From an uncultured Clostridia bacterium (GTDB lineage Bacteria; Bacillota; Clostridia; Oscillospirales; Ruminococcaceae), in the NCBI GenBank assembly GCA_947510165.1, contig CANNSB010000009.1, forward strand, positions 1 to 52,353: DNA of 52,353 bases, read 5' to 3'. The position numbers and the translations under genes were made by a program. The notes under the pieces are model-generated. The model was not told the origin of the DNA and searched no databases. It worked only from the letters and a program-made list of their open reading frames with translations. Shown here piece by piece: positions 1 through 52,353 of the stretch; the stretch's first letter is position 1, and each line of letters begins with the position of its first letter.

Positions 1-102
1 ACTGGTCAATCCACTGGAAATCATCTTCATTTTGAGATTCACAAGGATGGTAAAAAGATAAATCCAATGGAATTTCTAGAGAAAAAGGAGGTGAAAAATT
101 GA
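1..102 (+). CDS. M23 family peptidase, 3' end only (partial)
   Basis: Frame 1 is open from the first base of the window and ends at TGA 100-102. The 33 residues contain the C-terminal M23/LytM signature STGNHLHFEI, where the HLH histidines are zinc or catalytic ligands in this family, and then the usual strand ending in INPMEFL. M23 peptidases cut peptide bridges in peptidoglycan; in conjugative elements they open the wall for the transfer apparatus. The stop overlaps the TTG start of the next gene, so the two are translationally coupled. The start and the N-terminal domains lie outside the window. Confidence 0.85.
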   Translation, partial: TGQSTGNHLHFEIHKDGKKINPMEFLEKKEVKN

Positions 103-950
103 ACAAATTCAAACAATTTATACAAGAAAAAACAGCTGATTTCAAAGAAAATACCACCAAAACATTAACTAAAAACACCTCAAATTATTACTATTTTTTC
201 TTTCTAATCGTCATAATAATATCCATATTTTTTCTAACATCCAGAATGTTTTTAGAGGATAATTCTATTATAAAAAGTACAAGTTTAGATCAAAGTTATA
301 GCCTGAATTCCACCACAAAACTAACCCTAACTGATTGGATTTATAACGAGAAAAAACAATTTATGCTGGCTAAAATCACCCTAGAAGATGTGAATTATAA
401 CTATCAATATGACCTTAATTTTAACGCAGTATCAAAGGTAAATCCATCGGAAAAACTTCCAGTAAAAATCGTATATAAACGACTGGATAGGTACTATATT
501 TTGATAGAAAATATACCTGAAAATTATGGGCAAATCTCCCTTAGAATCCACCAAACATTCGATAATAAAGAGGAGGAAAACATACTGAAAATTTATGGTG
601 ATAACCGAGAAATGAAGATTGATAACAGTGTGAAAATCAAAACCCAAGAGGAATATCATCTTGAAGAGGCTAAACTGGAGATAGAAAAAAGCAAAGAAAA
701 ACAACAAAAATTAAACGAGGAAAACACAAAATATCAAAACCAAATCGATAGAATAGACAATATTATACAGCAACTTTTAGACGATAAAAAGTATAAAACA
801 AACGAGGAGATAAGGCAGATTGACGAACAGATAATTCTAAAGGAAAAAGAAAAAGACACCATAAAAAGGAAGATAGAAGATAACAAAAACCTTTATCTTG
901 TAGAGGAAAAAGAAATAGAATCATTAACTAAACAGCTAGAGGAAAGTTAA
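99..950 (+). CDS. Membrane-anchored protein with outer domain and C-terminal coiled coil (element cargo or transfer gene)
   Basis: I do not recognise the family. The protein has 283 residues: a short basic cytoplasmic N-terminus, one transmembrane segment at about residues 31-48, a beta-strand-like region at about 60-170, and a long charged coiled coil at about 185-280 rich in Glu, Lys and Gln. The start is TTG at 99, preceded by a perfect AGGAGGTG eight bases upstream and overlapping the stop of the M23 peptidase gene (ATTGA). Tight coupling to a wall hydrolase in a mobile element suggests a role at the cell surface during transfer, but this is inference from position. It ends just before the oriT-like region. 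Confidence 0.75.
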   Translation: MNKFKQFIQEKTADFKENTTKTLTKNTSNYYYFFFLIVIIISIFFLTSRMFLEDNSIIKSTSLDQSYSLNSTTKLTLTDWIYNEKKQFMLAKITLEDVNYNYQYDLNFNAVSKVNPSEKLPVKIVYKRLDRYYILIENIPENYGQISLRIHQTFDNKEEENILKIYGDNREMKIDNSVKIKTQEEYHLEEAKLEIEKSKEKQQKLNEENTKYQNQIDRIDNIIQQLLDDKKYKTNEEIRQIDEQIILKEKEKDTIKRKIEDNKNLYLVEEKEIESLTKQLEES

Positions 951-960
951 GTCTTCAGAA

Positions 961-1130
961 ATCGGAAGTTAATATTAAAACCTCTTGGCCTTTAATATTA
1001 AAGAGCATAAGGGAATTTTGTTCCCATATCCTATGGGAAGTTAGGCAAAGCCTAACAAAATCATGGGTACATAAAAACATTCAAAAACGTACATTTTTAC
1101 GTACAGTTAGACGTACTAAAACCGTACAAA
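961..1130. other. Candidate origin of transfer (oriT) and operator region
   Basis: No gene fits in 951-1165. The stretch holds, in order, an 11-bp perfect inverted repeat (969-979 with 991-1001), an 8-bp perfect hairpin TTCCCATA/TATGGGAA (1021-1028 with 1032-1039) whose left arm can instead pair with GGGAA at 1011-1015, a 7-bp perfect hairpin GTTAGGC/GCCTAAC (1040-1046 with 1050-1056), and four copies of (A/C)CGTAC at 1087, 1099, 1111 and 1122, spaced 12, 12 and 11 bp. Nested inverted repeats next to accessory ribbon-helix-helix genes and a relaxase are the usual look of an oriT. The phased ACGTAC repeats probably bind the ribbon-helix-helix protein encoded just downstream. The nick site is not identified. 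Confidence 0.6.
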
Positions 1131-1165
1131 ATCATAAAACAAACACAATGAAAGAGATGATATAA

Positions 1166-1438
1166 ATGGCAGAAATTAGAGTTAGAAATATAAATATATC
1201 TTGTTTAAATCGTATAGATCAACTTGCTAAAAATAGCAATCAAAGTAGAAATAGTTACCTTAAAAACGCCATAGAAAATATGGCAGTTCATCAAAATATT
1301 TTAGATATGGATATGAAGTATACAGAACTTTGTGAGAAAGTTTTCCTTGTTTTACAAGCGAATACAAAGTCTGTAAACCAATTAATTGAATCAAATAATA
1401 TAATGATTAATACGCTAAATAAAATTACTGGAGGATAG
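1166..1438 (+). CDS. Ribbon-helix-helix (CopG/MobC-like) mobilization accessory protein
   Basis: A 90-residue protein whose first 40 residues fit a ribbon-helix-helix DNA-binding fold: a beta strand (EIRVRNINIS), then a helix with LNRIDQLAK, a turn, and a second helix (SRNSYLKNAIENM). The rest is helical. Such proteins bind oriT, help the relaxase, and usually repress their own operon. It lies directly after the oriT-like region with four phased ACGTAC repeats, a good candidate operator, and five bases before the next gene. Its ribosome site (AAAGAGATGA) is weak. The fold assignment rests on the sequence pattern only. Confidence 0.7.
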   Translation: MAEIRVRNINISCLNRIDQLAKNSNQSRNSYLKNAIENMAVHQNILDMDMKYTELCEKVFLVLQANTKSVNQLIESNNIMINTLNKITGG

Positions 1439-1443
1439 AAAAT

Positions 1444-1848
1444 ATGAAAAGAAGATTTGAGGTTCGAATAGCTGATAGTACTTTTTCTTATATAGAAAAC
1501 TTTGCAAAAGAAAACAATATTAACAAGACAAAGTCACTAGAAAAAATCGTAAAAGAGCATTCTCAAATAGAGGGAGATATGCGAACAAATTTTGCAAAAC
1601 TTCTTGCAAAAGAAGTAGGGATAGAGATAAAAAAAGACCTAACCAGAATCAGGTTAGGCACAAATACTGCAGATAAAAACAGCCAGATAATCATCGAACT
1701 TTTGCAAGGAATTTATGCCCACCACGACATACAAGAATGTATCACCACCGACCTAATAAAACTAAAAGGAATCGAGCAAGCAGAGGATACAGTTAAGAAA
1801 AGAATAGAGGGTTATAGACAACGAAATCTTGAGAAAAATAGCAGATAA
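1444..1848 (+). CDS. Second ribbon-helix-helix-like accessory protein
   Basis: A 134-residue protein. Its N-terminus (RFEVRIADSTFSYIENFAKE, then NKTKSLEKIVKEH) again reads as strand-helix-helix, as in CopG/Arc-type proteins. The remainder is a charged helical region with no motif I recognise. It follows the first accessory gene after only five bases, with an upstream GGAGG overlapping the end of that gene, and leads towards the relaxase. A role in relaxosome assembly or in regulating the mobilization genes is inferred from the context. Confidence 0.6.
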   Translation: MKRRFEVRIADSTFSYIENFAKENNINKTKSLEKIVKEHSQIEGDMRTNFAKLLAKEVGIEIKKDLTRIRLGTNTADKNSQIIIELLQGIYAHHDIQECITTDLIKLKGIEQAEDTVKKRIEGYRQRNLEKNSR

Positions 1849-1921
1849 AAATCACATAGATTAATTCTATCATAAACTATAATTATAACTAAAAATCAAA
1901 TTTTCAAAAGGAGTTTTTATT

Positions 1922-2107
1922 ATGAATTTCATAGCAATAAGTTCAATATTATTAATGCCGTTTATTATCATTTTAGCCTTCATAATCCCTATATTAATTT
2001 TCATCTTTATAACAAGATATATTATAAAATATTTTTGGAAATCAAAATATTTTTATGATCAGGAATATCTAGAATATATTAAAAATAAGAAGAATAATTT
2101 TAAATAA
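1922..2107 (+). CDS. Small membrane protein of the mobile element
   Basis: A 61-residue protein with a good ribosome site (AAAGGAG nine bases before ATG). Residues about 5-33 form one long hydrophobic segment that could span the membrane. The C-terminal 25 residues are basic and aromatic (Lys, Tyr, Phe) and presumably cytoplasmic. It sits between the accessory proteins and the relaxase, and ends 12 bases before the relaxase start. No family is recognised; a membrane tether or coupling helper would fit the position, but nothing in the sequence proves it. Confidence 0.55.
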   Translation: MNFIAISSILLMPFIIILAFIIPILIFIFITRYIIKYFWKSKYFYDQEYLEYIKNKKNNFK

Positions 2108-2119
2108 AAGGAGCCCCTC

Positions 2120-3232
2120 ATGGCGATAATATCGGGAGTAATCCTAAAGAGTAAATTCATACAATCAACAGGAAAAGAGTTTAGTTCATATATAGATTAT
2201 ATTGACCGAGAAACTGCTGTGCGTAATGATATGTATAGCAGTTTTTCTTTGTATAACGAGTATATGTTAAACTCAGAAAAATCATCAGGGCTGTTCACAG
2301 ATACAAAAAATAGTTTAACTTCAGAAGAGATAAAAATGTTAAAACAATCTTTTGAAAAATCACAGAAAAAAGGCTCTCTTATGTGGCAGAATGTTATCTC
2401 TTTTGATAATCGTTGGCTAGAGGAATTAGGTGTGTATAATAGCAAAACTGGATATATTGATGAGTCTAAAGTTAGAAATATAACCCGACTTTCCACAAAG
2501 GAAATGCTTGATAAAAAAGGAATGATATCCTCATCAATCTGGTCGGCATCAATCCATTATAATACCGATAATATTCATATTCACATCGCAATTGTTGAGC
2601 CGAATCCAGTTACAAAAAGAGGGATGATAAAACAAAAAGATATGGAAAAGATGAAATCAAAAGTAGTAAATAATCTGTTGGATATCTCTAAATCTCACGA
2701 GAAGATAAACCAACTTATTCGAGAAGATATTATTAAAAAAAGAAGTTCAAACTTATTTATAAAAGATATAGAATTAAATAAAATATTTAAAGAGATCCAT
2801 AAAAAACTCCCTGAAGATAAAAGAATGTGGAATTACAAGATGAACGGGATAAAAGAGATAAGACCACTGATAGATAAACTATCAGCGGTCTATATTTCAA
2901 CCTATCACAAGGAGGAATTCTCACAGCTAAAAAAGATACTGGAAGAAAAACAAAAGGAATATAATAAGGCTTATGGAAAGAGTGATAAAAACTTTGTGAA
3001 TACAAAACTAGACGACCTTAATACTAGAATGGGAAACTCTATCTTAAAAGAAATTAAAGAGTATGATAAAAATCTTAAATTAGAGAAATACGACAAAAAC
3101 AAACAAGAATATAACCCTGTTTCAAGGATGAAAAATTCTTTGAAAAAAGATTTTAAAAAATCAAAAAATCAACATGAATTTGAGAAACTTCAAAGAGAAT
3201 TATCTGGAGAGATTGAGATAAATTTTGAATAA
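2120..3232 (+). CDS. MOBL / MobP2-type relaxase
   Basis: A 370-residue relaxase, the enzyme that nicks oriT and leads the cut strand into the recipient. Features of the Firmicutes MOBL (pLS20-like, MobP2) family are visible: YIDYIDR at residues 24-30 with candidate catalytic Tyr, SSGLFT near 55-60, SLMWQNVISFDN near 86-97, and the metal-binding histidine motif HYNTDNIHIHIAIVEP at 146-161 (H153, H155). The C-terminal 170 residues are helical and highly charged, as usual. The start has a strong AAAGGAG. Length is close to the family norm, and I see no break, so it should be functional. No coupling protein (VirD4) is in the window; it may lie to the left, beyond the M23 gene. Confidence 0.9.
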   Translation: MAIISGVILKSKFIQSTGKEFSSYIDYIDRETAVRNDMYSSFSLYNEYMLNSEKSSGLFTDTKNSLTSEEIKMLKQSFEKSQKKGSLMWQNVISFDNRWLEELGVYNSKTGYIDESKVRNITRLSTKEMLDKKGMISSSIWSASIHYNTDNIHIHIAIVEPNPVTKRGMIKQKDMEKMKSKVVNNLLDISKSHEKINQLIREDIIKKRSSNLFIKDIELNKIFKEIHKKLPEDKRMWNYKMNGIKEIRPLIDKLSAVYISTYHKEEFSQLKKILEEKQKEYNKAYGKSDKNFVNTKLDDLNTRMGNSILKEIKEYDKNLKLEKYDKNKQEYNPVSRMKNSLKKDFKKSKNQHEFEKLQRELSGEIEINFE

Positions 3233-3249
3233 TAAAAGGAGATATTAAC

Positions 3250-3651
3250 ATGAATAAATTTAGACCTGGAAGAAGATATATAACTGGAAATTATAAAAGA
3301 GATAGCATAATTTTTTTAAATGAATTTGCAAAAGAGTATAGTTTTAGTAGAGCTAAAATTTTTGAACTTGGCTTTGTATTTGCCTATAGAAATTTTAATG
3401 AGTTTAAAGATTATTTTGAAAACGCTGACATATCTTCCATTGCAATAGAAGAAAAAACATATTTTGGAGGATATATAAGAGATACATATTATAATAATTT
3501 TAAGGATTTTGTAGAAGATTATAATTTGGATAAAATCTATAAAAACAAGATTTCTTTTGTTAGATTTGCAGATATAATTATAGAATTTCTTAAAGAAAAC
3601 CAATCTGAAGTCCTTGATTTAATCTACAATAAAGGAATATTTATAGTATAA
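3250..3651 (+). CDS. Hypothetical element protein
   Basis: A 133-residue, aromatic-rich protein (many Phe and Tyr) with AAAGGAG nine bases before its ATG. The beginning (RRYITGNYKRDSIIFLNEF) followed by two helices could be another ribbon-helix-helix fold, but the match is weak. No membrane segment or signal peptide is seen. It follows the relaxase after 17 bases and is probably transcribed with it. I do not recognise the family. Confidence 0.5.
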   Translation: MNKFRPGRRYITGNYKRDSIIFLNEFAKEYSFSRAKIFELGFVFAYRNFNEFKDYFENADISSIAIEEKTYFGGYIRDTYYNNFKDFVEDYNLDKIYKNKISFVRFADIIIEFLKENQSEVLDLIYNKGIFIV

Positions 3652-3723
3652 ATTTTACAATATATTTAAAAGTATCCTGGATATAAAATATACAATATAT
3701 ACAAAATTAGAAAGGAGTATACT

Positions 3724-4471
3724 ATGAAATTTTTTACGATGTCTAATAATATCTTTAACATAAATCTAACCCCAAATGAATTTTTAGTATACTCATATCT
3801 TTGTTTTAGACAAGGACAATCCCATAGTATAATTCTTAAAACTAAACTTATTGGAACAAAATTAAACCTAACAAGACCGACTATTTTAAAAGCTATTAGC
3901 GGTCTTATATACAAAAATTTAATTACCAAAAAAAAAGAGATATACATCTGATGGATATCTCCTTGCTAGCAGATATATAGTTAAAAATAATATCCATATA
4001 ACCAGATTTTTTAAGATACCAACTTTAATATTTAATATAAAAATAAAAGCTGTAGACTTTAAGATCTACAGCTTTATTTTAAAATGTATGGATGATTTGG
4101 GAGAGGCGTTCCCTTCCCTTTCTAGTATTTCTAAACATATAAATATCTCTAGAAGTCGAGTTGCAAAAGGGATTAAATTTCTTAGAGAAGAGTCTATTTT
4201 ATCAAGAGAAAAAAGACTTAAACTAGATAAATCTCATAAACAAAATAAATATACAATAGCTCACAAAAGTATAGCAACAACAAGGTTTTATCCCAGTCCA
4301 AAGAAAAATAAAGAAGAAAAAATATCACATAAATTGATTAATTTTTATTTCATTTATAGAAAATATTTATACATATCTATATTCTATCTTATATATTTAA
4401 AAGGGGTGGTGTTTATTTTTTACAACTACTTACTAACCCACTCTTACTTACTTCTAATACAAAAAGAATAA
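3724..4471 (+). pseudogene. Tandem winged-helix, replication-initiator-like protein, frameshifted at A9
   Basis: Two open frames join into one protein of about 249 residues if one base is gained or lost at the run of nine A at 3928-3936. The first frame (3724-3951, strong AAAGGAG site) gives 75 residues with a winged-helix pattern (NLTPNEFLVYSYL, then LNLTRPTILKAISGLIYKNLI). The second frame stays open from the A run through 4087, with FFKIPTLIFNIKIKAVDF, and into a second winged helix (FPSSLSSISKHINISRSRVAKGIKFLREE pattern near 4109-4195). That is the layout of plasmid and integrative-element initiators with DnaD/RepA_N-like winged helices. The last 50 residues are hydrophobic and unusual. 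Either the gene is broken, or slippage on A9 makes the full protein. A perfect 11-bp hairpin lies inside it at 4046-4075. Confidence 0.6.
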
Positions 4472-4577
4472 ATAATACTTATATATAGTTATACTAAATA
4501 TATAGAGAGATAAGATAAGAAAATAAAGTTTGTAGAATAATATATAATATAATTAAAATTAAAAAGAGGTATAAAAT

Positions 4578-5426
4578 ATGTTACATAATACAATAAATTT
4601 ATATGATTGGATTAGTATATGGCTTGAGACATATTCAAAAATTAAAATAAAGGACTCTACATATACAAATTATCTATATTGCTTTAAAAAAATTAGAAAA
4701 TATATTGAAAATAAAAATATAAAAGAAATACAAGAAATAGAACTACAACTATCAATAAATAGAATGGCTATAGATGGTATGTCAATGTCATATATAAAAA
4801 AAATAATTTTAATCTTTTCTTGTTCATTTTCAAAAGCATATAAAAATAATATTGTTAACTTTAATGTTGCAGAAGATTTAACCCTACCATTCACTAAACA
4901 ACCAAAAAAAATAATATCATTAACTATTTCAGAACAAAAAAAGATAGAACAATTCTGTGAAAATTCTCTTTTAGGATATTTAATTATATTTTTATTAAAT
5001 ACAGGATTAAGGCGCTCTGAATTAATTGATTTAAAATGGGAAAATTATAATGAAAAAAATCAAGAAATATCTATAGTTAAAAGTAAAACATCGTCAGGGG
5101 TAAGGATTATTCCATTACTACCAATAACTAATAATATTATTAAAAGACAAGACAAAATTAATGAATATATATTTAATAATACTAAAAAAAATAAAATAAC
5201 AGCATCATGTTTAAAAAAACTTTTAATTAGAATACGTAAAGAAACTAATATATATATAACAAATCATATATGTAGACATACGTTTGCAACTCGCTTATGC
5301 GAGTTAGGTGCAACATCTAAAACTGTATCTACAATATTAGGACACTCTACAGTTAATTTTACTTTAAATAACTATGTAACATCAAATACAGAACAATTAC
5401 ATAAAGAAATAAGATTATTAATATAA
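4578..5426 (+). CDS. Tyrosine-type site-specific integrase
   Basis: A 282-residue tyrosine recombinase that cuts and rejoins att sites to integrate or excise the element. An N-terminal SAM-like core-binding domain spans about residues 1-105. The catalytic domain shows R145 (NTGLRRSEL), a beta-hairpin lysine at K170, H230-x-x-R233 (NHICRH), H256 (LGHS) and the nucleophile Y266. All catalytic residues are present, so it should be active. It is shorter than ICE integrases of the Tn916 type because it lacks an arm-binding domain. It is the last element gene before tRNA-Lys, as expected for insertion in a tRNA 3' end. The gene is very AT-rich. No excisionase gene is seen in the window. Confidence 0.92.
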   Translation: MLHNTINLYDWISIWLETYSKIKIKDSTYTNYLYCFKKIRKYIENKNIKEIQEIELQLSINRMAIDGMSMSYIKKIILIFSCSFSKAYKNNIVNFNVAEDLTLPFTKQPKKIISLTISEQKKIEQFCENSLLGYLIIFLLNTGLRRSELIDLKWENYNEKNQEISIVKSKTSSGVRIIPLLPITNNIIKRQDKINEYIFNNTKKNKITASCLKKLLIRIRKETNIYITNHICRHTFATRLCELGATSKTVSTILGHSTVNFTLNNYVTSNTEQLHKEIRLLI

Positions 5427-5439
5427 ATTTAATAATCTT
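5411..5439 (+). terminator. Weak hairpin at the end of the integrase gene
   Basis: A 10-bp perfect inverted repeat AAGATTATTA/TAATAATCTT (5411-5420 with 5430-5439) overlaps the last codons of the integrase gene. It is followed by an imperfect T tract. All stem pairs but two are A-T, so it is a weak terminator at best. Confidence 0.35.
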
Positions 5440-5455
5440 ATTTGAAAATATTTTA

Positions 5456-5484
5456 TTGACATAGTTAAATAATCATGTTATATT
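5456..5484 (+). promoter_or_regulatory. Consensus sigma-A promoter for the structured RNA
   Basis: TTGACA at 5456-5461, a 17-base spacer, and TATATT at 5479-5484. Only one position differs from the full consensus. No ORF with a ribosome site follows before the terminator at 5648-5698, so the promoter serves a non-coding transcript starting near 5491. Confidence 0.8.
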
Positions 5485-5490
5485 AATTTT

Positions 5491-5698
5491 AAAGATTTGT
5501 TTTTTATAAATAAAAAAACCCCCACAGTTTAATATTGTTAATCAGACAATATTAAACATACGCTTTACAAGATGTTTAACAGCAACATCATATAAAACTT
5601 GTGAGAGTTTGTTCTGCCGTTAATTATAACGGTTTTACATATAACTGTCAAGAGTTTATAGATGATCTGGTTGGCATCTGTAGGCTCTTGATTTTTTT
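5491..5698 (+). ncRNA. Undescribed structured RNA of about 208 nt between integrase and tRNA-Lys
   Basis: The transcript runs from a consensus promoter to a clear intrinsic terminator and carries no plausible ORF. Its structure can be read directly: a U-rich/A-rich hairpin near 5498-5518, an unpaired CCCCCACA stretch, a perfect 11-bp hairpin (5527-5537 with 5547-5557, loop of 9), a two-part hairpin ACAAG..GATGTT/AACATC..CTTGT (5567-5602), a 6-bp hairpin CCGTTA/TAACGG (5617-5632), and a terminator stem. I tested it mentally against tmRNA, RNase P, SRP RNA, 6S RNA and T-box hallmarks and found none. It may control integration, copy number or transfer of the element, or belong to the chromosome. 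Function is unknown. Confidence 0.7.
5648..5698 (+). terminator. Rho-independent terminator of the structured RNA
   Basis: Outer stem TCAAGAG/CTCTTGA (5648-5654 with 5685-5691), inner stem TATAGATG/CATCTGTA with one G-U pair (5657-5664 with 5675-5682), then seven T at 5692-5698. The branched, GC-containing stem and T tract are typical of an intrinsic terminator. Confidence 0.85.
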
Positions 5699-5904
5699 GA
5701 AATCTTTTCTAAAATTGAATAAATTTAATAAACTTTAAATACTCAAACATATTAGTTTTGCCACAACTTACATTAAGCTACAACTTATTGTAACGAGCGA
5801 ACCTCTGTTAAAAGAGACAATACATACCAAGAGTTCTATAAGTGCAGTATTGCGAATATGTGAGGTATAGGAATATAAAGTTTAAGATAAATTGTTAATA
5901 AAAA
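5699..5904. other. Intergenic stretch without a recognised gene
   Basis: I find no ORF or known RNA here. An 8-bp direct repeat ACAACTTA occurs at 5763-5770 and 5780-5787, 17 bp apart. It could be an integrase or excisionase arm site near the attachment end, or chance. Confidence 0.4.
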
Positions 5905-5939
5905 ATATTGGGTTAAGTTTATATAAAATAAACCTAACC
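5901..5939 (-). terminator. Terminator of tRNA-Lys
   Basis: A 12-bp stem with one G-U pair (5911-5922 with 5928-5939, loop of 5). Read on the minus strand it comes just after the tRNA 3' end and is followed by a short spacer and a T tract (A run at 5901-5905 on the plus strand). Confidence 0.75.
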
Positions 5940-5951
5940 GAGTATTTTAAA

Positions 5952-6027
5952 TGGTGAGCCACCCGAGACTCGAACTCGGGACCCTTTGATTAAAAGTCAA
6001 ATGCTCTGCCAACTGAGCTAGTGGCTC
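5952..6027 (-). tRNA. tRNA-Lys (anticodon TTT)
   Basis: The reverse complement folds as a full cloverleaf: acceptor stem GAGCCAC/GTGGCTC, D arm with AGCTCAGTTGGCAGAGC, anticodon stem TTTGA/TCAAA with anticodon TTT, T arm with GGGTTCGAGTC-type sequence (CCGAGTTCGAGTCTCGG), and encoded CCA. The gene is intact. Its 3' end (5952) points at the integrase-bearing element, so it is the probable integration target, with the 3' portion of the gene serving as the att core. Confidence 0.95.
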
Positions 6028-6046
6028 TCACCCTTAGTGCTTAATT

Positions 6047-6075
6047 AGTATACCATGCAGAAAGGGTATTGTCAA
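6047..6075 (-). promoter_or_regulatory. Sigma-A promoter of tRNA-Lys
   Basis: On the minus strand, TTGACA (6070-6075), a 17-base spacer and TATACT (6047-6052). The start point would be near 6040, about 13 bases before the tRNA 5' end. This supports independent transcription rather than readthrough from pyrG. Confidence 0.85.
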
Positions 6076-6096
6076 TGATTTTTATATATTTTTTTA

Positions 6097-7704
<1,608 letters not shown>

Positions 7705-7718
7705 TTATAATAAATATA

Positions 7719-8885
7719 CTAAAACGTATTAAAATCGCAGAGATCTGCAAGAAAAATATACAAGGGAGAAAATTTATTAGCTATATAGTTTGCCGTATTA
7801 GATTCTAAATATGGCATAACATCTATATCATCATTTATAGGAAATTTTATAGCTATAGAAGTCCCTTTATTTTCTACACTATTTAAAAAATAGCTACCAT
7901 TATGAGCTTCAATAATTTTTTTAACAATAGTTAGACCAAGACCGGTATGCATACTTTCAGAAATAAAATTTGGATTATACGAATAATAAGGTTCAAAAAC
8001 TTTATTTAATCTTTCTTTAGATATCCCAACACCATTATCTGAAATTGTTATAACTGCATCTGTCCTAATTCTTTCTAAAGAAACATGTATAGTATTTCCT
8101 GGACTTGTATAAACACATGAATTGGATATTATATTTAAAAAAGCAATAGAAAATCTTTCTGGATCTATATTAGTTATAATTATTTCCCTAGTCATAGTAT
8201 ATTCTAAATTTATATTAGAGGAGGTAAGTATAATTTGGATAGACTTACAAAGATCTTCTAAATATTTATTTATGTTTAACCTTTTAAAATTTAAATTATT
8301 TCCATTTTTTTCATTAGAGGAATCAGAAATTTTAAAATATTCTGATAAATTCACAGTTGATTTTATCATTTTATAACAATTTCGGGCTATATGGTTTATA
8401 TATTCTATATCATCATACAGCTCATATTCTTCCAGTCTTCTAGAAAGAGGAGCCAGCAAATTAAATATACTAAATAGTGGAGACCTAAACTGTCCAGAAA
8501 CAGCGGATATTATTCTGTCTATATCTAAAGAAAACGGCATGCTAAAAAAAGGATCAGAGCTTTTGATAAAAACAATGGTTCCTTGAATTTCAAAATTATC
8601 AATAATTGGTATAAACTCTAGGGATATATTAGAAAAATTAAAACTAATCTCTTTTGTTTCACATGTTTTTTTCTCTAATATTTTTTCTGTTATCTTTTCA
8701 TAATTATAGATTGGAAAAGCTTTTTTTAAATTTTTTTTGTTTAAAATTTCAGAAAGATATTTTTTAGTAAAATTATTAATCCAGATAATATTATAATCAT
8801 TATCACAAATAATAGCGGAATTATTAAGATCCGAATATATACTCTTTAACGAATCTAATTTATCAATATTCAATATTCCACACAC
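7719..8885 (-). CDS. Histidine-kinase-like sensor protein lacking the phosphoacceptor His
   Basis: A soluble 388-residue protein. Residues about 15-110 form a PAS-like sensor (AIICDNDYNIIWINNFTKKYL). A dimerisation and H-box region follows at 121-185, and a HATPase domain at about 205-350 with N box (N251/N255), G1 DNGVG (283-287) and G2 GLGL (315-318). The H box reads SGQFRSPL: the His of the usual SHELRTPL is Gly131. The ATP site looks intact, so it may bind ATP but not autophosphorylate at the normal place. No response regulator gene adjoins; pyrG follows. The start is GTG at 8885 with only a weak GGGG ribosome site, so it is uncertain by a few codons. No membrane segment is seen. Confidence 0.8.
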   Translation of the reverse strand: MCGILNIDKLDSLKSIYSDLNNSAIICDNDYNIIWINNFTKKYLSEILNKKNLKKAFPIYNYEKITEKILEKKTCETKEISFNFSNISLEFIPIIDNFEIQGTIVFIKSSDPFFSMPFSLDIDRIISAVSGQFRSPLFSIFNLLAPLSRRLEEYELYDDIEYINHIARNCYKMIKSTVNLSEYFKISDSSNEKNGNNLNFKRLNINKYLEDLCKSIQIILTSSNINLEYTMTREIIITNIDPERFSIAFLNIISNSCVYTSPGNTIHVSLERIRTDAVITISDNGVGISKERLNKVFEPYYSYNPNFISESMHTGLGLTIVKKIIEAHNGSYFLNSVENKGTSIAIKFPINDDIDVMPYLESNTANYIANKFSPLYIFLADLCDFNTF

Positions 8886-9013
8886 CCCAACTTTTAAATA
8901 ACCAACAGCTTAATACACAATTATAATTAAAAAAACAATTATTGTAAAGAAAAATACATTATATTATAAACTTTAATAAACTTAACCTTAAGTTATAGTT
9001 TATAATGCCCTAT

Positions 9014-9091
9014 TTACAGTTGATTATTAATTATATCAATAGTTTTTAATAATTTTTTCAATAAATACTTGTATATTACAGCTGTTTATTA
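9014..9091 (+). promoter_or_regulatory. Twin operator-like motifs upstream of gap
   Basis: Two copies of TTACAG(T/C)TG(A/T)TTATTA, at 9014-9029 and 9076-9091, match at 14 of 16 positions and lie 62 bp (about six helical turns) apart. The second overlaps the spacer of the likely gap promoter. This is a typical layout for a repressor that loops DNA. The regulator is unknown. Confidence 0.45.
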
Positions 9092-9097
9092 TAGAAT
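9069..9097 (+). promoter_or_regulatory. Probable promoter of gap
   Basis: TTGTAT (9069-9074), a 17-base spacer, and TAGAAT (9092-9097), about 37 bases upstream of the gap start. Two mismatches in the -35 and one in the -10 make this a moderate match. Confidence 0.5.
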
Positions 9098-9118
9098 AAA
9101 ATCAAATTTAACTTATAG

Positions 9119-10153
<1,035 letters not shown>

Positions 10154-10154
10154 A

Positions 10155-10190
10155 TATAAAAAAAACAAGCTATAATGCTTGTTTTTTTTA
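10155..10190 (+). terminator. Terminator of gap
   Basis: Stem AAAAAACAAGC with GCTTGTTTTTT around loop TATAAT (10171-10176), followed by the T tract at 10183-10189. It begins right after the gap stop codon. Confidence 0.9.
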
Positions 10191-10213
10191 TATCTATTTA
10201 TTTTAAAAACCTA

Positions 10214-10242
10214 TTGACATATTTCAATATTCATTATATAAT
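10214..10242 (+). promoter_or_regulatory. Perfect sigma-A promoter of the tRNA-Met/tRNA-Glu unit
   Basis: TTGACA (10214-10219), a 17-base spacer, and TATAAT (10237-10242): an exact consensus. It lies 33 bases before tRNA-Met. Confidence 0.9.
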
Positions 10243-10274
10243 ATAAAAGGTTTCTGGTGCTGGATATGTAATAT

Positions 10275-10351
10275 GGCGGTATAGCTCAGTTGGCTAGAGC
10301 ATGCGGTTCATACCCGCAGTGTCGTTGGTTCAAATCCGACTACCGCTACCA
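10275..10351 (+). tRNA. tRNA-Met (anticodon CAT), elongator type
   Basis: Cloverleaf with acceptor GGCGGTA/TACCGCT (G-U at the outermost pair), anticodon stem TGCGG/CCGCA around loop TTCATAC, T arm with GGTTCAAATCC, and encoded CCA. The three G-C pairs at the base of the anticodon stem that mark initiator tRNA are missing, so elongator Met is preferred. A lysidine-modified tRNA-Ile (CAT) cannot be fully excluded by eye. Confidence 0.9.
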
Positions 10352-10380
10352 TTATCTCATTGTCTTAAATTTATATATTA

Positions 10381-10455
10381 GGCCCGTTGGTCAAGCGGTT
10401 AAGACACCGCCCTTTCACGGCGGTATCACGGGTTCGATTCCCGTACGGGTCACCA
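10381..10455 (+). tRNA. tRNA-Glu (anticodon TTC)
   Basis: Acceptor GGCCCGT/ACGGGTC, D arm TTGGTCAAGCGGTTAAGAC, anticodon stem CCGCC/GGCGG around loop CTTTCAC, T arm with GGTTCGATTCC, and encoded CCA. It follows tRNA-Met after 29 bases and shares its promoter and terminator. Confidence 0.95.
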
Positions 10456-10457
10456 TC

Positions 10458-10497
10458 TAGCTCTCTAAAGCAATAGCTTTAGAGAGCTATTTTATTT
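10458..10497 (+). terminator. Terminator of the tRNA unit
   Basis: A 14-bp perfect stem (10458-10471 with 10476-10489) around loop AATA, followed by TTTTATTTG. It starts three bases after the CCA of tRNA-Glu. Confidence 0.9.
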
Positions 10498-10526
10498 GTT
10501 ATATTTCAAATAAGATAGCTGTTTTT

Positions 10527-10736
10527 TCGACAATATCCATCTTAAAAATATGATAAAATCGTCTTGTAGATATCGTGTTATACTTATAAGCTTAAGACTT
10601 GTGACATAAATAAACCAATACGCCTATCTACATAAAGTTTAATACTATGACATTTAAAAATACAAGTCTACATCCTCACCATAAGTTTATCTGTATAAAA
10701 AAGGAGCTACTATAATTTTATAGTAGCTCCTTTTTT
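10527..10736 (+). ncRNA. Candidate small RNA between tRNA-Glu and murC
   Basis: A promoter-like TCGACA-16-TATGAT (10527-10532 and 10549-10554) precedes about 170 bases without an ORF, ending at the strong terminator 10703-10736. Inside, TGTAGAT (10565-10571) can pair with ATCTACA (10626-10632), and GACTTGT (10596-10602) with ACAAGTC (10662-10668). The two helices interleave, as in a pseudoknot. The terminator is also needed by murC on the other strand, so it is not independent proof. The RNA feature starts in practice near 10561. Confidence 0.4.
10703..10736. terminator. Bidirectional terminator downstream of murC
   Basis: A perfect 13-bp stem (10703-10715 with 10718-10730) with six T after it on the plus strand and an A run (10697-10702) before it, which gives a T tract on the minus strand. 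It ends murC and possibly a plus-strand small RNA. Confidence 0.9.
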
Positions 10737-10744
10737 ATACAATT

Positions 10745-12148
10745 CTACCCTTGATCCACCATCATCCTACCAGCTAGATAAACATTTCCACATCCAATAG
10801 TTATAACTATATCACCTTTTTTTATACTACCTTTAATATAATTTGATATACTTCTAAAATCATCTATGATTTTTCCTTTATCTAAAAGTTTGACAAGATC
10901 ATCAGAATATATATTATAGGTATTTTTCTCTCTCCCTCCCATAATCTCTGTAAGTATAACCTCATCAGCAAGGTTTAAAACATCGGCAAAATCTTTTAAT
11001 AAATTATAAGTTCTAGAATATGTGAAGGGTTGGAAAACAACTCGTATTCTTTCAGGGTTTAGCTTTTTTAAAGATTCTATAGTCATCTTAATTTCTAATG
11101 GATGATGAGCATAATCGTCCATTATTATCCCCTCGTTTACTCTACCTAGAAATTGGAACCTTCTGGAAACACCATCAAAATTTTCCAAATTTTTCTTTAT
11201 AATATCAAAATCTACACCTAAAATATCACAACAAGCTATACTAGCCAAACAATTTAAAACATTATGATTTCCTAGCATATTTATCTCTAAACTTTCAAAT
11301 TTTTCTCCATTTTTAAACAGGTCAAATGATGTTTTTCCAATATTTAAAGATTGAATGTTTTCTGCATAATAAACACAGTTTTTTCCAAATCCAAATGTAA
11401 TTATTTTCCTTTTATAATCTTTTGATGCTTCTAATGTATTATAATCATCCCCGTTGATAATAATACAATCAGTTGTATCTTCACAAAATTTAGAAAAAGA
11501 TTTTATTATATTTTCTAAACTTTTAAAATACTCTAGATGATCTTCATCGATATTTAAAATAATTGATATATTAGATTTTAATTTTAAAAATGTGTCAGCA
11601 AATTCACAAGCCTCACACAAAATTGTTTCTGGAAGAGACTCATTTAAATATTTTTGTTGGTTTAAAGGCTTTATAATCATCTGGCTATTAAACTTAATCT
11701 GATTTCCACCGATAATTGTTATAGGTTTAACATTTGATTTATTTAGAATTTGAGAAATCATAGATGATGTTGTAGTTTTTCCGTGGGTTCCACTAACACA
11801 TATAGATTTTTTAAAAAGTGTTGTTATAATTCCCAAAACTTCGCTTCTTTCTAATATATCTATATTATTTTCCCTAGAAAAAACCAGTTCTATATTATCC
11901 GACATAATCGCCGCAGAATATATAACAAGATCTGACCCTTTTACATTTTCAATACTATGTCCCTTAAAAACTTTTATTCCTAAATTTTCTAAAAATATAG
12001 TATTGTCATTTATAATTCCATCAGACCCTGTTATATAAATACCCAAAGAATGCAAAAATTTTGCAATAGGAAACATCCCCGATCCACCTATTCCTATAAA
12101 ATGAAGATGTTTTTTCCCGTTTAGAACAGTGTCTTTTATTAATTTCAT
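10745..12148 (-). CDS. murC: UDP-N-acetylmuramate--L-alanine ligase
   Basis: Adds L-Ala to UDP-MurNAc with ATP, the first amino acid step of peptidoglycan stem synthesis; cytosolic. The 467-residue length is normal. The N-terminal UDP-binding motif HFIGIGGSGM is at 16-25, the ATP P-loop GTHGKTTT at 119-126, the central domain carries NIDEDHLEYF, and the C-terminal domain has MDDYAHHPLE. Ribosome site TGGAGTGG precedes the ATG. It is divergent from spoVG with about 140 bases between, and monocistronic by its flanking terminator. The region upstream is extremely AT-rich. Confidence 0.97.
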   Translation of the reverse strand: MKLIKDTVLNGKKHLHFIGIGGSGMFPIAKFLHSLGIYITGSDGIINDNTIFLENLGIKVFKGHSIENVKGSDLVIYSAAIMSDNIELVFSRENNIDILERSEVLGIITTLFKKSICVSGTHGKTTTSSMISQILNKSNVKPITIIGGNQIKFNSQMIIKPLNQQKYLNESLPETILCEACEFADTFLKLKSNISIILNIDEDHLEYFKSLENIIKSFSKFCEDTTDCIIINGDDYNTLEASKDYKRKIITFGFGKNCVYYAENIQSLNIGKTSFDLFKNGEKFESLEINMLGNHNVLNCLASIACCDILGVDFDIIKKNLENFDGVSRRFQFLGRVNEGIIMDDYAHHPLEIKMTIESLKKLNPERIRVVFQPFTYSRTYNLLKDFADVLNLADEVILTEIMGGREKNTYNIYSDDLVKLLDKGKIIDDFRSISNYIKGSIKKGDIVITIGCGNVYLAGRMMVDQG

Positions 12149-12288
12149 AAAATTTCCACTCCATAATTATTATTATATTATATTATATTGCAAAAATAAC
12201 ATAAAATAAACACATTTTTATAATTTATACGATATAATATAAGAGTGGAATTATTTTTACAAGTTTAAATCAGAAGGAGGGCATACCC

Positions 12289-12558
12289 ATGAACATAACA
12301 GATATAAAAATTAGACGATTATTAAATGAAGGACGATTAAGGGCGGTTGTTTCTATGACACTTGATTCAGAAATAGCTATCCATGACATAAAGATAATTG
12401 AAGGTCAAGAAAGACTTTTTGTTGCTATGCCTAGCAGAAAAGAAGAAAATGGCACATTTAGAGATATAGCACATCCAATATCTCTAGAAGCAAGAGCAAA
12501 GATAGAAACTACTATTTTAAATGCTTATACGGATCATTTAAAAGAACAATGTCAATAA
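12289..12558 (+). CDS. spoVG: Septation/sporulation regulator SpoVG
   Basis: An 89-residue protein closely matching the SpoVG family over its whole length (MNITDIKIRR at the start, then GRLRAVVSMTLD, FVAMPSRK, and DIAHPI). SpoVG is a small nucleic-acid-binding regulator of division, sporulation and virulence traits in Firmicutes. The ribosome site AGAAGGAGGG is very strong. A TATAAT at 12233-12238 is the only clear promoter element; a sigma-H type promoter as in Bacillus is not evident to me. It is monocistronic, ended by a strong terminator. Its presence supports a spore-forming Firmicute background. Confidence 0.95.
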   Translation: MNITDIKIRRLLNEGRLRAVVSMTLDSEIAIHDIKIIEGQERLFVAMPSRKEENGTFRDIAHPISLEARAKIETTILNAYTDHLKEQCQ

Positions 12559-12562
12559 AAAA

Positions 12563-12605
12563 AATGGCTTTACGAATATTATATATTCGTAAAGCCATTT
12601 TTTTT
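12563..12605. terminator. Bidirectional terminator between spoVG and the Gld-type cluster
   Basis: A 17-bp perfect stem (12563-12579 with 12583-12599) with a loop of three, T tract after it and A run before it. It serves spoVG on the plus strand and the DUF4340 gene on the minus strand. Confidence 0.92.
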
Positions 12606-14049
12606 ATTTTATAAAAGTTTTTAAAGAAGCTATAACTTTTTCTACATAATCTCTATCAACCATAAAGAACATCTTATCATTTAAAATCAAAGAGACTTCC
12701 CTATCATTTACTTTGTATAATTTTATTGTATCAGAAGAGAGATCTTCTTTTCTGTAAGAATATTTTATACTAGCCAATAATTTCCCAACTGGATTTTGTT
12801 CTACACCAGATATTATTGGAATAAAAGCTATCTCTTTAAAAAATTCATCAAATTGATTAAGATCAAATTTTTTATCCTCTATATATGCAGAAATATTCTC
12901 ATCTTCCCCTTCTATCTTAAATTGATAATCTTTTCCATCAAGTCCAAAATTTATAGCAGAAATTTTATCTAAAGATGGGATAAATATATTCTTTTTAATT
13001 AATTCTTTAACAGATAAATTTATCCAAGGAAGTCGACTAGAGATAACTTCATAGACAATATCAGTCCCAACAACCATCACATAATAAAATTGATCTTCTA
13101 GATGAGAGTGTCCATGATTGTCTACACCTTGTTTAGATTCTAACCTACTACCTATAACTATTTTATGTTGTTTCCCCTCTACAGTGAATACAACCTCTGC
13201 TGTTGGAGATTTAAAACCATATTCTTTTTTATCCAAACTTTGTTTCCCATAGTCTGCAATATAATCTGATTTTAAATCTCCATTCGGTAAGATAAATTGA
13301 ACTGCTGTATTCTCTAAAAAAGAACTATACGGAGCAGTTAAAATATAGTTTATCTTTTCATCAGATTTATCTTCTAAACTTTGTTTATTAGTTTCTATAT
13401 TTATTATATCTTTTTGATCTTTATTTTTTATAGATATCTTGGTGAAGATAGACGGGTCAATATCTCCATCTTTAGATGGATATTTTAAAAAAACATCTGA
13501 TATAAAATCTTTTTCATCCACCATAATTTTCTCTATATCTTTTACTTTTACAAGCTTTATATCCTCAGAATCAGAGGTTTTTAGATAATATCCACTATTA
13601 TCTACCGCCATATTCCCTATATTTATATCCAGTTTTTTTCCATCTTTATAACTTATCGAGATATCATATTTTGAAGGAGAAAGACCAAAATCTTTTATAT
13701 CAGATATAGAACTTTTAGAAATTTCTTTATAGGAAGATAGAGACAACAATGATTCTATAAAATTTGTATATCTATCTTGATTTTTATCAAAACTACTAAT
13801 TTTATCTATTTCAAAATTTCCCATATCATCCTTTTCTATTATAAAAGATGAACTATCTTTTTGTTGTTTATCTATAACTGATATTGAAGACACATCCTCT
13901 TTAGCTATATCAACTATCTTAACTACAGGTTGATCTAATGATGATGATGTATCAGAATTGTCTGTATCTATAATATTTAATACAAAAATTCCAGCTAATA
14001 AAACTAAGAAAATTATACTTAATATTATTATGGACTTTTTTTTATCCAT
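12604..14049 (-). CDS. DUF4340 domain protein of Gld-type ABC system
   Basis: A 481-residue protein with one N-terminal membrane anchor (about residues 5-27, hydrophobic after KKK) and a large outer part with repeated DUF4340-like units (SSISVID.., YKDGKKLDINIG, KQHKIVIGSRL). DUF4340 proteins accompany GldG-type proteins in ABC-2 clusters across Clostridia and Bacteroidetes; their biochemical role is unknown. It starts 2 bases after the gldG-like stop, so the coupling is tight. It contains a His-rich HGHSH stretch near residue 315. It is the last gene of its operon. Confidence 0.85.
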   Translation of the reverse strand: MDKKKSIIILSIIFLVLLAGIFVLNIIDTDNSDTSSSLDQPVVKIVDIAKEDVSSISVIDKQQKDSSSFIIEKDDMGNFEIDKISSFDKNQDRYTNFIESLLSLSSYKEISKSSISDIKDFGLSPSKYDISISYKDGKKLDINIGNMAVDNSGYYLKTSDSEDIKLVKVKDIEKIMVDEKDFISDVFLKYPSKDGDIDPSIFTKISIKNKDQKDIINIETNKQSLEDKSDEKINYILTAPYSSFLENTAVQFILPNGDLKSDYIADYGKQSLDKKEYGFKSPTAEVVFTVEGKQHKIVIGSRLESKQGVDNHGHSHLEDQFYYVMVVGTDIVYEVISSRLPWINLSVKELIKKNIFIPSLDKISAINFGLDGKDYQFKIEGEDENISAYIEDKKFDLNQFDEFFKEIAFIPIISGVEQNPVGKLLASIKYSYRKEDLSSDTIKLYKVNDREVSLILNDKMFFMVDRDYVEKVIASLKTFIK

Positions 14050-14051
14050 TT

Positions 14052-15479
14052 TTACATATTCCTCCTACGTATCCAAACAAATATTCCCATAAATATAATA
14101 AATATTGGAACTATTAGTAAGAATATAATTGTAAGCGTTAAAGACTCTTGCTCAGAAAGCATTAGAGAAACTCCGCCCAATTCTTTAGGAACAATTTTTA
14201 TCCCTTCTTCTTTATCAGAAAGAGAATCGAAAAGATTTATAAAGTATTCTCCATTTCCAAAGGAAGTTGAAGTAATAAATTCTTCTGTTATAAACCCAAC
14301 ACTAGATATAACAACTAGATTAGAATATTTATCTCCTGATTTTATTTTAGATAAAACAGCGGTAGAAAATGCTTTTAAATCAGCATCTTTGGGTTTCCAA
14401 TTTTCACCTGCATCAGCTGGTCTTAAAGCGGAACTTGGTTTACTCTTCAAGAGAGATACAACTTCTCTATCCCCTGCAAAATCAAATAAAACATTAATAG
14501 CTTTGGCATTAGCTATTATTATAGGGGTTTCAGAATCATATTTTAATAGATCTTGTTGAAAAACATCCTGTATAGAGATAAAAGGACTTAAATATATTAA
14601 ACTTTTATCGGTTTCAACAATTCCCCCAGTTTCAATAGATATGCCCCATTCTTTTAAAAATTTATCTAAATTTGGTGTTTCTTTCTTTGTTTCTCCTGAA
14701 ATGAAGATAACATTTTTTCCCTTTTCGCCATTATTATCTAGATATTTATCTAATTTTTGTATCTGATCTTTTGTATAATCCACGGTTGGAGCTGGAATAA
14801 ATATAATATCAGTTTCTTGTGGAATTTCCTCTGTTAAAAAGTTTATCTCTCCAACATGATAACTATTTCTAGAAAGTATATCTATAATATGAGAAGCATC
14901 CATAGTATTATCCCCTGATAAGACTAAGACTTTTTTTGGATTTTCATTAATCACATTTAAAATCGCACTTGTTAGAGCTTGTTCTGCTTTAGAAGAAGAC
15001 ACCTCTTCTCCTGCTTGTGTTTGCTGAACATTAAACAGATCATATGCTGTAACCTTCTGTTTTTTATCATTGCTAGAAACAACTATATCACCATATTGAA
15101 CATCCAAATCACTATATTTTTCTGCTAATTGTGGGTTTTCTATAATATCAATAAATTTAACCTTTATCTTGCTAGAATTCTGCTCATACTGGCGTATAAC
15201 CTTTCCAGCCTGTGCATAATATTCGCTTGCTACACTATAGCTCTGTTCGGTAGCTAAAACATCTATATAAACATCATTTTCAAGGTTTGTTATATAATCT
15301 TTTGTTTCTTTTGTTATATTAAAAATTTTATTACTAGTTAAATCTATCTCTAAAGGAAATTTTGTCATAAGAATATTAACAAAAACATTTATAACCACTA
15401 CAACTGCTATAAATACAACTATTAGCCCTAAAGATGCAACACCATGTTTAAACTTATTATTTTTTAACTGTTTTTTCAT
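14052..15479 (-). CDS. GldG-family ABC-type auxiliary protein
   Basis: A 475-residue membrane protein with an N-terminal transmembrane segment (about 14-38), a long outer region resembling the GldG/ABC_transp_aux domain (SLTSNKIF-like DLTSNKIFNITKETK near 48, then KVLVLSGDNT, DIIFIPAPTVDYT, and FISGETK), and a C-terminal membrane segment with basic end (about 449-475). It works with the ATPase and permease encoded upstream; the family is known from Bacteroidetes gliding and polysaccharide systems, but in Firmicutes the substrate is not known. Ribosome site GGAGGG precedes its ATG. It ends 2 bases before DUF4340. Confidence 0.85.
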   Translation of the reverse strand: MKKQLKNNKFKHGVASLGLIVVFIAVVVVINVFVNILMTKFPLEIDLTSNKIFNITKETKDYITNLENDVYIDVLATEQSYSVASEYYAQAGKVIRQYEQNSSKIKVKFIDIIENPQLAEKYSDLDVQYGDIVVSSNDKKQKVTAYDLFNVQQTQAGEEVSSSKAEQALTSAILNVINENPKKVLVLSGDNTMDASHIIDILSRNSYHVGEINFLTEEIPQETDIIFIPAPTVDYTKDQIQKLDKYLDNNGEKGKNVIFISGETKKETPNLDKFLKEWGISIETGGIVETDKSLIYLSPFISIQDVFQQDLLKYDSETPIIIANAKAINVLFDFAGDREVVSLLKSKPSSALRPADAGENWKPKDADLKAFSTAVLSKIKSGDKYSNLVVISSVGFITEEFITSTSFGNGEYFINLFDSLSDKEEGIKIVPKELGGVSLMLSEQESLTLTIIFLLIVPIFIIFMGIFVWIRRRNM

Positions 15480-15491
15480 AAATATTCCCTC

Positions 15492-16196
15492 CTATCTCCA
15501 ACGTCTTTTTTCTAAAGTTCTAACTGTTAGAAAATTAAAAACAACGATAAAACTTATAAAGAAAATAACATTAGATATGTCTATGATACCTATTGTAAAA
15601 TCCTGAAATCTTGTAAAAAATGACATTTGTATGAAAAATTCTTTTATTGTAGGATTTGTTATATTTTGAAAAAATCCATCAGCAAAAAATAAAAACATCA
15701 TAATAGCAAAACTAATAACAGCAGATATAACCTGACTCTCTGTATTAGAAGATACAAATAAACCTATAGATATCAACGCACCGCCTAATAAAATCATTCC
15801 TAAAATATTTCCTATTATAACTGTCCATTCCATAGGAGCATAAAAAGAAAGGGTTATTGCATAAACAAGAGTTATTAATATCCCTAAAGTATATATAAAT
15901 AACGCTGAAAAAAACTTTCCTAAAACTATAGAAGACAATTTTGTTGGAGATGTAAGCAATGCTTGATCTGTCTTCTGCTTTCTATCCTCGCTCATAAGCT
16001 TCATAGTAAGAATAGGAACTAAAAACATAGAAATTGTTATAAGTGATCCAAACACACCTGATAGATTGGATGAATTATACGCAAGAGATGTCAAAAACAG
16101 ATATAACCCCGAAAAAAAGTAAAAAACAGCCAGATAAGCATACCCTATAGCAGAGTTAAAATATGAACCTATTTCTCTTTTAAATATCGCTAACAT
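15492..16196 (-). CDS. ABC-2 type transporter permease
   Basis: A 234-residue protein with about six transmembrane segments, starting with the ABC-2 pattern MLAIFKREIGSYFNSAIGYAYL. The motif MSEDRKQKTDQALLTSP after the second segment is typical of GldF-like permeases. It forms the membrane channel for the ATPase whose gene end it overlaps by 17 bases, showing translational coupling. Ribosome site GAGGAGG lies inside the ATPase gene. Confidence 0.92.
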   Translation of the reverse strand: MLAIFKREIGSYFNSAIGYAYLAVFYFFSGLYLFLTSLAYNSSNLSGVFGSLITISMFLVPILTMKLMSEDRKQKTDQALLTSPTKLSSIVLGKFFSALFIYTLGILITLVYAITLSFYAPMEWTVIIGNILGMILLGGALISIGLFVSSNTESQVISAVISFAIMMFLFFADGFFQNITNPTIKEFFIQMSFFTRFQDFTIGIIDISNVIFFISFIVVFNFLTVRTLEKRRWR

Positions 16197-17265
16197 CTTT
16201 TTCCTCCTCTATTTTATCCGTTGTCAAATCTTCTTTTAGATCAGATTCATCATCTTTATTTACTAAACTATCTTGATCTAATAAAACTTCTAAATCATCA
16301 TCTTTTGGTATATCTGTTTCTTTCACATCTTTGGTTAGATTTAAAAAGGCTTCTTCTAAGCTCATTTGATTTGTATGTATTCCTAATAAAACCCATTTGT
16401 TTTCCACAGAAAGATTGAAGATAGCTTTTCTAACATCTATATCTTCTCCAGCTTGTCCTTCAACTATAAAGTCATAAACACCTTTTTCTTTTTCTCCAAG
16501 AGAAGAAATATCTTTAATAAAACTACTCTCTTTAAAGATATCTAAAATTTGTGTTTCATCCCCCTGAATTCTTGCGGTGTATTTAACACAAAATTCCCCT
16601 TTAGAAAGATTAAATGCTGTATCATCTGCAACAAGAACACCCTTGTTTAAAACTATAACTCTATCGCAAATTGCCTGAACCTCTGACAAAATATGTGAAG
16701 AAAGTATAACTGTATGCTTTTCTCCCAATCCTTTAATCAAATTTCTTATCTCTATAATCTGTTTTGGATCTAGTCCCACTGTAGGTTCGTCTAATATCAA
16801 AACTTCTGGATGTCCCAAAAGAGCCTGAGCTAAACCAACTCTTTGCTTATAGCCTTTAGATAAATTTTTTATTATTCTTTTATACACATCCTCTAATTTT
16901 AATAGATTGCATATATTTTTTATATGATTTTGTTTTTTTTCTTCTTTTAATGAAACCTTCTTTAAATCAAACATAAAAGATAAATATTTAGCCACTGTCA
17001 TATCTGGATATAAAGGTGGATGTTCTGGAAGATAACCCATCTTTCTTTTAGCTTCTATTGGATTATTTAAAATATCAAAACCATCTATTTTAACACTTCC
17101 AGTTGTAGTAGAAATATATCCTGTAAGAATATTCATAGTTGTAGACTTTCCAGCCCCATTTGGACCCAAAAACCCTAATATTTCTCCTTTTTTTACAGAG
17201 AATGTTAGATCGGAAAGTGCTTTTTTCTTCCCATAATTTTTACAAAGATTTTTTACCTCTATCAT
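16180..17265 (-). CDS. ABC transporter ATP-binding protein with acidic C-terminal tail
   Basis: A 361-residue ATPase energising the ABC-2 permease. Walker A GPNGAGKST is at about 35-43, signature LSKGYKQRVGLAQ at about 138, Walker B LILDEPT at about 160, and switch His in LSSHIL. After the usual C-terminal domain (to about 315) comes an acidic tail of some 45 residues (many Asp and Glu) that is not a normal part of the fold. First gene of the four-gene operon; strong TTAGGAGGA site. It is divergent from the nucleotidyltransferase-like gene, with a 15-bp perfect inverted repeat between them. Confidence 0.93.
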   Translation of the reverse strand: MIEVKNLCKNYGKKKALSDLTFSVKKGEILGFLGPNGAGKSTTMNILTGYISTTTGSVKIDGFDILNNPIEAKRKMGYLPEHPPLYPDMTVAKYLSFMFDLKKVSLKEEKKQNHIKNICNLLKLEDVYKRIIKNLSKGYKQRVGLAQALLGHPEVLILDEPTVGLDPKQIIEIRNLIKGLGEKHTVILSSHILSEVQAICDRVIVLNKGVLVADDTAFNLSKGEFCVKYTARIQGDETQILDIFKESSFIKDISSLGEKEKGVYDFIVEGQAGEDIDVRKAIFNLSVENKWVLLGIHTNQMSLEEAFLNLTKDVKETDIPKDDDLEVLLDQDSLVNKDDESDLKEDLTTDKIEEEKDVSDI

Positions 17266-17326
17266 TTATTTCCTCCTAATTTACCAAATAATTAAAATGA
17301 TAAGCATATAATATTGATTAATTATA

Positions 17327-17362
17327 ACTCTAAATATAATTATTTTCAATTATATTTAGAGT
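17327..17362. repeat. Perfect 15-bp inverted repeat between divergent genes
   Basis: ACTCTAAATATAATT (17327-17341) and its exact complement (17348-17362) flank a 6-base centre. It lies between the start of the Gld-type operon and the nucleotidyltransferase/mutase-like gene. No T tract follows, so it looks like an operator or an mRNA leader structure rather than a terminator. Confidence 0.6.
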
Positions 17363-17446
17363 ATACAATATTATCTTTATAAATATAAAGTATAAATTTC
17401 TATAGATTGACCATAATAGATTAAAATAGAAAGGGTGTTGTTTTAT

Positions 17447-19759
17447 ATGAAATCTATAATTTTAGCTGGCAAAAAAGGCTCAAAACTTTCTCCTATAACC
17501 TGTTCTACCCCACCTCCACTTATACCTGTATGTGGTCGTCCTGTAATAGAATATACTTTGGATTTATTAGAAAATCATGGTATAAAGTCTACAACTCTTA
17601 CGCTTATGTCAAAAGGACAAAAGATAGAAGACAATTTTTATTCTAAAAAATATAAGTCAATAAATTTAGACTTTTCCTATGAAGAAACCCCTCTAGGATC
17701 TGCAGGATCTGTTAAAAATTTTATGCAATCAATTGATGATGATTTTATAGTTATCTCTGGGACATGTGTTTCTGATTTTAATCTAACAAAAGCTTTTGAG
17801 TTTCACAAAAATCATAATGGAATTGCCACAGTTATTTTAAAAAAAGAATTTAAAGATAACCAAACTAATATTATTAAGCTAGATAATAATAACCAAATAA
17901 AAAGTTTTACAGAAATTTTTTCTAATCTAGACTACTCTTCAAACTTTGTAAATACAGAAATATATATCTTTTCAAAAGAAATTTTAAACCATATTCCAAA
18001 TGATATAAATTCTGATTTTATCAAAGATATATTCCCTTCTATAATTAAAAAGGATATTCCGTTATATGGATATAACTTGGATGGATATTGTGAAAATCTT
18101 GAAGATATAAAATCATATCTTAAGATAAATCAAGATATACTAAACCAAAAAGTTTATTGTGATATAAATGCTAAATATGATTTTGGAGTCTATTTCAAAG
18201 ACTCTTTTCCTGATGGTGAATTCAACATAAATCCCCCTGTTTATATAGGCAAAAATGTTTCTATAGGTGAAAATGTCCAGCTAAACTGTGGAACAGTTAT
18301 TATGGATAATGTAACCATTGGTGATGAAACAATCATAAACTCATCCGTTATTATGGAGGGGGCTCATATCAGTAGCCATGTAAAGATAAACCATGCTATT
18401 ATAGGAAATAACGCCAAAATTCTTCATCATTCATCTGTTTTTGAAGAATCGATTATAGCGGATGAATCTACAGTTTTTGAACACTCTATAATTTCAAACA
18501 GAGCAAAAATTTGGCCAAATAAAACCGTTTTTCCTAATTCACAGATTAAAAAAGATATTAAATATGGTTATCCATCCGATATATTATTTGACGATGATGG
18601 AATTTGTGGAGAAACAAATATATCCATAAACCCCGAAAACCTCTCAGCAATTGGAGGAGCTTTGGCAAGCCTTATTCCAAAATCAAAGATAGGAATAGCC
18701 ACAACTTCATCTCTATCATCCGCCGCATTTAAACACGCGATTATATCAGGTATTCTATCTTCTGGGGGAGATGTTTTAGATTTTGGAGAAACTATAGAAA
18801 CTCAGTTTGAGTTTTGTGTATCAAAATCTATGTGCGATTTTGGAGTTTATATAGAAAGTAACGCAATAACAAATATAAAAATCGTTCAACAAGGAGCCAT
18901 GCCCCTTTCAAGATCATATGAAAGAAGGATAGAAGATCTTTTAAATCAAAATAAGTTTAAAAAAGTTTTGCATAACAACTTTGGAACAGTCTCAAATTTT
19001 TCATCATTAAAAAATATATATGAAATAGATCTAATTTCTACATTATTTTCAAATAAAATAGACCATCCTATTTCTATAAAATCTCCAAATCAAAATATAG
19101 TTTCAATATTATCGAGAACCTTAAAAAAATCTGGTTATTCTATCAAGGATGGTCCTCTCTCTATAGAAATATATATATCAAATTCAGGAAAAGAAATTTC
19201 AATATATTCACAAGACACAGGATATATATTTGATGAAAAAGTTTTAGCTCTACTATGTTTGGCCACATTTATAAAAGGAAATTCTGTTTCTGTTCCCTTT
19301 GAAGCCCCAACGATTATAGACAAAATGGGAAAAAAATATGAAAAAGATGTATACAGATACCATAAATTTTCTAACAAAAATTTAGACTCTATTGCTAGAC
19401 AAAAAGCCATATCCCAACCCTATCTTAGAGACTGTTTGAAGATGTCTATATCTTTGCTAAATTTTTTAAGTGAAAACAATTATACTCTAAAACAAGCTAT
19501 AGATTTGATCCCTCATTTCGCAACTGCTTCTAGAATGATAAAGGTTGCTAAAAACCCAAGGGATATTTTTGAAAAAATATCCCAAACTGGCGAAATTATA
19601 GATTCTGGACTTAAATTTAACCATACAATGGGAGAAGCATTTATAAGACCTTTAAAATCTGGAAAAGGATTTATGGTTTATGCAGAAAGCATCAAAAGCG
19701 AATCTGCTTCTGAAATTTGTGATTTTTATGAAGATTTAATAAAACAGCAGACTCTATAA
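17447..19759 (+). CDS. Sugar nucleotidyltransferase / hexapeptide / phosphohexomutase-like fusion with degenerate active sites
   Basis: A 770-residue fusion: nucleotidyltransferase fold at about 1-225, left-handed beta-helix hexapeptide repeats at about 245-365 (IGKNVSIGENVQL, MDNVTIGDETI), and a phosphohexomutase-like part at about 385-765. It resembles the mannose-1-phosphate guanylyltransferase/phosphomannomutase fusions of many Gram-positives, tied to cell-wall or capsule sugars. The nucleotide motif reads LAGKKGSKLSPIT instead of LAGGxGTRLxPLT, and PPPLIPV instead of PKPLVPV. The mutase phosphoserine loop (TASHNP) is replaced by YIESNAIT, as is common in this subfamily. Start chosen at ATG 17447 with AAAGGGTG 8 bases upstream rather than GTG 17435, which lies within that site. 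Activity is doubtful. Confidence 0.8.
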   Translation: MKSIILAGKKGSKLSPITCSTPPPLIPVCGRPVIEYTLDLLENHGIKSTTLTLMSKGQKIEDNFYSKKYKSINLDFSYEETPLGSAGSVKNFMQSIDDDFIVISGTCVSDFNLTKAFEFHKNHNGIATVILKKEFKDNQTNIIKLDNNNQIKSFTEIFSNLDYSSNFVNTEIYIFSKEILNHIPNDINSDFIKDIFPSIIKKDIPLYGYNLDGYCENLEDIKSYLKINQDILNQKVYCDINAKYDFGVYFKDSFPDGEFNINPPVYIGKNVSIGENVQLNCGTVIMDNVTIGDETIINSSVIMEGAHISSHVKINHAIIGNNAKILHHSSVFEESIIADESTVFEHSIISNRAKIWPNKTVFPNSQIKKDIKYGYPSDILFDDDGICGETNISINPENLSAIGGALASLIPKSKIGIATTSSLSSAAFKHAIISGILSSGGDVLDFGETIETQFEFCVSKSMCDFGVYIESNAITNIKIVQQGAMPLSRSYERRIEDLLNQNKFKKVLHNNFGTVSNFSSLKNIYEIDLISTLFSNKIDHPISIKSPNQNIVSILSRTLKKSGYSIKDGPLSIEIYISNSGKEISIYSQDTGYIFDEKVLALLCLATFIKGNSVSVPFEAPTIIDKMGKKYEKDVYRYHKFSNKNLDSIARQKAISQPYLRDCLKMSISLLNFLSENNYTLKQAIDLIPHFATASRMIKVAKNPRDIFEKISQTGEIIDSGLKFNHTMGEAFIRPLKSGKGFMVYAESIKSESASEICDFYEDLIKQQTL

Positions 19760-19801
19760 AGTTTAATCTATAATGTAATACAAGCTTAAATAAAGCATCT
19801 A

Positions 19802-19830
19802 TTGACAATAATAATAAATATCTTTATTAT
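19802..19830 (+). promoter_or_regulatory. Promoter for the rnj leader, inside a palindrome
   Basis: TTGACA (19802-19807), a 17-base spacer, and TATTAT (19825-19830). A perfect 13-bp inverted repeat (19806-19818 with 19823-19835, centre TATC) covers the spacer and -10. The transcript would begin near 19837, leaving a leader of about 370 bases before the RNase J start. Confidence 0.65.
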
Positions 19831-19836
19831 TATTGG

Positions 19837-20206
19837 TAACGTAGTTGATAACTGATCGGATTTTTTTATATTTATTTACTAATTTATTCATTCTAATAAA
19901 TAATAAATAATTAGCATTTAAAATTTCTACTCTATATAGCTTTAATTAGCTTAATTCCAGATTTAAATATCCACTAAACGCCTTATAGGTCGTGTCTATA
20001 GGGCATTTAGGATATTATTAAAATTATATTTTATTATAAATGATTTAGATATAATAATTTTAAATAAAACAGATTATTATATCTGTAATATAAAGCTTAA
20101 AAAATAAGCATATTTTATACATATATTAAAACTGGAGATCACACTACTTATAAATAGTATTAATTTAATACTATAATTTAAAATATTTAGAAAAAGAGGT
20201 ATTCTC
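19837..20206 (+). other. Long untranslated leader of the RNase J gene
   Basis: This stretch has no ORF. It contains a 15-bp hairpin with one G-U pair and one mismatch at 19974-19988 with 19996-20010 (loop GTCGTGT), without a following T tract, so it is not a terminator. RNase J and RNase E genes are often autoregulated through long leaders; a similar role here is inference. The rest is AT-rich with no recognised riboswitch. Confidence 0.5.
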
Positions 20207-22282
20207 GTGCCAAAAGAAATTGATATAAATCCTTCAATGGATAAAAATAAAATAGATACACCTATACAATCAAATAATAATTCATTAAACACTCCACAAA
20301 GTGATCCTATAAAAAATCAAAAAAAAGTTTTTCATAAACCTAAAGTAGCCACTCCAAACTACGCTCCTTTAAAACCAAATTTAAATCATTTGAAATCAAA
20401 GAATAATAACAACAATATAAATAAAACTATACCTACTAATCAAGCTCAAAATAGTTCTACACCTATAAAACCAGCATACTATCCTTTAAAACCAAATACA
20501 AATCATCTGAAATCAAAAAACAACACTGAAAAAACTCCACAGGTTAATATTTTTAAAAAAGAAAAAAACTTTAATAATTATAAAAAAACAAATATAAATC
20601 AGGTGAAAAAAGTTGTATCTCCACCCCCATCTATGAGAATTATTGCTCTGGGTGGACTAAACGAAATTGGAAAAAATATGACTCTTTACGAATATGAAGA
20701 CCAGATGTTTATTGTGGATTGTGGGCTTGCTTTCCCAGACTCTGATATGCTAGGAATAGACATAGTTATCCCTGATTTCACATATGTTGAAAAAAACAAA
20801 CATAAACTTAAAGGGATAGTTATAACTCATGGGCATGAAGATCATATTGGTTCTCTTGCTTATCTTTTAAAAAAAGTTAATGTTCCTGTCTATGCCACAA
20901 GACTAACTATTGGACTGATAGAAAATAAACTTAAAGAACATGGAATATTAAATAGATCTCAACTAAATGTAATATCTGCGGGACAGATATTTAAAGTTGG
21001 TTGTTTCTCTATCGAAGCAATCCATGTAAACCACTCTATTCCTGATGCTGTTTCTTTAGCTATAAAAACTCCTGTAGGAACAATTATACAAACAGGGGAC
21101 TTTAAGGTGGACTATTCCCCTATCCATGGAGATGTTATAGATATTGGTCGTTTTTCTGAACTTGGAAAAAAAGGGGTTTTATGCCTCCTTTCAGATTCTA
21201 CAAATGCAGAAAGACCAGGGGCAACTGTAAGCGAAAGTAAAGTTGGAAAAACTCTTGACCTTCTTTTTCTTTCATCACAAGGAAAACGAATTTTAGTAGC
21301 AACATTTGCATCAAATATACATCGTGTTCAACAGATTGTAGACAACGCAATAAAACATAATAGAAAAGTTGCCGTTTCTGGAAGAAGCATGGTAAATATT
21401 GTTGGAAAAGCTGTAGAACTTGGATATCTAAAAATTCCTAAAAATATTCTTATAGATATAGACGCAACCCATCGACTTCCCCCAGAAAATGTAGTGATTA
21501 TAACAACTGGAAGCCAAGGAGAACCCCTTTCTGCTCTTTCTCGTATGGCTGCAGGAGATCATAGAAAAATTTCTGTTTCATCTAAAGACGTTATTATAAT
21601 CTCTGCCACTCCTATTCCTGGAAATGAAAAATCTGTAAATAGAGTTGTAAATGATCTTCTTAAACTAGGTGCAGAGGTTATATACAAATCTGTTCACGAA
21701 ATACACGTTTCTGGACATGGTTGTCAAGACGAACTAAAAATGATGCTTTCAGTTGTTAAACCAAAATTTTTCCTTCCTGTCCATGGAGAATTTAAGCATC
21801 TTAAAGCCCATGCAAATCTAGCAATCGCCACTGGAGTGAAAGAAGAAAATATATATATAGGAAATATTGGTCAAGTTATAGAGCTAACTGCAAATTCTAT
21901 GAAGGTTATAGGAGCTGTCCCAGCTGGAAAAACCCTTGTAGATGGACTTGGCGTTGGAGATGTTGGCTCAATTGTACTTAGAGATAGAAAACATCTTTCT
22001 GAAGATGGTTTAATAGTTGTTGTTACAACTATCGAAGGAGAATATGGCTCTATTATTGCCGGCCCCGACATTGTTTCTCGTGGATTTGTCTATATCCGTG
22101 AATCTGAATATCTTATAGAAGATGCAAAAAAAATTGTTAAAAAATCTTTAGATGATTGTTCTGAAAAAAATATAAAAGAGTGGGGAATAATAAAAGGAAA
22201 AGTTAAAGACTCTTTATCAGATTTTATATATAAAAAAACAAAAAGAAATCCTATGATTCTTCCTATAATAATAGAAATCTAA
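20207..22282 (+). CDS. rnj: Ribonuclease J with long disordered N-terminal extension
   Basis: RNase J is a 5'-3' exo- and endoribonuclease of RNA decay and maturation. The catalytic part (about residues 143-691) has the metallo-beta-lactamase motif THGHEDHIGS (H208, H210, D212, H213), the beta-CASP domain, and SGHGCQDELKMML and FFLPVHGEF metal/active site motifs. The first 140 residues are unusual: low complexity, rich in Asn, Lys, Pro and Thr, with a duplicated unit LKPN(L/T)NHLKSKN (about 55-66 and 94-105). Family members are about 555 residues, so this is an added tail, perhaps for RNA or partner binding. GTG start with GAGGTATTC upstream. First gene of a seven-gene series ending with ftsH. 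Confidence 0.93.
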   Translation: MPKEIDINPSMDKNKIDTPIQSNNNSLNTPQSDPIKNQKKVFHKPKVATPNYAPLKPNLNHLKSKNNNNNINKTIPTNQAQNSSTPIKPAYYPLKPNTNHLKSKNNTEKTPQVNIFKKEKNFNNYKKTNINQVKKVVSPPPSMRIIALGGLNEIGKNMTLYEYEDQMFIVDCGLAFPDSDMLGIDIVIPDFTYVEKNKHKLKGIVITHGHEDHIGSLAYLLKKVNVPVYATRLTIGLIENKLKEHGILNRSQLNVISAGQIFKVGCFSIEAIHVNHSIPDAVSLAIKTPVGTIIQTGDFKVDYSPIHGDVIDIGRFSELGKKGVLCLLSDSTNAERPGATVSESKVGKTLDLLFLSSQGKRILVATFASNIHRVQQIVDNAIKHNRKVAVSGRSMVNIVGKAVELGYLKIPKNILIDIDATHRLPPENVVIITTGSQGEPLSALSRMAAGDHRKISVSSKDVIIISATPIPGNEKSVNRVVNDLLKLGAEVIYKSVHEIHVSGHGCQDELKMMLSVVKPKFFLPVHGEFKHLKAHANLAIATGVKEENIYIGNIGQVIELTANSMKVIGAVPAGKTLVDGLGVGDVGSIVLRDRKHLSEDGLIVVVTTIEGEYGSIIAGPDIVSRGFVYIRESEYLIEDAKKIVKKSLDDCSEKNIKEWGIIKGKVKDSLSDFIYKKTKRNPMILPIIIEI

Positions 22283-22321
22283 TATTGATTTCTTATAACT
22301 TTTAGATAGGAGTATTTTATT

Positions 22322-24304
22322 ATGAAATTTAGAAAGTTTTCTTCTATAACAATCTATATACTTTCTCTAATAATTGTTTCTATTGTCTTAGTTTTGTCTA
22401 TTCCAGATTATAAACTATCTATTGCTTTTCTACCTATAATTCTTATAATTTCTGGGATAATCATTAAAAAAATTATATATATAAATAAAAATATATTTAG
22501 TATTGCCCAATCTATAGCCGACAACCTTGATGTTATGGACGAACAGAATATCACAAAACTTTCTACACCTGTAATAATTTGTGATAAACTCCGTAATATT
22601 ATATGGTTTAATAACTCTTTTTTAAATATTGATACAAATAATAAAAGCTATATAAGAAAACTGGATTATATAACTTCTCTTCCTCTAGATGAGATTGTTA
22701 AAAATAAATTTTCTGATGTAGTTTTTAAAGAGAATCATTTTAGAATTTTTGGAGTTCAGGCTTTAGAAAATATAAAACATAAGACAGATGATATTTTTAT
22801 ACTCTATCTAATAGATATAACTCCGTTTAAACATATAGAACTAACCAATACTTTATCAAAACCTTGTGTTATGATCTTTTCTATTGACAATTATGATGAA
22901 GTTTTAGAGATGATAAAAGAGAGTGAAAAATCTCAAATAATAATAAATATTGAGTCTATTTTAGAAAATTTTATTGCAAAAACATCTGGTTTTATAAAAA
23001 AACTTTCTCAAAGTAAATTCATGGCTATTATCGAATTTAAAGATCTTGAAGATATGAGAAAAGACAAATTTTCTTTTCTAGAAAGTATCCGACAGATAGG
23101 AATATCAAACGATATCCCTATCACTATATCTGTTGGTGTTTCTGGATCTTCATCGTCTTTAAACGAAAGCTATATAGATGCAAACTATGCTATTGATTTG
23201 GCTCTAAGCCGTGGTGGAGATCAAGTTGCTCTAAAATTAAATGATAATTATGAATTTTTTGGTGGAGTTTCTGCTGGAGTGGAAAAGCGAACAAAGGTTA
23301 AAACTAGAATTATTTCAAATGCCTTGACAGATCTTATTCAATCTAGTTCTAACGTAATCATAATGGGGCATACTTTTAGCGATTTAGACTGTATTGGATC
23401 TGGATTTGGTCTTGCCACTGCTATAAAATTTAGTGGAAAAGAAGTTAATGTTGTTGTAAATAAAGAGAGAACTCTATCTTCAACTCTTATAGAATATATA
23501 GAAGAAAAATCATCTAACAAAGATATTTTTATAAATAAAAAACAGGCTTTAGATAGGGTTAAAACAAATACAGTTTTAATAATTGTAGATACACATAATC
23601 CATCTTTTCTTGAATATCCAGAGATACATAAAGCATGTAAAAAATTTGTTGTAATAGACCATCATAGGAAGATGGTTAATCATATCGAAGGTTCTGTAAT
23701 TTTTTATCATGAACCATATGCTTCTTCCACATCTGAGATGGTTTCGGAAATCATCCAATATATGGGAAAACAATATAAGCTTGATAGATTTGCCGCCGAT
23801 GCGTTATTATCTGGGATTATGCTTGATACAAGAAATTTTATTATGAAAACCGGAGTTAGAACTTTTGAGGCTGCTGCATTTTTACGAAAAAATGGGGCGG
23901 ACACCATTGCTGTAAAAAAACTTTTCTCTGGATCAATGGAATCATATCAATTAAAATCTAATCTCGTAGCTTCATCTGATATATACAAACAGTGTGCTAT
24001 TGCATCTTCTATTGATCCATATTCTGAAAATATTAGGATTGTATCATCCCAAGCAGCAGATGAACTTTTAACGATTTCTGGTGTAAATGCCTCTTTTGTC
24101 ATATTTTCTTCTGGAGATTCTTTCAACATCTCTGCCCGTTCTATGGGACAGATAAATGTCCAGATAATCATGGAAACTCTTGGAGGGGGCGGACACCAAA
24201 CTATGGCAGCTACACAACTTCATGATACAAATTTTGAAGCTGTTAAAAATATGCTTATGGAATCTATTGATAAATATTTTTTAAATAAAGAAGATAGGAG
24301 CTGA
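22322..24304 (+). CDS. gdpP: Cyclic-di-AMP phosphodiesterase GdpP (DHH family)
   Basis: Hydrolyses c-di-AMP and so sets its level, which governs potassium, osmotic and wall balance. The protein has 660 residues: two N-terminal transmembrane segments (about 9-52), a PAS-like domain (about 75-170), a degenerate GGDEF domain (about 180-310), and DHH/DHHA1 domains (about 335-655). Metal-binding motifs are intact: [11 protein letters not shown] (H350, D354, D356), D423, DHH at 446-448, DTRNF, and GGGGHQ near the C-terminus. It sits in the usual Firmicutes order before rplI and dnaB. Ribosome site ATAGGAG. Its last bases overlap the ribosome site region of rplI. Confidence 0.95.
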
Positions 24305-24309
24305 TTTTT

Positions 24310-24756
24310 ATCAAAATCATATTAAATCAAGATGTAAAAGGAACGGGAAAAGCTGGGCAAATCATAAATGTTTCTGACGGGTATGCAAAAAACTTTTTAT
24401 TGAAAAAAAAGCTTGCTATAGAAGCAACAAAGGACATTTTAAAACAGCATGAAACTAAAATAAATTCTGCAAATCATCACGCTTTAGAAGAGATAAAAAA
24501 ATGCGAAAAACTTGCAGAAACTCTCAAAGAAAAAATTGTAAATATAAAAGCTAAAGCGGGTCAAAATGGCCGTATTTTTGGATCTATAACTTCTAAGGAT
24601 GTTTCTTCTGCTATAAAAACTCAACTTGGTTTAGATATAGACAAAAGAAAAATCACCCTTGAATTAGATATAAAAGCTTTTGGAACATATAATATAACTA
24701 TTAAATTACATACGAAAGTTTTAGCAGATATGAAAGTTTCTGTTATAGAAGAATAA
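24310..24756 (+). CDS. rplI: 50S ribosomal protein L9, apparent AUC start
   Basis: Binds 23S rRNA at the base of the L1 stalk; 148 residues, the family length. The N-terminal domain ([35 protein letters not shown]) matches L9 fully, and a long helix links it to the C-terminal domain. The frame has no ATG, GTG or TTG before residue 31 (ATG 24400), which would remove the rRNA-binding domain. AGGAG at 24296-24300 lies nine bases before ATC 24310, which gives the family start MKIIL. ATT at 24304 is too close to the site. So translation probably starts on AUC, perhaps helped by coupling to gdpP, whose stop is at 24302-24304. A sequencing error at this codon is the alternative. Confidence 0.9.
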
Positions 24757-24786
24757 TTTTTATAAATTTTATCTGGAGGAAGGATT

Positions 24787-26130
24787 TTGAATAATTCTGT
24801 TTTTACAGATTATGTTGAAAATATTCCCTACAATTTAGAAGCTGAGCAATCTGTTTTAGGTGCACTTCTTTTAGACCCTTCTTGTATGTCGAAGGTCTTG
24901 GAGTATATAAAACCAGATTGCTTTTTTCATCTCCAACATAATCAAATATTTGAAATTATATTAAAAATGTTTTATACATCTAATGCAATAGACTTTGTAA
25001 CTGTTTTAGATGAAGTTTCTTCTGACAATATTTTTGAGACAAAAAATGAAGCAAAATTATATCTAGCAAAGCTAATGGAGATGGTTCCATCTATTATAAA
25101 TATAGAGTCATACTGTGAAATAGTTCGAGAATATCACTATATACGAAAGCTCATATCAGCCTCACAAGAAATTTTGTCCTCCTGTTCTCAGTCTACAAAT
25201 TCAAAATTTCTTCTTGATAAGGCAGAGCAACTTATAATGGAAATTAGACAAGGCAGAGACATCTCCGGTTTAGAAAAAATTGATAAAATAATCTTGGCTA
25301 TATATGATAATTTACAAAAAATTTCTGACCAAGATGGGCTAACTCATCTTGGTCTTCCATCTGGATTTGATGGATTGGACGCAGTTTTAACTGGTCTAAA
25401 TAAATCGGATTTAATCCTTCTAGCCGCAAGACCAGCTATGGGTAAAACTAGTTTTGCCCTAAATATTGCTACAAATTGTGCAAAAAAATCTAAAAAAGCG
25501 GTGGCTATATTCTCTTTAGAAATGTCTAAAGAACAGCTTGTTTCTCGTATACTTTCTTCAGAAGCAAGGATAAATGCAACAAAACTAAAAACTGGAGAAC
25601 TTTCTGGAAATGATTGGGAAAGCCTCTCGATTGCTTCTAATGAATTGTATAGCACAGAAATATACATTGATGATACAGCTGGGATAAACATTGCAGAGAT
25701 GAAAGGAAAACTAAGAAGAATAGAAAACCTAGGATTAGTTGTTATCGACTATCTTCAGCTTATGACATCTAGTAGACGAACGGAAAATAGAGTTCAAGAA
25801 ATCTCTGAAATTACAAGAAATTTAAAAGTTCTTGCAAAAGAGTTTGACGTTCCTGTTATATGTCTTTCACAGCTTTCTCGTGCTCCTGATGCTAGAGCAG
25901 ATCATAGACCGATTTTATCAGATTTAAGAGAATCGGGATCTATCGAGCAGGATGCAGATATCGTTATGTTTCTTTATCGAGATCATTATTATGATCAAGA
26001 AAATGGAGAAGAAAATGTTGCCGACTGCATAATTTCAAAAAATAGACATGGAGAAACTGCATCAATTTCCCTCTCTTGGGAGGGCGAATTTACAAAATTT
26101 GGAAATTTGGAAAAAAGATATGATTATTAA
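24787..26130 (+). CDS. dnaB: Replicative DNA helicase DnaB
   Basis: Hexameric helicase that opens the replication fork and binds primase (DnaC in Bacillus terms). The 447-residue protein has the N-terminal helical domain (NLEAEQSVLGALLLDP) and the RecA-like domain from about 175, with Walker A ARPAMGKTSFA, Walker B VVIDYLQLM, and the sensor regions LSQLSRAPDAR and DLRESGSIEQDADIV. The start is TTG at 24787 after CTGGAGGAAGG. It overlaps tilS by 11 bases. No intein is inserted, although the helicase motifs are a common intein site. Confidence 0.97.
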   Translation: MNNSVFTDYVENIPYNLEAEQSVLGALLLDPSCMSKVLEYIKPDCFFHLQHNQIFEIILKMFYTSNAIDFVTVLDEVSSDNIFETKNEAKLYLAKLMEMVPSIINIESYCEIVREYHYIRKLISASQEILSSCSQSTNSKFLLDKAEQLIMEIRQGRDISGLEKIDKIILAIYDNLQKISDQDGLTHLGLPSGFDGLDAVLTGLNKSDLILLAARPAMGKTSFALNIATNCAKKSKKAVAIFSLEMSKEQLVSRILSSEARINATKLKTGELSGNDWESLSIASNELYSTEIYIDDTAGINIAEMKGKLRRIENLGLVVIDYLQLMTSSRRTENRVQEISEITRNLKVLAKEFDVPVICLSQLSRAPDARADHRPILSDLRESGSIEQDADIVMFLYRDHYYDQENGEENVADCIISKNRHGETASISLSWEGEFTKFGNLEKRYDY

Positions 26131-27496
26131 CAAAATTAGACAAAATATAATAGAAAAAGAACTTTTTAAAGATAAATCAAATATAATTATAGCCCTATCT
26201 GGTGGTTCTGACTCTATCTTTCTCACCCATGCTTTAAATCTTTTAAAATCAGAATTTAAAATAAATATATACGCATTTCATCTAAATCATCTGCTTAGAG
26301 GAGATGAATCTTTCCAAAATGAATCTTTTGTATCAAAATTTTGTAAAAAAAATAAAATACATCTATATTCATTTAGAAAAGATATTTCAAAAATTGCTTT
26401 AGAAAACAAAATAGGATTGGAAGAAGCTGGAAGAAATATTAGGTATGATATTTTAAATAGATTATCTCAAAAATTATCTTCTAAAATTGCCACCGGACAC
26501 AACCTTTCTGATAGAATAGAAACATTTATCTTCAACTCTATTAGAGGCTCTTCTCTGTCTGGTCTATGCTCTATCCCTATTAAACGAGAAAATATTATTA
26601 GACCTTTATACAATATTTCTAAACAACAAATAGATAGCTATTGTGATAAACATCATATTCCATATATTATTGATTCTTCAAATTTATCAAAAAAGTATAC
26701 ACGAAATAAAATTAGATTAGATGTTATTCCGATTTTAAAAGAAATAAACCCCGAAACAGAAAAAAATTTTTCAAATCTATTAAATATTATCTCTCAAGAT
26801 AACGACTTTTTAAATAAATTAGCAGTCGAAAGTTTAGAAAAATCTAGAATAAACGAGAATATTTATAATCTAAAGATACTATCAACTCTACCCTCTCCTA
26901 TACTGCTACGGGTTATATCATCTATCCTAAAATCTTATAATGTTTCGGTGGACTATAAAAAAATTGATTCTATAAAATATGCTATAAAAAATAATTTAGA
27001 TAAATTTAAACTAAATATATCTAAAGAAAAATATATATATATTTCAGAAAATTTTATAAATATAGAAACTATTATACCTAAAAAAAATTTAGATTTTTTT
27101 TCTTTTAAACTAGATAAAAATCAACTTTTAAAAGGTCAAAAAATTGATTTTCTCCAAAGTATATACTTTTTTCGTGTAATTCCTCGAAAAATGATACCTT
27201 ATTTAAAAAAAAAATACAAAAAAGTATGCTTTTTTTATTTAGATTATGATAAAATAGTTGAAGATTTATATTTTCGTCAATGGATCTATGGAGACAAGAT
27301 ATCTATTCTTGGAAGAGGGTGTACAAAGTCTTTAAAAAAAATATTTAACGAAAATAAAATTATTCCTTATGATAGGTTTAACATCCCTATACTATCTACC
27401 ACAGAAAAGATCGTTTGGCTAGATAGGTTTAATATTTCTTCTGATTTTCAACTTGATGAATATACAAAATTTTGTCTAATAATTATTAAATATTAA
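26120..27496 (+). CDS. tilS: tRNA(Ile)-lysidine synthase
   Basis: Converts C34 of tRNA-Ile (CAT) to lysidine using ATP and lysine, so that AUA is read as Ile; essential, and important in such an AUA-rich genome. 458 residues with the PP-loop motif IALSGGSDSIF at about 26-36, the HLNHLLRGDES motif, and ATGHNLSDRIETF. The C-terminal part is longer and more divergent but keeps a typical TilS-C pattern (RQWIYGDKISILGRG). Start chosen at ATG 26120 (MIINKIRQN), inside the end of dnaB; an earlier ATG at 26048 would only read dnaB codons in another frame. Confidence 0.93.
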   Translation: MIINKIRQNIIEKELFKDKSNIIIALSGGSDSIFLTHALNLLKSEFKINIYAFHLNHLLRGDESFQNESFVSKFCKKNKIHLYSFRKDISKIALENKIGLEEAGRNIRYDILNRLSQKLSSKIATGHNLSDRIETFIFNSIRGSSLSGLCSIPIKRENIIRPLYNISKQQIDSYCDKHHIPYIIDSSNLSKKYTRNKIRLDVIPILKEINPETEKNFSNLLNIISQDNDFLNKLAVESLEKSRINENIYNLKILSTLPSPILLRVISSILKSYNVSVDYKKIDSIKYAIKNNLDKFKLNISKEKYIYISENFINIETIIPKKNLDFFSFKLDKNQLLKGQKIDFLQSIYFFRVIPRKMIPYLKKKYKKVCFFYLDYDKIVEDLYFRQWIYGDKISILGRGCTKSLKKIFNENKIIPYDRFNIPILSTTEKIVWLDRFNISSDFQLDEYTKFCLIIIKY

Positions 27497-27510
27497 TTTA
27501 GGAGCTTTTT

Positions 27511-28053
27511 ATGGAAATGGAAAATGATATATTAAAGATTCTTCTTACACCTGAAGAAATTGCTGAAAAGATTAAAATTTTAGGAAAACAAATATCAAAA
27601 GACTATAAAGAAAAAGATTTAATCCTTGTTAGTGTTTTAAAAGGTTCGGTAGTTTTTATGGCAGATATAATGCGCGCCATTGATATTAATTGTATTATAG
27701 ATTTTATGTCTGTTTCTAGCTATGGTGCCAAATCAGAACATTCTGGAGTTGTGAAAATCATAAAAGATTTAGATATAAGCCTTAAAGGAAAACATCTTCT
27801 AATTATTGAAGATATTTTAGACAGTGGTATGACCCTTAATTATATCCTAGATATACTATCCAAACGTGAGCCTAGCTCTATAAAAATATGCACTTTTTTA
27901 AACAAACCAGAAAGACGTCAGGTTGATATACATCCTGATTATTCCTGTTTTGAAGTTCCTGATAAATTTGTAGTTGGATATGGTCTTGATTATAACGAAA
28001 GTTATAGAAATCTTCCTTATATTGGAATACTTAAACCAGAAATATATAATTAA
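27511..28053 (+). CDS. hpt: Hypoxanthine phosphoribosyltransferase
   Basis: Salvages hypoxanthine and guanine to IMP and GMP with PRPP; cytosolic. 180 residues, as usual. The PRPP-binding motif LLIIEDILDSGMTL lies at about 94-107, the pyrophosphate loop region VSVLKGSVVFMADI at about 40, and the base-binding region KFVVGYGLDYNE near 150. In Firmicutes tilS, hpt and ftsH lie together, as here. Ribosome site TTAGGAG; either of two ATG codons (27511 or 27517) is possible, the first has normal spacing. Confidence 0.96.
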   Translation: MEMENDILKILLTPEEIAEKIKILGKQISKDYKEKDLILVSVLKGSVVFMADIMRAIDINCIIDFMSVSSYGAKSEHSGVVKIIKDLDISLKGKHLLIIEDILDSGMTLNYILDILSKREPSSIKICTFLNKPERRQVDIHPDYSCFEVPDKFVVGYGLDYNESYRNLPYIGILKPEIYN

Positions 28054-28105
28054 TATATTTCTATTATTTATTTTAAAATTTATAAATAAAAGGGGCTGAG
28101 ATATA

Positions 28106-30097
28106 TTGGTAAATAAGAAAAAAAATGGAACCCTCATATATATTATCATTTTGATTGGACTCATGATTATGAGCACTTTTGTATTCTCTTTAATCAACAA
28201 TGGGTCTTCTAAAATCCAATATTATGAAATCGTTGCTTACTTTCAAAATGATAAGGTAAATGAATTTGATCTTAATCTTGGGTCGGGTGTCCTAAACCTA
28301 AATCTTAAAGATGATGATAAAGATAAAATTATAAAATATAAAGTTCCTAATGTTGGGCTTTTTGTAGCATCTATAGAAAAACCTGTTTTAGAATATAACA
28401 AACAAAATCCTGATAATCCTATAAAATTTAACTATTTTCCTGCAACTGACAACTCTTGGATTATCTCCTTCCTTCCTGTTATTCTTTTAATAGGAGCTAT
28501 GGTTGTTTTCTGGTTTATCATGATGAAACAATCAACTGGCGGAAAATCTCCTTTCGGAAAAGCAAACCTAAAAGCCACTATACAACAAGGAAGAAAAGCT
28601 CTTTTTAAAGACGTTGCTGGTGCTGATGAGGAAAAAGCTGAACTAGAAGAAATTGTTGAATTTTTAAAAAATCCTAAAAAGTTTAATGACCTTGGTGCAA
28701 GAATCCCTAAAGGTGTTCTACTTATGGGTCCTCCTGGAACTGGTAAAACTCTTCTTGCTCGTGCTGTTGCTGGAGAAGCTTCGGTTCCCTTTTTTGCAAT
28801 CTCTGGTTCTGATTTTGTCCAGATGTATGTCGGAATGGGTGCTTCTCGAGTTCGTGATCTTTTCGAACAGGCAAAAAAAAATGCCCCCTCTATTATATTT
28901 ATTGATGAAATCGATGCAGTTGGTAGACAACGTGGAGCTGGTCTTGGCGGTGGACACGATGAGAGAGAACAAACCCTTAATCAACTTCTTGTAGAGATGG
29001 ATGGATTTAGTGGAAATGAAGGAATCATTATCATTGCTGCTACAAACCGTCGAGATATTCTTGACCCTGCTCTTCTACGTCCTGGTCGCTTTGACCGCGA
29101 AGTTGTTGTTGGCTATCCTGATGTTAAAGGAAGAGAGCAGATACTTAAAGTTCACTCGGTCAATAAACCTCTATCATTTGATGTTGATCTTTCTATTATC
29201 GCAAAAACAACCGTTGGATTTACAGGCGCAGATTTAGAAAATCTTATGAACGAATCCGCCCTACTTGCTGCTAGAAGAGGGCATAAATCTATAACACTTT
29301 TAGATATAGAAGAATCAACTATAAAAGTTGTTGCTGGTCCTGAAAAGAAAAGTCGTGTAATAATTGAAAAAGAAAAAATTCTTACCGCCTATCATGAAGC
29401 TGGACATGCCCTATGTACATACTATTGTGAAACACAAAGTCCTGTACATCAAATATCTATAATTCCACGAGGAATGGCTGGCGGATATACTATGTCCCTT
29501 CCAAAACATGATATAAGTTATAAAACAAAAAAAGATATGCAAGATGAACTTATTGTCCTTTTAGGTGGACGTATTGCAGAAAAGGTTGTTCTAAAAGATA
29601 TATCAACCGGTGCATCAAATGATATCGAACGAGCTTCAACTATTGCCCGAAATATGGTTACAAAATTTGGATTTAGCGACAAACTTGGTCCTATATCATA
29701 TGGACAAGTTAATAACGAAGTTTTTCTTGGGCGAGATATTAGCCAGAAAAAAAATTATTCTGAAAGTATTGCCACTTCTATCGACCAAGAAGTTAAATCT
29801 ATAATAGACACGGCATACAAATCTTGTTTAAATATGATAGAAAATCATATTGATCAGATCGAAATTATATCTAGATATCTTCTAGTACATGAAAAAATTG
29901 ATTCTGAAACTTTTATAAAACTTATGGAAAATAAAATTTCTTTAGAGATGATACAACAAGATAAAGAGAAAAAAGATAAAGAGTATAAACTTATACAAGA
30001 AAAAATAAAGCAAGAAAAACTAGAACAAGAAAAATTAGAACAAGAAAAACTAGAACAAAATAAAATTCTAGATAAACAAGATCAAATAGAAAAATAA
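28106..30097 (+). CDS. ftsH: ATP-dependent zinc metalloprotease FtsH
   Basis: Membrane-bound AAA+ protease that degrades misfolded membrane proteins and some regulators. 663 residues: two transmembrane segments (about 9-30 and 118-140) around an outer domain, AAA module with Walker A GPPGTGKT at 208-215, Walker B IIFIDEID, second-region-of-homology [20 protein letters not shown]-like sequence, and the zinc motif HEAGH at 430-434. The C-terminal 45 residues are a charged Lys/Glu/Gln helix with three near-identical QEKLE units encoded by 18-bp tandem DNA repeats (about 30007-30060). Start is TTG at 28106 with AAAGGGG ten bases upstream. Confidence 0.97.
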
Positions 30098-30110
30098 TTT
30101 TAACTAATAA

Positions 30111-30150
30111 AAAGATGTTATATAATTAATTATATAACATCTTTTATTTT
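30111..30150 (+). terminator. Terminator of the rnj-ftsH series
   Basis: A 16-bp perfect stem (30111-30126 with 30129-30144) with a 2-base centre, followed by TATTTT. It lies 13 bases after the ftsH stop. Confidence 0.85.
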
Positions 30151-30173
30151 AATAATTTGTTTTAATATAAAAT

Positions 30174-30212
30174 AAAAACTAGGTATATAATTAAATATAC
30201 CTAGTTTTTTTT
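30174..30212. terminator. Second, bidirectional terminator between ftsH and the chitinase gene
   Basis: A 13-bp perfect stem (30176-30188 with 30195-30207), loop of six, T tract to 30212 on the plus strand and A run before it. It probably ends the chitinase transcript on the minus strand and blocks readthrough from ftsH. Confidence 0.85.
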
Positions 30213-30268
30213 AAATAATATCTATCTCTTGAGAACTTTAATGTAAGTTTATCGGATATCTAAATGGT

Positions 30269-33200
30269 TTATGCTCTTCTCCAAGAATCATCGCTACCTG
30301 GAGTTGATGTTGTCCACCATTTTGCTATATAAGTTGTTTCTTTATATTTAACTTTTTGTCCCTCTGTGTAGTGTTGTCCTGGAACATAATCTACAGAACC
30401 GTCTGGATTTGTAGAAATATCTAATGCTTTCCAAGAATCATCGCTACCTGGAGTTGATGCTGTCCACCATTTTGCTTCATATCTTTTGCCGTTATATTTA
30501 ACTATATCCCCTAAGTTGTAAGATTGGCCTGGAGCATAATCTACAGAACCATCTGGGTTTGTAGTTTTGTCTGGTGTCCAGTTTGGATTTCCAGCAGGAA
30601 CTCCACCTTGTGTCCACCAATTAGCTGTATACCAGTTACCATTATATTCAACTCTGTCTCCAGTGTTGTATACTTTGTTTGGATCAAATGATCCTGTTCC
30701 TGGATTTGGTTTCTCTGGGTCTGGTTTTTCTGGGTCTGGTTTCTCTGGGTCTGGTTTTTCTGGATCTGGAGTTTCTGGGTCTGGAGTTTCTGGATCTGGA
30801 GTTTCTGGATCTGGAGTTTCAACTTCCCCTGTTGGAATTCCATCAAGGATTTGTCTAACACCATTTGCAAAATTATATCCATTTCCGATATCCCAGTTTA
30901 TAGACCAAGTCATAACTCCACCTAGATTTAGATGATTAGTGTCTAAGCTATAGCTTGTTAATTTTTCGTTTGTTGTTAGTTGTTTAAATGCTTTTTCAAT
31001 CTCTGCATTTGACATATATCCGCCAGCTGGAGCTGCTTTATCTGTTGAAGGAAGTCCTAAGAATATTTTTTCTGCTGGAATTCCTTCAAATCTTCCGCCG
31101 CCAGAAACATCAAATCCTTTAATTAAAGCATCAGCCATTGCTACTGCAAAGTCTGCTGTTCCTTGATAATAGATTTTTCCATCTATTCCAAATAAAGAAC
31201 CTGTGTTATAAAATTGAACATGTAGCCCTGTAAGTTCTTCTCTTAGAGCATTTATTATTGGTAGATAGTTTCCATATGCATTTCCATATGCATTTATTCC
31301 ACCCATAACATTTGCACTCTCTGGAGCCATCCATAGTTCAAAATCATCAAATCCATTTGACTCAAAATATTGAATAATTGCTTTCGCAGCATTTATTACA
31401 CCTAGTTGTGCAGGTGTTGGAGTGTTCATATTTCCTTGTGCTAGAACACCATGCTCGATATCAATATCTATACCATTTAGCCCATATGTTTTAGCAATCT
31501 CAATATATGATTGTACAAAATTGTTAACTTTTGTTGGTGTATCTAAAACAACTTGTGCATTTTGTCCACCAATTGAAAGTGTAACAGTTTTACCTTTTGC
31601 AACAGCTCTTTTAACTTGTTCAGGTGTAACGATTTCTTTACCGCCAACCCAATCACTTGTAAATACAACTGTTCCATCCGCTGAAATTGATGGGAATGCA
31701 ATATGAATTACATCATATTTATCAGATATATCATCTAGAGTTACAGCCGGAACTTCTCCCCCTGCTTGTCCCCAGTTATGTAGATATCCAACTAGTTTGC
31801 GTTCTGATTTGCTATCAGGTTTTTCTGTGCTTCCTCCATTAGAAGAAGAACTGGATGAACTTGATGAGCTTGATGAGCTTGATGAAGTTTCTTCATCAGG
31901 TGTTGAAGGTTTTCCTTCAGTTGTTGGGATTTTTCTATCTCCATAGAAAGCTTTTTTAATTGCTTTTGTTAATTCATTTGTTACTGCGTATCCTGGTTTT
32001 GTATCTCCTGTTGCTTCCCAGAAAATGATTCCGCCATAACCGTTCTCTTTAACAAAATTAGCTCTTGCTGTTGCACTTTCTACATCTTCATATGTATAAA
32101 ACTCACCATTTGTTTTGTTAAATGCATATGGAGTTTTTGTAACTGGGTCAAAATAACGTTTATATCCACTTGATGGATTTTCTACCCAATCTTTAATTTT
32201 ATAATATGGATTAACCCCTGTAGAAAGTCCGCCATCCCAATCACCTTTTGGTGCATCTGGCATAGTTCCTTCCCATGATGTTTTCATTCTAACTGGTGCA
32301 TATAGTCCTGGTAGTCCTTGAATAACTTCATAATCTTTTGTTAGGTCTACATACCAACCTCTAGAATAGAAAGGAGATCCTACTACTAGTTTGTTTTTTG
32401 GAACGCCCGCTCTTGCATATGCAGCCGCCGCATCTTCAACTGTATAGTATTTTGTATCTTCTTCTCTTGCATATTGCTCTGCAAATGCCTTAATATCTTC
32501 ATCGCTTAATACGTCTTTATTTATTCCGAAATCATTGTCATCATCTCTATTCGAGATTGCTTCTGTTCTTTCAGAATCTGCATATATTCCTGAATGGTGT
32601 CCTGTAAATGAATCCCAAGTTCCGTGTAAATCGTAGCTCATTATATTTATAAAGTCTACAACTTGTCCGATATCTCTGATCCAATGCATTGTTCCACCGT
32701 TTCCTGCAACTAAACTTCCGTCTAACCATCCGATTTTATCCATACCAGCAGGTGCTGCTATTGATAATTCATAATATTTACCTGTTCTTTTTCCTGCTTC
32801 GTCTAATTTTTCTCTAACGTCTTTTAAAAGTTCGATATAAAATTTTCCATCATCTGGTTTTCCATTTGGATGTCCTTGGTCATTTGGGTTATCAACTTTA
32901 TCTGGATCACGAACTAGACCTGGATATTCCCAGTCTATATCGATTCCGTCAAATCCTTGTTGTATAACAAAATCTGCTGATTGTTGTGCAAAATTTGCTC
33001 TTGCTGATGGGTCTCTAGATAAAATTGGAAACGCAGCTGATAGAGACCATCCCCCAATTGATAACATTAGTTTCGCATTTGGATTTGCTTCTTTTTCTTT
33101 TCTCATAGATCCAATTACACCTTTGTTTGGATCATCCCATGCTGTTCCTGGATATAGTGGTTTTTCAAAATCCGCCCAAGTATCAACAGATTTTATATTC

Positions 33201-33460
33201 CCTCCATTGTCTACACCATAAAACGCAAGGTTCATATGAGTTATATTATCCCACTGTGCATATGATGGCAAAAATTCGTCATGCCCTGAATAGATACCCC
33301 AGTTTGGGTAATATGCAACTATTCTTTTATTTTCAACTCCATTTATCTGTTCTTTTGCTCCAGAAAACATTGCTGAAGAAAATAACGGCACCATGGCAGT
33401 TATAAGAATTATCGCGGCAAGTATTAGGGGGGTCATCTTTTTATTGATTTTTAAATTCAA
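30269..33460 (-). CDS. Secreted chitinase with two GH18 domains and three chitin-binding modules
   Basis: Cuts chitin (beta-1,4-GlcNAc) outside the cell. The 1063 residues give a signal peptide (1 to about 35), a first GH18 domain (about 45-508; SIGG at 134-137; catalytic DGIDIDWE at 171-178, acid E178), a Ser-rich linker (526-539), a second GH18 domain (about 553-875; NGIDIDIE at 661-668, E668), a repetitive DPE(T/K)P linker (about 881-917), and three CBM5/12 modules (about 926-965, 978-1012, 1028-1063), each with the WW pair. The first domain resembles processive ChiA-type enzymes with an insertion domain; the second is of the shorter ChiD/endo type. It has its own promoter and a strong AAAGGAGG. 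Confidence 0.95.
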   Translation of the reverse strand: MNLKINKKMTPLILAAIILITAMVPLFSSAMFSGAKEQINGVENKRIVAYYPNWGIYSGHDEFLPSYAQWDNITHMNLAFYGVDNGGNIKSVDTWADFEKPLYPGTAWDDPNKGVIGSMRKEKEANPNAKLMLSIGGWSLSAAFPILSRDPSARANFAQQSADFVIQQGFDGIDIDWEYPGLVRDPDKVDNPNDQGHPNGKPDDGKFYIELLKDVREKLDEAGKRTGKYYELSIAAPAGMDKIGWLDGSLVAGNGGTMHWIRDIGQVVDFINIMSYDLHGTWDSFTGHHSGIYADSERTEAISNRDDDNDFGINKDVLSDEDIKAFAEQYAREEDTKYYTVEDAAAAYARAGVPKNKLVVGSPFYSRGWYVDLTKDYEVIQGLPGLYAPVRMKTSWEGTMPDAPKGDWDGGLSTGVNPYYKIKDWVENPSSGYKRYFDPVTKTPYAFNKTNGEFYTYEDVESATARANFVKENGYGGIIFWEATGDTKPGYAVTNELTKAIKKAFYGDRKIPTTEGKPSTPDEETSSSSSSSSSSSSSSSNGGSTEKPDSKSERKLVGYLHNWGQAGGEVPAVTLDDISDKYDVIHIAFPSISADGTVVFTSDWVGGKEIVTPEQVKRAVAKGKTVTLSIGGQNAQVVLDTPTKVNNFVQSYIEIAKTYGLNGIDIDIEHGVLAQGNMNTPTPAQLGVINAAKAIIQYFESNGFDDFELWMAPESANVMGGINAYGNAYGNYLPIINALREELTGLHVQFYNTGSLFGIDGKIYYQGTADFAVAMADALIKGFDVSGGGRFEGIPAEKIFLGLPSTDKAAPAGGYMSNAEIEKAFKQLTTNEKLTSYSLDTNHLNLGGVMTWSINWDIGNGYNFANGVRQILDGIPTGEVETPDPETPDPETPDPETPDPEKPDPEKPDPEKPDPEKPNPGTGSFDPNKVYNTGDRVEYNGNWYTANWWTQGGVPAGNPNWTPDKTTNPDGSVDYAPGQSYNLGDIVKYNGKRYEAKWWTASTPGSDDSWKALDISTNPDGSVDYVPGQHYTEGQKVKYKETTYIAKWWTTSTPGSDDSWRRA

Positions 33461-33529
33461 AATATTTCCTCCTTTTTAAAATTAGCTTTTGGATAATTTA
33501 CAATACTTTGTTAATGGGAGAGTAATGTA

Positions 33530-33559
33530 ATCTTATCAAACAATACTATTTTATGTCAA
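33530..33559 (-). promoter_or_regulatory. Promoter of the chitinase gene
   Basis: On the minus strand TTGACA (33554-33559), an 18-base spacer, and TAAGAT (33530-33535). The leader would be about 60 bases. No catabolite (cre) site is obvious to me nearby. Confidence 0.65.
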
Positions 33560-33710
33560 TCCCAAGAAATATTTAGATACACCTACATGGAAGTGTTTCT
33601 GTTTTTATTATCGTAAATAATTTATATATTTGAACCAGTTTTGTTATAAAAAAACATTTTTCGACCTTTTCTACCATATTTTATGAAAATATTTTATTAA
33701 AATATATCAA

Positions 33711-33746
33711 AAAAATATATAGTAATTAAATCATTACTATATATTT
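33711..33746 (-). terminator. Terminator of the alaS-to-DUF3048 series
   Basis: A 14-bp perfect stem (33713-33726 with 33733-33746), loop of six. On the minus strand it follows the DUF3048 stop by about 17 bases and leads into a T tract (plus-strand A run ending at 33715). The stem is AT-rich. Confidence 0.75.
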
Positions 33747-33762
33747 CATTTTAATTACAATT

Positions 33763-34809
33763 TTATTTTACTTGGAATTTTGCTGTTTTAGAGATTATAT
33801 TATACCAAGTTTTTCCTTTATTAAACGGTATACTATTTCCTTCTAAATCTGTAATAGATATTTCTTTTTCACTAGACCCCTTTTTCCATAAAATCTTTTG
33901 ATATTTTCCCATAGTTGCAAAATATCCCTCCCCTTTTGAAAGGTCTAGATCTATTCGTCCCCCTTGATTTGGAAGTATATTTATATCTGTTTTTAAAACA
34001 ACAATATTATCAATCATAATCTGACTTTTATCTATTCCATCAATATGTTCTTCTCCATTTTGATATTTTAAATAGTTCTTTTTTTCAGGGCTATAGACAA
34101 ATCGCGAAATAGCAGACCTGCTATGCTCTACTATAATTTCGTTTCCTATAAAATCTCCTGATGGTGTGTATACCTCTCCTTCTTCTACAAAGATTGGCCC
34201 TTTATACCCCTTTGTAGATATATCTATATTAGTTTTATCTATTCCCTTTTTTAATCCAGATTTATCTATAAAATAGCTATGCTCTTTGCCTTTTATCCTT
34301 GCCAAATCTTTGTCCTGTATAAAAACATCTGATGCCATAATCATTCCATCTATATTTGATAGTTTATTATTTTTTATAGAGCTATATCCAGTCTCACTTC
34401 CTCCAAAATGAACTAAGATTGGATCATACCCTTTTGCTATATCTCCATAATATTTTCTAATAGATCTAATTGGACCAACCTTTACAACATCTTCTATATC
34501 TGCAAAAAACGCCATAAGTCTAGTTATGCCACCTTCTGCCAATATTTCTATAAACATATCCGCTTTTGACACTCCCATCTGTGGAAGCGCTTTTTTTATA
34601 TTACTCACCATCGCCACTACTGGCTTTTGTTTTGATAAATCTTTTTCAGAAAGCTCTCCTGTTAGCGGATTTATATAACTAACCTTTTTATCTTTCTCTA
34701 GTTGTCCTTCACTAGTGTCTTCTCCTTTATTATCATAGTTTGATTTTAAGCACCCTGTAAAAAAAATTATTCCAGATAATAAAACTAAAATAAATCTCAT
34801 ATTCTTCAT
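33763..34809 (-). CDS. DUF3048 domain lipoprotein
   Basis: A 348-residue lipoprotein: signal peptide with lipobox FFTGC (Cys about 20), then the DUF3048 domain pattern (NPLTGE, KPVVAMVSNIKKALPQMGVSKADM, GGITRLMAFF, VGPIRSIRKYYGDIA, HFGGS, DGM). The family (YerB type) is widespread in Firmicutes and has no settled function; its architecture suggests a wall-associated protein. It is the last gene of the long minus-strand series, 16 bases after the DHHW gene. Confidence 0.9.
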   Translation of the reverse strand: MKNMRFILVLLSGIIFFTGCLKSNYDNKGEDTSEGQLEKDKKVSYINPLTGELSEKDLSKQKPVVAMVSNIKKALPQMGVSKADMFIEILAEGGITRLMAFFADIEDVVKVGPIRSIRKYYGDIAKGYDPILVHFGGSETGYSSIKNNKLSNIDGMIMASDVFIQDKDLARIKGKEHSYFIDKSGLKKGIDKTNIDISTKGYKGPIFVEEGEVYTPSGDFIGNEIIVEHSRSAISRFVYSPEKKNYLKYQNGEEHIDGIDKSQIMIDNIVVLKTDINILPNQGGRIDLDLSKGEGYFATMGKYQKILWKKGSSEKEISITDLEGNSIPFNKGKTWYNIISKTAKFQVK

Positions 34810-34825
34810 ATATATATCTATATCC

Positions 34826-35956
34826 TCATTTTATTAAAATTTTTTGTATATCATTCTGTGTAACAAAATTATAAAAATTATATAAAAATAAAACTTGATT
34901 ATATTCATCTAAATCTAAATACTTTTCAAAAGGTTCGTTTAAAAGCCTCATATCAACCAGTGTTATCTTTTCATAATGATTATATAATAGAGTTGATATA
35001 CTATTTGCATAACTATCTTTAAATATCAAAAGTTTTTTTCCATTCATAATCCCTGTGTTTATATCAACTATTGGTTCGTTTAAACCTAAAAAAACAGCAT
35101 ACTTATCCTTTTTTTTAAGCATATCTTTAAAATATATAGAATTAAAATTTTGAACAAAGTCTGCTGATATTTTCCTTACATGTATATCTTCATCTGGTAT
35201 ACCACCCTTTAGAAGTTCTACTAGATCTTTATCTAAAGAATTTATATTTAACTTTGAATGGAGTGATCCATAAAAATCATCCGCCACTTTTTCTCTTTTA
35301 AAATCTTTAAAATCTATTCCATCAAATCCTAGGGTCTTTTCCATCTCCCTATAAACATAGTATGATCCTAGTATAGTCATATGATGGTCGGTTTTATAAT
35401 ATATATATTCTTCATTTTTAGAATTAAGTAGATCAACTGTATCTATCTTTTCTATATCTTTATCTATATCTTTATATATTTTATCTATATCTTTCTTTTG
35501 ATCTATAATCCCTGGATTTATAAAAAATTTGTCCCTATATATATATTCTGATGTTGGAATTATAGAAATATACGTTTTTTTTCCATACCTTTGTTTAAAT
35601 TCATTTATTCCATCTATAGAATTTTGTATAAACTTTTGATTTATATTAGGGACAACCTGTAATAATCTGTCTTTGGTATACCTAACATTATTTATTGTTG
35701 TTTTTCCTGTAGAGATTTCAAGATTATTTTTCAACTCTATAAAGTCATCCCTCATTATAAAATGATCAGAAAAATATTTTTCAATATCTATCATAAATTT
35801 TTTATTATAAATATTTTCAATAGAAACCCTTGGAAATTTACTAAGGTATCTATTCTCACCCTCTGAATAGTCTTTCTTTTTCCACAAAACTGTTAGAGTT
35901 GAAAAAGAAAGTATTATACCAAAAAATATAATAATTGCAATCTTTTGAAAATTCAT
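34826..35956 (-). CDS. DHHW family protein (AlgX/AlgJ-like partner of MBOAT)
   Basis: A 376-residue protein with an N-terminal membrane anchor or signal (about 4-24), and an SGNH-hydrolase-like outer domain. The family motif appears as KTDHHMTILGSYYVYR (near residue 190; the fourth residue is Met rather than Trp), after the GENRYLSKFP motif at about 33-42. A later LLIFKDSYANSI holds a candidate Ser nucleophile. DHHW and AlgX-like proteins transfer acetyl groups, supplied by an MBOAT protein, to polysaccharides outside the cell. The MBOAT gene lies 18 bases upstream. The polymer target is unknown. Confidence 0.88.
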   Translation of the reverse strand: MNFQKIAIIIFFGIILSFSTLTVLWKKKDYSEGENRYLSKFPRVSIENIYNKKFMIDIEKYFSDHFIMRDDFIELKNNLEISTGKTTINNVRYTKDRLLQVVPNINQKFIQNSIDGINEFKQRYGKKTYISIIPTSEYIYRDKFFINPGIIDQKKDIDKIYKDIDKDIEKIDTVDLLNSKNEEYIYYKTDHHMTILGSYYVYREMEKTLGFDGIDFKDFKREKVADDFYGSLHSKLNINSLDKDLVELLKGGIPDEDIHVRKISADFVQNFNSIYFKDMLKKKDKYAVFLGLNEPIVDINTGIMNGKKLLIFKDSYANSISTLLYNHYEKITLVDMRLLNEPFEKYLDLDEYNQVLFLYNFYNFVTQNDIQKILIK

Positions 35957-35974
35957 AAAACTTCTTCCTCTTCT

Positions 35975-37381
35975 CTAAAACCTAAAATATAAAAATGGAT
36001 TATAACTTGCATCAATTAAATATGCTGTTGATAATATTAGTCCTAATACTATAAATACAACTCTAAAATTATCTATTATTTCTAATTCTGTTCTACATAT
36101 TTTATATATATAATTTTTTAAATATGGAGTTGAAAAAATTATACAAAATATAAATACAAAAAGATATGATACTATTAAATAAATCCCTCTGCTATCTATA
36201 AAACCTCCACTATTTAACCCAAACATACTTTTTATATATATAAAAAGATTATCTAAATCTATAAACTCAAATATAACCCATCCTATAACAACTAAGAAAA
36301 ATGTATATAATATTCTAAAAAAAGATGGTGTTTTTTCTAATAATTTTCCTAAAAACAACCTTTCCAATATTATTATTATTCCAAAATAAAGTCCCCAAAT
36401 TATAAAATTCCAATTTGCTCCATGCCAAAAACCTGTCAAAAACCAAACTATTATCAAATTTAAAATAGTTCTAGCTAGCCCTTTTCTATTCCCCCCTAAA
36501 GGAAAATATACATAAGATTTAAACCAGTCTCCCAAAGTTATATGCCATCTTCTCCAGAAATCGGATATGCTTTTTGCAGTATATGGATAATTAAAGTTTT
36601 TTGGAAACTTAAACCCCAACATCCGCCCTAATCCACATGCCATATCAGAATACCCAGAAAAATCAAAATATATCTGATATGTAAAAGCTAATATTCCCAC
36701 CCACGCAGTTATAACTGGTAGCGATTCTAAATCCATATCTTTTATGGTTGTCCATAGATATCCTATATTATTTGCTATTAAAACCTTTTTAGACAACCCT
36801 TTAACAAATTGATATATTCCATAATATACATCAGAAATTTTTATATCTCTTTCTACTATCTCTTCTGATATATCTTTATACCGAACTATAGGACCCGCCA
36901 CAAGCTGTGGAAATAGCGTTACATATGTTGCAAAATTTAAAAAGTTTTTTTGAACTTTTATCTTCTTCATAAATAAGTCTATCGTGTAAGACATACTCTG
37001 AAAAGTATAAAAAGATATTCCTATTGGAAGAGGATGACTTACACTTTCTATCGAAAGCCCAAAAATATTATTTATATTATCTATAAAAAAACTACTATAT
37101 TTAAAAAAACCTAATAATCCTATATTCATAACTACTGATATAATTAAAAATAAAATTCGTAAAAACTTTTGATCTTTAAATTTAGATATTCCAAGCCCCG
37201 ACATATAATCTATTAGTATAGAAATTATAAGCATTCCTATATATATCGGCTCTCCCCATCCATAAAAAATAATTCCCGAAACTATTAAAACAATGTTTTT
37301 ATAAGTTTTTGGAACTATATAATATGTCAAAAAAACTATTGGCAAAAAAAAGTATAAAAATATAATACTAGAAAATACCAT
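35975..37381 (-). CDS. MBOAT family O-acyltransferase (AlgI/DltB-like)
   Basis: A multi-span membrane protein (about 11 segments, 468 residues) that moves acyl groups across the membrane for surface polymer O-acetylation. Family marks: start MVFSSIIFLYFFLPIV, HPLPIGISFYTFQSMSYTIDLF, FPQLVAGPIVRY, and the catalytic His motif FWHGANWNFIIWG. Together with the DHHW protein downstream it forms an AlgI-AlgX/J type pair. Start chosen at the ATG 37381, six bases after AGAGGG; the ATG two codons earlier sits directly against that ribosome site. No polysaccharide synthesis genes are adjacent. Confidence 0.93.
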   Translation of the reverse strand: MVFSSIIFLYFFLPIVFLTYYIVPKTYKNIVLIVSGIIFYGWGEPIYIGMLIISILIDYMSGLGISKFKDQKFLRILFLIISVVMNIGLLGFFKYSSFFIDNINNIFGLSIESVSHPLPIGISFYTFQSMSYTIDLFMKKIKVQKNFLNFATYVTLFPQLVAGPIVRYKDISEEIVERDIKISDVYYGIYQFVKGLSKKVLIANNIGYLWTTIKDMDLESLPVITAWVGILAFTYQIYFDFSGYSDMACGLGRMLGFKFPKNFNYPYTAKSISDFWRRWHITLGDWFKSYVYFPLGGNRKGLARTILNLIIVWFLTGFWHGANWNFIIWGLYFGIIIILERLFLGKLLEKTPSFFRILYTFFLVVIGWVIFEFIDLDNLFIYIKSMFGLNSGGFIDSRGIYLIVSYLFVFIFCIIFSTPYLKNYIYKICRTELEIIDNFRVVFIVLGLILSTAYLIDASYNPFLYFRF

Positions 37382-37408
37382 TTCCATCCCTCTTTTATAA
37401 GAATTTTT

Positions 37409-37993
37409 CTATATTTTTTTCTTAATTTCTATGTATTCTTCAAAAGATATAAGACTATTTATAACTTCTGAAAGAGAATTATTTCCTATATTTTCTGGAA
37501 TATTTAAAATAGAAAATAACGCTTCTCTTCTTTTTCTAGATCCATCCCATCCTATAAATCCATCCTGATATAAATCCATCTTTGTTATCTTTTTTTTCTC
37601 ATCTTGATTTAATAAACCTTCATCTTCAAAAGATTTGAATGCCTCTTTCAAAACATCTTGGGATATCCCTTCAACCCCTAGCTTTCCTTCTTTAGAATTT
37701 TCTCTTTTTCTTTTTTCTTTTCCAAATAAATCAGGAATATATACATGTTGAATACTAGCACCCTTCGGCATACAGGATTTTATATAATTTCTAATCCTAT
37801 ATCCCGCTCTGTCAGAGTCTGTCGCTATTATTATCCCTTTAGAAATTGCAAATTTTTTTATATATTCTAACATTTTTTTATTTTTATATATTCCAAAACC
37901 ATCTGTTTGAATAATATTCCCTTTGATAAAATTAGAAAGCTTTATCTTATCATATTTTCCTTCAACTATTATAAGCTTGTCTATAGCTATCAA
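37409..37993 (-). CDS. rnmV: Ribonuclease M5-like Toprim protein
   Basis: A 194-residue protein with an N-terminal Toprim domain: IIVEGKYDKIKL with the catalytic Glu at about 11, and IIATDSDRAGYRIRN with the DxD-type acidic pair at about 59-61. The C-terminal DUF4093-like part has KLGVEGIS and a helical end. RNase M5 matures the 5S rRNA 5' and 3' ends in low-GC Gram-positives. Length (Bacillus protein about 186) and domain order fit. The start is TTG with GAGGTG seven bases upstream. No rRNA gene lies in the window. Confidence 0.85.
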   Translation of the reverse strand: MIAIDKLIIVEGKYDKIKLSNFIKGNIIQTDGFGIYKNKKMLEYIKKFAISKGIIIATDSDRAGYRIRNYIKSCMPKGASIQHVYIPDLFGKEKRKRENSKEGKLGVEGISQDVLKEAFKSFEDEGLLNQDEKKKITKMDLYQDGFIGWDGSRKRREALFSILNIPENIGNNSLSEVINSLISFEEYIEIKKKI

Positions 37994-38016
37994 ATATTTT
38001 CACCTCTATAAAATTT

Positions 38017-39033
38017 TTATATAATTATATTTAAAATAGCAATTTCTAACAAAAGTTTATTAGATTTTGATGCTGTTTTTAAATCTACATCTAATTTCGC
38101 TAAAATTTCTATACCATTTTTTATATCTTTTATATCAAATCTACCAATATCTCTATATGCATTTCTTATCCTAAACTCTTTTCCTTTATATAAAAATTTT
38201 TCTATAATTTTATCCTGTGAAACTCCTTGTTTTTTTCCTAAATACGCTATATATAAATCCATAAATGATGTATGAATTGCCCCTATTATTGCTATTGGAT
38301 CTATCCTTTTATATAAAAGGTTTTCTATAATTTTAAAACTATTTTCTATATTTTTTTCTATTATATTTCTTGCAAGTTCAAATGCTGTAAAATTTAGTTC
38401 TTTAGGGGTTAGTGTATCTATATCTTCTTTAGAAAGTTTTTTTCCTATTTTATAAAACGATATCTTTTTTGCCTCAGTTTTTAAAACAAGATTGTCTTTT
38501 GGTAGAACACTTATAAAATACTTTAGATCTTTTTTAGATATATCTTTTTCATAAAGTTTAAATACATCAAATATCTCATCCTCTAATTCCCATCCTATCG
38601 GCTGATTAAATTCAAATAAAACTCCATGATCTCCGATATTATTAATCCCTTTTTTAAGCTTTTTATCATTTTCTTTCCCTTGTAAAACAGATATTATTAC
38701 TATTGTTTTGTCTGAAAAATCTTTAAGATGATCCCAAAAAACTTCTAATCTAGTTGGAGAAATATCACCAAAATCAAAATTTTTTACAGATAAAATTCTT
38801 CTATCTACCATAAACGGAGCAAGATTTAGATTTTCTATAAATTCATCAAACCTTTGTTTTAATCCATCAAATCTAGTAATATTAAATTTTCCAAACCCCT
38901 TCGAACTGTTTGTTTCTATAAGTCTATTTTCTCCTTGTTGTATCTCTAAAATATTGTCTCCAGATAAAAAATATAACCTATATTTAGCTAAATCTAAAAT
39001 CTCTTTAAAGTCTTTCCTTTTTAAAATAGCCAT
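38017..39033 (-). CDS. holA: DNA polymerase III delta subunit
   Basis: The clamp-loader subunit that opens the sliding clamp. 338 residues, normal for the family. The N-terminal part begins with YFLSGDNILEIQQGENRLIE, followed by the RFDG-type segment and RRILSVKNFDF; the C-terminal helical part (LYKRIDPIAIIGAIHTSFMDLYIAYLGKKQG) carries the typical HolA pattern. It is a divergent but clear match. It starts 4 bases after the comEC-like gene, which is a common order (comEC-holA) in Firmicutes. The usual neighbour rpsT is absent. Confidence 0.9.
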   Translation of the reverse strand: MAILKRKDFKEILDLAKYRLYFLSGDNILEIQQGENRLIETNSSKGFGKFNITRFDGLKQRFDEFIENLNLAPFMVDRRILSVKNFDFGDISPTRLEVFWDHLKDFSDKTIVIISVLQGKENDKKLKKGINNIGDHGVLFEFNQPIGWELEDEIFDVFKLYEKDISKKDLKYFISVLPKDNLVLKTEAKKISFYKIGKKLSKEDIDTLTPKELNFTAFELARNIIEKNIENSFKIIENLLYKRIDPIAIIGAIHTSFMDLYIAYLGKKQGVSQDKIIEKFLYKGKEFRIRNAYRDIGRFDIKDIKNGIEILAKLDVDLKTASKSNKLLLEIAILNIII

Positions 39034-39037
39034 AAAT

Positions 39038-41233
39038 CTAATTTTTTCCTCTTATTCTAATCTTTCCTTTTGAACTTATCAAAATTTCTGTAAAAATATT
39101 CTTTCCTCCATCTATAACAGAAAGTCCTTCTCTAATCTCCATCCCATTAGTGTTAGATACAACCGCTATTGCTCCATTAAAATCTTTTCCTATATCTTTA
39201 TTGTTATTTCCCACCATCAATACATCTAGATTATCATTATATATACTTTTATCAAACTTTTTTCCCGATATAGAAATTCCAATATTTAAATTTGGTGTCG
39301 TTAAATAAAATATTTCTCCACTATCTCTTATATCTATATTTAAACTTATATCTTTTTTTAAATATATTTTCATCTTATTTAAGTCTAGTATATTAGAAAA
39401 ATATCCCTCTGCCATATCTCCATCATCTGTAACTATATTTTTTATATTAAAACTATCTGTAAAAACTAATAATTCTTTAGGATCTATATTTGGCATATTC
39501 GGTTCTATATAAAAGTCTATATCATTTATTCCTTTTCCTTTAAGGTATTTATATATACCACTATTAAAATTTCTATCATTACTTAATCCTATTAAAATAT
39601 TTTCACCTGCATTTTTTATTAAAAAAGATGTGTTTCCTTGATTACTAATCATAGTTAGTCTTGAAATATCTGAAAAAATTATTTTATCTGATAAAAATCC
39701 AACAAAAAATAAAACTCCTGATAATATTATGGAAATAAAACAATTAGATATTTTGTTTTTCCCCATAAGAGAAACTAGAACTAGACAAATCGACGCTATA
39801 AGCCAAAAAAATGTGAAATCTAATCCTAATGGAATATTAAATATCTCTAATGTTGATAAAAATTTAGCTATAACCACCAAAACTGTTATTGAAATATACA
39901 CCATCGTTTTTGCTATAAATAAAAATGGAAGAAATATAATACTTTCAAAAAATCCAAAAATTCCTATAAAAACTCCAGCTATCAAAGCCATAAACAAAAA
40001 AGGCGATATCAATAGATTTCCTATTGGTGATGCTATAGAAATAAATTTAAATTGTACAAATGTTATAGGAATTATAAAAATAATTACTAATACACTTTTT
40101 AAAAAACTATTTGTTATATAAACCATAAATTTATGACTATATGGTAGTTTATTTTCAACCTTTGATTTTAGATAGATATTATATAAAACAAGAGCTAATG
40201 TAGCAAAAAAACTTAATAAAAATCCTGTATCTCCCACCGAATATGGGTTAAAAAATACAACAACCAATCCTGCAAAACTTATAGATGTTAGAACATCTTG
40301 ATCTTTTCCTATAAGACTTCCTATATTTAACAAAATCAAAGCTATTCCTGATCTAATAAGAGACATCGGCAACCCTGCTATAAATGCATAGCAGATTATA
40401 AAACATATCAAAATTAATGAAGAAATCCTTCTTCCTAATTTTAAAAATCTCAAAAATATCATTAATATTCCTGATAGAACCGTTAGATGCATCCCTGAAA
40501 CCGCAAATATATGGAATAATCCAGAATTTTTAAACATTTTTTCTATGCTTATATCTATATAATCTTTCTCACCTAATATCATCCCAACTATAAGCCCTGC
40601 ATACTTTTCATTTTCTATATTTTTATAAATATTTTCTATTATCTTTTCCTTGATTTTATAAAAAAATAATCTGGACTTTCTATTGTTTTTAGAAATAATT
40701 TCAATAGTTTTATTATCTATAACATACCCAGTTATGTATATTCCTTTTGTCCTATTATAATCTTCTATTAAATATTTATCTTTATCATAATTTTTAAAAT
40801 TTGCAAAACCTTTTATCTGGTCTCCTATATCTAATTCTGTTTTATCTTTTAAATATAGATTTACACTTCCTCCTATTTTATGAGTTTTTCCAGACTCTGT
40901 AATATTTTCTAGTTTAATTCTATAATATGGTGTATTTTCTTTCCTATGCTTTATATCTTCAACTATTCCTTGAAACTCTCCTGATTTTCCATCAAAATAT
41001 AATGCAGGATAATAAAATACATTGTTATATAAAAAATAACTAAATAGTCCTATACTCGCTGCTATAAAAATTAGTATAATCTTTTTCTTTCTATAGTTAA
41101 ACAAAGATATTAATATTCCTAAAAATATTATAATCAATACTGATAATATAACCGATATACTATCTCCTATAAAAGATGCGATAAAAACAGAGAGCATATA
41201 TGAAAAAGCAAATACGACTAATGGCCGCTTCAT
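39038..41233 (-). CDS. ComEC/Rec2-like membrane protein with degenerate C-terminal MBL domain
   Basis: ComEC forms the channel for single-stranded DNA uptake in natural competence. This 731-residue protein has N-terminal membrane segments with a DUF4131/OB-like region (about 60-175), and the multi-span Competence domain (about 210-500; GLFHIFAVSGMHLTVLSGIL is the hallmark, at about 238-257). The C-terminal domain (about 525-731) aligns with the metallo-beta-lactamase domain, but GQGDS reads NQGNT and the metal motif LTHxDxDH is replaced by IEPNMPNID. It probably cannot degrade the incoming strand through this domain. No comEA gene adjoins. Whether the cell is competent cannot be told here. 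Confidence 0.88.
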   Translation of the reverse strand: MKRPLVVFAFSYMLSVFIASFIGDSISVILSVLIIIFLGILISLFNYRKKKIILIFIAASIGLFSYFLYNNVFYYPALYFDGKSGEFQGIVEDIKHRKENTPYYRIKLENITESGKTHKIGGSVNLYLKDKTELDIGDQIKGFANFKNYDKDKYLIEDYNRTKGIYITGYVIDNKTIEIISKNNRKSRLFFYKIKEKIIENIYKNIENEKYAGLIVGMILGEKDYIDISIEKMFKNSGLFHIFAVSGMHLTVLSGILMIFLRFLKLGRRISSLILICFIICYAFIAGLPMSLIRSGIALILLNIGSLIGKDQDVLTSISFAGLVVVFFNPYSVGDTGFLLSFFATLALVLYNIYLKSKVENKLPYSHKFMVYITNSFLKSVLVIIFIIPITFVQFKFISIASPIGNLLISPFLFMALIAGVFIGIFGFFESIIFLPFLFIAKTMVYISITVLVVIAKFLSTLEIFNIPLGLDFTFFWLIASICLVLVSLMGKNKISNCFISIILSGVLFFVGFLSDKIIFSDISRLTMISNQGNTSFLIKNAGENILIGLSNDRNFNSGIYKYLKGKGINDIDFYIEPNMPNIDPKELLVFTDSFNIKNIVTDDGDMAEGYFSNILDLNKMKIYLKKDISLNIDIRDSGEIFYLTTPNLNIGISISGKKFDKSIYNDNLDVLMVGNNNKDIGKDFNGAIAVVSNTNGMEIREGLSVIDGGKNIFTEILISSKGKIRIRGKN

Positions 41234-41257
41234 ATATTCCCCTTTCTTTTAATTATT

Positions 41258-41596
41258 CTAGTTAATTTCTTTTTTTAGAGGCTCTCCTCCTATTATATGA
41301 AAATGAAGATGTCTAACTTGTTGTCCCCCTTCTTCTCCTATATTTGTTATAATTCTGTATCCTCTTTGAAGATTATAGTGGCTTGATATCTTTGCAACCA
41401 CTTGAAAAATTTTTCCTATAATATGGCTGTTTTCTGAAGTTATATCCTCTACAGATTCTATATGTTGTTTAGATATAAACAGTAGATGAACCTTTGCTTG
41501 TGGTCTAATATCTTTAAACCCCATTATATCTGTATCTTCATAGATTAACTCGGTTTCTACCAATCTTTTCGATATTTTACAAAAAATACAATCCAT
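41258..41596 (-). CDS. HIT family nucleotide-binding protein
   Basis: A small (112-residue) histidine-triad hydrolase acting on nucleoside phosphoramidates or dinucleotides. It has CIFCKI at 3-8 (zinc-type Cys pair), DIMGFKDIRPQAKVHLLFI, and the triad HLHFHIIGG. The start is ATG 41596: the upstream ATG GAG GAA codons are actually its ribosome site (GGAGGA). It lies 24 bases after alaS in the same series. Confidence 0.95.
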   Translation of the reverse strand: MDCIFCKISKRLVETELIYEDTDIMGFKDIRPQAKVHLLFISKQHIESVEDITSENSHIIGKIFQVVAKISSHYNLQRGYRIITNIGEEGGQQVRHLHFHIIGGEPLKKEIN

Positions 41597-41620
41597 GTAT
41601 ATTTCCTCCATATTTTTATT

Positions 41621-44251
41621 TTATATAAATTTTGATATATCATTTAAAACTTTATCTATATCTGATATCTTTGAAAACCCTCCTATCGCAGAATCCGCTC
41701 TTCCTCCACCTTTTCCATCTAGCTTTTCACAGATATTTTTAACCACTTTTCCACTATTATAACCTTTTTCTATAGCAAATTTAGAAGCACCAACAGCAAC
41801 AGTTCCCTTCTCTTTATCACTTGTCAACAAGATAACTAAACTGTTTTTTTGTTTATCTTTTATTTTATCTATAAATAACTTTAAAACTTTTGTATCTATC
41901 TTTCCTAGCTTTTGTGCAATTATACAAACTCCATCTATAACCAAACTACTTGCCACAATTTGATCAAATTTATCATTTATCTTCTGAAAAATAGTCTTTT
42001 GATTATATTCTTCAACCTCTTTTGTCTTCTCTTTAAGCTGTTTATTAATCTGTATAACCTTCTGAGGTATATCTTTGCTGTTTTTAAGTTTTAGTTCTCT
42101 TCCTATTTTAGCCATATCTTCTTCTATACTATTTAAAATTTCTAAAACTGCCATCCCGGTTATGGCTTCTATACGCCTAACCCCTGACGCCACTGATGTT
42201 TCTGATAAAATTTTAAATACACCTATTTCATTCGTATTTTCTACATGGCTTCCTCCACATAACTCTATCGACCTTCCTCCCACATCTACAACACGTACTA
42301 TATTTCCGTATTTTTCTCCAAATATTGCCATTGCTCCTTTTTCTCTAGCTTTTTTTATATCCATCTCTTCTATATCTACTAAAATTCCTTCAGTTATATA
42401 GCTGTTAACAATTTTTTCTGTTTCATTTATTTCTTCTCTTGTCATCCCACTAAAATGAGAAAAATCAAATCTAATTCTATCTTCATCCACTAGTTGTCCT
42501 GCTTGTAACACGTGGTTTCCCAAAACTTTTTGCAATGCAGATTGTAAAAGATGCGCAGCTGTATGATTTCTTGTAATCTTATTTCGTATAACTTTTTCTA
42601 AATTTTCTGAAACCTTTTCTCCAACCTCTATCTTTCCTTTTTCTATCAAACATCGGTGGAGAGATATACCACTAGATGATTTTTTGCAATCTAAAACCCT
42701 TGCAGTTCCTTGTTTAGAAGCTATAAAACCTCTATCCCCTACCTGTCCACCTGACTCTCCATAAAAAACTGTTCTATCCAAAATTAAAACCACTTGTTCT
42801 CCAACATTAGCATCTTGTTCTAAACTATTGTCTTTTATTATCCCTAAAACTTTTCCCTCTAACATAGTCTTTTTATATCCTATAAATTCTGTTTTAGGAA
42901 ATTGATCTAGATTTAATTCCCCTTCATCCCAACCTATATTACTTGATTTTTTTCTTGCATCTCTCGCTTTTTGTTTCTGTCCTTTCATAAGTTCATCAAA
43001 TCTTTTTTTATCTAAAATTATTCCTTTTTCATCTCCAATTTCTTCTATTAAATCTATCGGAAACCCAAATGTATCATACATTAAAAAGCATCCTTCTCCA
43101 GAAAAAACACCATCTCTAACTTCTGTTTTCATAAGTTCTGATAGCTTTTCTATCCCTTTGTCCAAAGTTTTTAAAAAAACTTCTTCCTCGTTATTTATAA
43201 CTTTTATAATATAATCAAATCTATCCCTAAGTTCTGGATATCCATCTTGATTTTTCTCAACCAAAGTTCCAACAACTTTTTCTAAAAATTGCCCCTTGAT
43301 ACCTAATAATTTTCCATGCCTTATAGCCCTTCTTAAAAGCCTTCTTAAAACATATCCTCTACCTTCATTTGATGGCAATACCCCATCAGATATCATAAAT
43401 ACGCTTCCCCTTATATGATCTGTTATAACTCTTAAAGAAACATCCTTTTTCTCATCCTGTTTATACACAACTCCCGCTATTAAACAAATATTTTCTATAA
43501 CAATTTTTATAGTGTCAACTTCAAAAAGATTATCAACTCCTTGTAGAATACAAGCAAGTCTTTCCAATCCCATACCAGTGTCGATATTTGGCTTTTCCAT
43601 TAAACTATAATTTCCCTCTCCATCACTGTTGTATTGAGAAAAAACTAAATTCCAAAATTCTACATATCTATCACAATCACAACCAACCACACAACTAGGA
43701 GAATTGCATCCACTATTCTCTCCTCTATCAAAATAAATCTCTGAACATGGTCCGCAAGGTCCAGAACCTATCTCCCAAAAATTGTCTGCTTTTCCTAATC
43801 TTACGATTCTCTCCTCTGGAAAACATATAATATCTCTCCAAATTTTAAACGCCTCATCATCATCTAGATAGATAGAAATCCAAATTTTTTCTAATGGAAG
43901 CTGTACAATATCTTTCACAAATTCCCACGCAAACTCTATCGCTTCTACTTTAAAATAATCTCCAAATGAAAAATTTCCCAACATTTCAAAAAAAGTTCCA
44001 TGACGTGATGTTTTTCCGACCCTTTCTATATCCGGTGTTCTTATGCATTTTTGACAGGTGGCTATTCTAACACTTTCTGGCTTTTCTTGTCCTAAAAAAT
44101 ATTTTTTCATCGGTGCCATTCCAGAATTTATTAATAACAAGCTATTGTCTCCCTGAGGCACCAAAGGATAACTCGGTAAAATTTTATGTCCTTTTTCTTC
44201 ATAAAAGTCTAAAAACATCCTTCTTATTTCATTTAACCCTGTCCATTTCAC
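41621..44251 (-). CDS. alaS: Alanyl-tRNA synthetase
   Basis: Charges tRNA-Ala and edits Ser and Gly mischarging. 876 residues: class II catalytic core (GLNEIRRMFLDFYEEKGH, LLINSGMAPMKKYFLG, and GLERLACILQG), the editing domain with NHTAAHLLQSAL and the zinc ligands CGGSH, and the C-terminal oligomerisation/DHHA1 domain ending GGGRADSAIGG. Start chosen at GTG 44251, eight bases after AAGGAG, giving MKWTGLNE as in the family; an upstream GTG at 44260 lies in the ribosome site itself. First gene of a long series through DUF3048. Its leader has a perfect promoter and a terminator-like hairpin. Confidence 0.97.
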   Translation of the reverse strand: MKWTGLNEIRRMFLDFYEEKGHKILPSYPLVPQGDNSLLLINSGMAPMKKYFLGQEKPESVRIATCQKCIRTPDIERVGKTSRHGTFFEMLGNFSFGDYFKVEAIEFAWEFVKDIVQLPLEKIWISIYLDDDEAFKIWRDIICFPEERIVRLGKADNFWEIGSGPCGPCSEIYFDRGENSGCNSPSCVVGCDCDRYVEFWNLVFSQYNSDGEGNYSLMEKPNIDTGMGLERLACILQGVDNLFEVDTIKIVIENICLIAGVVYKQDEKKDVSLRVITDHIRGSVFMISDGVLPSNEGRGYVLRRLLRRAIRHGKLLGIKGQFLEKVVGTLVEKNQDGYPELRDRFDYIIKVINNEEEVFLKTLDKGIEKLSELMKTEVRDGVFSGEGCFLMYDTFGFPIDLIEEIGDEKGIILDKKRFDELMKGQKQKARDARKKSSNIGWDEGELNLDQFPKTEFIGYKKTMLEGKVLGIIKDNSLEQDANVGEQVVLILDRTVFYGESGGQVGDRGFIASKQGTARVLDCKKSSSGISLHRCLIEKGKIEVGEKVSENLEKVIRNKITRNHTAAHLLQSALQKVLGNHVLQAGQLVDEDRIRFDFSHFSGMTREEINETEKIVNSYITEGILVDIEEMDIKKAREKGAMAIFGEKYGNIVRVVDVGGRSIELCGGSHVENTNEIGVFKILSETSVASGVRRIEAITGMAVLEILNSIEEDMAKIGRELKLKNSKDIPQKVIQINKQLKEKTKEVEEYNQKTIFQKINDKFDQIVASSLVIDGVCIIAQKLGKIDTKVLKLFIDKIKDKQKNSLVILLTSDKEKGTVAVGASKFAIEKGYNSGKVVKNICEKLDGKGGGRADSAIGGFSKISDIDKVLNDISKFI

Positions 44252-44292
44252 AAAAAACACTCCTTAATAAATTGTTTTAATCTCTATATAAT

Positions 44293-44328
44293 TAAAAGCC
44301 TTCGCCTCTAAAAGGAGAGACCAAGACT
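44293..44328 (-). promoter_or_regulatory. Attenuator-like hairpin in the alaS leader
   Basis: In the minus-strand leader a 13-position stem with 12 pairs including G-U pairs (44316-44328 with 44297-44309, loop of six) is followed by TTTT. It lies between the promoter (44370-44398) and the alaS ribosome site, about 40 bases before the start codon. It looks like a transcription attenuator. The T-box consensus and specifier stems are not present, and the leader (about 110 bases) is too short for a T-box. Confidence 0.55.
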
Positions 44329-44369
44329 CTTATATTTAATTAAAATTATTCCATTATAACATTAAAATA

Positions 44370-44398
44370 ATTATAATAATTTTAATATTATTTGTCAA
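44370..44398 (-). promoter_or_regulatory. Perfect sigma-A promoter of the alaS series
   Basis: On the minus strand TTGACA (44393-44398), a 17-base spacer and TATAAT (44370-44375), an exact consensus. Confidence 0.9.
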
Positions 44399-44442
44399 TT
44401 ATAAAAACTTTTTATTTATATTAAACATCATTCCATTATCTA

Positions 44443-44471
44443 TTGAATATAGATTTCTTACATATTATAAT
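44443..44471 (+). promoter_or_regulatory. Sigma-A promoter of pckG
   Basis: TTGAAT (44443-44448), a 17-base spacer and TATAAT (44466-44471), about 38 bases before the pckG start. It is divergent from the alaS promoter, 44 bases away. Confidence 0.8.
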
Positions 44472-44509
44472 TAAAATAATCTATAAATATTTAGGAGGAT
44501 ATATAATTT

Positions 44510-46282
44510 ATGCTTACTAAAAATAAAAATGTCCTAAACTGGATTGATGATATAACCTATCTATGTAAACCAAAAAATGTCGTTTGGATAGATGGATCAA
44601 AAAAACAGATAGAAAAAATCTGTCTTGACAGTGTAAATTCTGGCGAAATTTCTCCCCTAAACCAAGAAACTTTGCCAAATTGTTTTATCCATCGAACTGC
44701 TGTAAATGATGTTGCTCGTGTAGAAGATAAAACATTTATCTGTACAAAAAATAAAAAAGATGCTGGTATAACTAATAACTGGTGGAAAAGTTCTGATGCA
44801 TATAAAAAACTCTCATCTTTATTTAATGGGGTCATGTCTGATAGAACTTTATATGTCATCCCTTATCTTATGGGTCCTCCTTCATCTCCTTTTTCTAAAG
44901 TTGGCATTGAAATTACAGATTCTTCATATGTTGTTTTAAATATGAATATAATGACAAGAATTGGCCAACTTGCTTTAGACAACCTTGGTGATACTAGCAA
45001 TGATTTTGTCCGTGGGCTCCATTCTAAAGCATCCATAGACGAAAATAATAGATATATCTGCCATTTTCCAGAAGAAAATACGATTTGGTCTATAAACTCT
45101 GGATATGGCGGAAATGTTCTTCTTGGTAAAAAATGTTTTGCTCTTAGAATTGCATCATACCAAGGAAAACTAGAAAGCTGGATGGCAGAGCATATGCTTA
45201 TATTAGGTGTTGAATCTCCTGATGGAGATATTACATATTTTGCCGCTGCTTTTCCTTCTGCTTGTGGAAAAACAAATCTAGCCATGCTTATTCCTCCTGA
45301 AATTTATAAAAATAAAGGATATAAAATTTGGTGTGTTGGCGATGATATTGCTTGGCTAAGAAAGGGAGAAGACGGGAGATTATGGGCTATAAATCCCGAA
45401 AACGGATTCTTCGGGGTTGCCCCTGGAACAAGCCAAAAATCAAATCCAAACGCCCTAAAATGTACAAAATCAAACACTATATTCACAAATGTCGTCCATG
45501 ATTTAGATAATAATTCTGTTTGGTGGGAAGGAATGGAAACTCCTCCCCCAACTAATGCTCTTGATTGGAAAGGAAACCCTTGGACCTCTCAAAATCTAGA
45601 AAAAGGTGCACACCCAAATAGTAGATTTACATCTCCTGCATATAACTGTCCTTCTATTTCTAAAGAATTTAATAATCCGCATGGTGTTCCTATCTCTGGG
45701 ATTATCTTTGGTGGTAGACGAAAAAAATTGGCTCCTCTTGTCTATCAATCCTATGATTGGAATCACGGAGTTTTTATCGGTGCAACAATATCCTCAGAAA
45801 CCACCGCCGCCGCTACTGGTCAGACAGGTATTGTTCGCCGAGATCCAATGGCAATGATTCCTTTTTGCGGATATGATATTGGAGAATATTTCTCCCATTG
45901 GATAAATATCGGCGATTCTCTCGGTGCAAATGCTCCTAAAATATTCCATGTAAACTGGTTTAGAACAGACGATAATGGAAATTTTATCTGGCCTGGATTT
46001 GGAGAAAATATGAGGGTTCTTCTATGGATCTTAAATAGATGCAACAATCCTGATTCTCCCGCTAAAAAAACACCTATTGGATTTGTCCCAAATATAGAAG
46101 ATATTGATATATCTGGTTTAGATATATCAACAAAAGGTTTAACTGATATCCTTCATATAGATAAAGATTTATGGCTTTCCGAGATCTCCTCTATACAAGA
46201 CTTCTTTTTATCCATTGGAAAATCTCTTCCTATAGAACTTTCTAAACAACTAGAAGATTTAAAATCCCGTCTAGAAGAATAA
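44510..46282 (+). CDS. pckG: Phosphoenolpyruvate carboxykinase, GTP-dependent
   Basis: Interconverts oxaloacetate + GTP and phosphoenolpyruvate + GDP + CO2; in anaerobes often used for carbon fixation to oxaloacetate. 590 residues, the size of the GTP class. It has FPSACGKTNLAML (kinase P-loop, 248-260), the FFGVAPGTS motif, PFCGYDIGEYFSHW, and the nucleotide-binding PSSPFSK and NWFRTD regions. The reactive Cys of the P-loop (C252) is present. Ribosome site TTAGGAGGA. Codon use is richer in G and C than in its neighbours, suggesting strong expression. Monocistronic, with its own promoter and terminator. Confidence 0.97.
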   Translation: MLTKNKNVLNWIDDITYLCKPKNVVWIDGSKKQIEKICLDSVNSGEISPLNQETLPNCFIHRTAVNDVARVEDKTFICTKNKKDAGITNNWWKSSDAYKKLSSLFNGVMSDRTLYVIPYLMGPPSSPFSKVGIEITDSSYVVLNMNIMTRIGQLALDNLGDTSNDFVRGLHSKASIDENNRYICHFPEENTIWSINSGYGGNVLLGKKCFALRIASYQGKLESWMAEHMLILGVESPDGDITYFAAAFPSACGKTNLAMLIPPEIYKNKGYKIWCVGDDIAWLRKGEDGRLWAINPENGFFGVAPGTSQKSNPNALKCTKSNTIFTNVVHDLDNNSVWWEGMETPPPTNALDWKGNPWTSQNLEKGAHPNSRFTSPAYNCPSISKEFNNPHGVPISGIIFGGRRKKLAPLVYQSYDWNHGVFIGATISSETTAAATGQTGIVRRDPMAMIPFCGYDIGEYFSHWINIGDSLGANAPKIFHVNWFRTDDNGNFIWPGFGENMRVLLWILNRCNNPDSPAKKTPIGFVPNIEDIDISGLDISTKGLTDILHIDKDLWLSEISSIQDFFLSIGKSLPIELSKQLEDLKSRLEE

Positions 46283-46300
46283 ATATAATTATAAAAATAT

Positions 46301-46345
46301 AATAGCGGTGGTTTTAATATTAAAACCACCGCTATTATATTTTTA
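46301..46345. terminator. Bidirectional terminator between pckG and the ABC transporter
   Basis: A 16-bp perfect stem (46301-46316 with 46321-46336) around ATAT. TATATTTTT follows on the plus strand, and the plus-strand ATAAAAATAT before it gives a T-rich tract on the minus strand. It ends pckG and the amino acid ABC operon. Confidence 0.88.
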
Positions 46346-47065
46346 TATAACCTTATTTAAAAAAGTTTTTAGCCTTTCATTTTGTGGATTTTCAAAAAAC
46401 TCTTTTGGAGAATTCTGTTCAACAATCCGACCCTCATCCATAAATAAAATTCTTGTAGCAACATCTCTAGCAAAATCCATCTCATGGGTCACAACAACCA
46501 TCCCAATTCCTTGATTAGAAACCTCTTTCATCAACTCTAAAACCTCTAAAACCATCTCAGGATCTAAAGCCGATGTTGGTTCATCAAACAATATCATATC
46601 TGGATCCATCGCTAAAGAGCGGATAATAGCAATCCTCTGTTTTTGTCCCCCAGAAAGGGTTGATGGATATTTATCTTTATGCATATCCAATCCTATTCTT
46701 TTCAAAAGTTCTATCCCTTTTTTTTCTGCTTGTTGTTTTGTTTTTAGCTTTAATTGTATTGGAGCCAATGTTATATTATCCATAACCGTCATATTGTTAA
46801 AAAGATTGAACTGTTGGAAAACCATCCCCAGCTTCTGCCTAACTATATTTATATTTATCTTTTTTTCTACAATAGACTCTCCAAAAAACTTTATATCTCC
46901 TGACGTTGGCTTTTCTAAAAGGTTTAGACATCTCAAAAAGGTGCTTTTACCCGATCCAGAAGGTCCAACTATAACTACCTTTTCATCTTTATCTATATTT
47001 TCTGTTATATCTTTTAGTATATGATTTTTTCCAAAATATTTGTTTAATCCTTTAACTTCTATCAC
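46343..47065 (-). CDS. Polar amino acid ABC transporter, ATP-binding protein
   Basis: A 240-residue GlnQ-type ATPase driving amino acid uptake. Walker A GPSGSGKSTFLRCLN at about 35, Q-loop FQQFNLF, signature LSGGQKQRIAI, Walker B MILFDEPTSALDPE, and the His switch VVVTHEM are all intact. The start is GTG, inside the end of the permease gene (14-base overlap). The closest families carry glutamine, cystine or arginine; the exact substrate cannot be told. Confidence 0.95.
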   Translation of the reverse strand: MIEVKGLNKYFGKNHILKDITENIDKDEKVVIVGPSGSGKSTFLRCLNLLEKPTSGDIKFFGESIVEKKININIVRQKLGMVFQQFNLFNNMTVMDNITLAPIQLKLKTKQQAEKKGIELLKRIGLDMHKDKYPSTLSGGQKQRIAIIRSLAMDPDMILFDEPTSALDPEMVLEVLELMKEVSNQGIGMVVVTHEMDFARDVATRILFMDEGRIVEQNSPKEFFENPQNERLKTFLNKVI

Positions 47066-47750
47066 TTACACTCAACCTCTTTTCCCATTTTTTCAATGCA
47101 AAAGATAGTCCAGATACAATTATAAGATATATTCCCGCTACAGATAGGAGAGAAAAATATGGATCAAACGTTTGAGATCGAACTATATCCCCTGCTTTAG
47201 TTAGATCAACTATAGCTATATATCCCGCCACAGATGTTTCTTTAACTATATTTATAAACTCGTTTCCCAACGCAGGAAGAATGTTTTTTATCGCCTGTGG
47301 CAACTGGATAAACCTCATAATTTGATATAAATTTAATCCTAATGATGCTCCTGCTTCACCTTGTCCCTTATCCACCGACAAAATTCCTGCTCTTATAACT
47401 TCACAAACATATGCCCCAGAATTTAATCCAAATGCTATTATAGCTATCATTATTGCATTGTCTGATGAGGAGAATATTATAAAATATGTAATCAAAAGTT
47501 GTATCAAAAGAGGTGTTCCTCTTATAACTATTACATATATATTTATAATCCATCCTATAGGCTTTAGTTTTCCCGTTGTTTTTACATAAAATCCCACAAT
47601 TGCTGAGATAGATCCAATTATAACACCTATAACAGTTGCAAAAATCGCTATATATATCGTGTTTCCCAAACCTTCTAAAAATAATTTATATCTATCATCA
47701 AGGATAAAAGTAGAGTAAAATCCTGTCTTTATATATTCTATAAATTCCAT
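47052..47750 (-). CDS. Polar amino acid ABC transporter, permease
   Basis: A 232-residue HisM/GlnP-type permease with about five transmembrane segments. It shows the TIYIAIFATVIGVIIG start region, RGTPLLIQLLITYF, and the ATPase-docking EAA loop (VDKGQGEAGASLGLNLYQIM). Second gene of the three-gene operon, 10 bases after the binding-protein gene. Confidence 0.95.
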   Translation of the reverse strand: MEFIEYIKTGFYSTFILDDRYKLFLEGLGNTIYIAIFATVIGVIIGSISAIVGFYVKTTGKLKPIGWIINIYVIVIRGTPLLIQLLITYFIIFSSSDNAIMIAIIAFGLNSGAYVCEVIRAGILSVDKGQGEAGASLGLNLYQIMRFIQLPQAIKNILPALGNEFINIVKETSVAGYIAIVDLTKAGDIVRSQTFDPYFSLLSVAGIYLIIVSGLSFALKKWEKRLSVSDRS

Positions 47751-47760
47751 ATATGTCCCT

Positions 47761-48603
47761 TTAATTTTTTATTATGCTTTCTGCATGTTTTTTATAAATT
47801 TCATCTAATTTTCCAGTTTCTTCTAATCTTGCTAAAACTTTATTTATTAGATTTAAAAGCTCTGTATTTCCTTTTTTTACAGCTATAGCATTGCTTTCGC
47901 TATATTCTTTTCCATCTCTATCTAAAAGTTTTTCATCATTTATATCTGGATTATTAGAGATTAAATTATCTCCAACTATCGACCCAACTACAATCGCATC
48001 TATTCTACCATTCTTTAAATCTTGTACAGCTTCTAAAACTGTTTCATATCTCTTTATCTCTGTCCCTGTGTTTTCAAAAATTCCATCTACAGTTGTTCCA
48101 TCTTCTAATTTAACCTTTTTTGCCTCTGCCGAAACTATAATATCACTTGTAGATCCTGTTTGAACGCCTATTTTTTTATCAGCTAGTTCAGATATTTTTT
48201 GATATCCTTTCCCCTCTAAACTTAGCACAGATTGATATGCAACTAGATAATCGTTGCTAAAATCAACCGTCTTGCTTCTTTCTTCTGTATTGGTCATCCC
48301 TGCTGCCACAAAGTCTGCTTTTCCTCCTGTTAAACTAGGTATCAAACTTGTAAACTTAACGTCTTGTGTATTAAGAGCAACTCCTATTTCTTTGGCTATC
48401 TCTAGAGATATATCCATATCTATACCTTCTACGCTTCCTGCATTTCCACGATATGCAAATGGTGGAAATCCTGCTTCGGTATACATAACTATATTTCCTC
48501 TTTCTTTTATATCAGTTAAACTATTTCCGGCTTTTCCTCCACAACTTGTAATTAAAAAACTAGAAACAACTACTAAAAGAATTAATTTTATTATCTTTTT
48601 CAT
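47761..48603 (-). CDS. Polar amino acid ABC transporter, substrate-binding lipoprotein
   Basis: A 280-residue lipoprotein with signal peptide and lipobox LITSC (Cys 21), then an SBP_bac_3 domain: MYTEAGFPPFAYRG, GIDMDISLEIAKEIG, FVAAGMTNTEERSKTVDFSNDY, and IGVQTGSTSD. The conserved Arg of TNTEERSK binds the amino acid carboxylate. First gene of the operon, with its own promoter. An unusual insertion with KLEDGTTVDGIFENTGTE near residue 150 is not seen in standard relatives I know. Confidence 0.94.
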   Translation of the reverse strand: MKKIIKLILLVVVSSFLITSCGGKAGNSLTDIKERGNIVMYTEAGFPPFAYRGNAGSVEGIDMDISLEIAKEIGVALNTQDVKFTSLIPSLTGGKADFVAAGMTNTEERSKTVDFSNDYLVAYQSVLSLEGKGYQKISELADKKIGVQTGSTSDIIVSAEAKKVKLEDGTTVDGIFENTGTEIKRYETVLEAVQDLKNGRIDAIVVGSIVGDNLISNNPDINDEKLLDRDGKEYSESNAIAVKKGNTELLNLINKVLARLEETGKLDEIYKKHAESIIKN

Positions 48604-48658
48604 CTATCTTTGCCAACCCTTTCCAACTTTATTATATTTTTTATATTTTTATAAATAT

Positions 48659-48687
48659 ATCATATTATGCATAATAATACAATACAA
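48659..48687 (-). promoter_or_regulatory. Promoter of the amino acid ABC operon
   Basis: On the minus strand TTGTAT (48682-48687), a 17-base spacer and TATGAT (48659-48664). The 14-base palindrome AATACAATTGTATT (48681-48694) covers the -35, a possible repressor site. Confidence 0.55.
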
Positions 48688-48692
48688 TTGTA

Positions 48693-49583
48693 TTAAAATA
48701 CATTATTCTCATTTTTTATATCTATTATAGCCTGACTCATATCTGTTGGAAGATTAGAAATAATATCTATCTTTCTTTTGTATATAGGATGGATAAACTC
48801 CGCACTATAACAATGAAGACTATGCCTATCTATATATTTTAAATCTCCTCCATACATTTTATCCCCTAAAAGTGGATACCCCATATCCGCAAAATGAACC
48901 CTTATTTGATGTGTTCTTCCTGTTTCCAACCATATATTAACAAGACTATACTCTCCAAATTCCTCTATAACCCTATAGTTCGTTATTGCTATATCTCCAT
49001 CTTTATCCACTATTCTTTTTATAGAATCAACTCTCTCTCTCCCTATCTTTTTTTCTATTTTACCTTCTTTTTGTATAAATTTTCCACAGACTATTCCTTT
49101 ATACTTTTTAAAAATATTTCTATTTAAAAGAGATGCCGACAATTGATGTTTTCCTATAACACATATCCCTGTTGTATCTGCATCCAACCTAAAAATTGGT
49201 CTGAAAATCCCTTCTATCTTTTTACCTTCACAATATGCCCCATATATATTTCCCAAAGTGTCCCCCTGATGACTTCTTGATGGATGTATCGGCATATTAT
49301 CTGGCTTATCATAGATTATTATATCTTGATCATCGTATAAAATGTCTACAAAGGTGTTATGATTTGGCTCTAGCCTTCCTTTATCTTTTAGAAAAACTTC
49401 TACTATATCTCCTTCATACAAAATATCTATAAAAATTGCTTGTTTTCCATTTTTTTTTACACCATCTATATCTGTCTTTAATTTTCTTATAATCTCTCTA
49501 GAATATCCATGGCTATTCTTTAAATATTCTTTCAATTTTCTACCATTATCATCTTTACCTATAGTATATAAAAGTTTTCTCAC
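48693..49583 (-). CDS. RluA-family pseudouridine synthase
   Basis: Isomerises uridine to pseudouridine in rRNA or tRNA. 296 residues with an N-terminal S4-like RNA-binding domain (about 12-66), and the catalytic domain with the signature FRLDADTTGICVIGK, catalytic Asp 134. The family consensus HRLDxxTSG is slightly changed here (Phe for His, Thr for Ser). The RTHQIRVHFADMGYPLLGD motif is intact. It starts on GTG after GGAGG. The target site is unknown; RluD-like 23S modification is possible. Confidence 0.93.
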   Translation of the reverse strand: MRKLLYTIGKDDNGRKLKEYLKNSHGYSREIIRKLKTDIDGVKKNGKQAIFIDILYEGDIVEVFLKDKGRLEPNHNTFVDILYDDQDIIIYDKPDNMPIHPSRSHQGDTLGNIYGAYCEGKKIEGIFRPIFRLDADTTGICVIGKHQLSASLLNRNIFKKYKGIVCGKFIQKEGKIEKKIGRERVDSIKRIVDKDGDIAITNYRVIEEFGEYSLVNIWLETGRTHQIRVHFADMGYPLLGDKMYGGDLKYIDRHSLHCYSAEFIHPIYKRKIDIISNLPTDMSQAIIDIKNENNVF

Positions 49584-49600
49584 TATAAAACCTCCAAAAA

Positions 49601-49647
49601 AATAAAACTATAAAAAGCTTACGCTAATCTATAGTTTTATTTTTTTA
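49601..49647 (-). terminator. Terminator of ilvE
   Basis: A 12-bp perfect stem AATAAAACTATA/TATAGTTTTATT (49601-49612 with 49630-49641) and, on the minus strand, a T tract beyond it (plus-strand A run 49596-49602). It lies between the ilvE stop (49664) and the pseudouridine synthase start (49583). Confidence 0.75.
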
Positions 49648-49663
49648 TATAAATCTAATAAAC

Positions 49664-50731
49664 CTAAATCTTAACTCGATGTAACCAATTAAACTGATCT
49701 TCCATCTCACCATACTGTATTTGATTTATAACATCAAACAAAGATTGGGAAACTTGTCCTATCTCTCCATTATTAACTTGATATTTTTTCTTATCATATG
49801 AAAATTGTCCTATAGGGCTAATAACCGCCGCTGTTCCTGTTCCGAAAATTTCTTCTAATTTATTTTGATAGCAAGCTCGTGTAACTTCTTCTATCGATAT
49901 TCTTCTTTCTTCTATATCAACTTCCCATGAATTACATAAATCTATTACCGTCTGTCTTGTAACCCCTGGTAGGATTGTTCCGTTTAACTTTGGAGTAACT
50001 ATTTTTTTGTTAAAAGAAAAAAATATATTCATCACTCCAACCTCTTCAATATACTTATGATAAAATGAATCTAACCATAAAACTTGGTCAAAACCTTTTC
50101 TGCTTGCTCTTTGTTGTGCAAGAAGAGATGCTGCATAATTTCCCGCAGTTTTTACATTCCCTACCCCACCCTGTGTCGCCCTAACTAGCTCTGTTTCTAC
50201 ATGAATATTTATAGGCTCAATCCCATTTTCATAATACGATCCAACTGGGGACATAATAATAATCATCTTGTAATTTACAGCTGGTTTAACCCCTAATGTT
50301 GGCGTTGTTGCTATAATAAAAGGACGAATATATAACGAACTTCCTTCAAACGATGGAACCCATTTATTATCTACAACTATAAGCTTCTCAATATATTTTA
50401 GCATATCCTCTTCATCCACCATAGGGATACACATGCGTACACAAGATTCATTAAATCTTGCTATATGATCTCTTGGTCTAAATAGATATATCTTCTCATC
50501 CTCATGTCTATACGCTTTCATACCTTCAAAAATATTCTGTCCATAATGAAAACAAACACTTGATGGATCCAAAGATATTGGAGCATACGGAACAATCTCA
50601 GGATTATTCCATCCTTCTTCCTTGCTATAATCCATCACAAACATATGGTCTGTAAAAATCTTTCCAAATCCTAAATCTTCTATATATTCTGGAACCTGTT
50701 TTATATTACTAGTCCTTGTAATCTTAACCAT
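49664..50731 (-). CDS. ilvE: Branched-chain amino acid aminotransferase
   Basis: PLP enzyme interconverting Leu, Ile and Val with their 2-oxo acids using glutamate. 355 residues, the length of the class IV BCAT long form. The PLP lysine is K194 in GNVKTAGNYAAS, with SVCFHYGQNIFEGMKAYR, EEVGVMNIFF, LPGVTRQTV and EIFGTGTAAVISPIG also present. It follows the GNAT gene after 13 bases on the same strand. Ribosome site AAAAGGGG. No T-box or leader attenuator is seen in front of it. Confidence 0.96.
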   Translation of the reverse strand: MVKITRTSNIKQVPEYIEDLGFGKIFTDHMFVMDYSKEEGWNNPEIVPYAPISLDPSSVCFHYGQNIFEGMKAYRHEDEKIYLFRPRDHIARFNESCVRMCIPMVDEEDMLKYIEKLIVVDNKWVPSFEGSSLYIRPFIIATTPTLGVKPAVNYKMIIIMSPVGSYYENGIEPINIHVETELVRATQGGVGNVKTAGNYAASLLAQQRASRKGFDQVLWLDSFYHKYIEEVGVMNIFFSFNKKIVTPKLNGTILPGVTRQTVIDLCNSWEVDIEERRISIEEVTRACYQNKLEEIFGTGTAAVISPIGQFSYDKKKYQVNNGEIGQVSQSLFDVINQIQYGEMEDQFNWLHRVKI

Positions 50732-50744
50732 AAAAACACCCCTT

Positions 50745-51188
50745 TTATTTAATATTTTTTTCCATAACTATATGGTCTTGCCCATCGTCTATATACTTTT
50801 CTCCTATGGGCTTAAATCCATGTTTTTTATAAAAATTTTGTACGTTATACACCGAATGTAACTTTATTTTTTTTATATCTTTCTTTTCTTCTAAATATTC
50901 TAAAATTTTGGTTATAATAAATTTTCCAATTCCTTTTTTTCTATATCCATCTAAAACAGCAACACGACCAATAACATAAATAGATTCTTCACTATTTATT
51001 TCTCTAAAAACCCTTGCAGTTCCCACTGCTTGATCATTAAAATATATTATTATATGCTCCCCATTTATATCTTTTTCATCACTTTCATCAGCCATCGGAA
51101 ATCCTCTTTCTACTAGAAAGACCTGTCTTCTTATTAGATAAGAATCTTCTATATCTTTATTTCCTTTTTTCCAATCAACCCTATACAT
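50745..51188 (-). CDS. GNAT family N-acetyltransferase
   Basis: A 147-residue acetyl-CoA-dependent transferase. The acetyl-CoA site reads VIGRVAVLDGYRKKGIGKFIITKILEY (the R/Q-x-x-G-x-G/A motif as RKKGIG), followed by a second core VYNVQNFYKKHGFKPIG. The start of the protein (DSYLIRRQVFLVERGFP) is like the ElaA/YjcF group. The substrate is unknown. It is probably cotranscribed with ilvE. Confidence 0.93.
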   Translation of the reverse strand: MYRVDWKKGNKDIEDSYLIRRQVFLVERGFPMADESDEKDINGEHIIIYFNDQAVGTARVFREINSEESIYVIGRVAVLDGYRKKGIGKFIITKILEYLEEKKDIKKIKLHSVYNVQNFYKKHGFKPIGEKYIDDGQDHIVMEKNIK

Positions 51189-51280
51189 TTTATCAACTCC
51201 AAAGATATTTATTTTATATAATTTTTATGCTAAATTTTTATTAAGACAATAAAAATGATAAAAATAGTATAAACCAAAAA

Positions 51281-51320
51281 AAATTAAAAAGCAAACAACT
51301 ATGCTTTTTAATTTTTTAAT
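51281..51320 (-). terminator. Terminator downstream of the sigma factor gene
   Basis: A 13-bp stem AAATTAAAAAGCA/TGCTTTTTAATTT (51281-51293 with 51302-51314), loop of 8, T or A tracts on both sides. It separates the sigma factor gene (stop 51398) from the GNAT-ilvE unit. Confidence 0.8.
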
Positions 51321-51397
51321 TTTAAATAGATATATTTTTAATATAATTAATTGATTTATATACTTATATATGATAAACTTTTAAAATATATAAGCTG

Positions 51398-52207
51398 TTA
51401 CATCGTTACATAATTTGTTAAACTTTTTTTCAACTTTTTAACTATATTTGCATGAATTTGACAAATTCTTGATTCACTAACCTCTAAAACTTTTGAAATT
51501 TCTTTTAATTTTAATTCTTCATAATAGTAGAGAGAAACTATTATTCTCTCTCTCTCTGTAAGTTTATCTATACTTTCTGCCAAAATCATTCTTAGTTCTT
51601 GATCATCCATCCTTGATTCTGGCATATCATCACTCTGTGCAACATTGCTTTTAATTTCTATCCCATCACTTAATTTGTCTGTCAAAATTTGCTCAAAAGA
51701 CAGGATGTTTACACTATTTGTTTCAGACAATTTTTTTGTATATTCTTTTTCGGTCAAGTTTAGATCAGTTGCAATTTCTTTTGTTGTTGGATCCCTATTT
51801 AAATCAAGTCTAAGTCTTGTTTCCACCTGATCTATATCTTTAGAAAACTTTTTAACCCTTCTTGGAACCCAGTCTTGTTTACGAACATAATCAATTATTG
51901 ATCCTCTTATTCTAATAGTTGCATATGTCGAAAATTTTGTGGATTTATCAAGGTCATATTTATTTATTGCATCTATTAGAGTTATAACTCCTTCATTTAT
52001 TATATCATCCACATCCGCAAACTGCTTATATATTCCTCTTAATTGTAGGGAGATGCATTTAACTAGATAGGTGTATTTTAATATTATTTTGTTCCTTATG
52101 GCGGGATCGTTTGTTTCCTTATACGTTTTCCATAAATACTCTTCTGTTTCTACACCCTCGTCTACACTTTTATCTTTATAATTTATTTTTTCATTTTCAA
52201 TAGCCAT
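51398..52207 (-). CDS. RNA polymerase sigma factor, FliA/WhiG (sigma-28/SigD) type
   Basis: A 269-residue group 3 sigma factor. Region 2 (about 38-105) has YTYLVKCISLQL, DVDDIINEGVITLIDAINKYD and FSTYATIRIRGSIIDYVRKQDW, followed by the hallmark WVPRRVKK of FliA/WhiG proteins. Region 3 lies at about 115-165, and region 4 at about 215-265 with LKEISKVLEVSESRICQIHANIVKKLK. In Clostridia this factor directs flagellar, chemotaxis and autolysin genes and usually ends a flagellar operon. The upstream flagellar genes are outside the window. ATG start is preceded by AAAGGATAG and directly abuts a TAA of a 12-codon frame upstream (52208-52246). Confidence 0.93.
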   Translation of the reverse strand: MAIENEKINYKDKSVDEGVETEEYLWKTYKETNDPAIRNKIILKYTYLVKCISLQLRGIYKQFADVDDIINEGVITLIDAINKYDLDKSTKFSTYATIRIRGSIIDYVRKQDWVPRRVKKFSKDIDQVETRLRLDLNRDPTTKEIATDLNLTEKEYTKKLSETNSVNILSFEQILTDKLSDGIEIKSNVAQSDDMPESRMDDQELRMILAESIDKLTERERIIVSLYYYEELKLKEISKVLEVSESRICQIHANIVKKLKKSLTNYVTM

Positions 52208-52298
52208 TTAAGCTTCACTATCCTTTTCAAGAAAATTAACCAACATATCTTTATTAAGGGTTTTAGAAAATTTATATTAATTTATAAAATTATATTGT

Positions 52299-52353
52299 TT
52301 TGGGATTTATCTCTTTGGGATTTATCTCTTTGGGATTTATCTCTTTGGGATTT
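52299..52353. repeat. 15-bp tandem repeat, cut by the window end
   Basis: The unit TTTGGGATTTATCTC is repeated exactly three times (52299-52313, 52314-52328, 52329-52343) and a fourth copy is cut at 52353. It lies about 90 bases upstream of the sigma factor gene. The true copy number is unknown because the window ends inside the array. Confidence 0.9.

Follow-up and report, generated by a model that had tools for sequence, protein, structure and literature searches.

Organization of the locus

The window (the whole 52,353-nt stretch of DNA that was analyzed) carries on its plus strand a MobL/MobP2 relaxase gene (2120–3232; PF18555, 2e-97; NF041498, 1e-100), a two-domain winged-helix (HTH_36/DnaD_N) gene that is broken in the window (3724–4471), and a tyrosine integrase gene (4578–5426; PF00589, 2e-24), whose product is 44% identical to the integrase of a related element, G794a. 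The region at 5456–5698, called the module here, comes next. Beyond it lie a conserved non-coding tract (5740–5890, plus strand), a palindromic hairpin (5902–5948) that is terminator-like for the tRNA strand, and tRNA-Lys (ttt) on the minus strand (5952–6027). The hairpin adjoins the 3′ end of the tRNA, as hairpins in relative loci also do when inspected by eye. The 3′ 45 nt of the tRNA (5952–5996) are repeated on contig C15 of the same genome (G000).

The contig of the window (C9) and contig C16 overlap by 55 identical bases, and the two together encode VirD4 (CD1115) and pLS20_p028 family proteins above the cut-off and a VirB4-like protein with a score below it. Contig C15 is tied to C9 only by its copy of the 3′ part of tRNA-Lys and is assumed to contain the other element end. 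The features of a tRNA-targeting ICE are present in these pieces, namely the integrase, the relaxase, T4SS genes, and the tRNA 3′ repeat at both ends. The locus is best explained as the control module of a conjugation-type element that integrates at tRNA genes, placed at the element end nearest the tRNA.

In all eight copies from the same genus, the module is preceded by the last codons of the winged-helix gene, and in two of them (L011 and L034) a 268-aa gene on the opposite strand lies beside the module. At two loci with winged-helix homologues (L073 and L078), no analogous module was recognized directly behind the gene. The winged-helix protein was considered as an initiator; its single-sequence fold is poor (mean pLDDT of 47) and was not used, and no credible solved relative of the protein was found.

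Convergent RNAs in the module

The module was originally predicted to encode a single plus-strand structured RNA, free of ORFs and of no known family. The near-consensus promoter in that prediction is present as TTGACA-N17-TATATT at 5456–5484 (plus strand, 11/12 consensus match). This pattern has one match in the whole window, compared with 0.20 expected, and occupies the same site in 6/6 intact same-genus copies. The sense leader RNA would extend over 5491–5698, or about 208 nt if terminated, with its start placed from the promoter and its end from the T-run; by itself, it also folds with a z of −6.1. The predicted hairpins are also present, as is the terminator (5648–5698, plus strand) with its fold and seven T (5692–5698). 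The fold energy of 5456–5698 is −61.5 kcal/mol, compared with −37.7 ± 3.9 kcal/mol for shuffled sequences (z = −6.1; 0/200 shuffles as good). No ORF of note is found in 5456–5698, and no conserved small ORF was seen on the plus strand in the same-genus copies that were read. The module of the window has no match in Rfam release 15 at gathering score, and its sub-threshold matches (microRNAs, a snoRNA, and sul1) are taken as chance.

The description as a single plus-strand RNA does not hold. On the minus strand, TTGACA-N17-TATAAT at 5623–5651 matches the consensus at 12/12 positions, as it does in 6/6 intact same-genus copies; the perfect pattern occurs three times in the whole 52-kb window, compared with 0.10 expected. 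This motif would serve as a convergent promoter, from which an RNA antisense to the leader would be made. The predicted antisense (countertranscript) RNA is 105 nt long (5512–5616, minus strand), with a terminator hairpin at 5527–5557 and a T-run at 5518–5512; the covariance-model match covers 5513–5616. It folds with a z of −6.9, and its length is 103–105 nt across the six intact same-genus copies. The best reading of these motifs is that the module consists of two convergent RNAs, a plus-strand leader and a minus-strand RNA across the middle of the leader, and that the plus-strand RNA looks like the leader targeted by the minus-strand RNA.

Copies and relatives of the module

The window's own genome has four copies of the module, beside tRNA-Lys, -Tyr, -Leu, and -Gln. 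Two more genomes of the genus contribute four further copies; the relatives are metagenome-assembled genomes (a Clostridia and an Oscillospiraceae bacterium). Two of these four copies, in G002:C34 (~525–620) and G002:C24 (~51800–51895), share a deletion in which the plus −10 region and the antisense terminator were lost and a long near-perfect palindrome was left. The six intact same-genus copies are counted with the decayed copy in G000:C1 and the contig-edge pieces in G001 (C7 and C41) left out.

Family- and class-wide searches were made with strict filters on evenly drawn samples. A first covariance model of the minus-strand RNA matched 8/248 genomes of the taxonomic family, five of them outside the genus, and a second model matched 19/397 sampled genomes, in 14/126 genera of the family. 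The second model matched 1/392 genomes of the class, namely the window's own and none other. For the alignment, cmsearch was given 34 loci, which do not include every genome matched, and returned 36 matches. One of these is the opposite strand of L077, and the other 35, from 16 genomes and 12 genera, are counted here. A sense hairpin with a T-rich tail is found in 34/35 of these loci, compared with 4.1 expected (tolerant finder, letter shuffles); an earlier terminator finder, which gave 35/35, was too loose and was replaced. The best promoter site reaches at least 9/12 in 21/35 loci on the plus strand and in 26/35 on the minus strand, both raw counts without a null.

When the window and 20 relative loci were compared with Rfam, only tRNA and rRNA appeared at gathering level, in line with the prediction of an RNA of no known family. 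Further sub-threshold matches (Thr leader and plastid UTRs) are taken as chance. Large ornate RNAs such as ROOL, considered on account of the tRNA adjacency, were rejected, as no Rfam match was obtained. Plasmid, phage, and viral collections gave no match. In G265, the antisense module is duplicated in tandem (L102, 8967–9064 and 9211–9309), and the target loops of the two copies are identical.

Strand of the covarying fold

In an alignment of five distinct same-genus sequences (A1), 36 pairs have 99.4% of their cells paired, and two-sided change is found in 7 of them, compared with 0 or 1 when the partners are slid. A same-genus count over 37 pairs gives 182/185 paired cells on the minus reading and 157/185 on the plus reading, the number on the plus reading being smaller because G-U pairs turn into C-A. 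Among the 35 matches, two-sided change is found in 32/35 pairs and in 248 cells, compared with 28–45 cells with the partners slid, in an alignment that was fitted to the covariance model, which favors the structure, and that is retained in the slide control. In the same alignment, 1131/1201 cells (94.2%) are paired on the antisense strand and 982/1201 on the opposite strand. All 36 rows give 259 two-sided-change cells, compared with 63 in shuffles. The antisense terminator hairpin itself has two-sided change in 5/12 pairs in A1 and in 12/12 pairs in A5. Judged from these alignments, the covarying conserved fold is that of the minus strand. The compensating changes in the stems that the original prediction called for are strong, but they favor a fold on the minus strand over one on the plus strand.

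The strand assignment bears on the reading in which a plus-strand sRNA controls the integrase or the relaxase through an exposed C-rich loop. The module does adjoin the integrase in the window, and the plus leader folds well. However, the C-rich stretch, CCCCCACA (5519–5526), is not simply exposed, being the complement of the conserved terminal stem of the antisense RNA. The integrase adjoins 1/8 same-genus copies, that of the window alone, so that the hairpins do not travel with the integrase and a link between module and integrase is rejected. A plus-strand sRNA alone was dropped as the main reading because pairing and covariation favor the minus strand, and control of the integrase or the relaxase by such an RNA is regarded as highly improbable.

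A related possibility is that the minus-strand RNA works by itself on other mRNAs, as a regulatory sRNA or a type I antitoxin, with the plus leader incidental. The compactness of the antisense RNA and its separate promoter suit such a function, but the sense terminator accompanies this RNA in the same 34/35 loci and a plus promoter is present in many of them. Nor was a conserved small plus-strand ORF recognized in the same-genus copies that were read. We consider this explanation quite unlikely.

Position of the module beside tRNA genes

A tRNA gene on the opposite strand, with its 3′ end facing the module, is located 158–994 nt downstream in 28/35 matches, in which the two tandem G265 copies share one tRNA. 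Three of the seven loci without a tRNA offer less than 1 kb of sequence to search, giving 28/32, and one of the four remaining loci bears a tRNA fragment. The tRNAs are of many isotypes. As a control, 25 stretches from elsewhere in six of these genomes were examined, and 0/1750 positions in them show this adjacency; the stretches held no tRNA at all, and therefore the control shows rarity only. The module accompanies the end of the element that is nearest to the tRNA.

Left ends were found for 1/11 elements in one search and 1/5 in another, with one element in both. In the remaining 13/15 elements, the left end was not found within 25–96 kb upstream. The first delimited element, G794a, is 69.8 kb long and is associated with tRNA-Lys and a 49-bp exact repeat. 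Its integrase gene, like that of the window, comes after a related winged-helix gene, and the first genes inside its left end encode a RepA_N initiator, ParA, and ParB. The second, G778, is 52.9 kb long, and its 137-bp exact repeat spans a complete tRNA-Ala and a portion of another tRNA. A minus-strand integrase gene and then parA and parB lie inside its left end. Just outside this left end is a decayed module (G778:C1:21984–22080), as though this tRNA had already served an earlier element.

The first gene across the junction of the window's element encodes a protein of 231 aa; it is truncated by the contig end in C15 and whole in C1. In G000:C1, a broken integrase gene comes first across the junction. 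The window's own genome also contains a pair of RepA_N genes that score identically and are separated by 49 kb (G000:C7:31227–31448 and 80038–80259). By eye, one of them is preceded by a relaxase-like remnant, and the covariance-model searches gave no module match on this contig.

Several other genes near copies of the module were observed. In L009 (G000:C3), an 850-aa ORF (9188–11740, minus strand) lies beside three 36-nt CRISPR-like repeats (~9010–9160; gttttagtacc...ggtctaaaac). It has what we take to be an RxxxSH-like HEPN motif, has no Pfam, NCBIfam, or PADLOC match, and may represent a compact CRISPR effector on the tRNA-Tyr element. Repeats of the form taaccg...gacgatta follow small hydrophobic ORFs in L009 (~13500–13700), in L012 (~600–820, minus strand), and upstream of RepA_N in L171; by eye, these ORFs and repeats resemble type I toxin-antitoxin loci. 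Ku and LigD-like genes and UmuC-like polymerase genes, named by eye from the sequence, recur at distances of up to several kb from the module in genera other than that of the window (L073, L095, and L129 in G053, G116, and G794, respectively). A short tandem-repeat coding region with PPVAPPVYGFLDGC units is located at a contig end in L010 (9209–9559).

Variation of the target loop

The variable target (recognition) loop lies at 5577–5584, where identity is 51% among the five same-genus sequences. Among the copies fetched, 35/36 within-genome pairs have distinct target loops, and the exception is the tandem pair in G265. The median identity of within-genome pairs is 0.50 in the loop and 0.96 in the stem. 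The C2 copy, whose RNA is equal to that of C17, was left out of these loop counts; with C2 included, the count is 37/39. A YUNR motif occurs in the antisense loop in 20/35 loci and is uninformative.

Antisense RNAs that control copy number commonly combine conserved stems with variable loops. The loop differences may also be due to neutral drift. A role of the locus in control was originally proposed from its position. The position next to the attachment site, at one end of the element, stands, and control of copy number or of entry of a second element is still the best guess, whereas the suggested association with the integrase is not supported. Each copy could perhaps use the module to sense and limit elements of its own kind.

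Predicted attenuation switch

Folding of the nascent leader of the five distinct same-genus sequences predicts that a segment inside the antisense target, 5586–5607 in the window (plus strand), pairs with the 5′ arm of the terminator with a probability of 0.71–0.92. This value is reached by 0, 0, 0, 0, and 1 of 300 leader shuffles. The segment is thus a predicted pre-emptor (antiterminator). If pairing of the 5′ arm with every upstream base is counted, the contrast is smaller, with 1, 9, 24, 22, and 45 of 300 shuffles as high. When the region covered by the antisense RNA is blocked, the terminator forms with a probability of 0.91–0.98 in the same-genus sequences.

At equilibrium, the terminator probability in the free full-length leader is 0.36 for the window and 0.89–0.99 for the other four same-genus sequences, and in three of these four the terminator dominates once its 3′ arm is nearly out. 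Since the terminator wins at equilibrium in these four sequences, the modeled switch must be kinetic, with the pre-emptor acting during transcription.

Across genera, a cruder test gives a median pre-emptor probability of 0.63, compared with 0.32 for shuffled sequences. The value is above the shuffled mean in 21/27 loci, and at most 3 of 60 shuffles are as high in 8/27. The stricter finder used in this test detects no terminator in 8/35 loci. Outside the genus, blocking the antisense region raises the terminator probability by more than 0.1 only in L134. These models predict a pT181-like attenuator in the window's own genus and a weaker one elsewhere.

A switch of this kind would work as follows. 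The plus promoter would make the leader, in which the emerging segment 5586–5607 would hold the 5′ arm of the terminator and permit read-through. The strong convergent promoter would make the antisense RNA of about 105 nt across 5586–5607, and pairing with it would let the terminator at 5648–5698 form and stop the leader. The probable role of the antisense RNA is to shut off a leader RNA on the tRNA side of a family of integrating mobile elements.

Conserved tract downstream of the attenuator

In the integrated form of the window, there is no gene between the attenuator and the tRNA. This interval contains the conserved non-coding tract (5740–5890), of which 5746–5890 is 97% identical within the genus and the core, 5823–5873, can be aligned to other genera. 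The tract of the window folds at chance level (z = −0.2 on the plus strand and −0.7 on the minus strand). In four relatives chosen by eye, 11/32 pairs covary on the sense strand, compared with 0–3 when slid, and 120/127 cells are paired on the sense strand and 107/127 on the antisense strand; the structure was derived from these same four sequences. The tract may function in antitermination, as an origin, or in integrase binding.

The first of these roles corresponds to an attenuator that controls a processive antiterminator RNA resembling canT of Tn916, the tract being needed by the operon to get past terminators at the junction. The order of promoter, end RNA, junction, terminator, and operon is as in the available part of the Tn916 report (PMC11658703), the sense strand covaries in the four sequences, and a further terminator is read ahead of repA in G794a. 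Against this, the likeness to canT is one of layout, the structure comes from the very sequences in which it was counted, and the window's own tract folds no better than chance. This role is put forward tentatively, as a plausible minority view, and it is compatible with the main explanation given below, not opposed to it.

If the tract is instead the origin, the locus would be a ColE1-like RNA-only origin, in which the plus RNA is the primer precursor, the antisense RNA its inhibitor, and no rep gene is regulated. A conserved and structured tract, the lack of a gene before the tRNA, the failure to find RepA_N in 14/19 module genomes, and parAB at both delimited left ends would suit such an origin. 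However, a T-run terminator inside the leader, found in 34/35 loci, suits attenuation; one delimited element (G794a) does have RepA_N; and tract types vary between genera by eye. An RNA-only origin is therefore considered unlikely.

Operon across the junction and proposed circuit

Our main explanation is that the module is a countertranscript attenuator that is cut from its target operon by integration, to which we give a probability of roughly 0.64. In the excised circle, read-through would continue through the second structured RNA tract, cross the attachment site, and enter the operon at the opposite end. Such an operon would be rep-parA-parB in one delimited relative (G794a) and parA-parB, after a reverse-oriented integrase gene, in the other (G778). 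Integration would sever the leader from the operon and leave the antisense gene intact; an integrated copy could therefore act in trans on a matching circle. The sequence itself shows the antisense fold, its placement, the loop variation, and motifs for promoters and terminators, whereas the switch is modeled and the transcripts, the attenuation, and the target are inferred. Observations that count against this explanation include the equilibrium folding of the other four same-genus leaders, the weaker pre-emptor across genera, the hairpin adjoining the attachment site, and the further terminator ahead of repA in G794a.

The target operon may differ between elements. We infer the target, which may be element-specific, because left ends were found in only 2/15 elements, RepA_N is present in only 5/19 module genomes, and the 231-aa protein encoded first across the window's junction has no family match. 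RepA_N as a general target is unsupported for the same 5/19 reason.

The attenuator may also be part of a split replicon with RNA immunity, in which integration disconnects the switch, excision reconnects it, and each integrated copy goes on producing an antisense RNA that silences circles of the same loop type, whether incoming or excised. This extension is doubtful, though worth considering. If it is true, loop diversification would let several such elements share one genome. Should the effect in trans be real, it would account for the coexistence of several related elements in a 1.3-Mb genome and for the way in which they might exclude each other by RNA.

The covarying antisense RNA family is a marker for one end of tRNA-integrated elements within a single bacterial family and provides a sequence handle for finding them. 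The arrangement suggests plasmid-style antisense copy control in integrative elements, with the attachment site inside the circuit.

Comparison with known systems

Among the titles and abstract openings of part of the open-access papers found, none concerned an integrative element with an antisense attenuator at one end. Several of the closest systems are plasmid-borne. According to the accessible part of PMC5703833, RNAI/repC of pT181 and RNAIII/repR of pIP501 are countertranscript attenuators, and the pT181 antisense RNA is 87 nt long. The module resembles them in an antisense RNA countertranscribed from the leader, in a pre-emptor (as in pT181, and weaker outside the window's genus), and in an induced terminator after the target, all of which are predicted here. 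Unlike in these systems as described there, the attenuator of the module is not followed by a rep gene in cis, and the attachment site separates the leader from the operon; the module also has no Rfam match. In pSK41, the same partial source places an antisense RNA, RNAI, upstream of a RepA_N rep gene, as would be the case in the G794a circle. However, RNAI is proposed there to act on translation, and RepA_N was found in only the minority of module genomes noted above.

The Anti-Q/prgQ system of pCF10, as far as it is covered by the available text of PMC6540685, likewise has a convergent promoter whose antisense RNA brings about termination before a mobile-element operon, as would occur here. 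In contrast to it, the module leader has no recognized coding sequence and the element integrates at tRNA genes.

Two integrative elements should also be compared. Tn916, in the part of PMC11658703 available, has a promoter and a structured RNA near one end (Porf7-canT) and a terminator (T1) just inside the other, and this other end is transcribed after circularization; in the same part, "antisense RNA" occurs only in a reference title. The difference in the module is that a predicted antisense attenuator precedes the tract. At the int promoter of ICEKp1 (PMC13023037), transcription depends on the integration state, as is proposed here; judging from the title, that system is a promoter switch for the integrase gene, unlike the module. 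The module would therefore be a variant of countertranscript attenuation, in which the attenuation itself is predicted from sequence.
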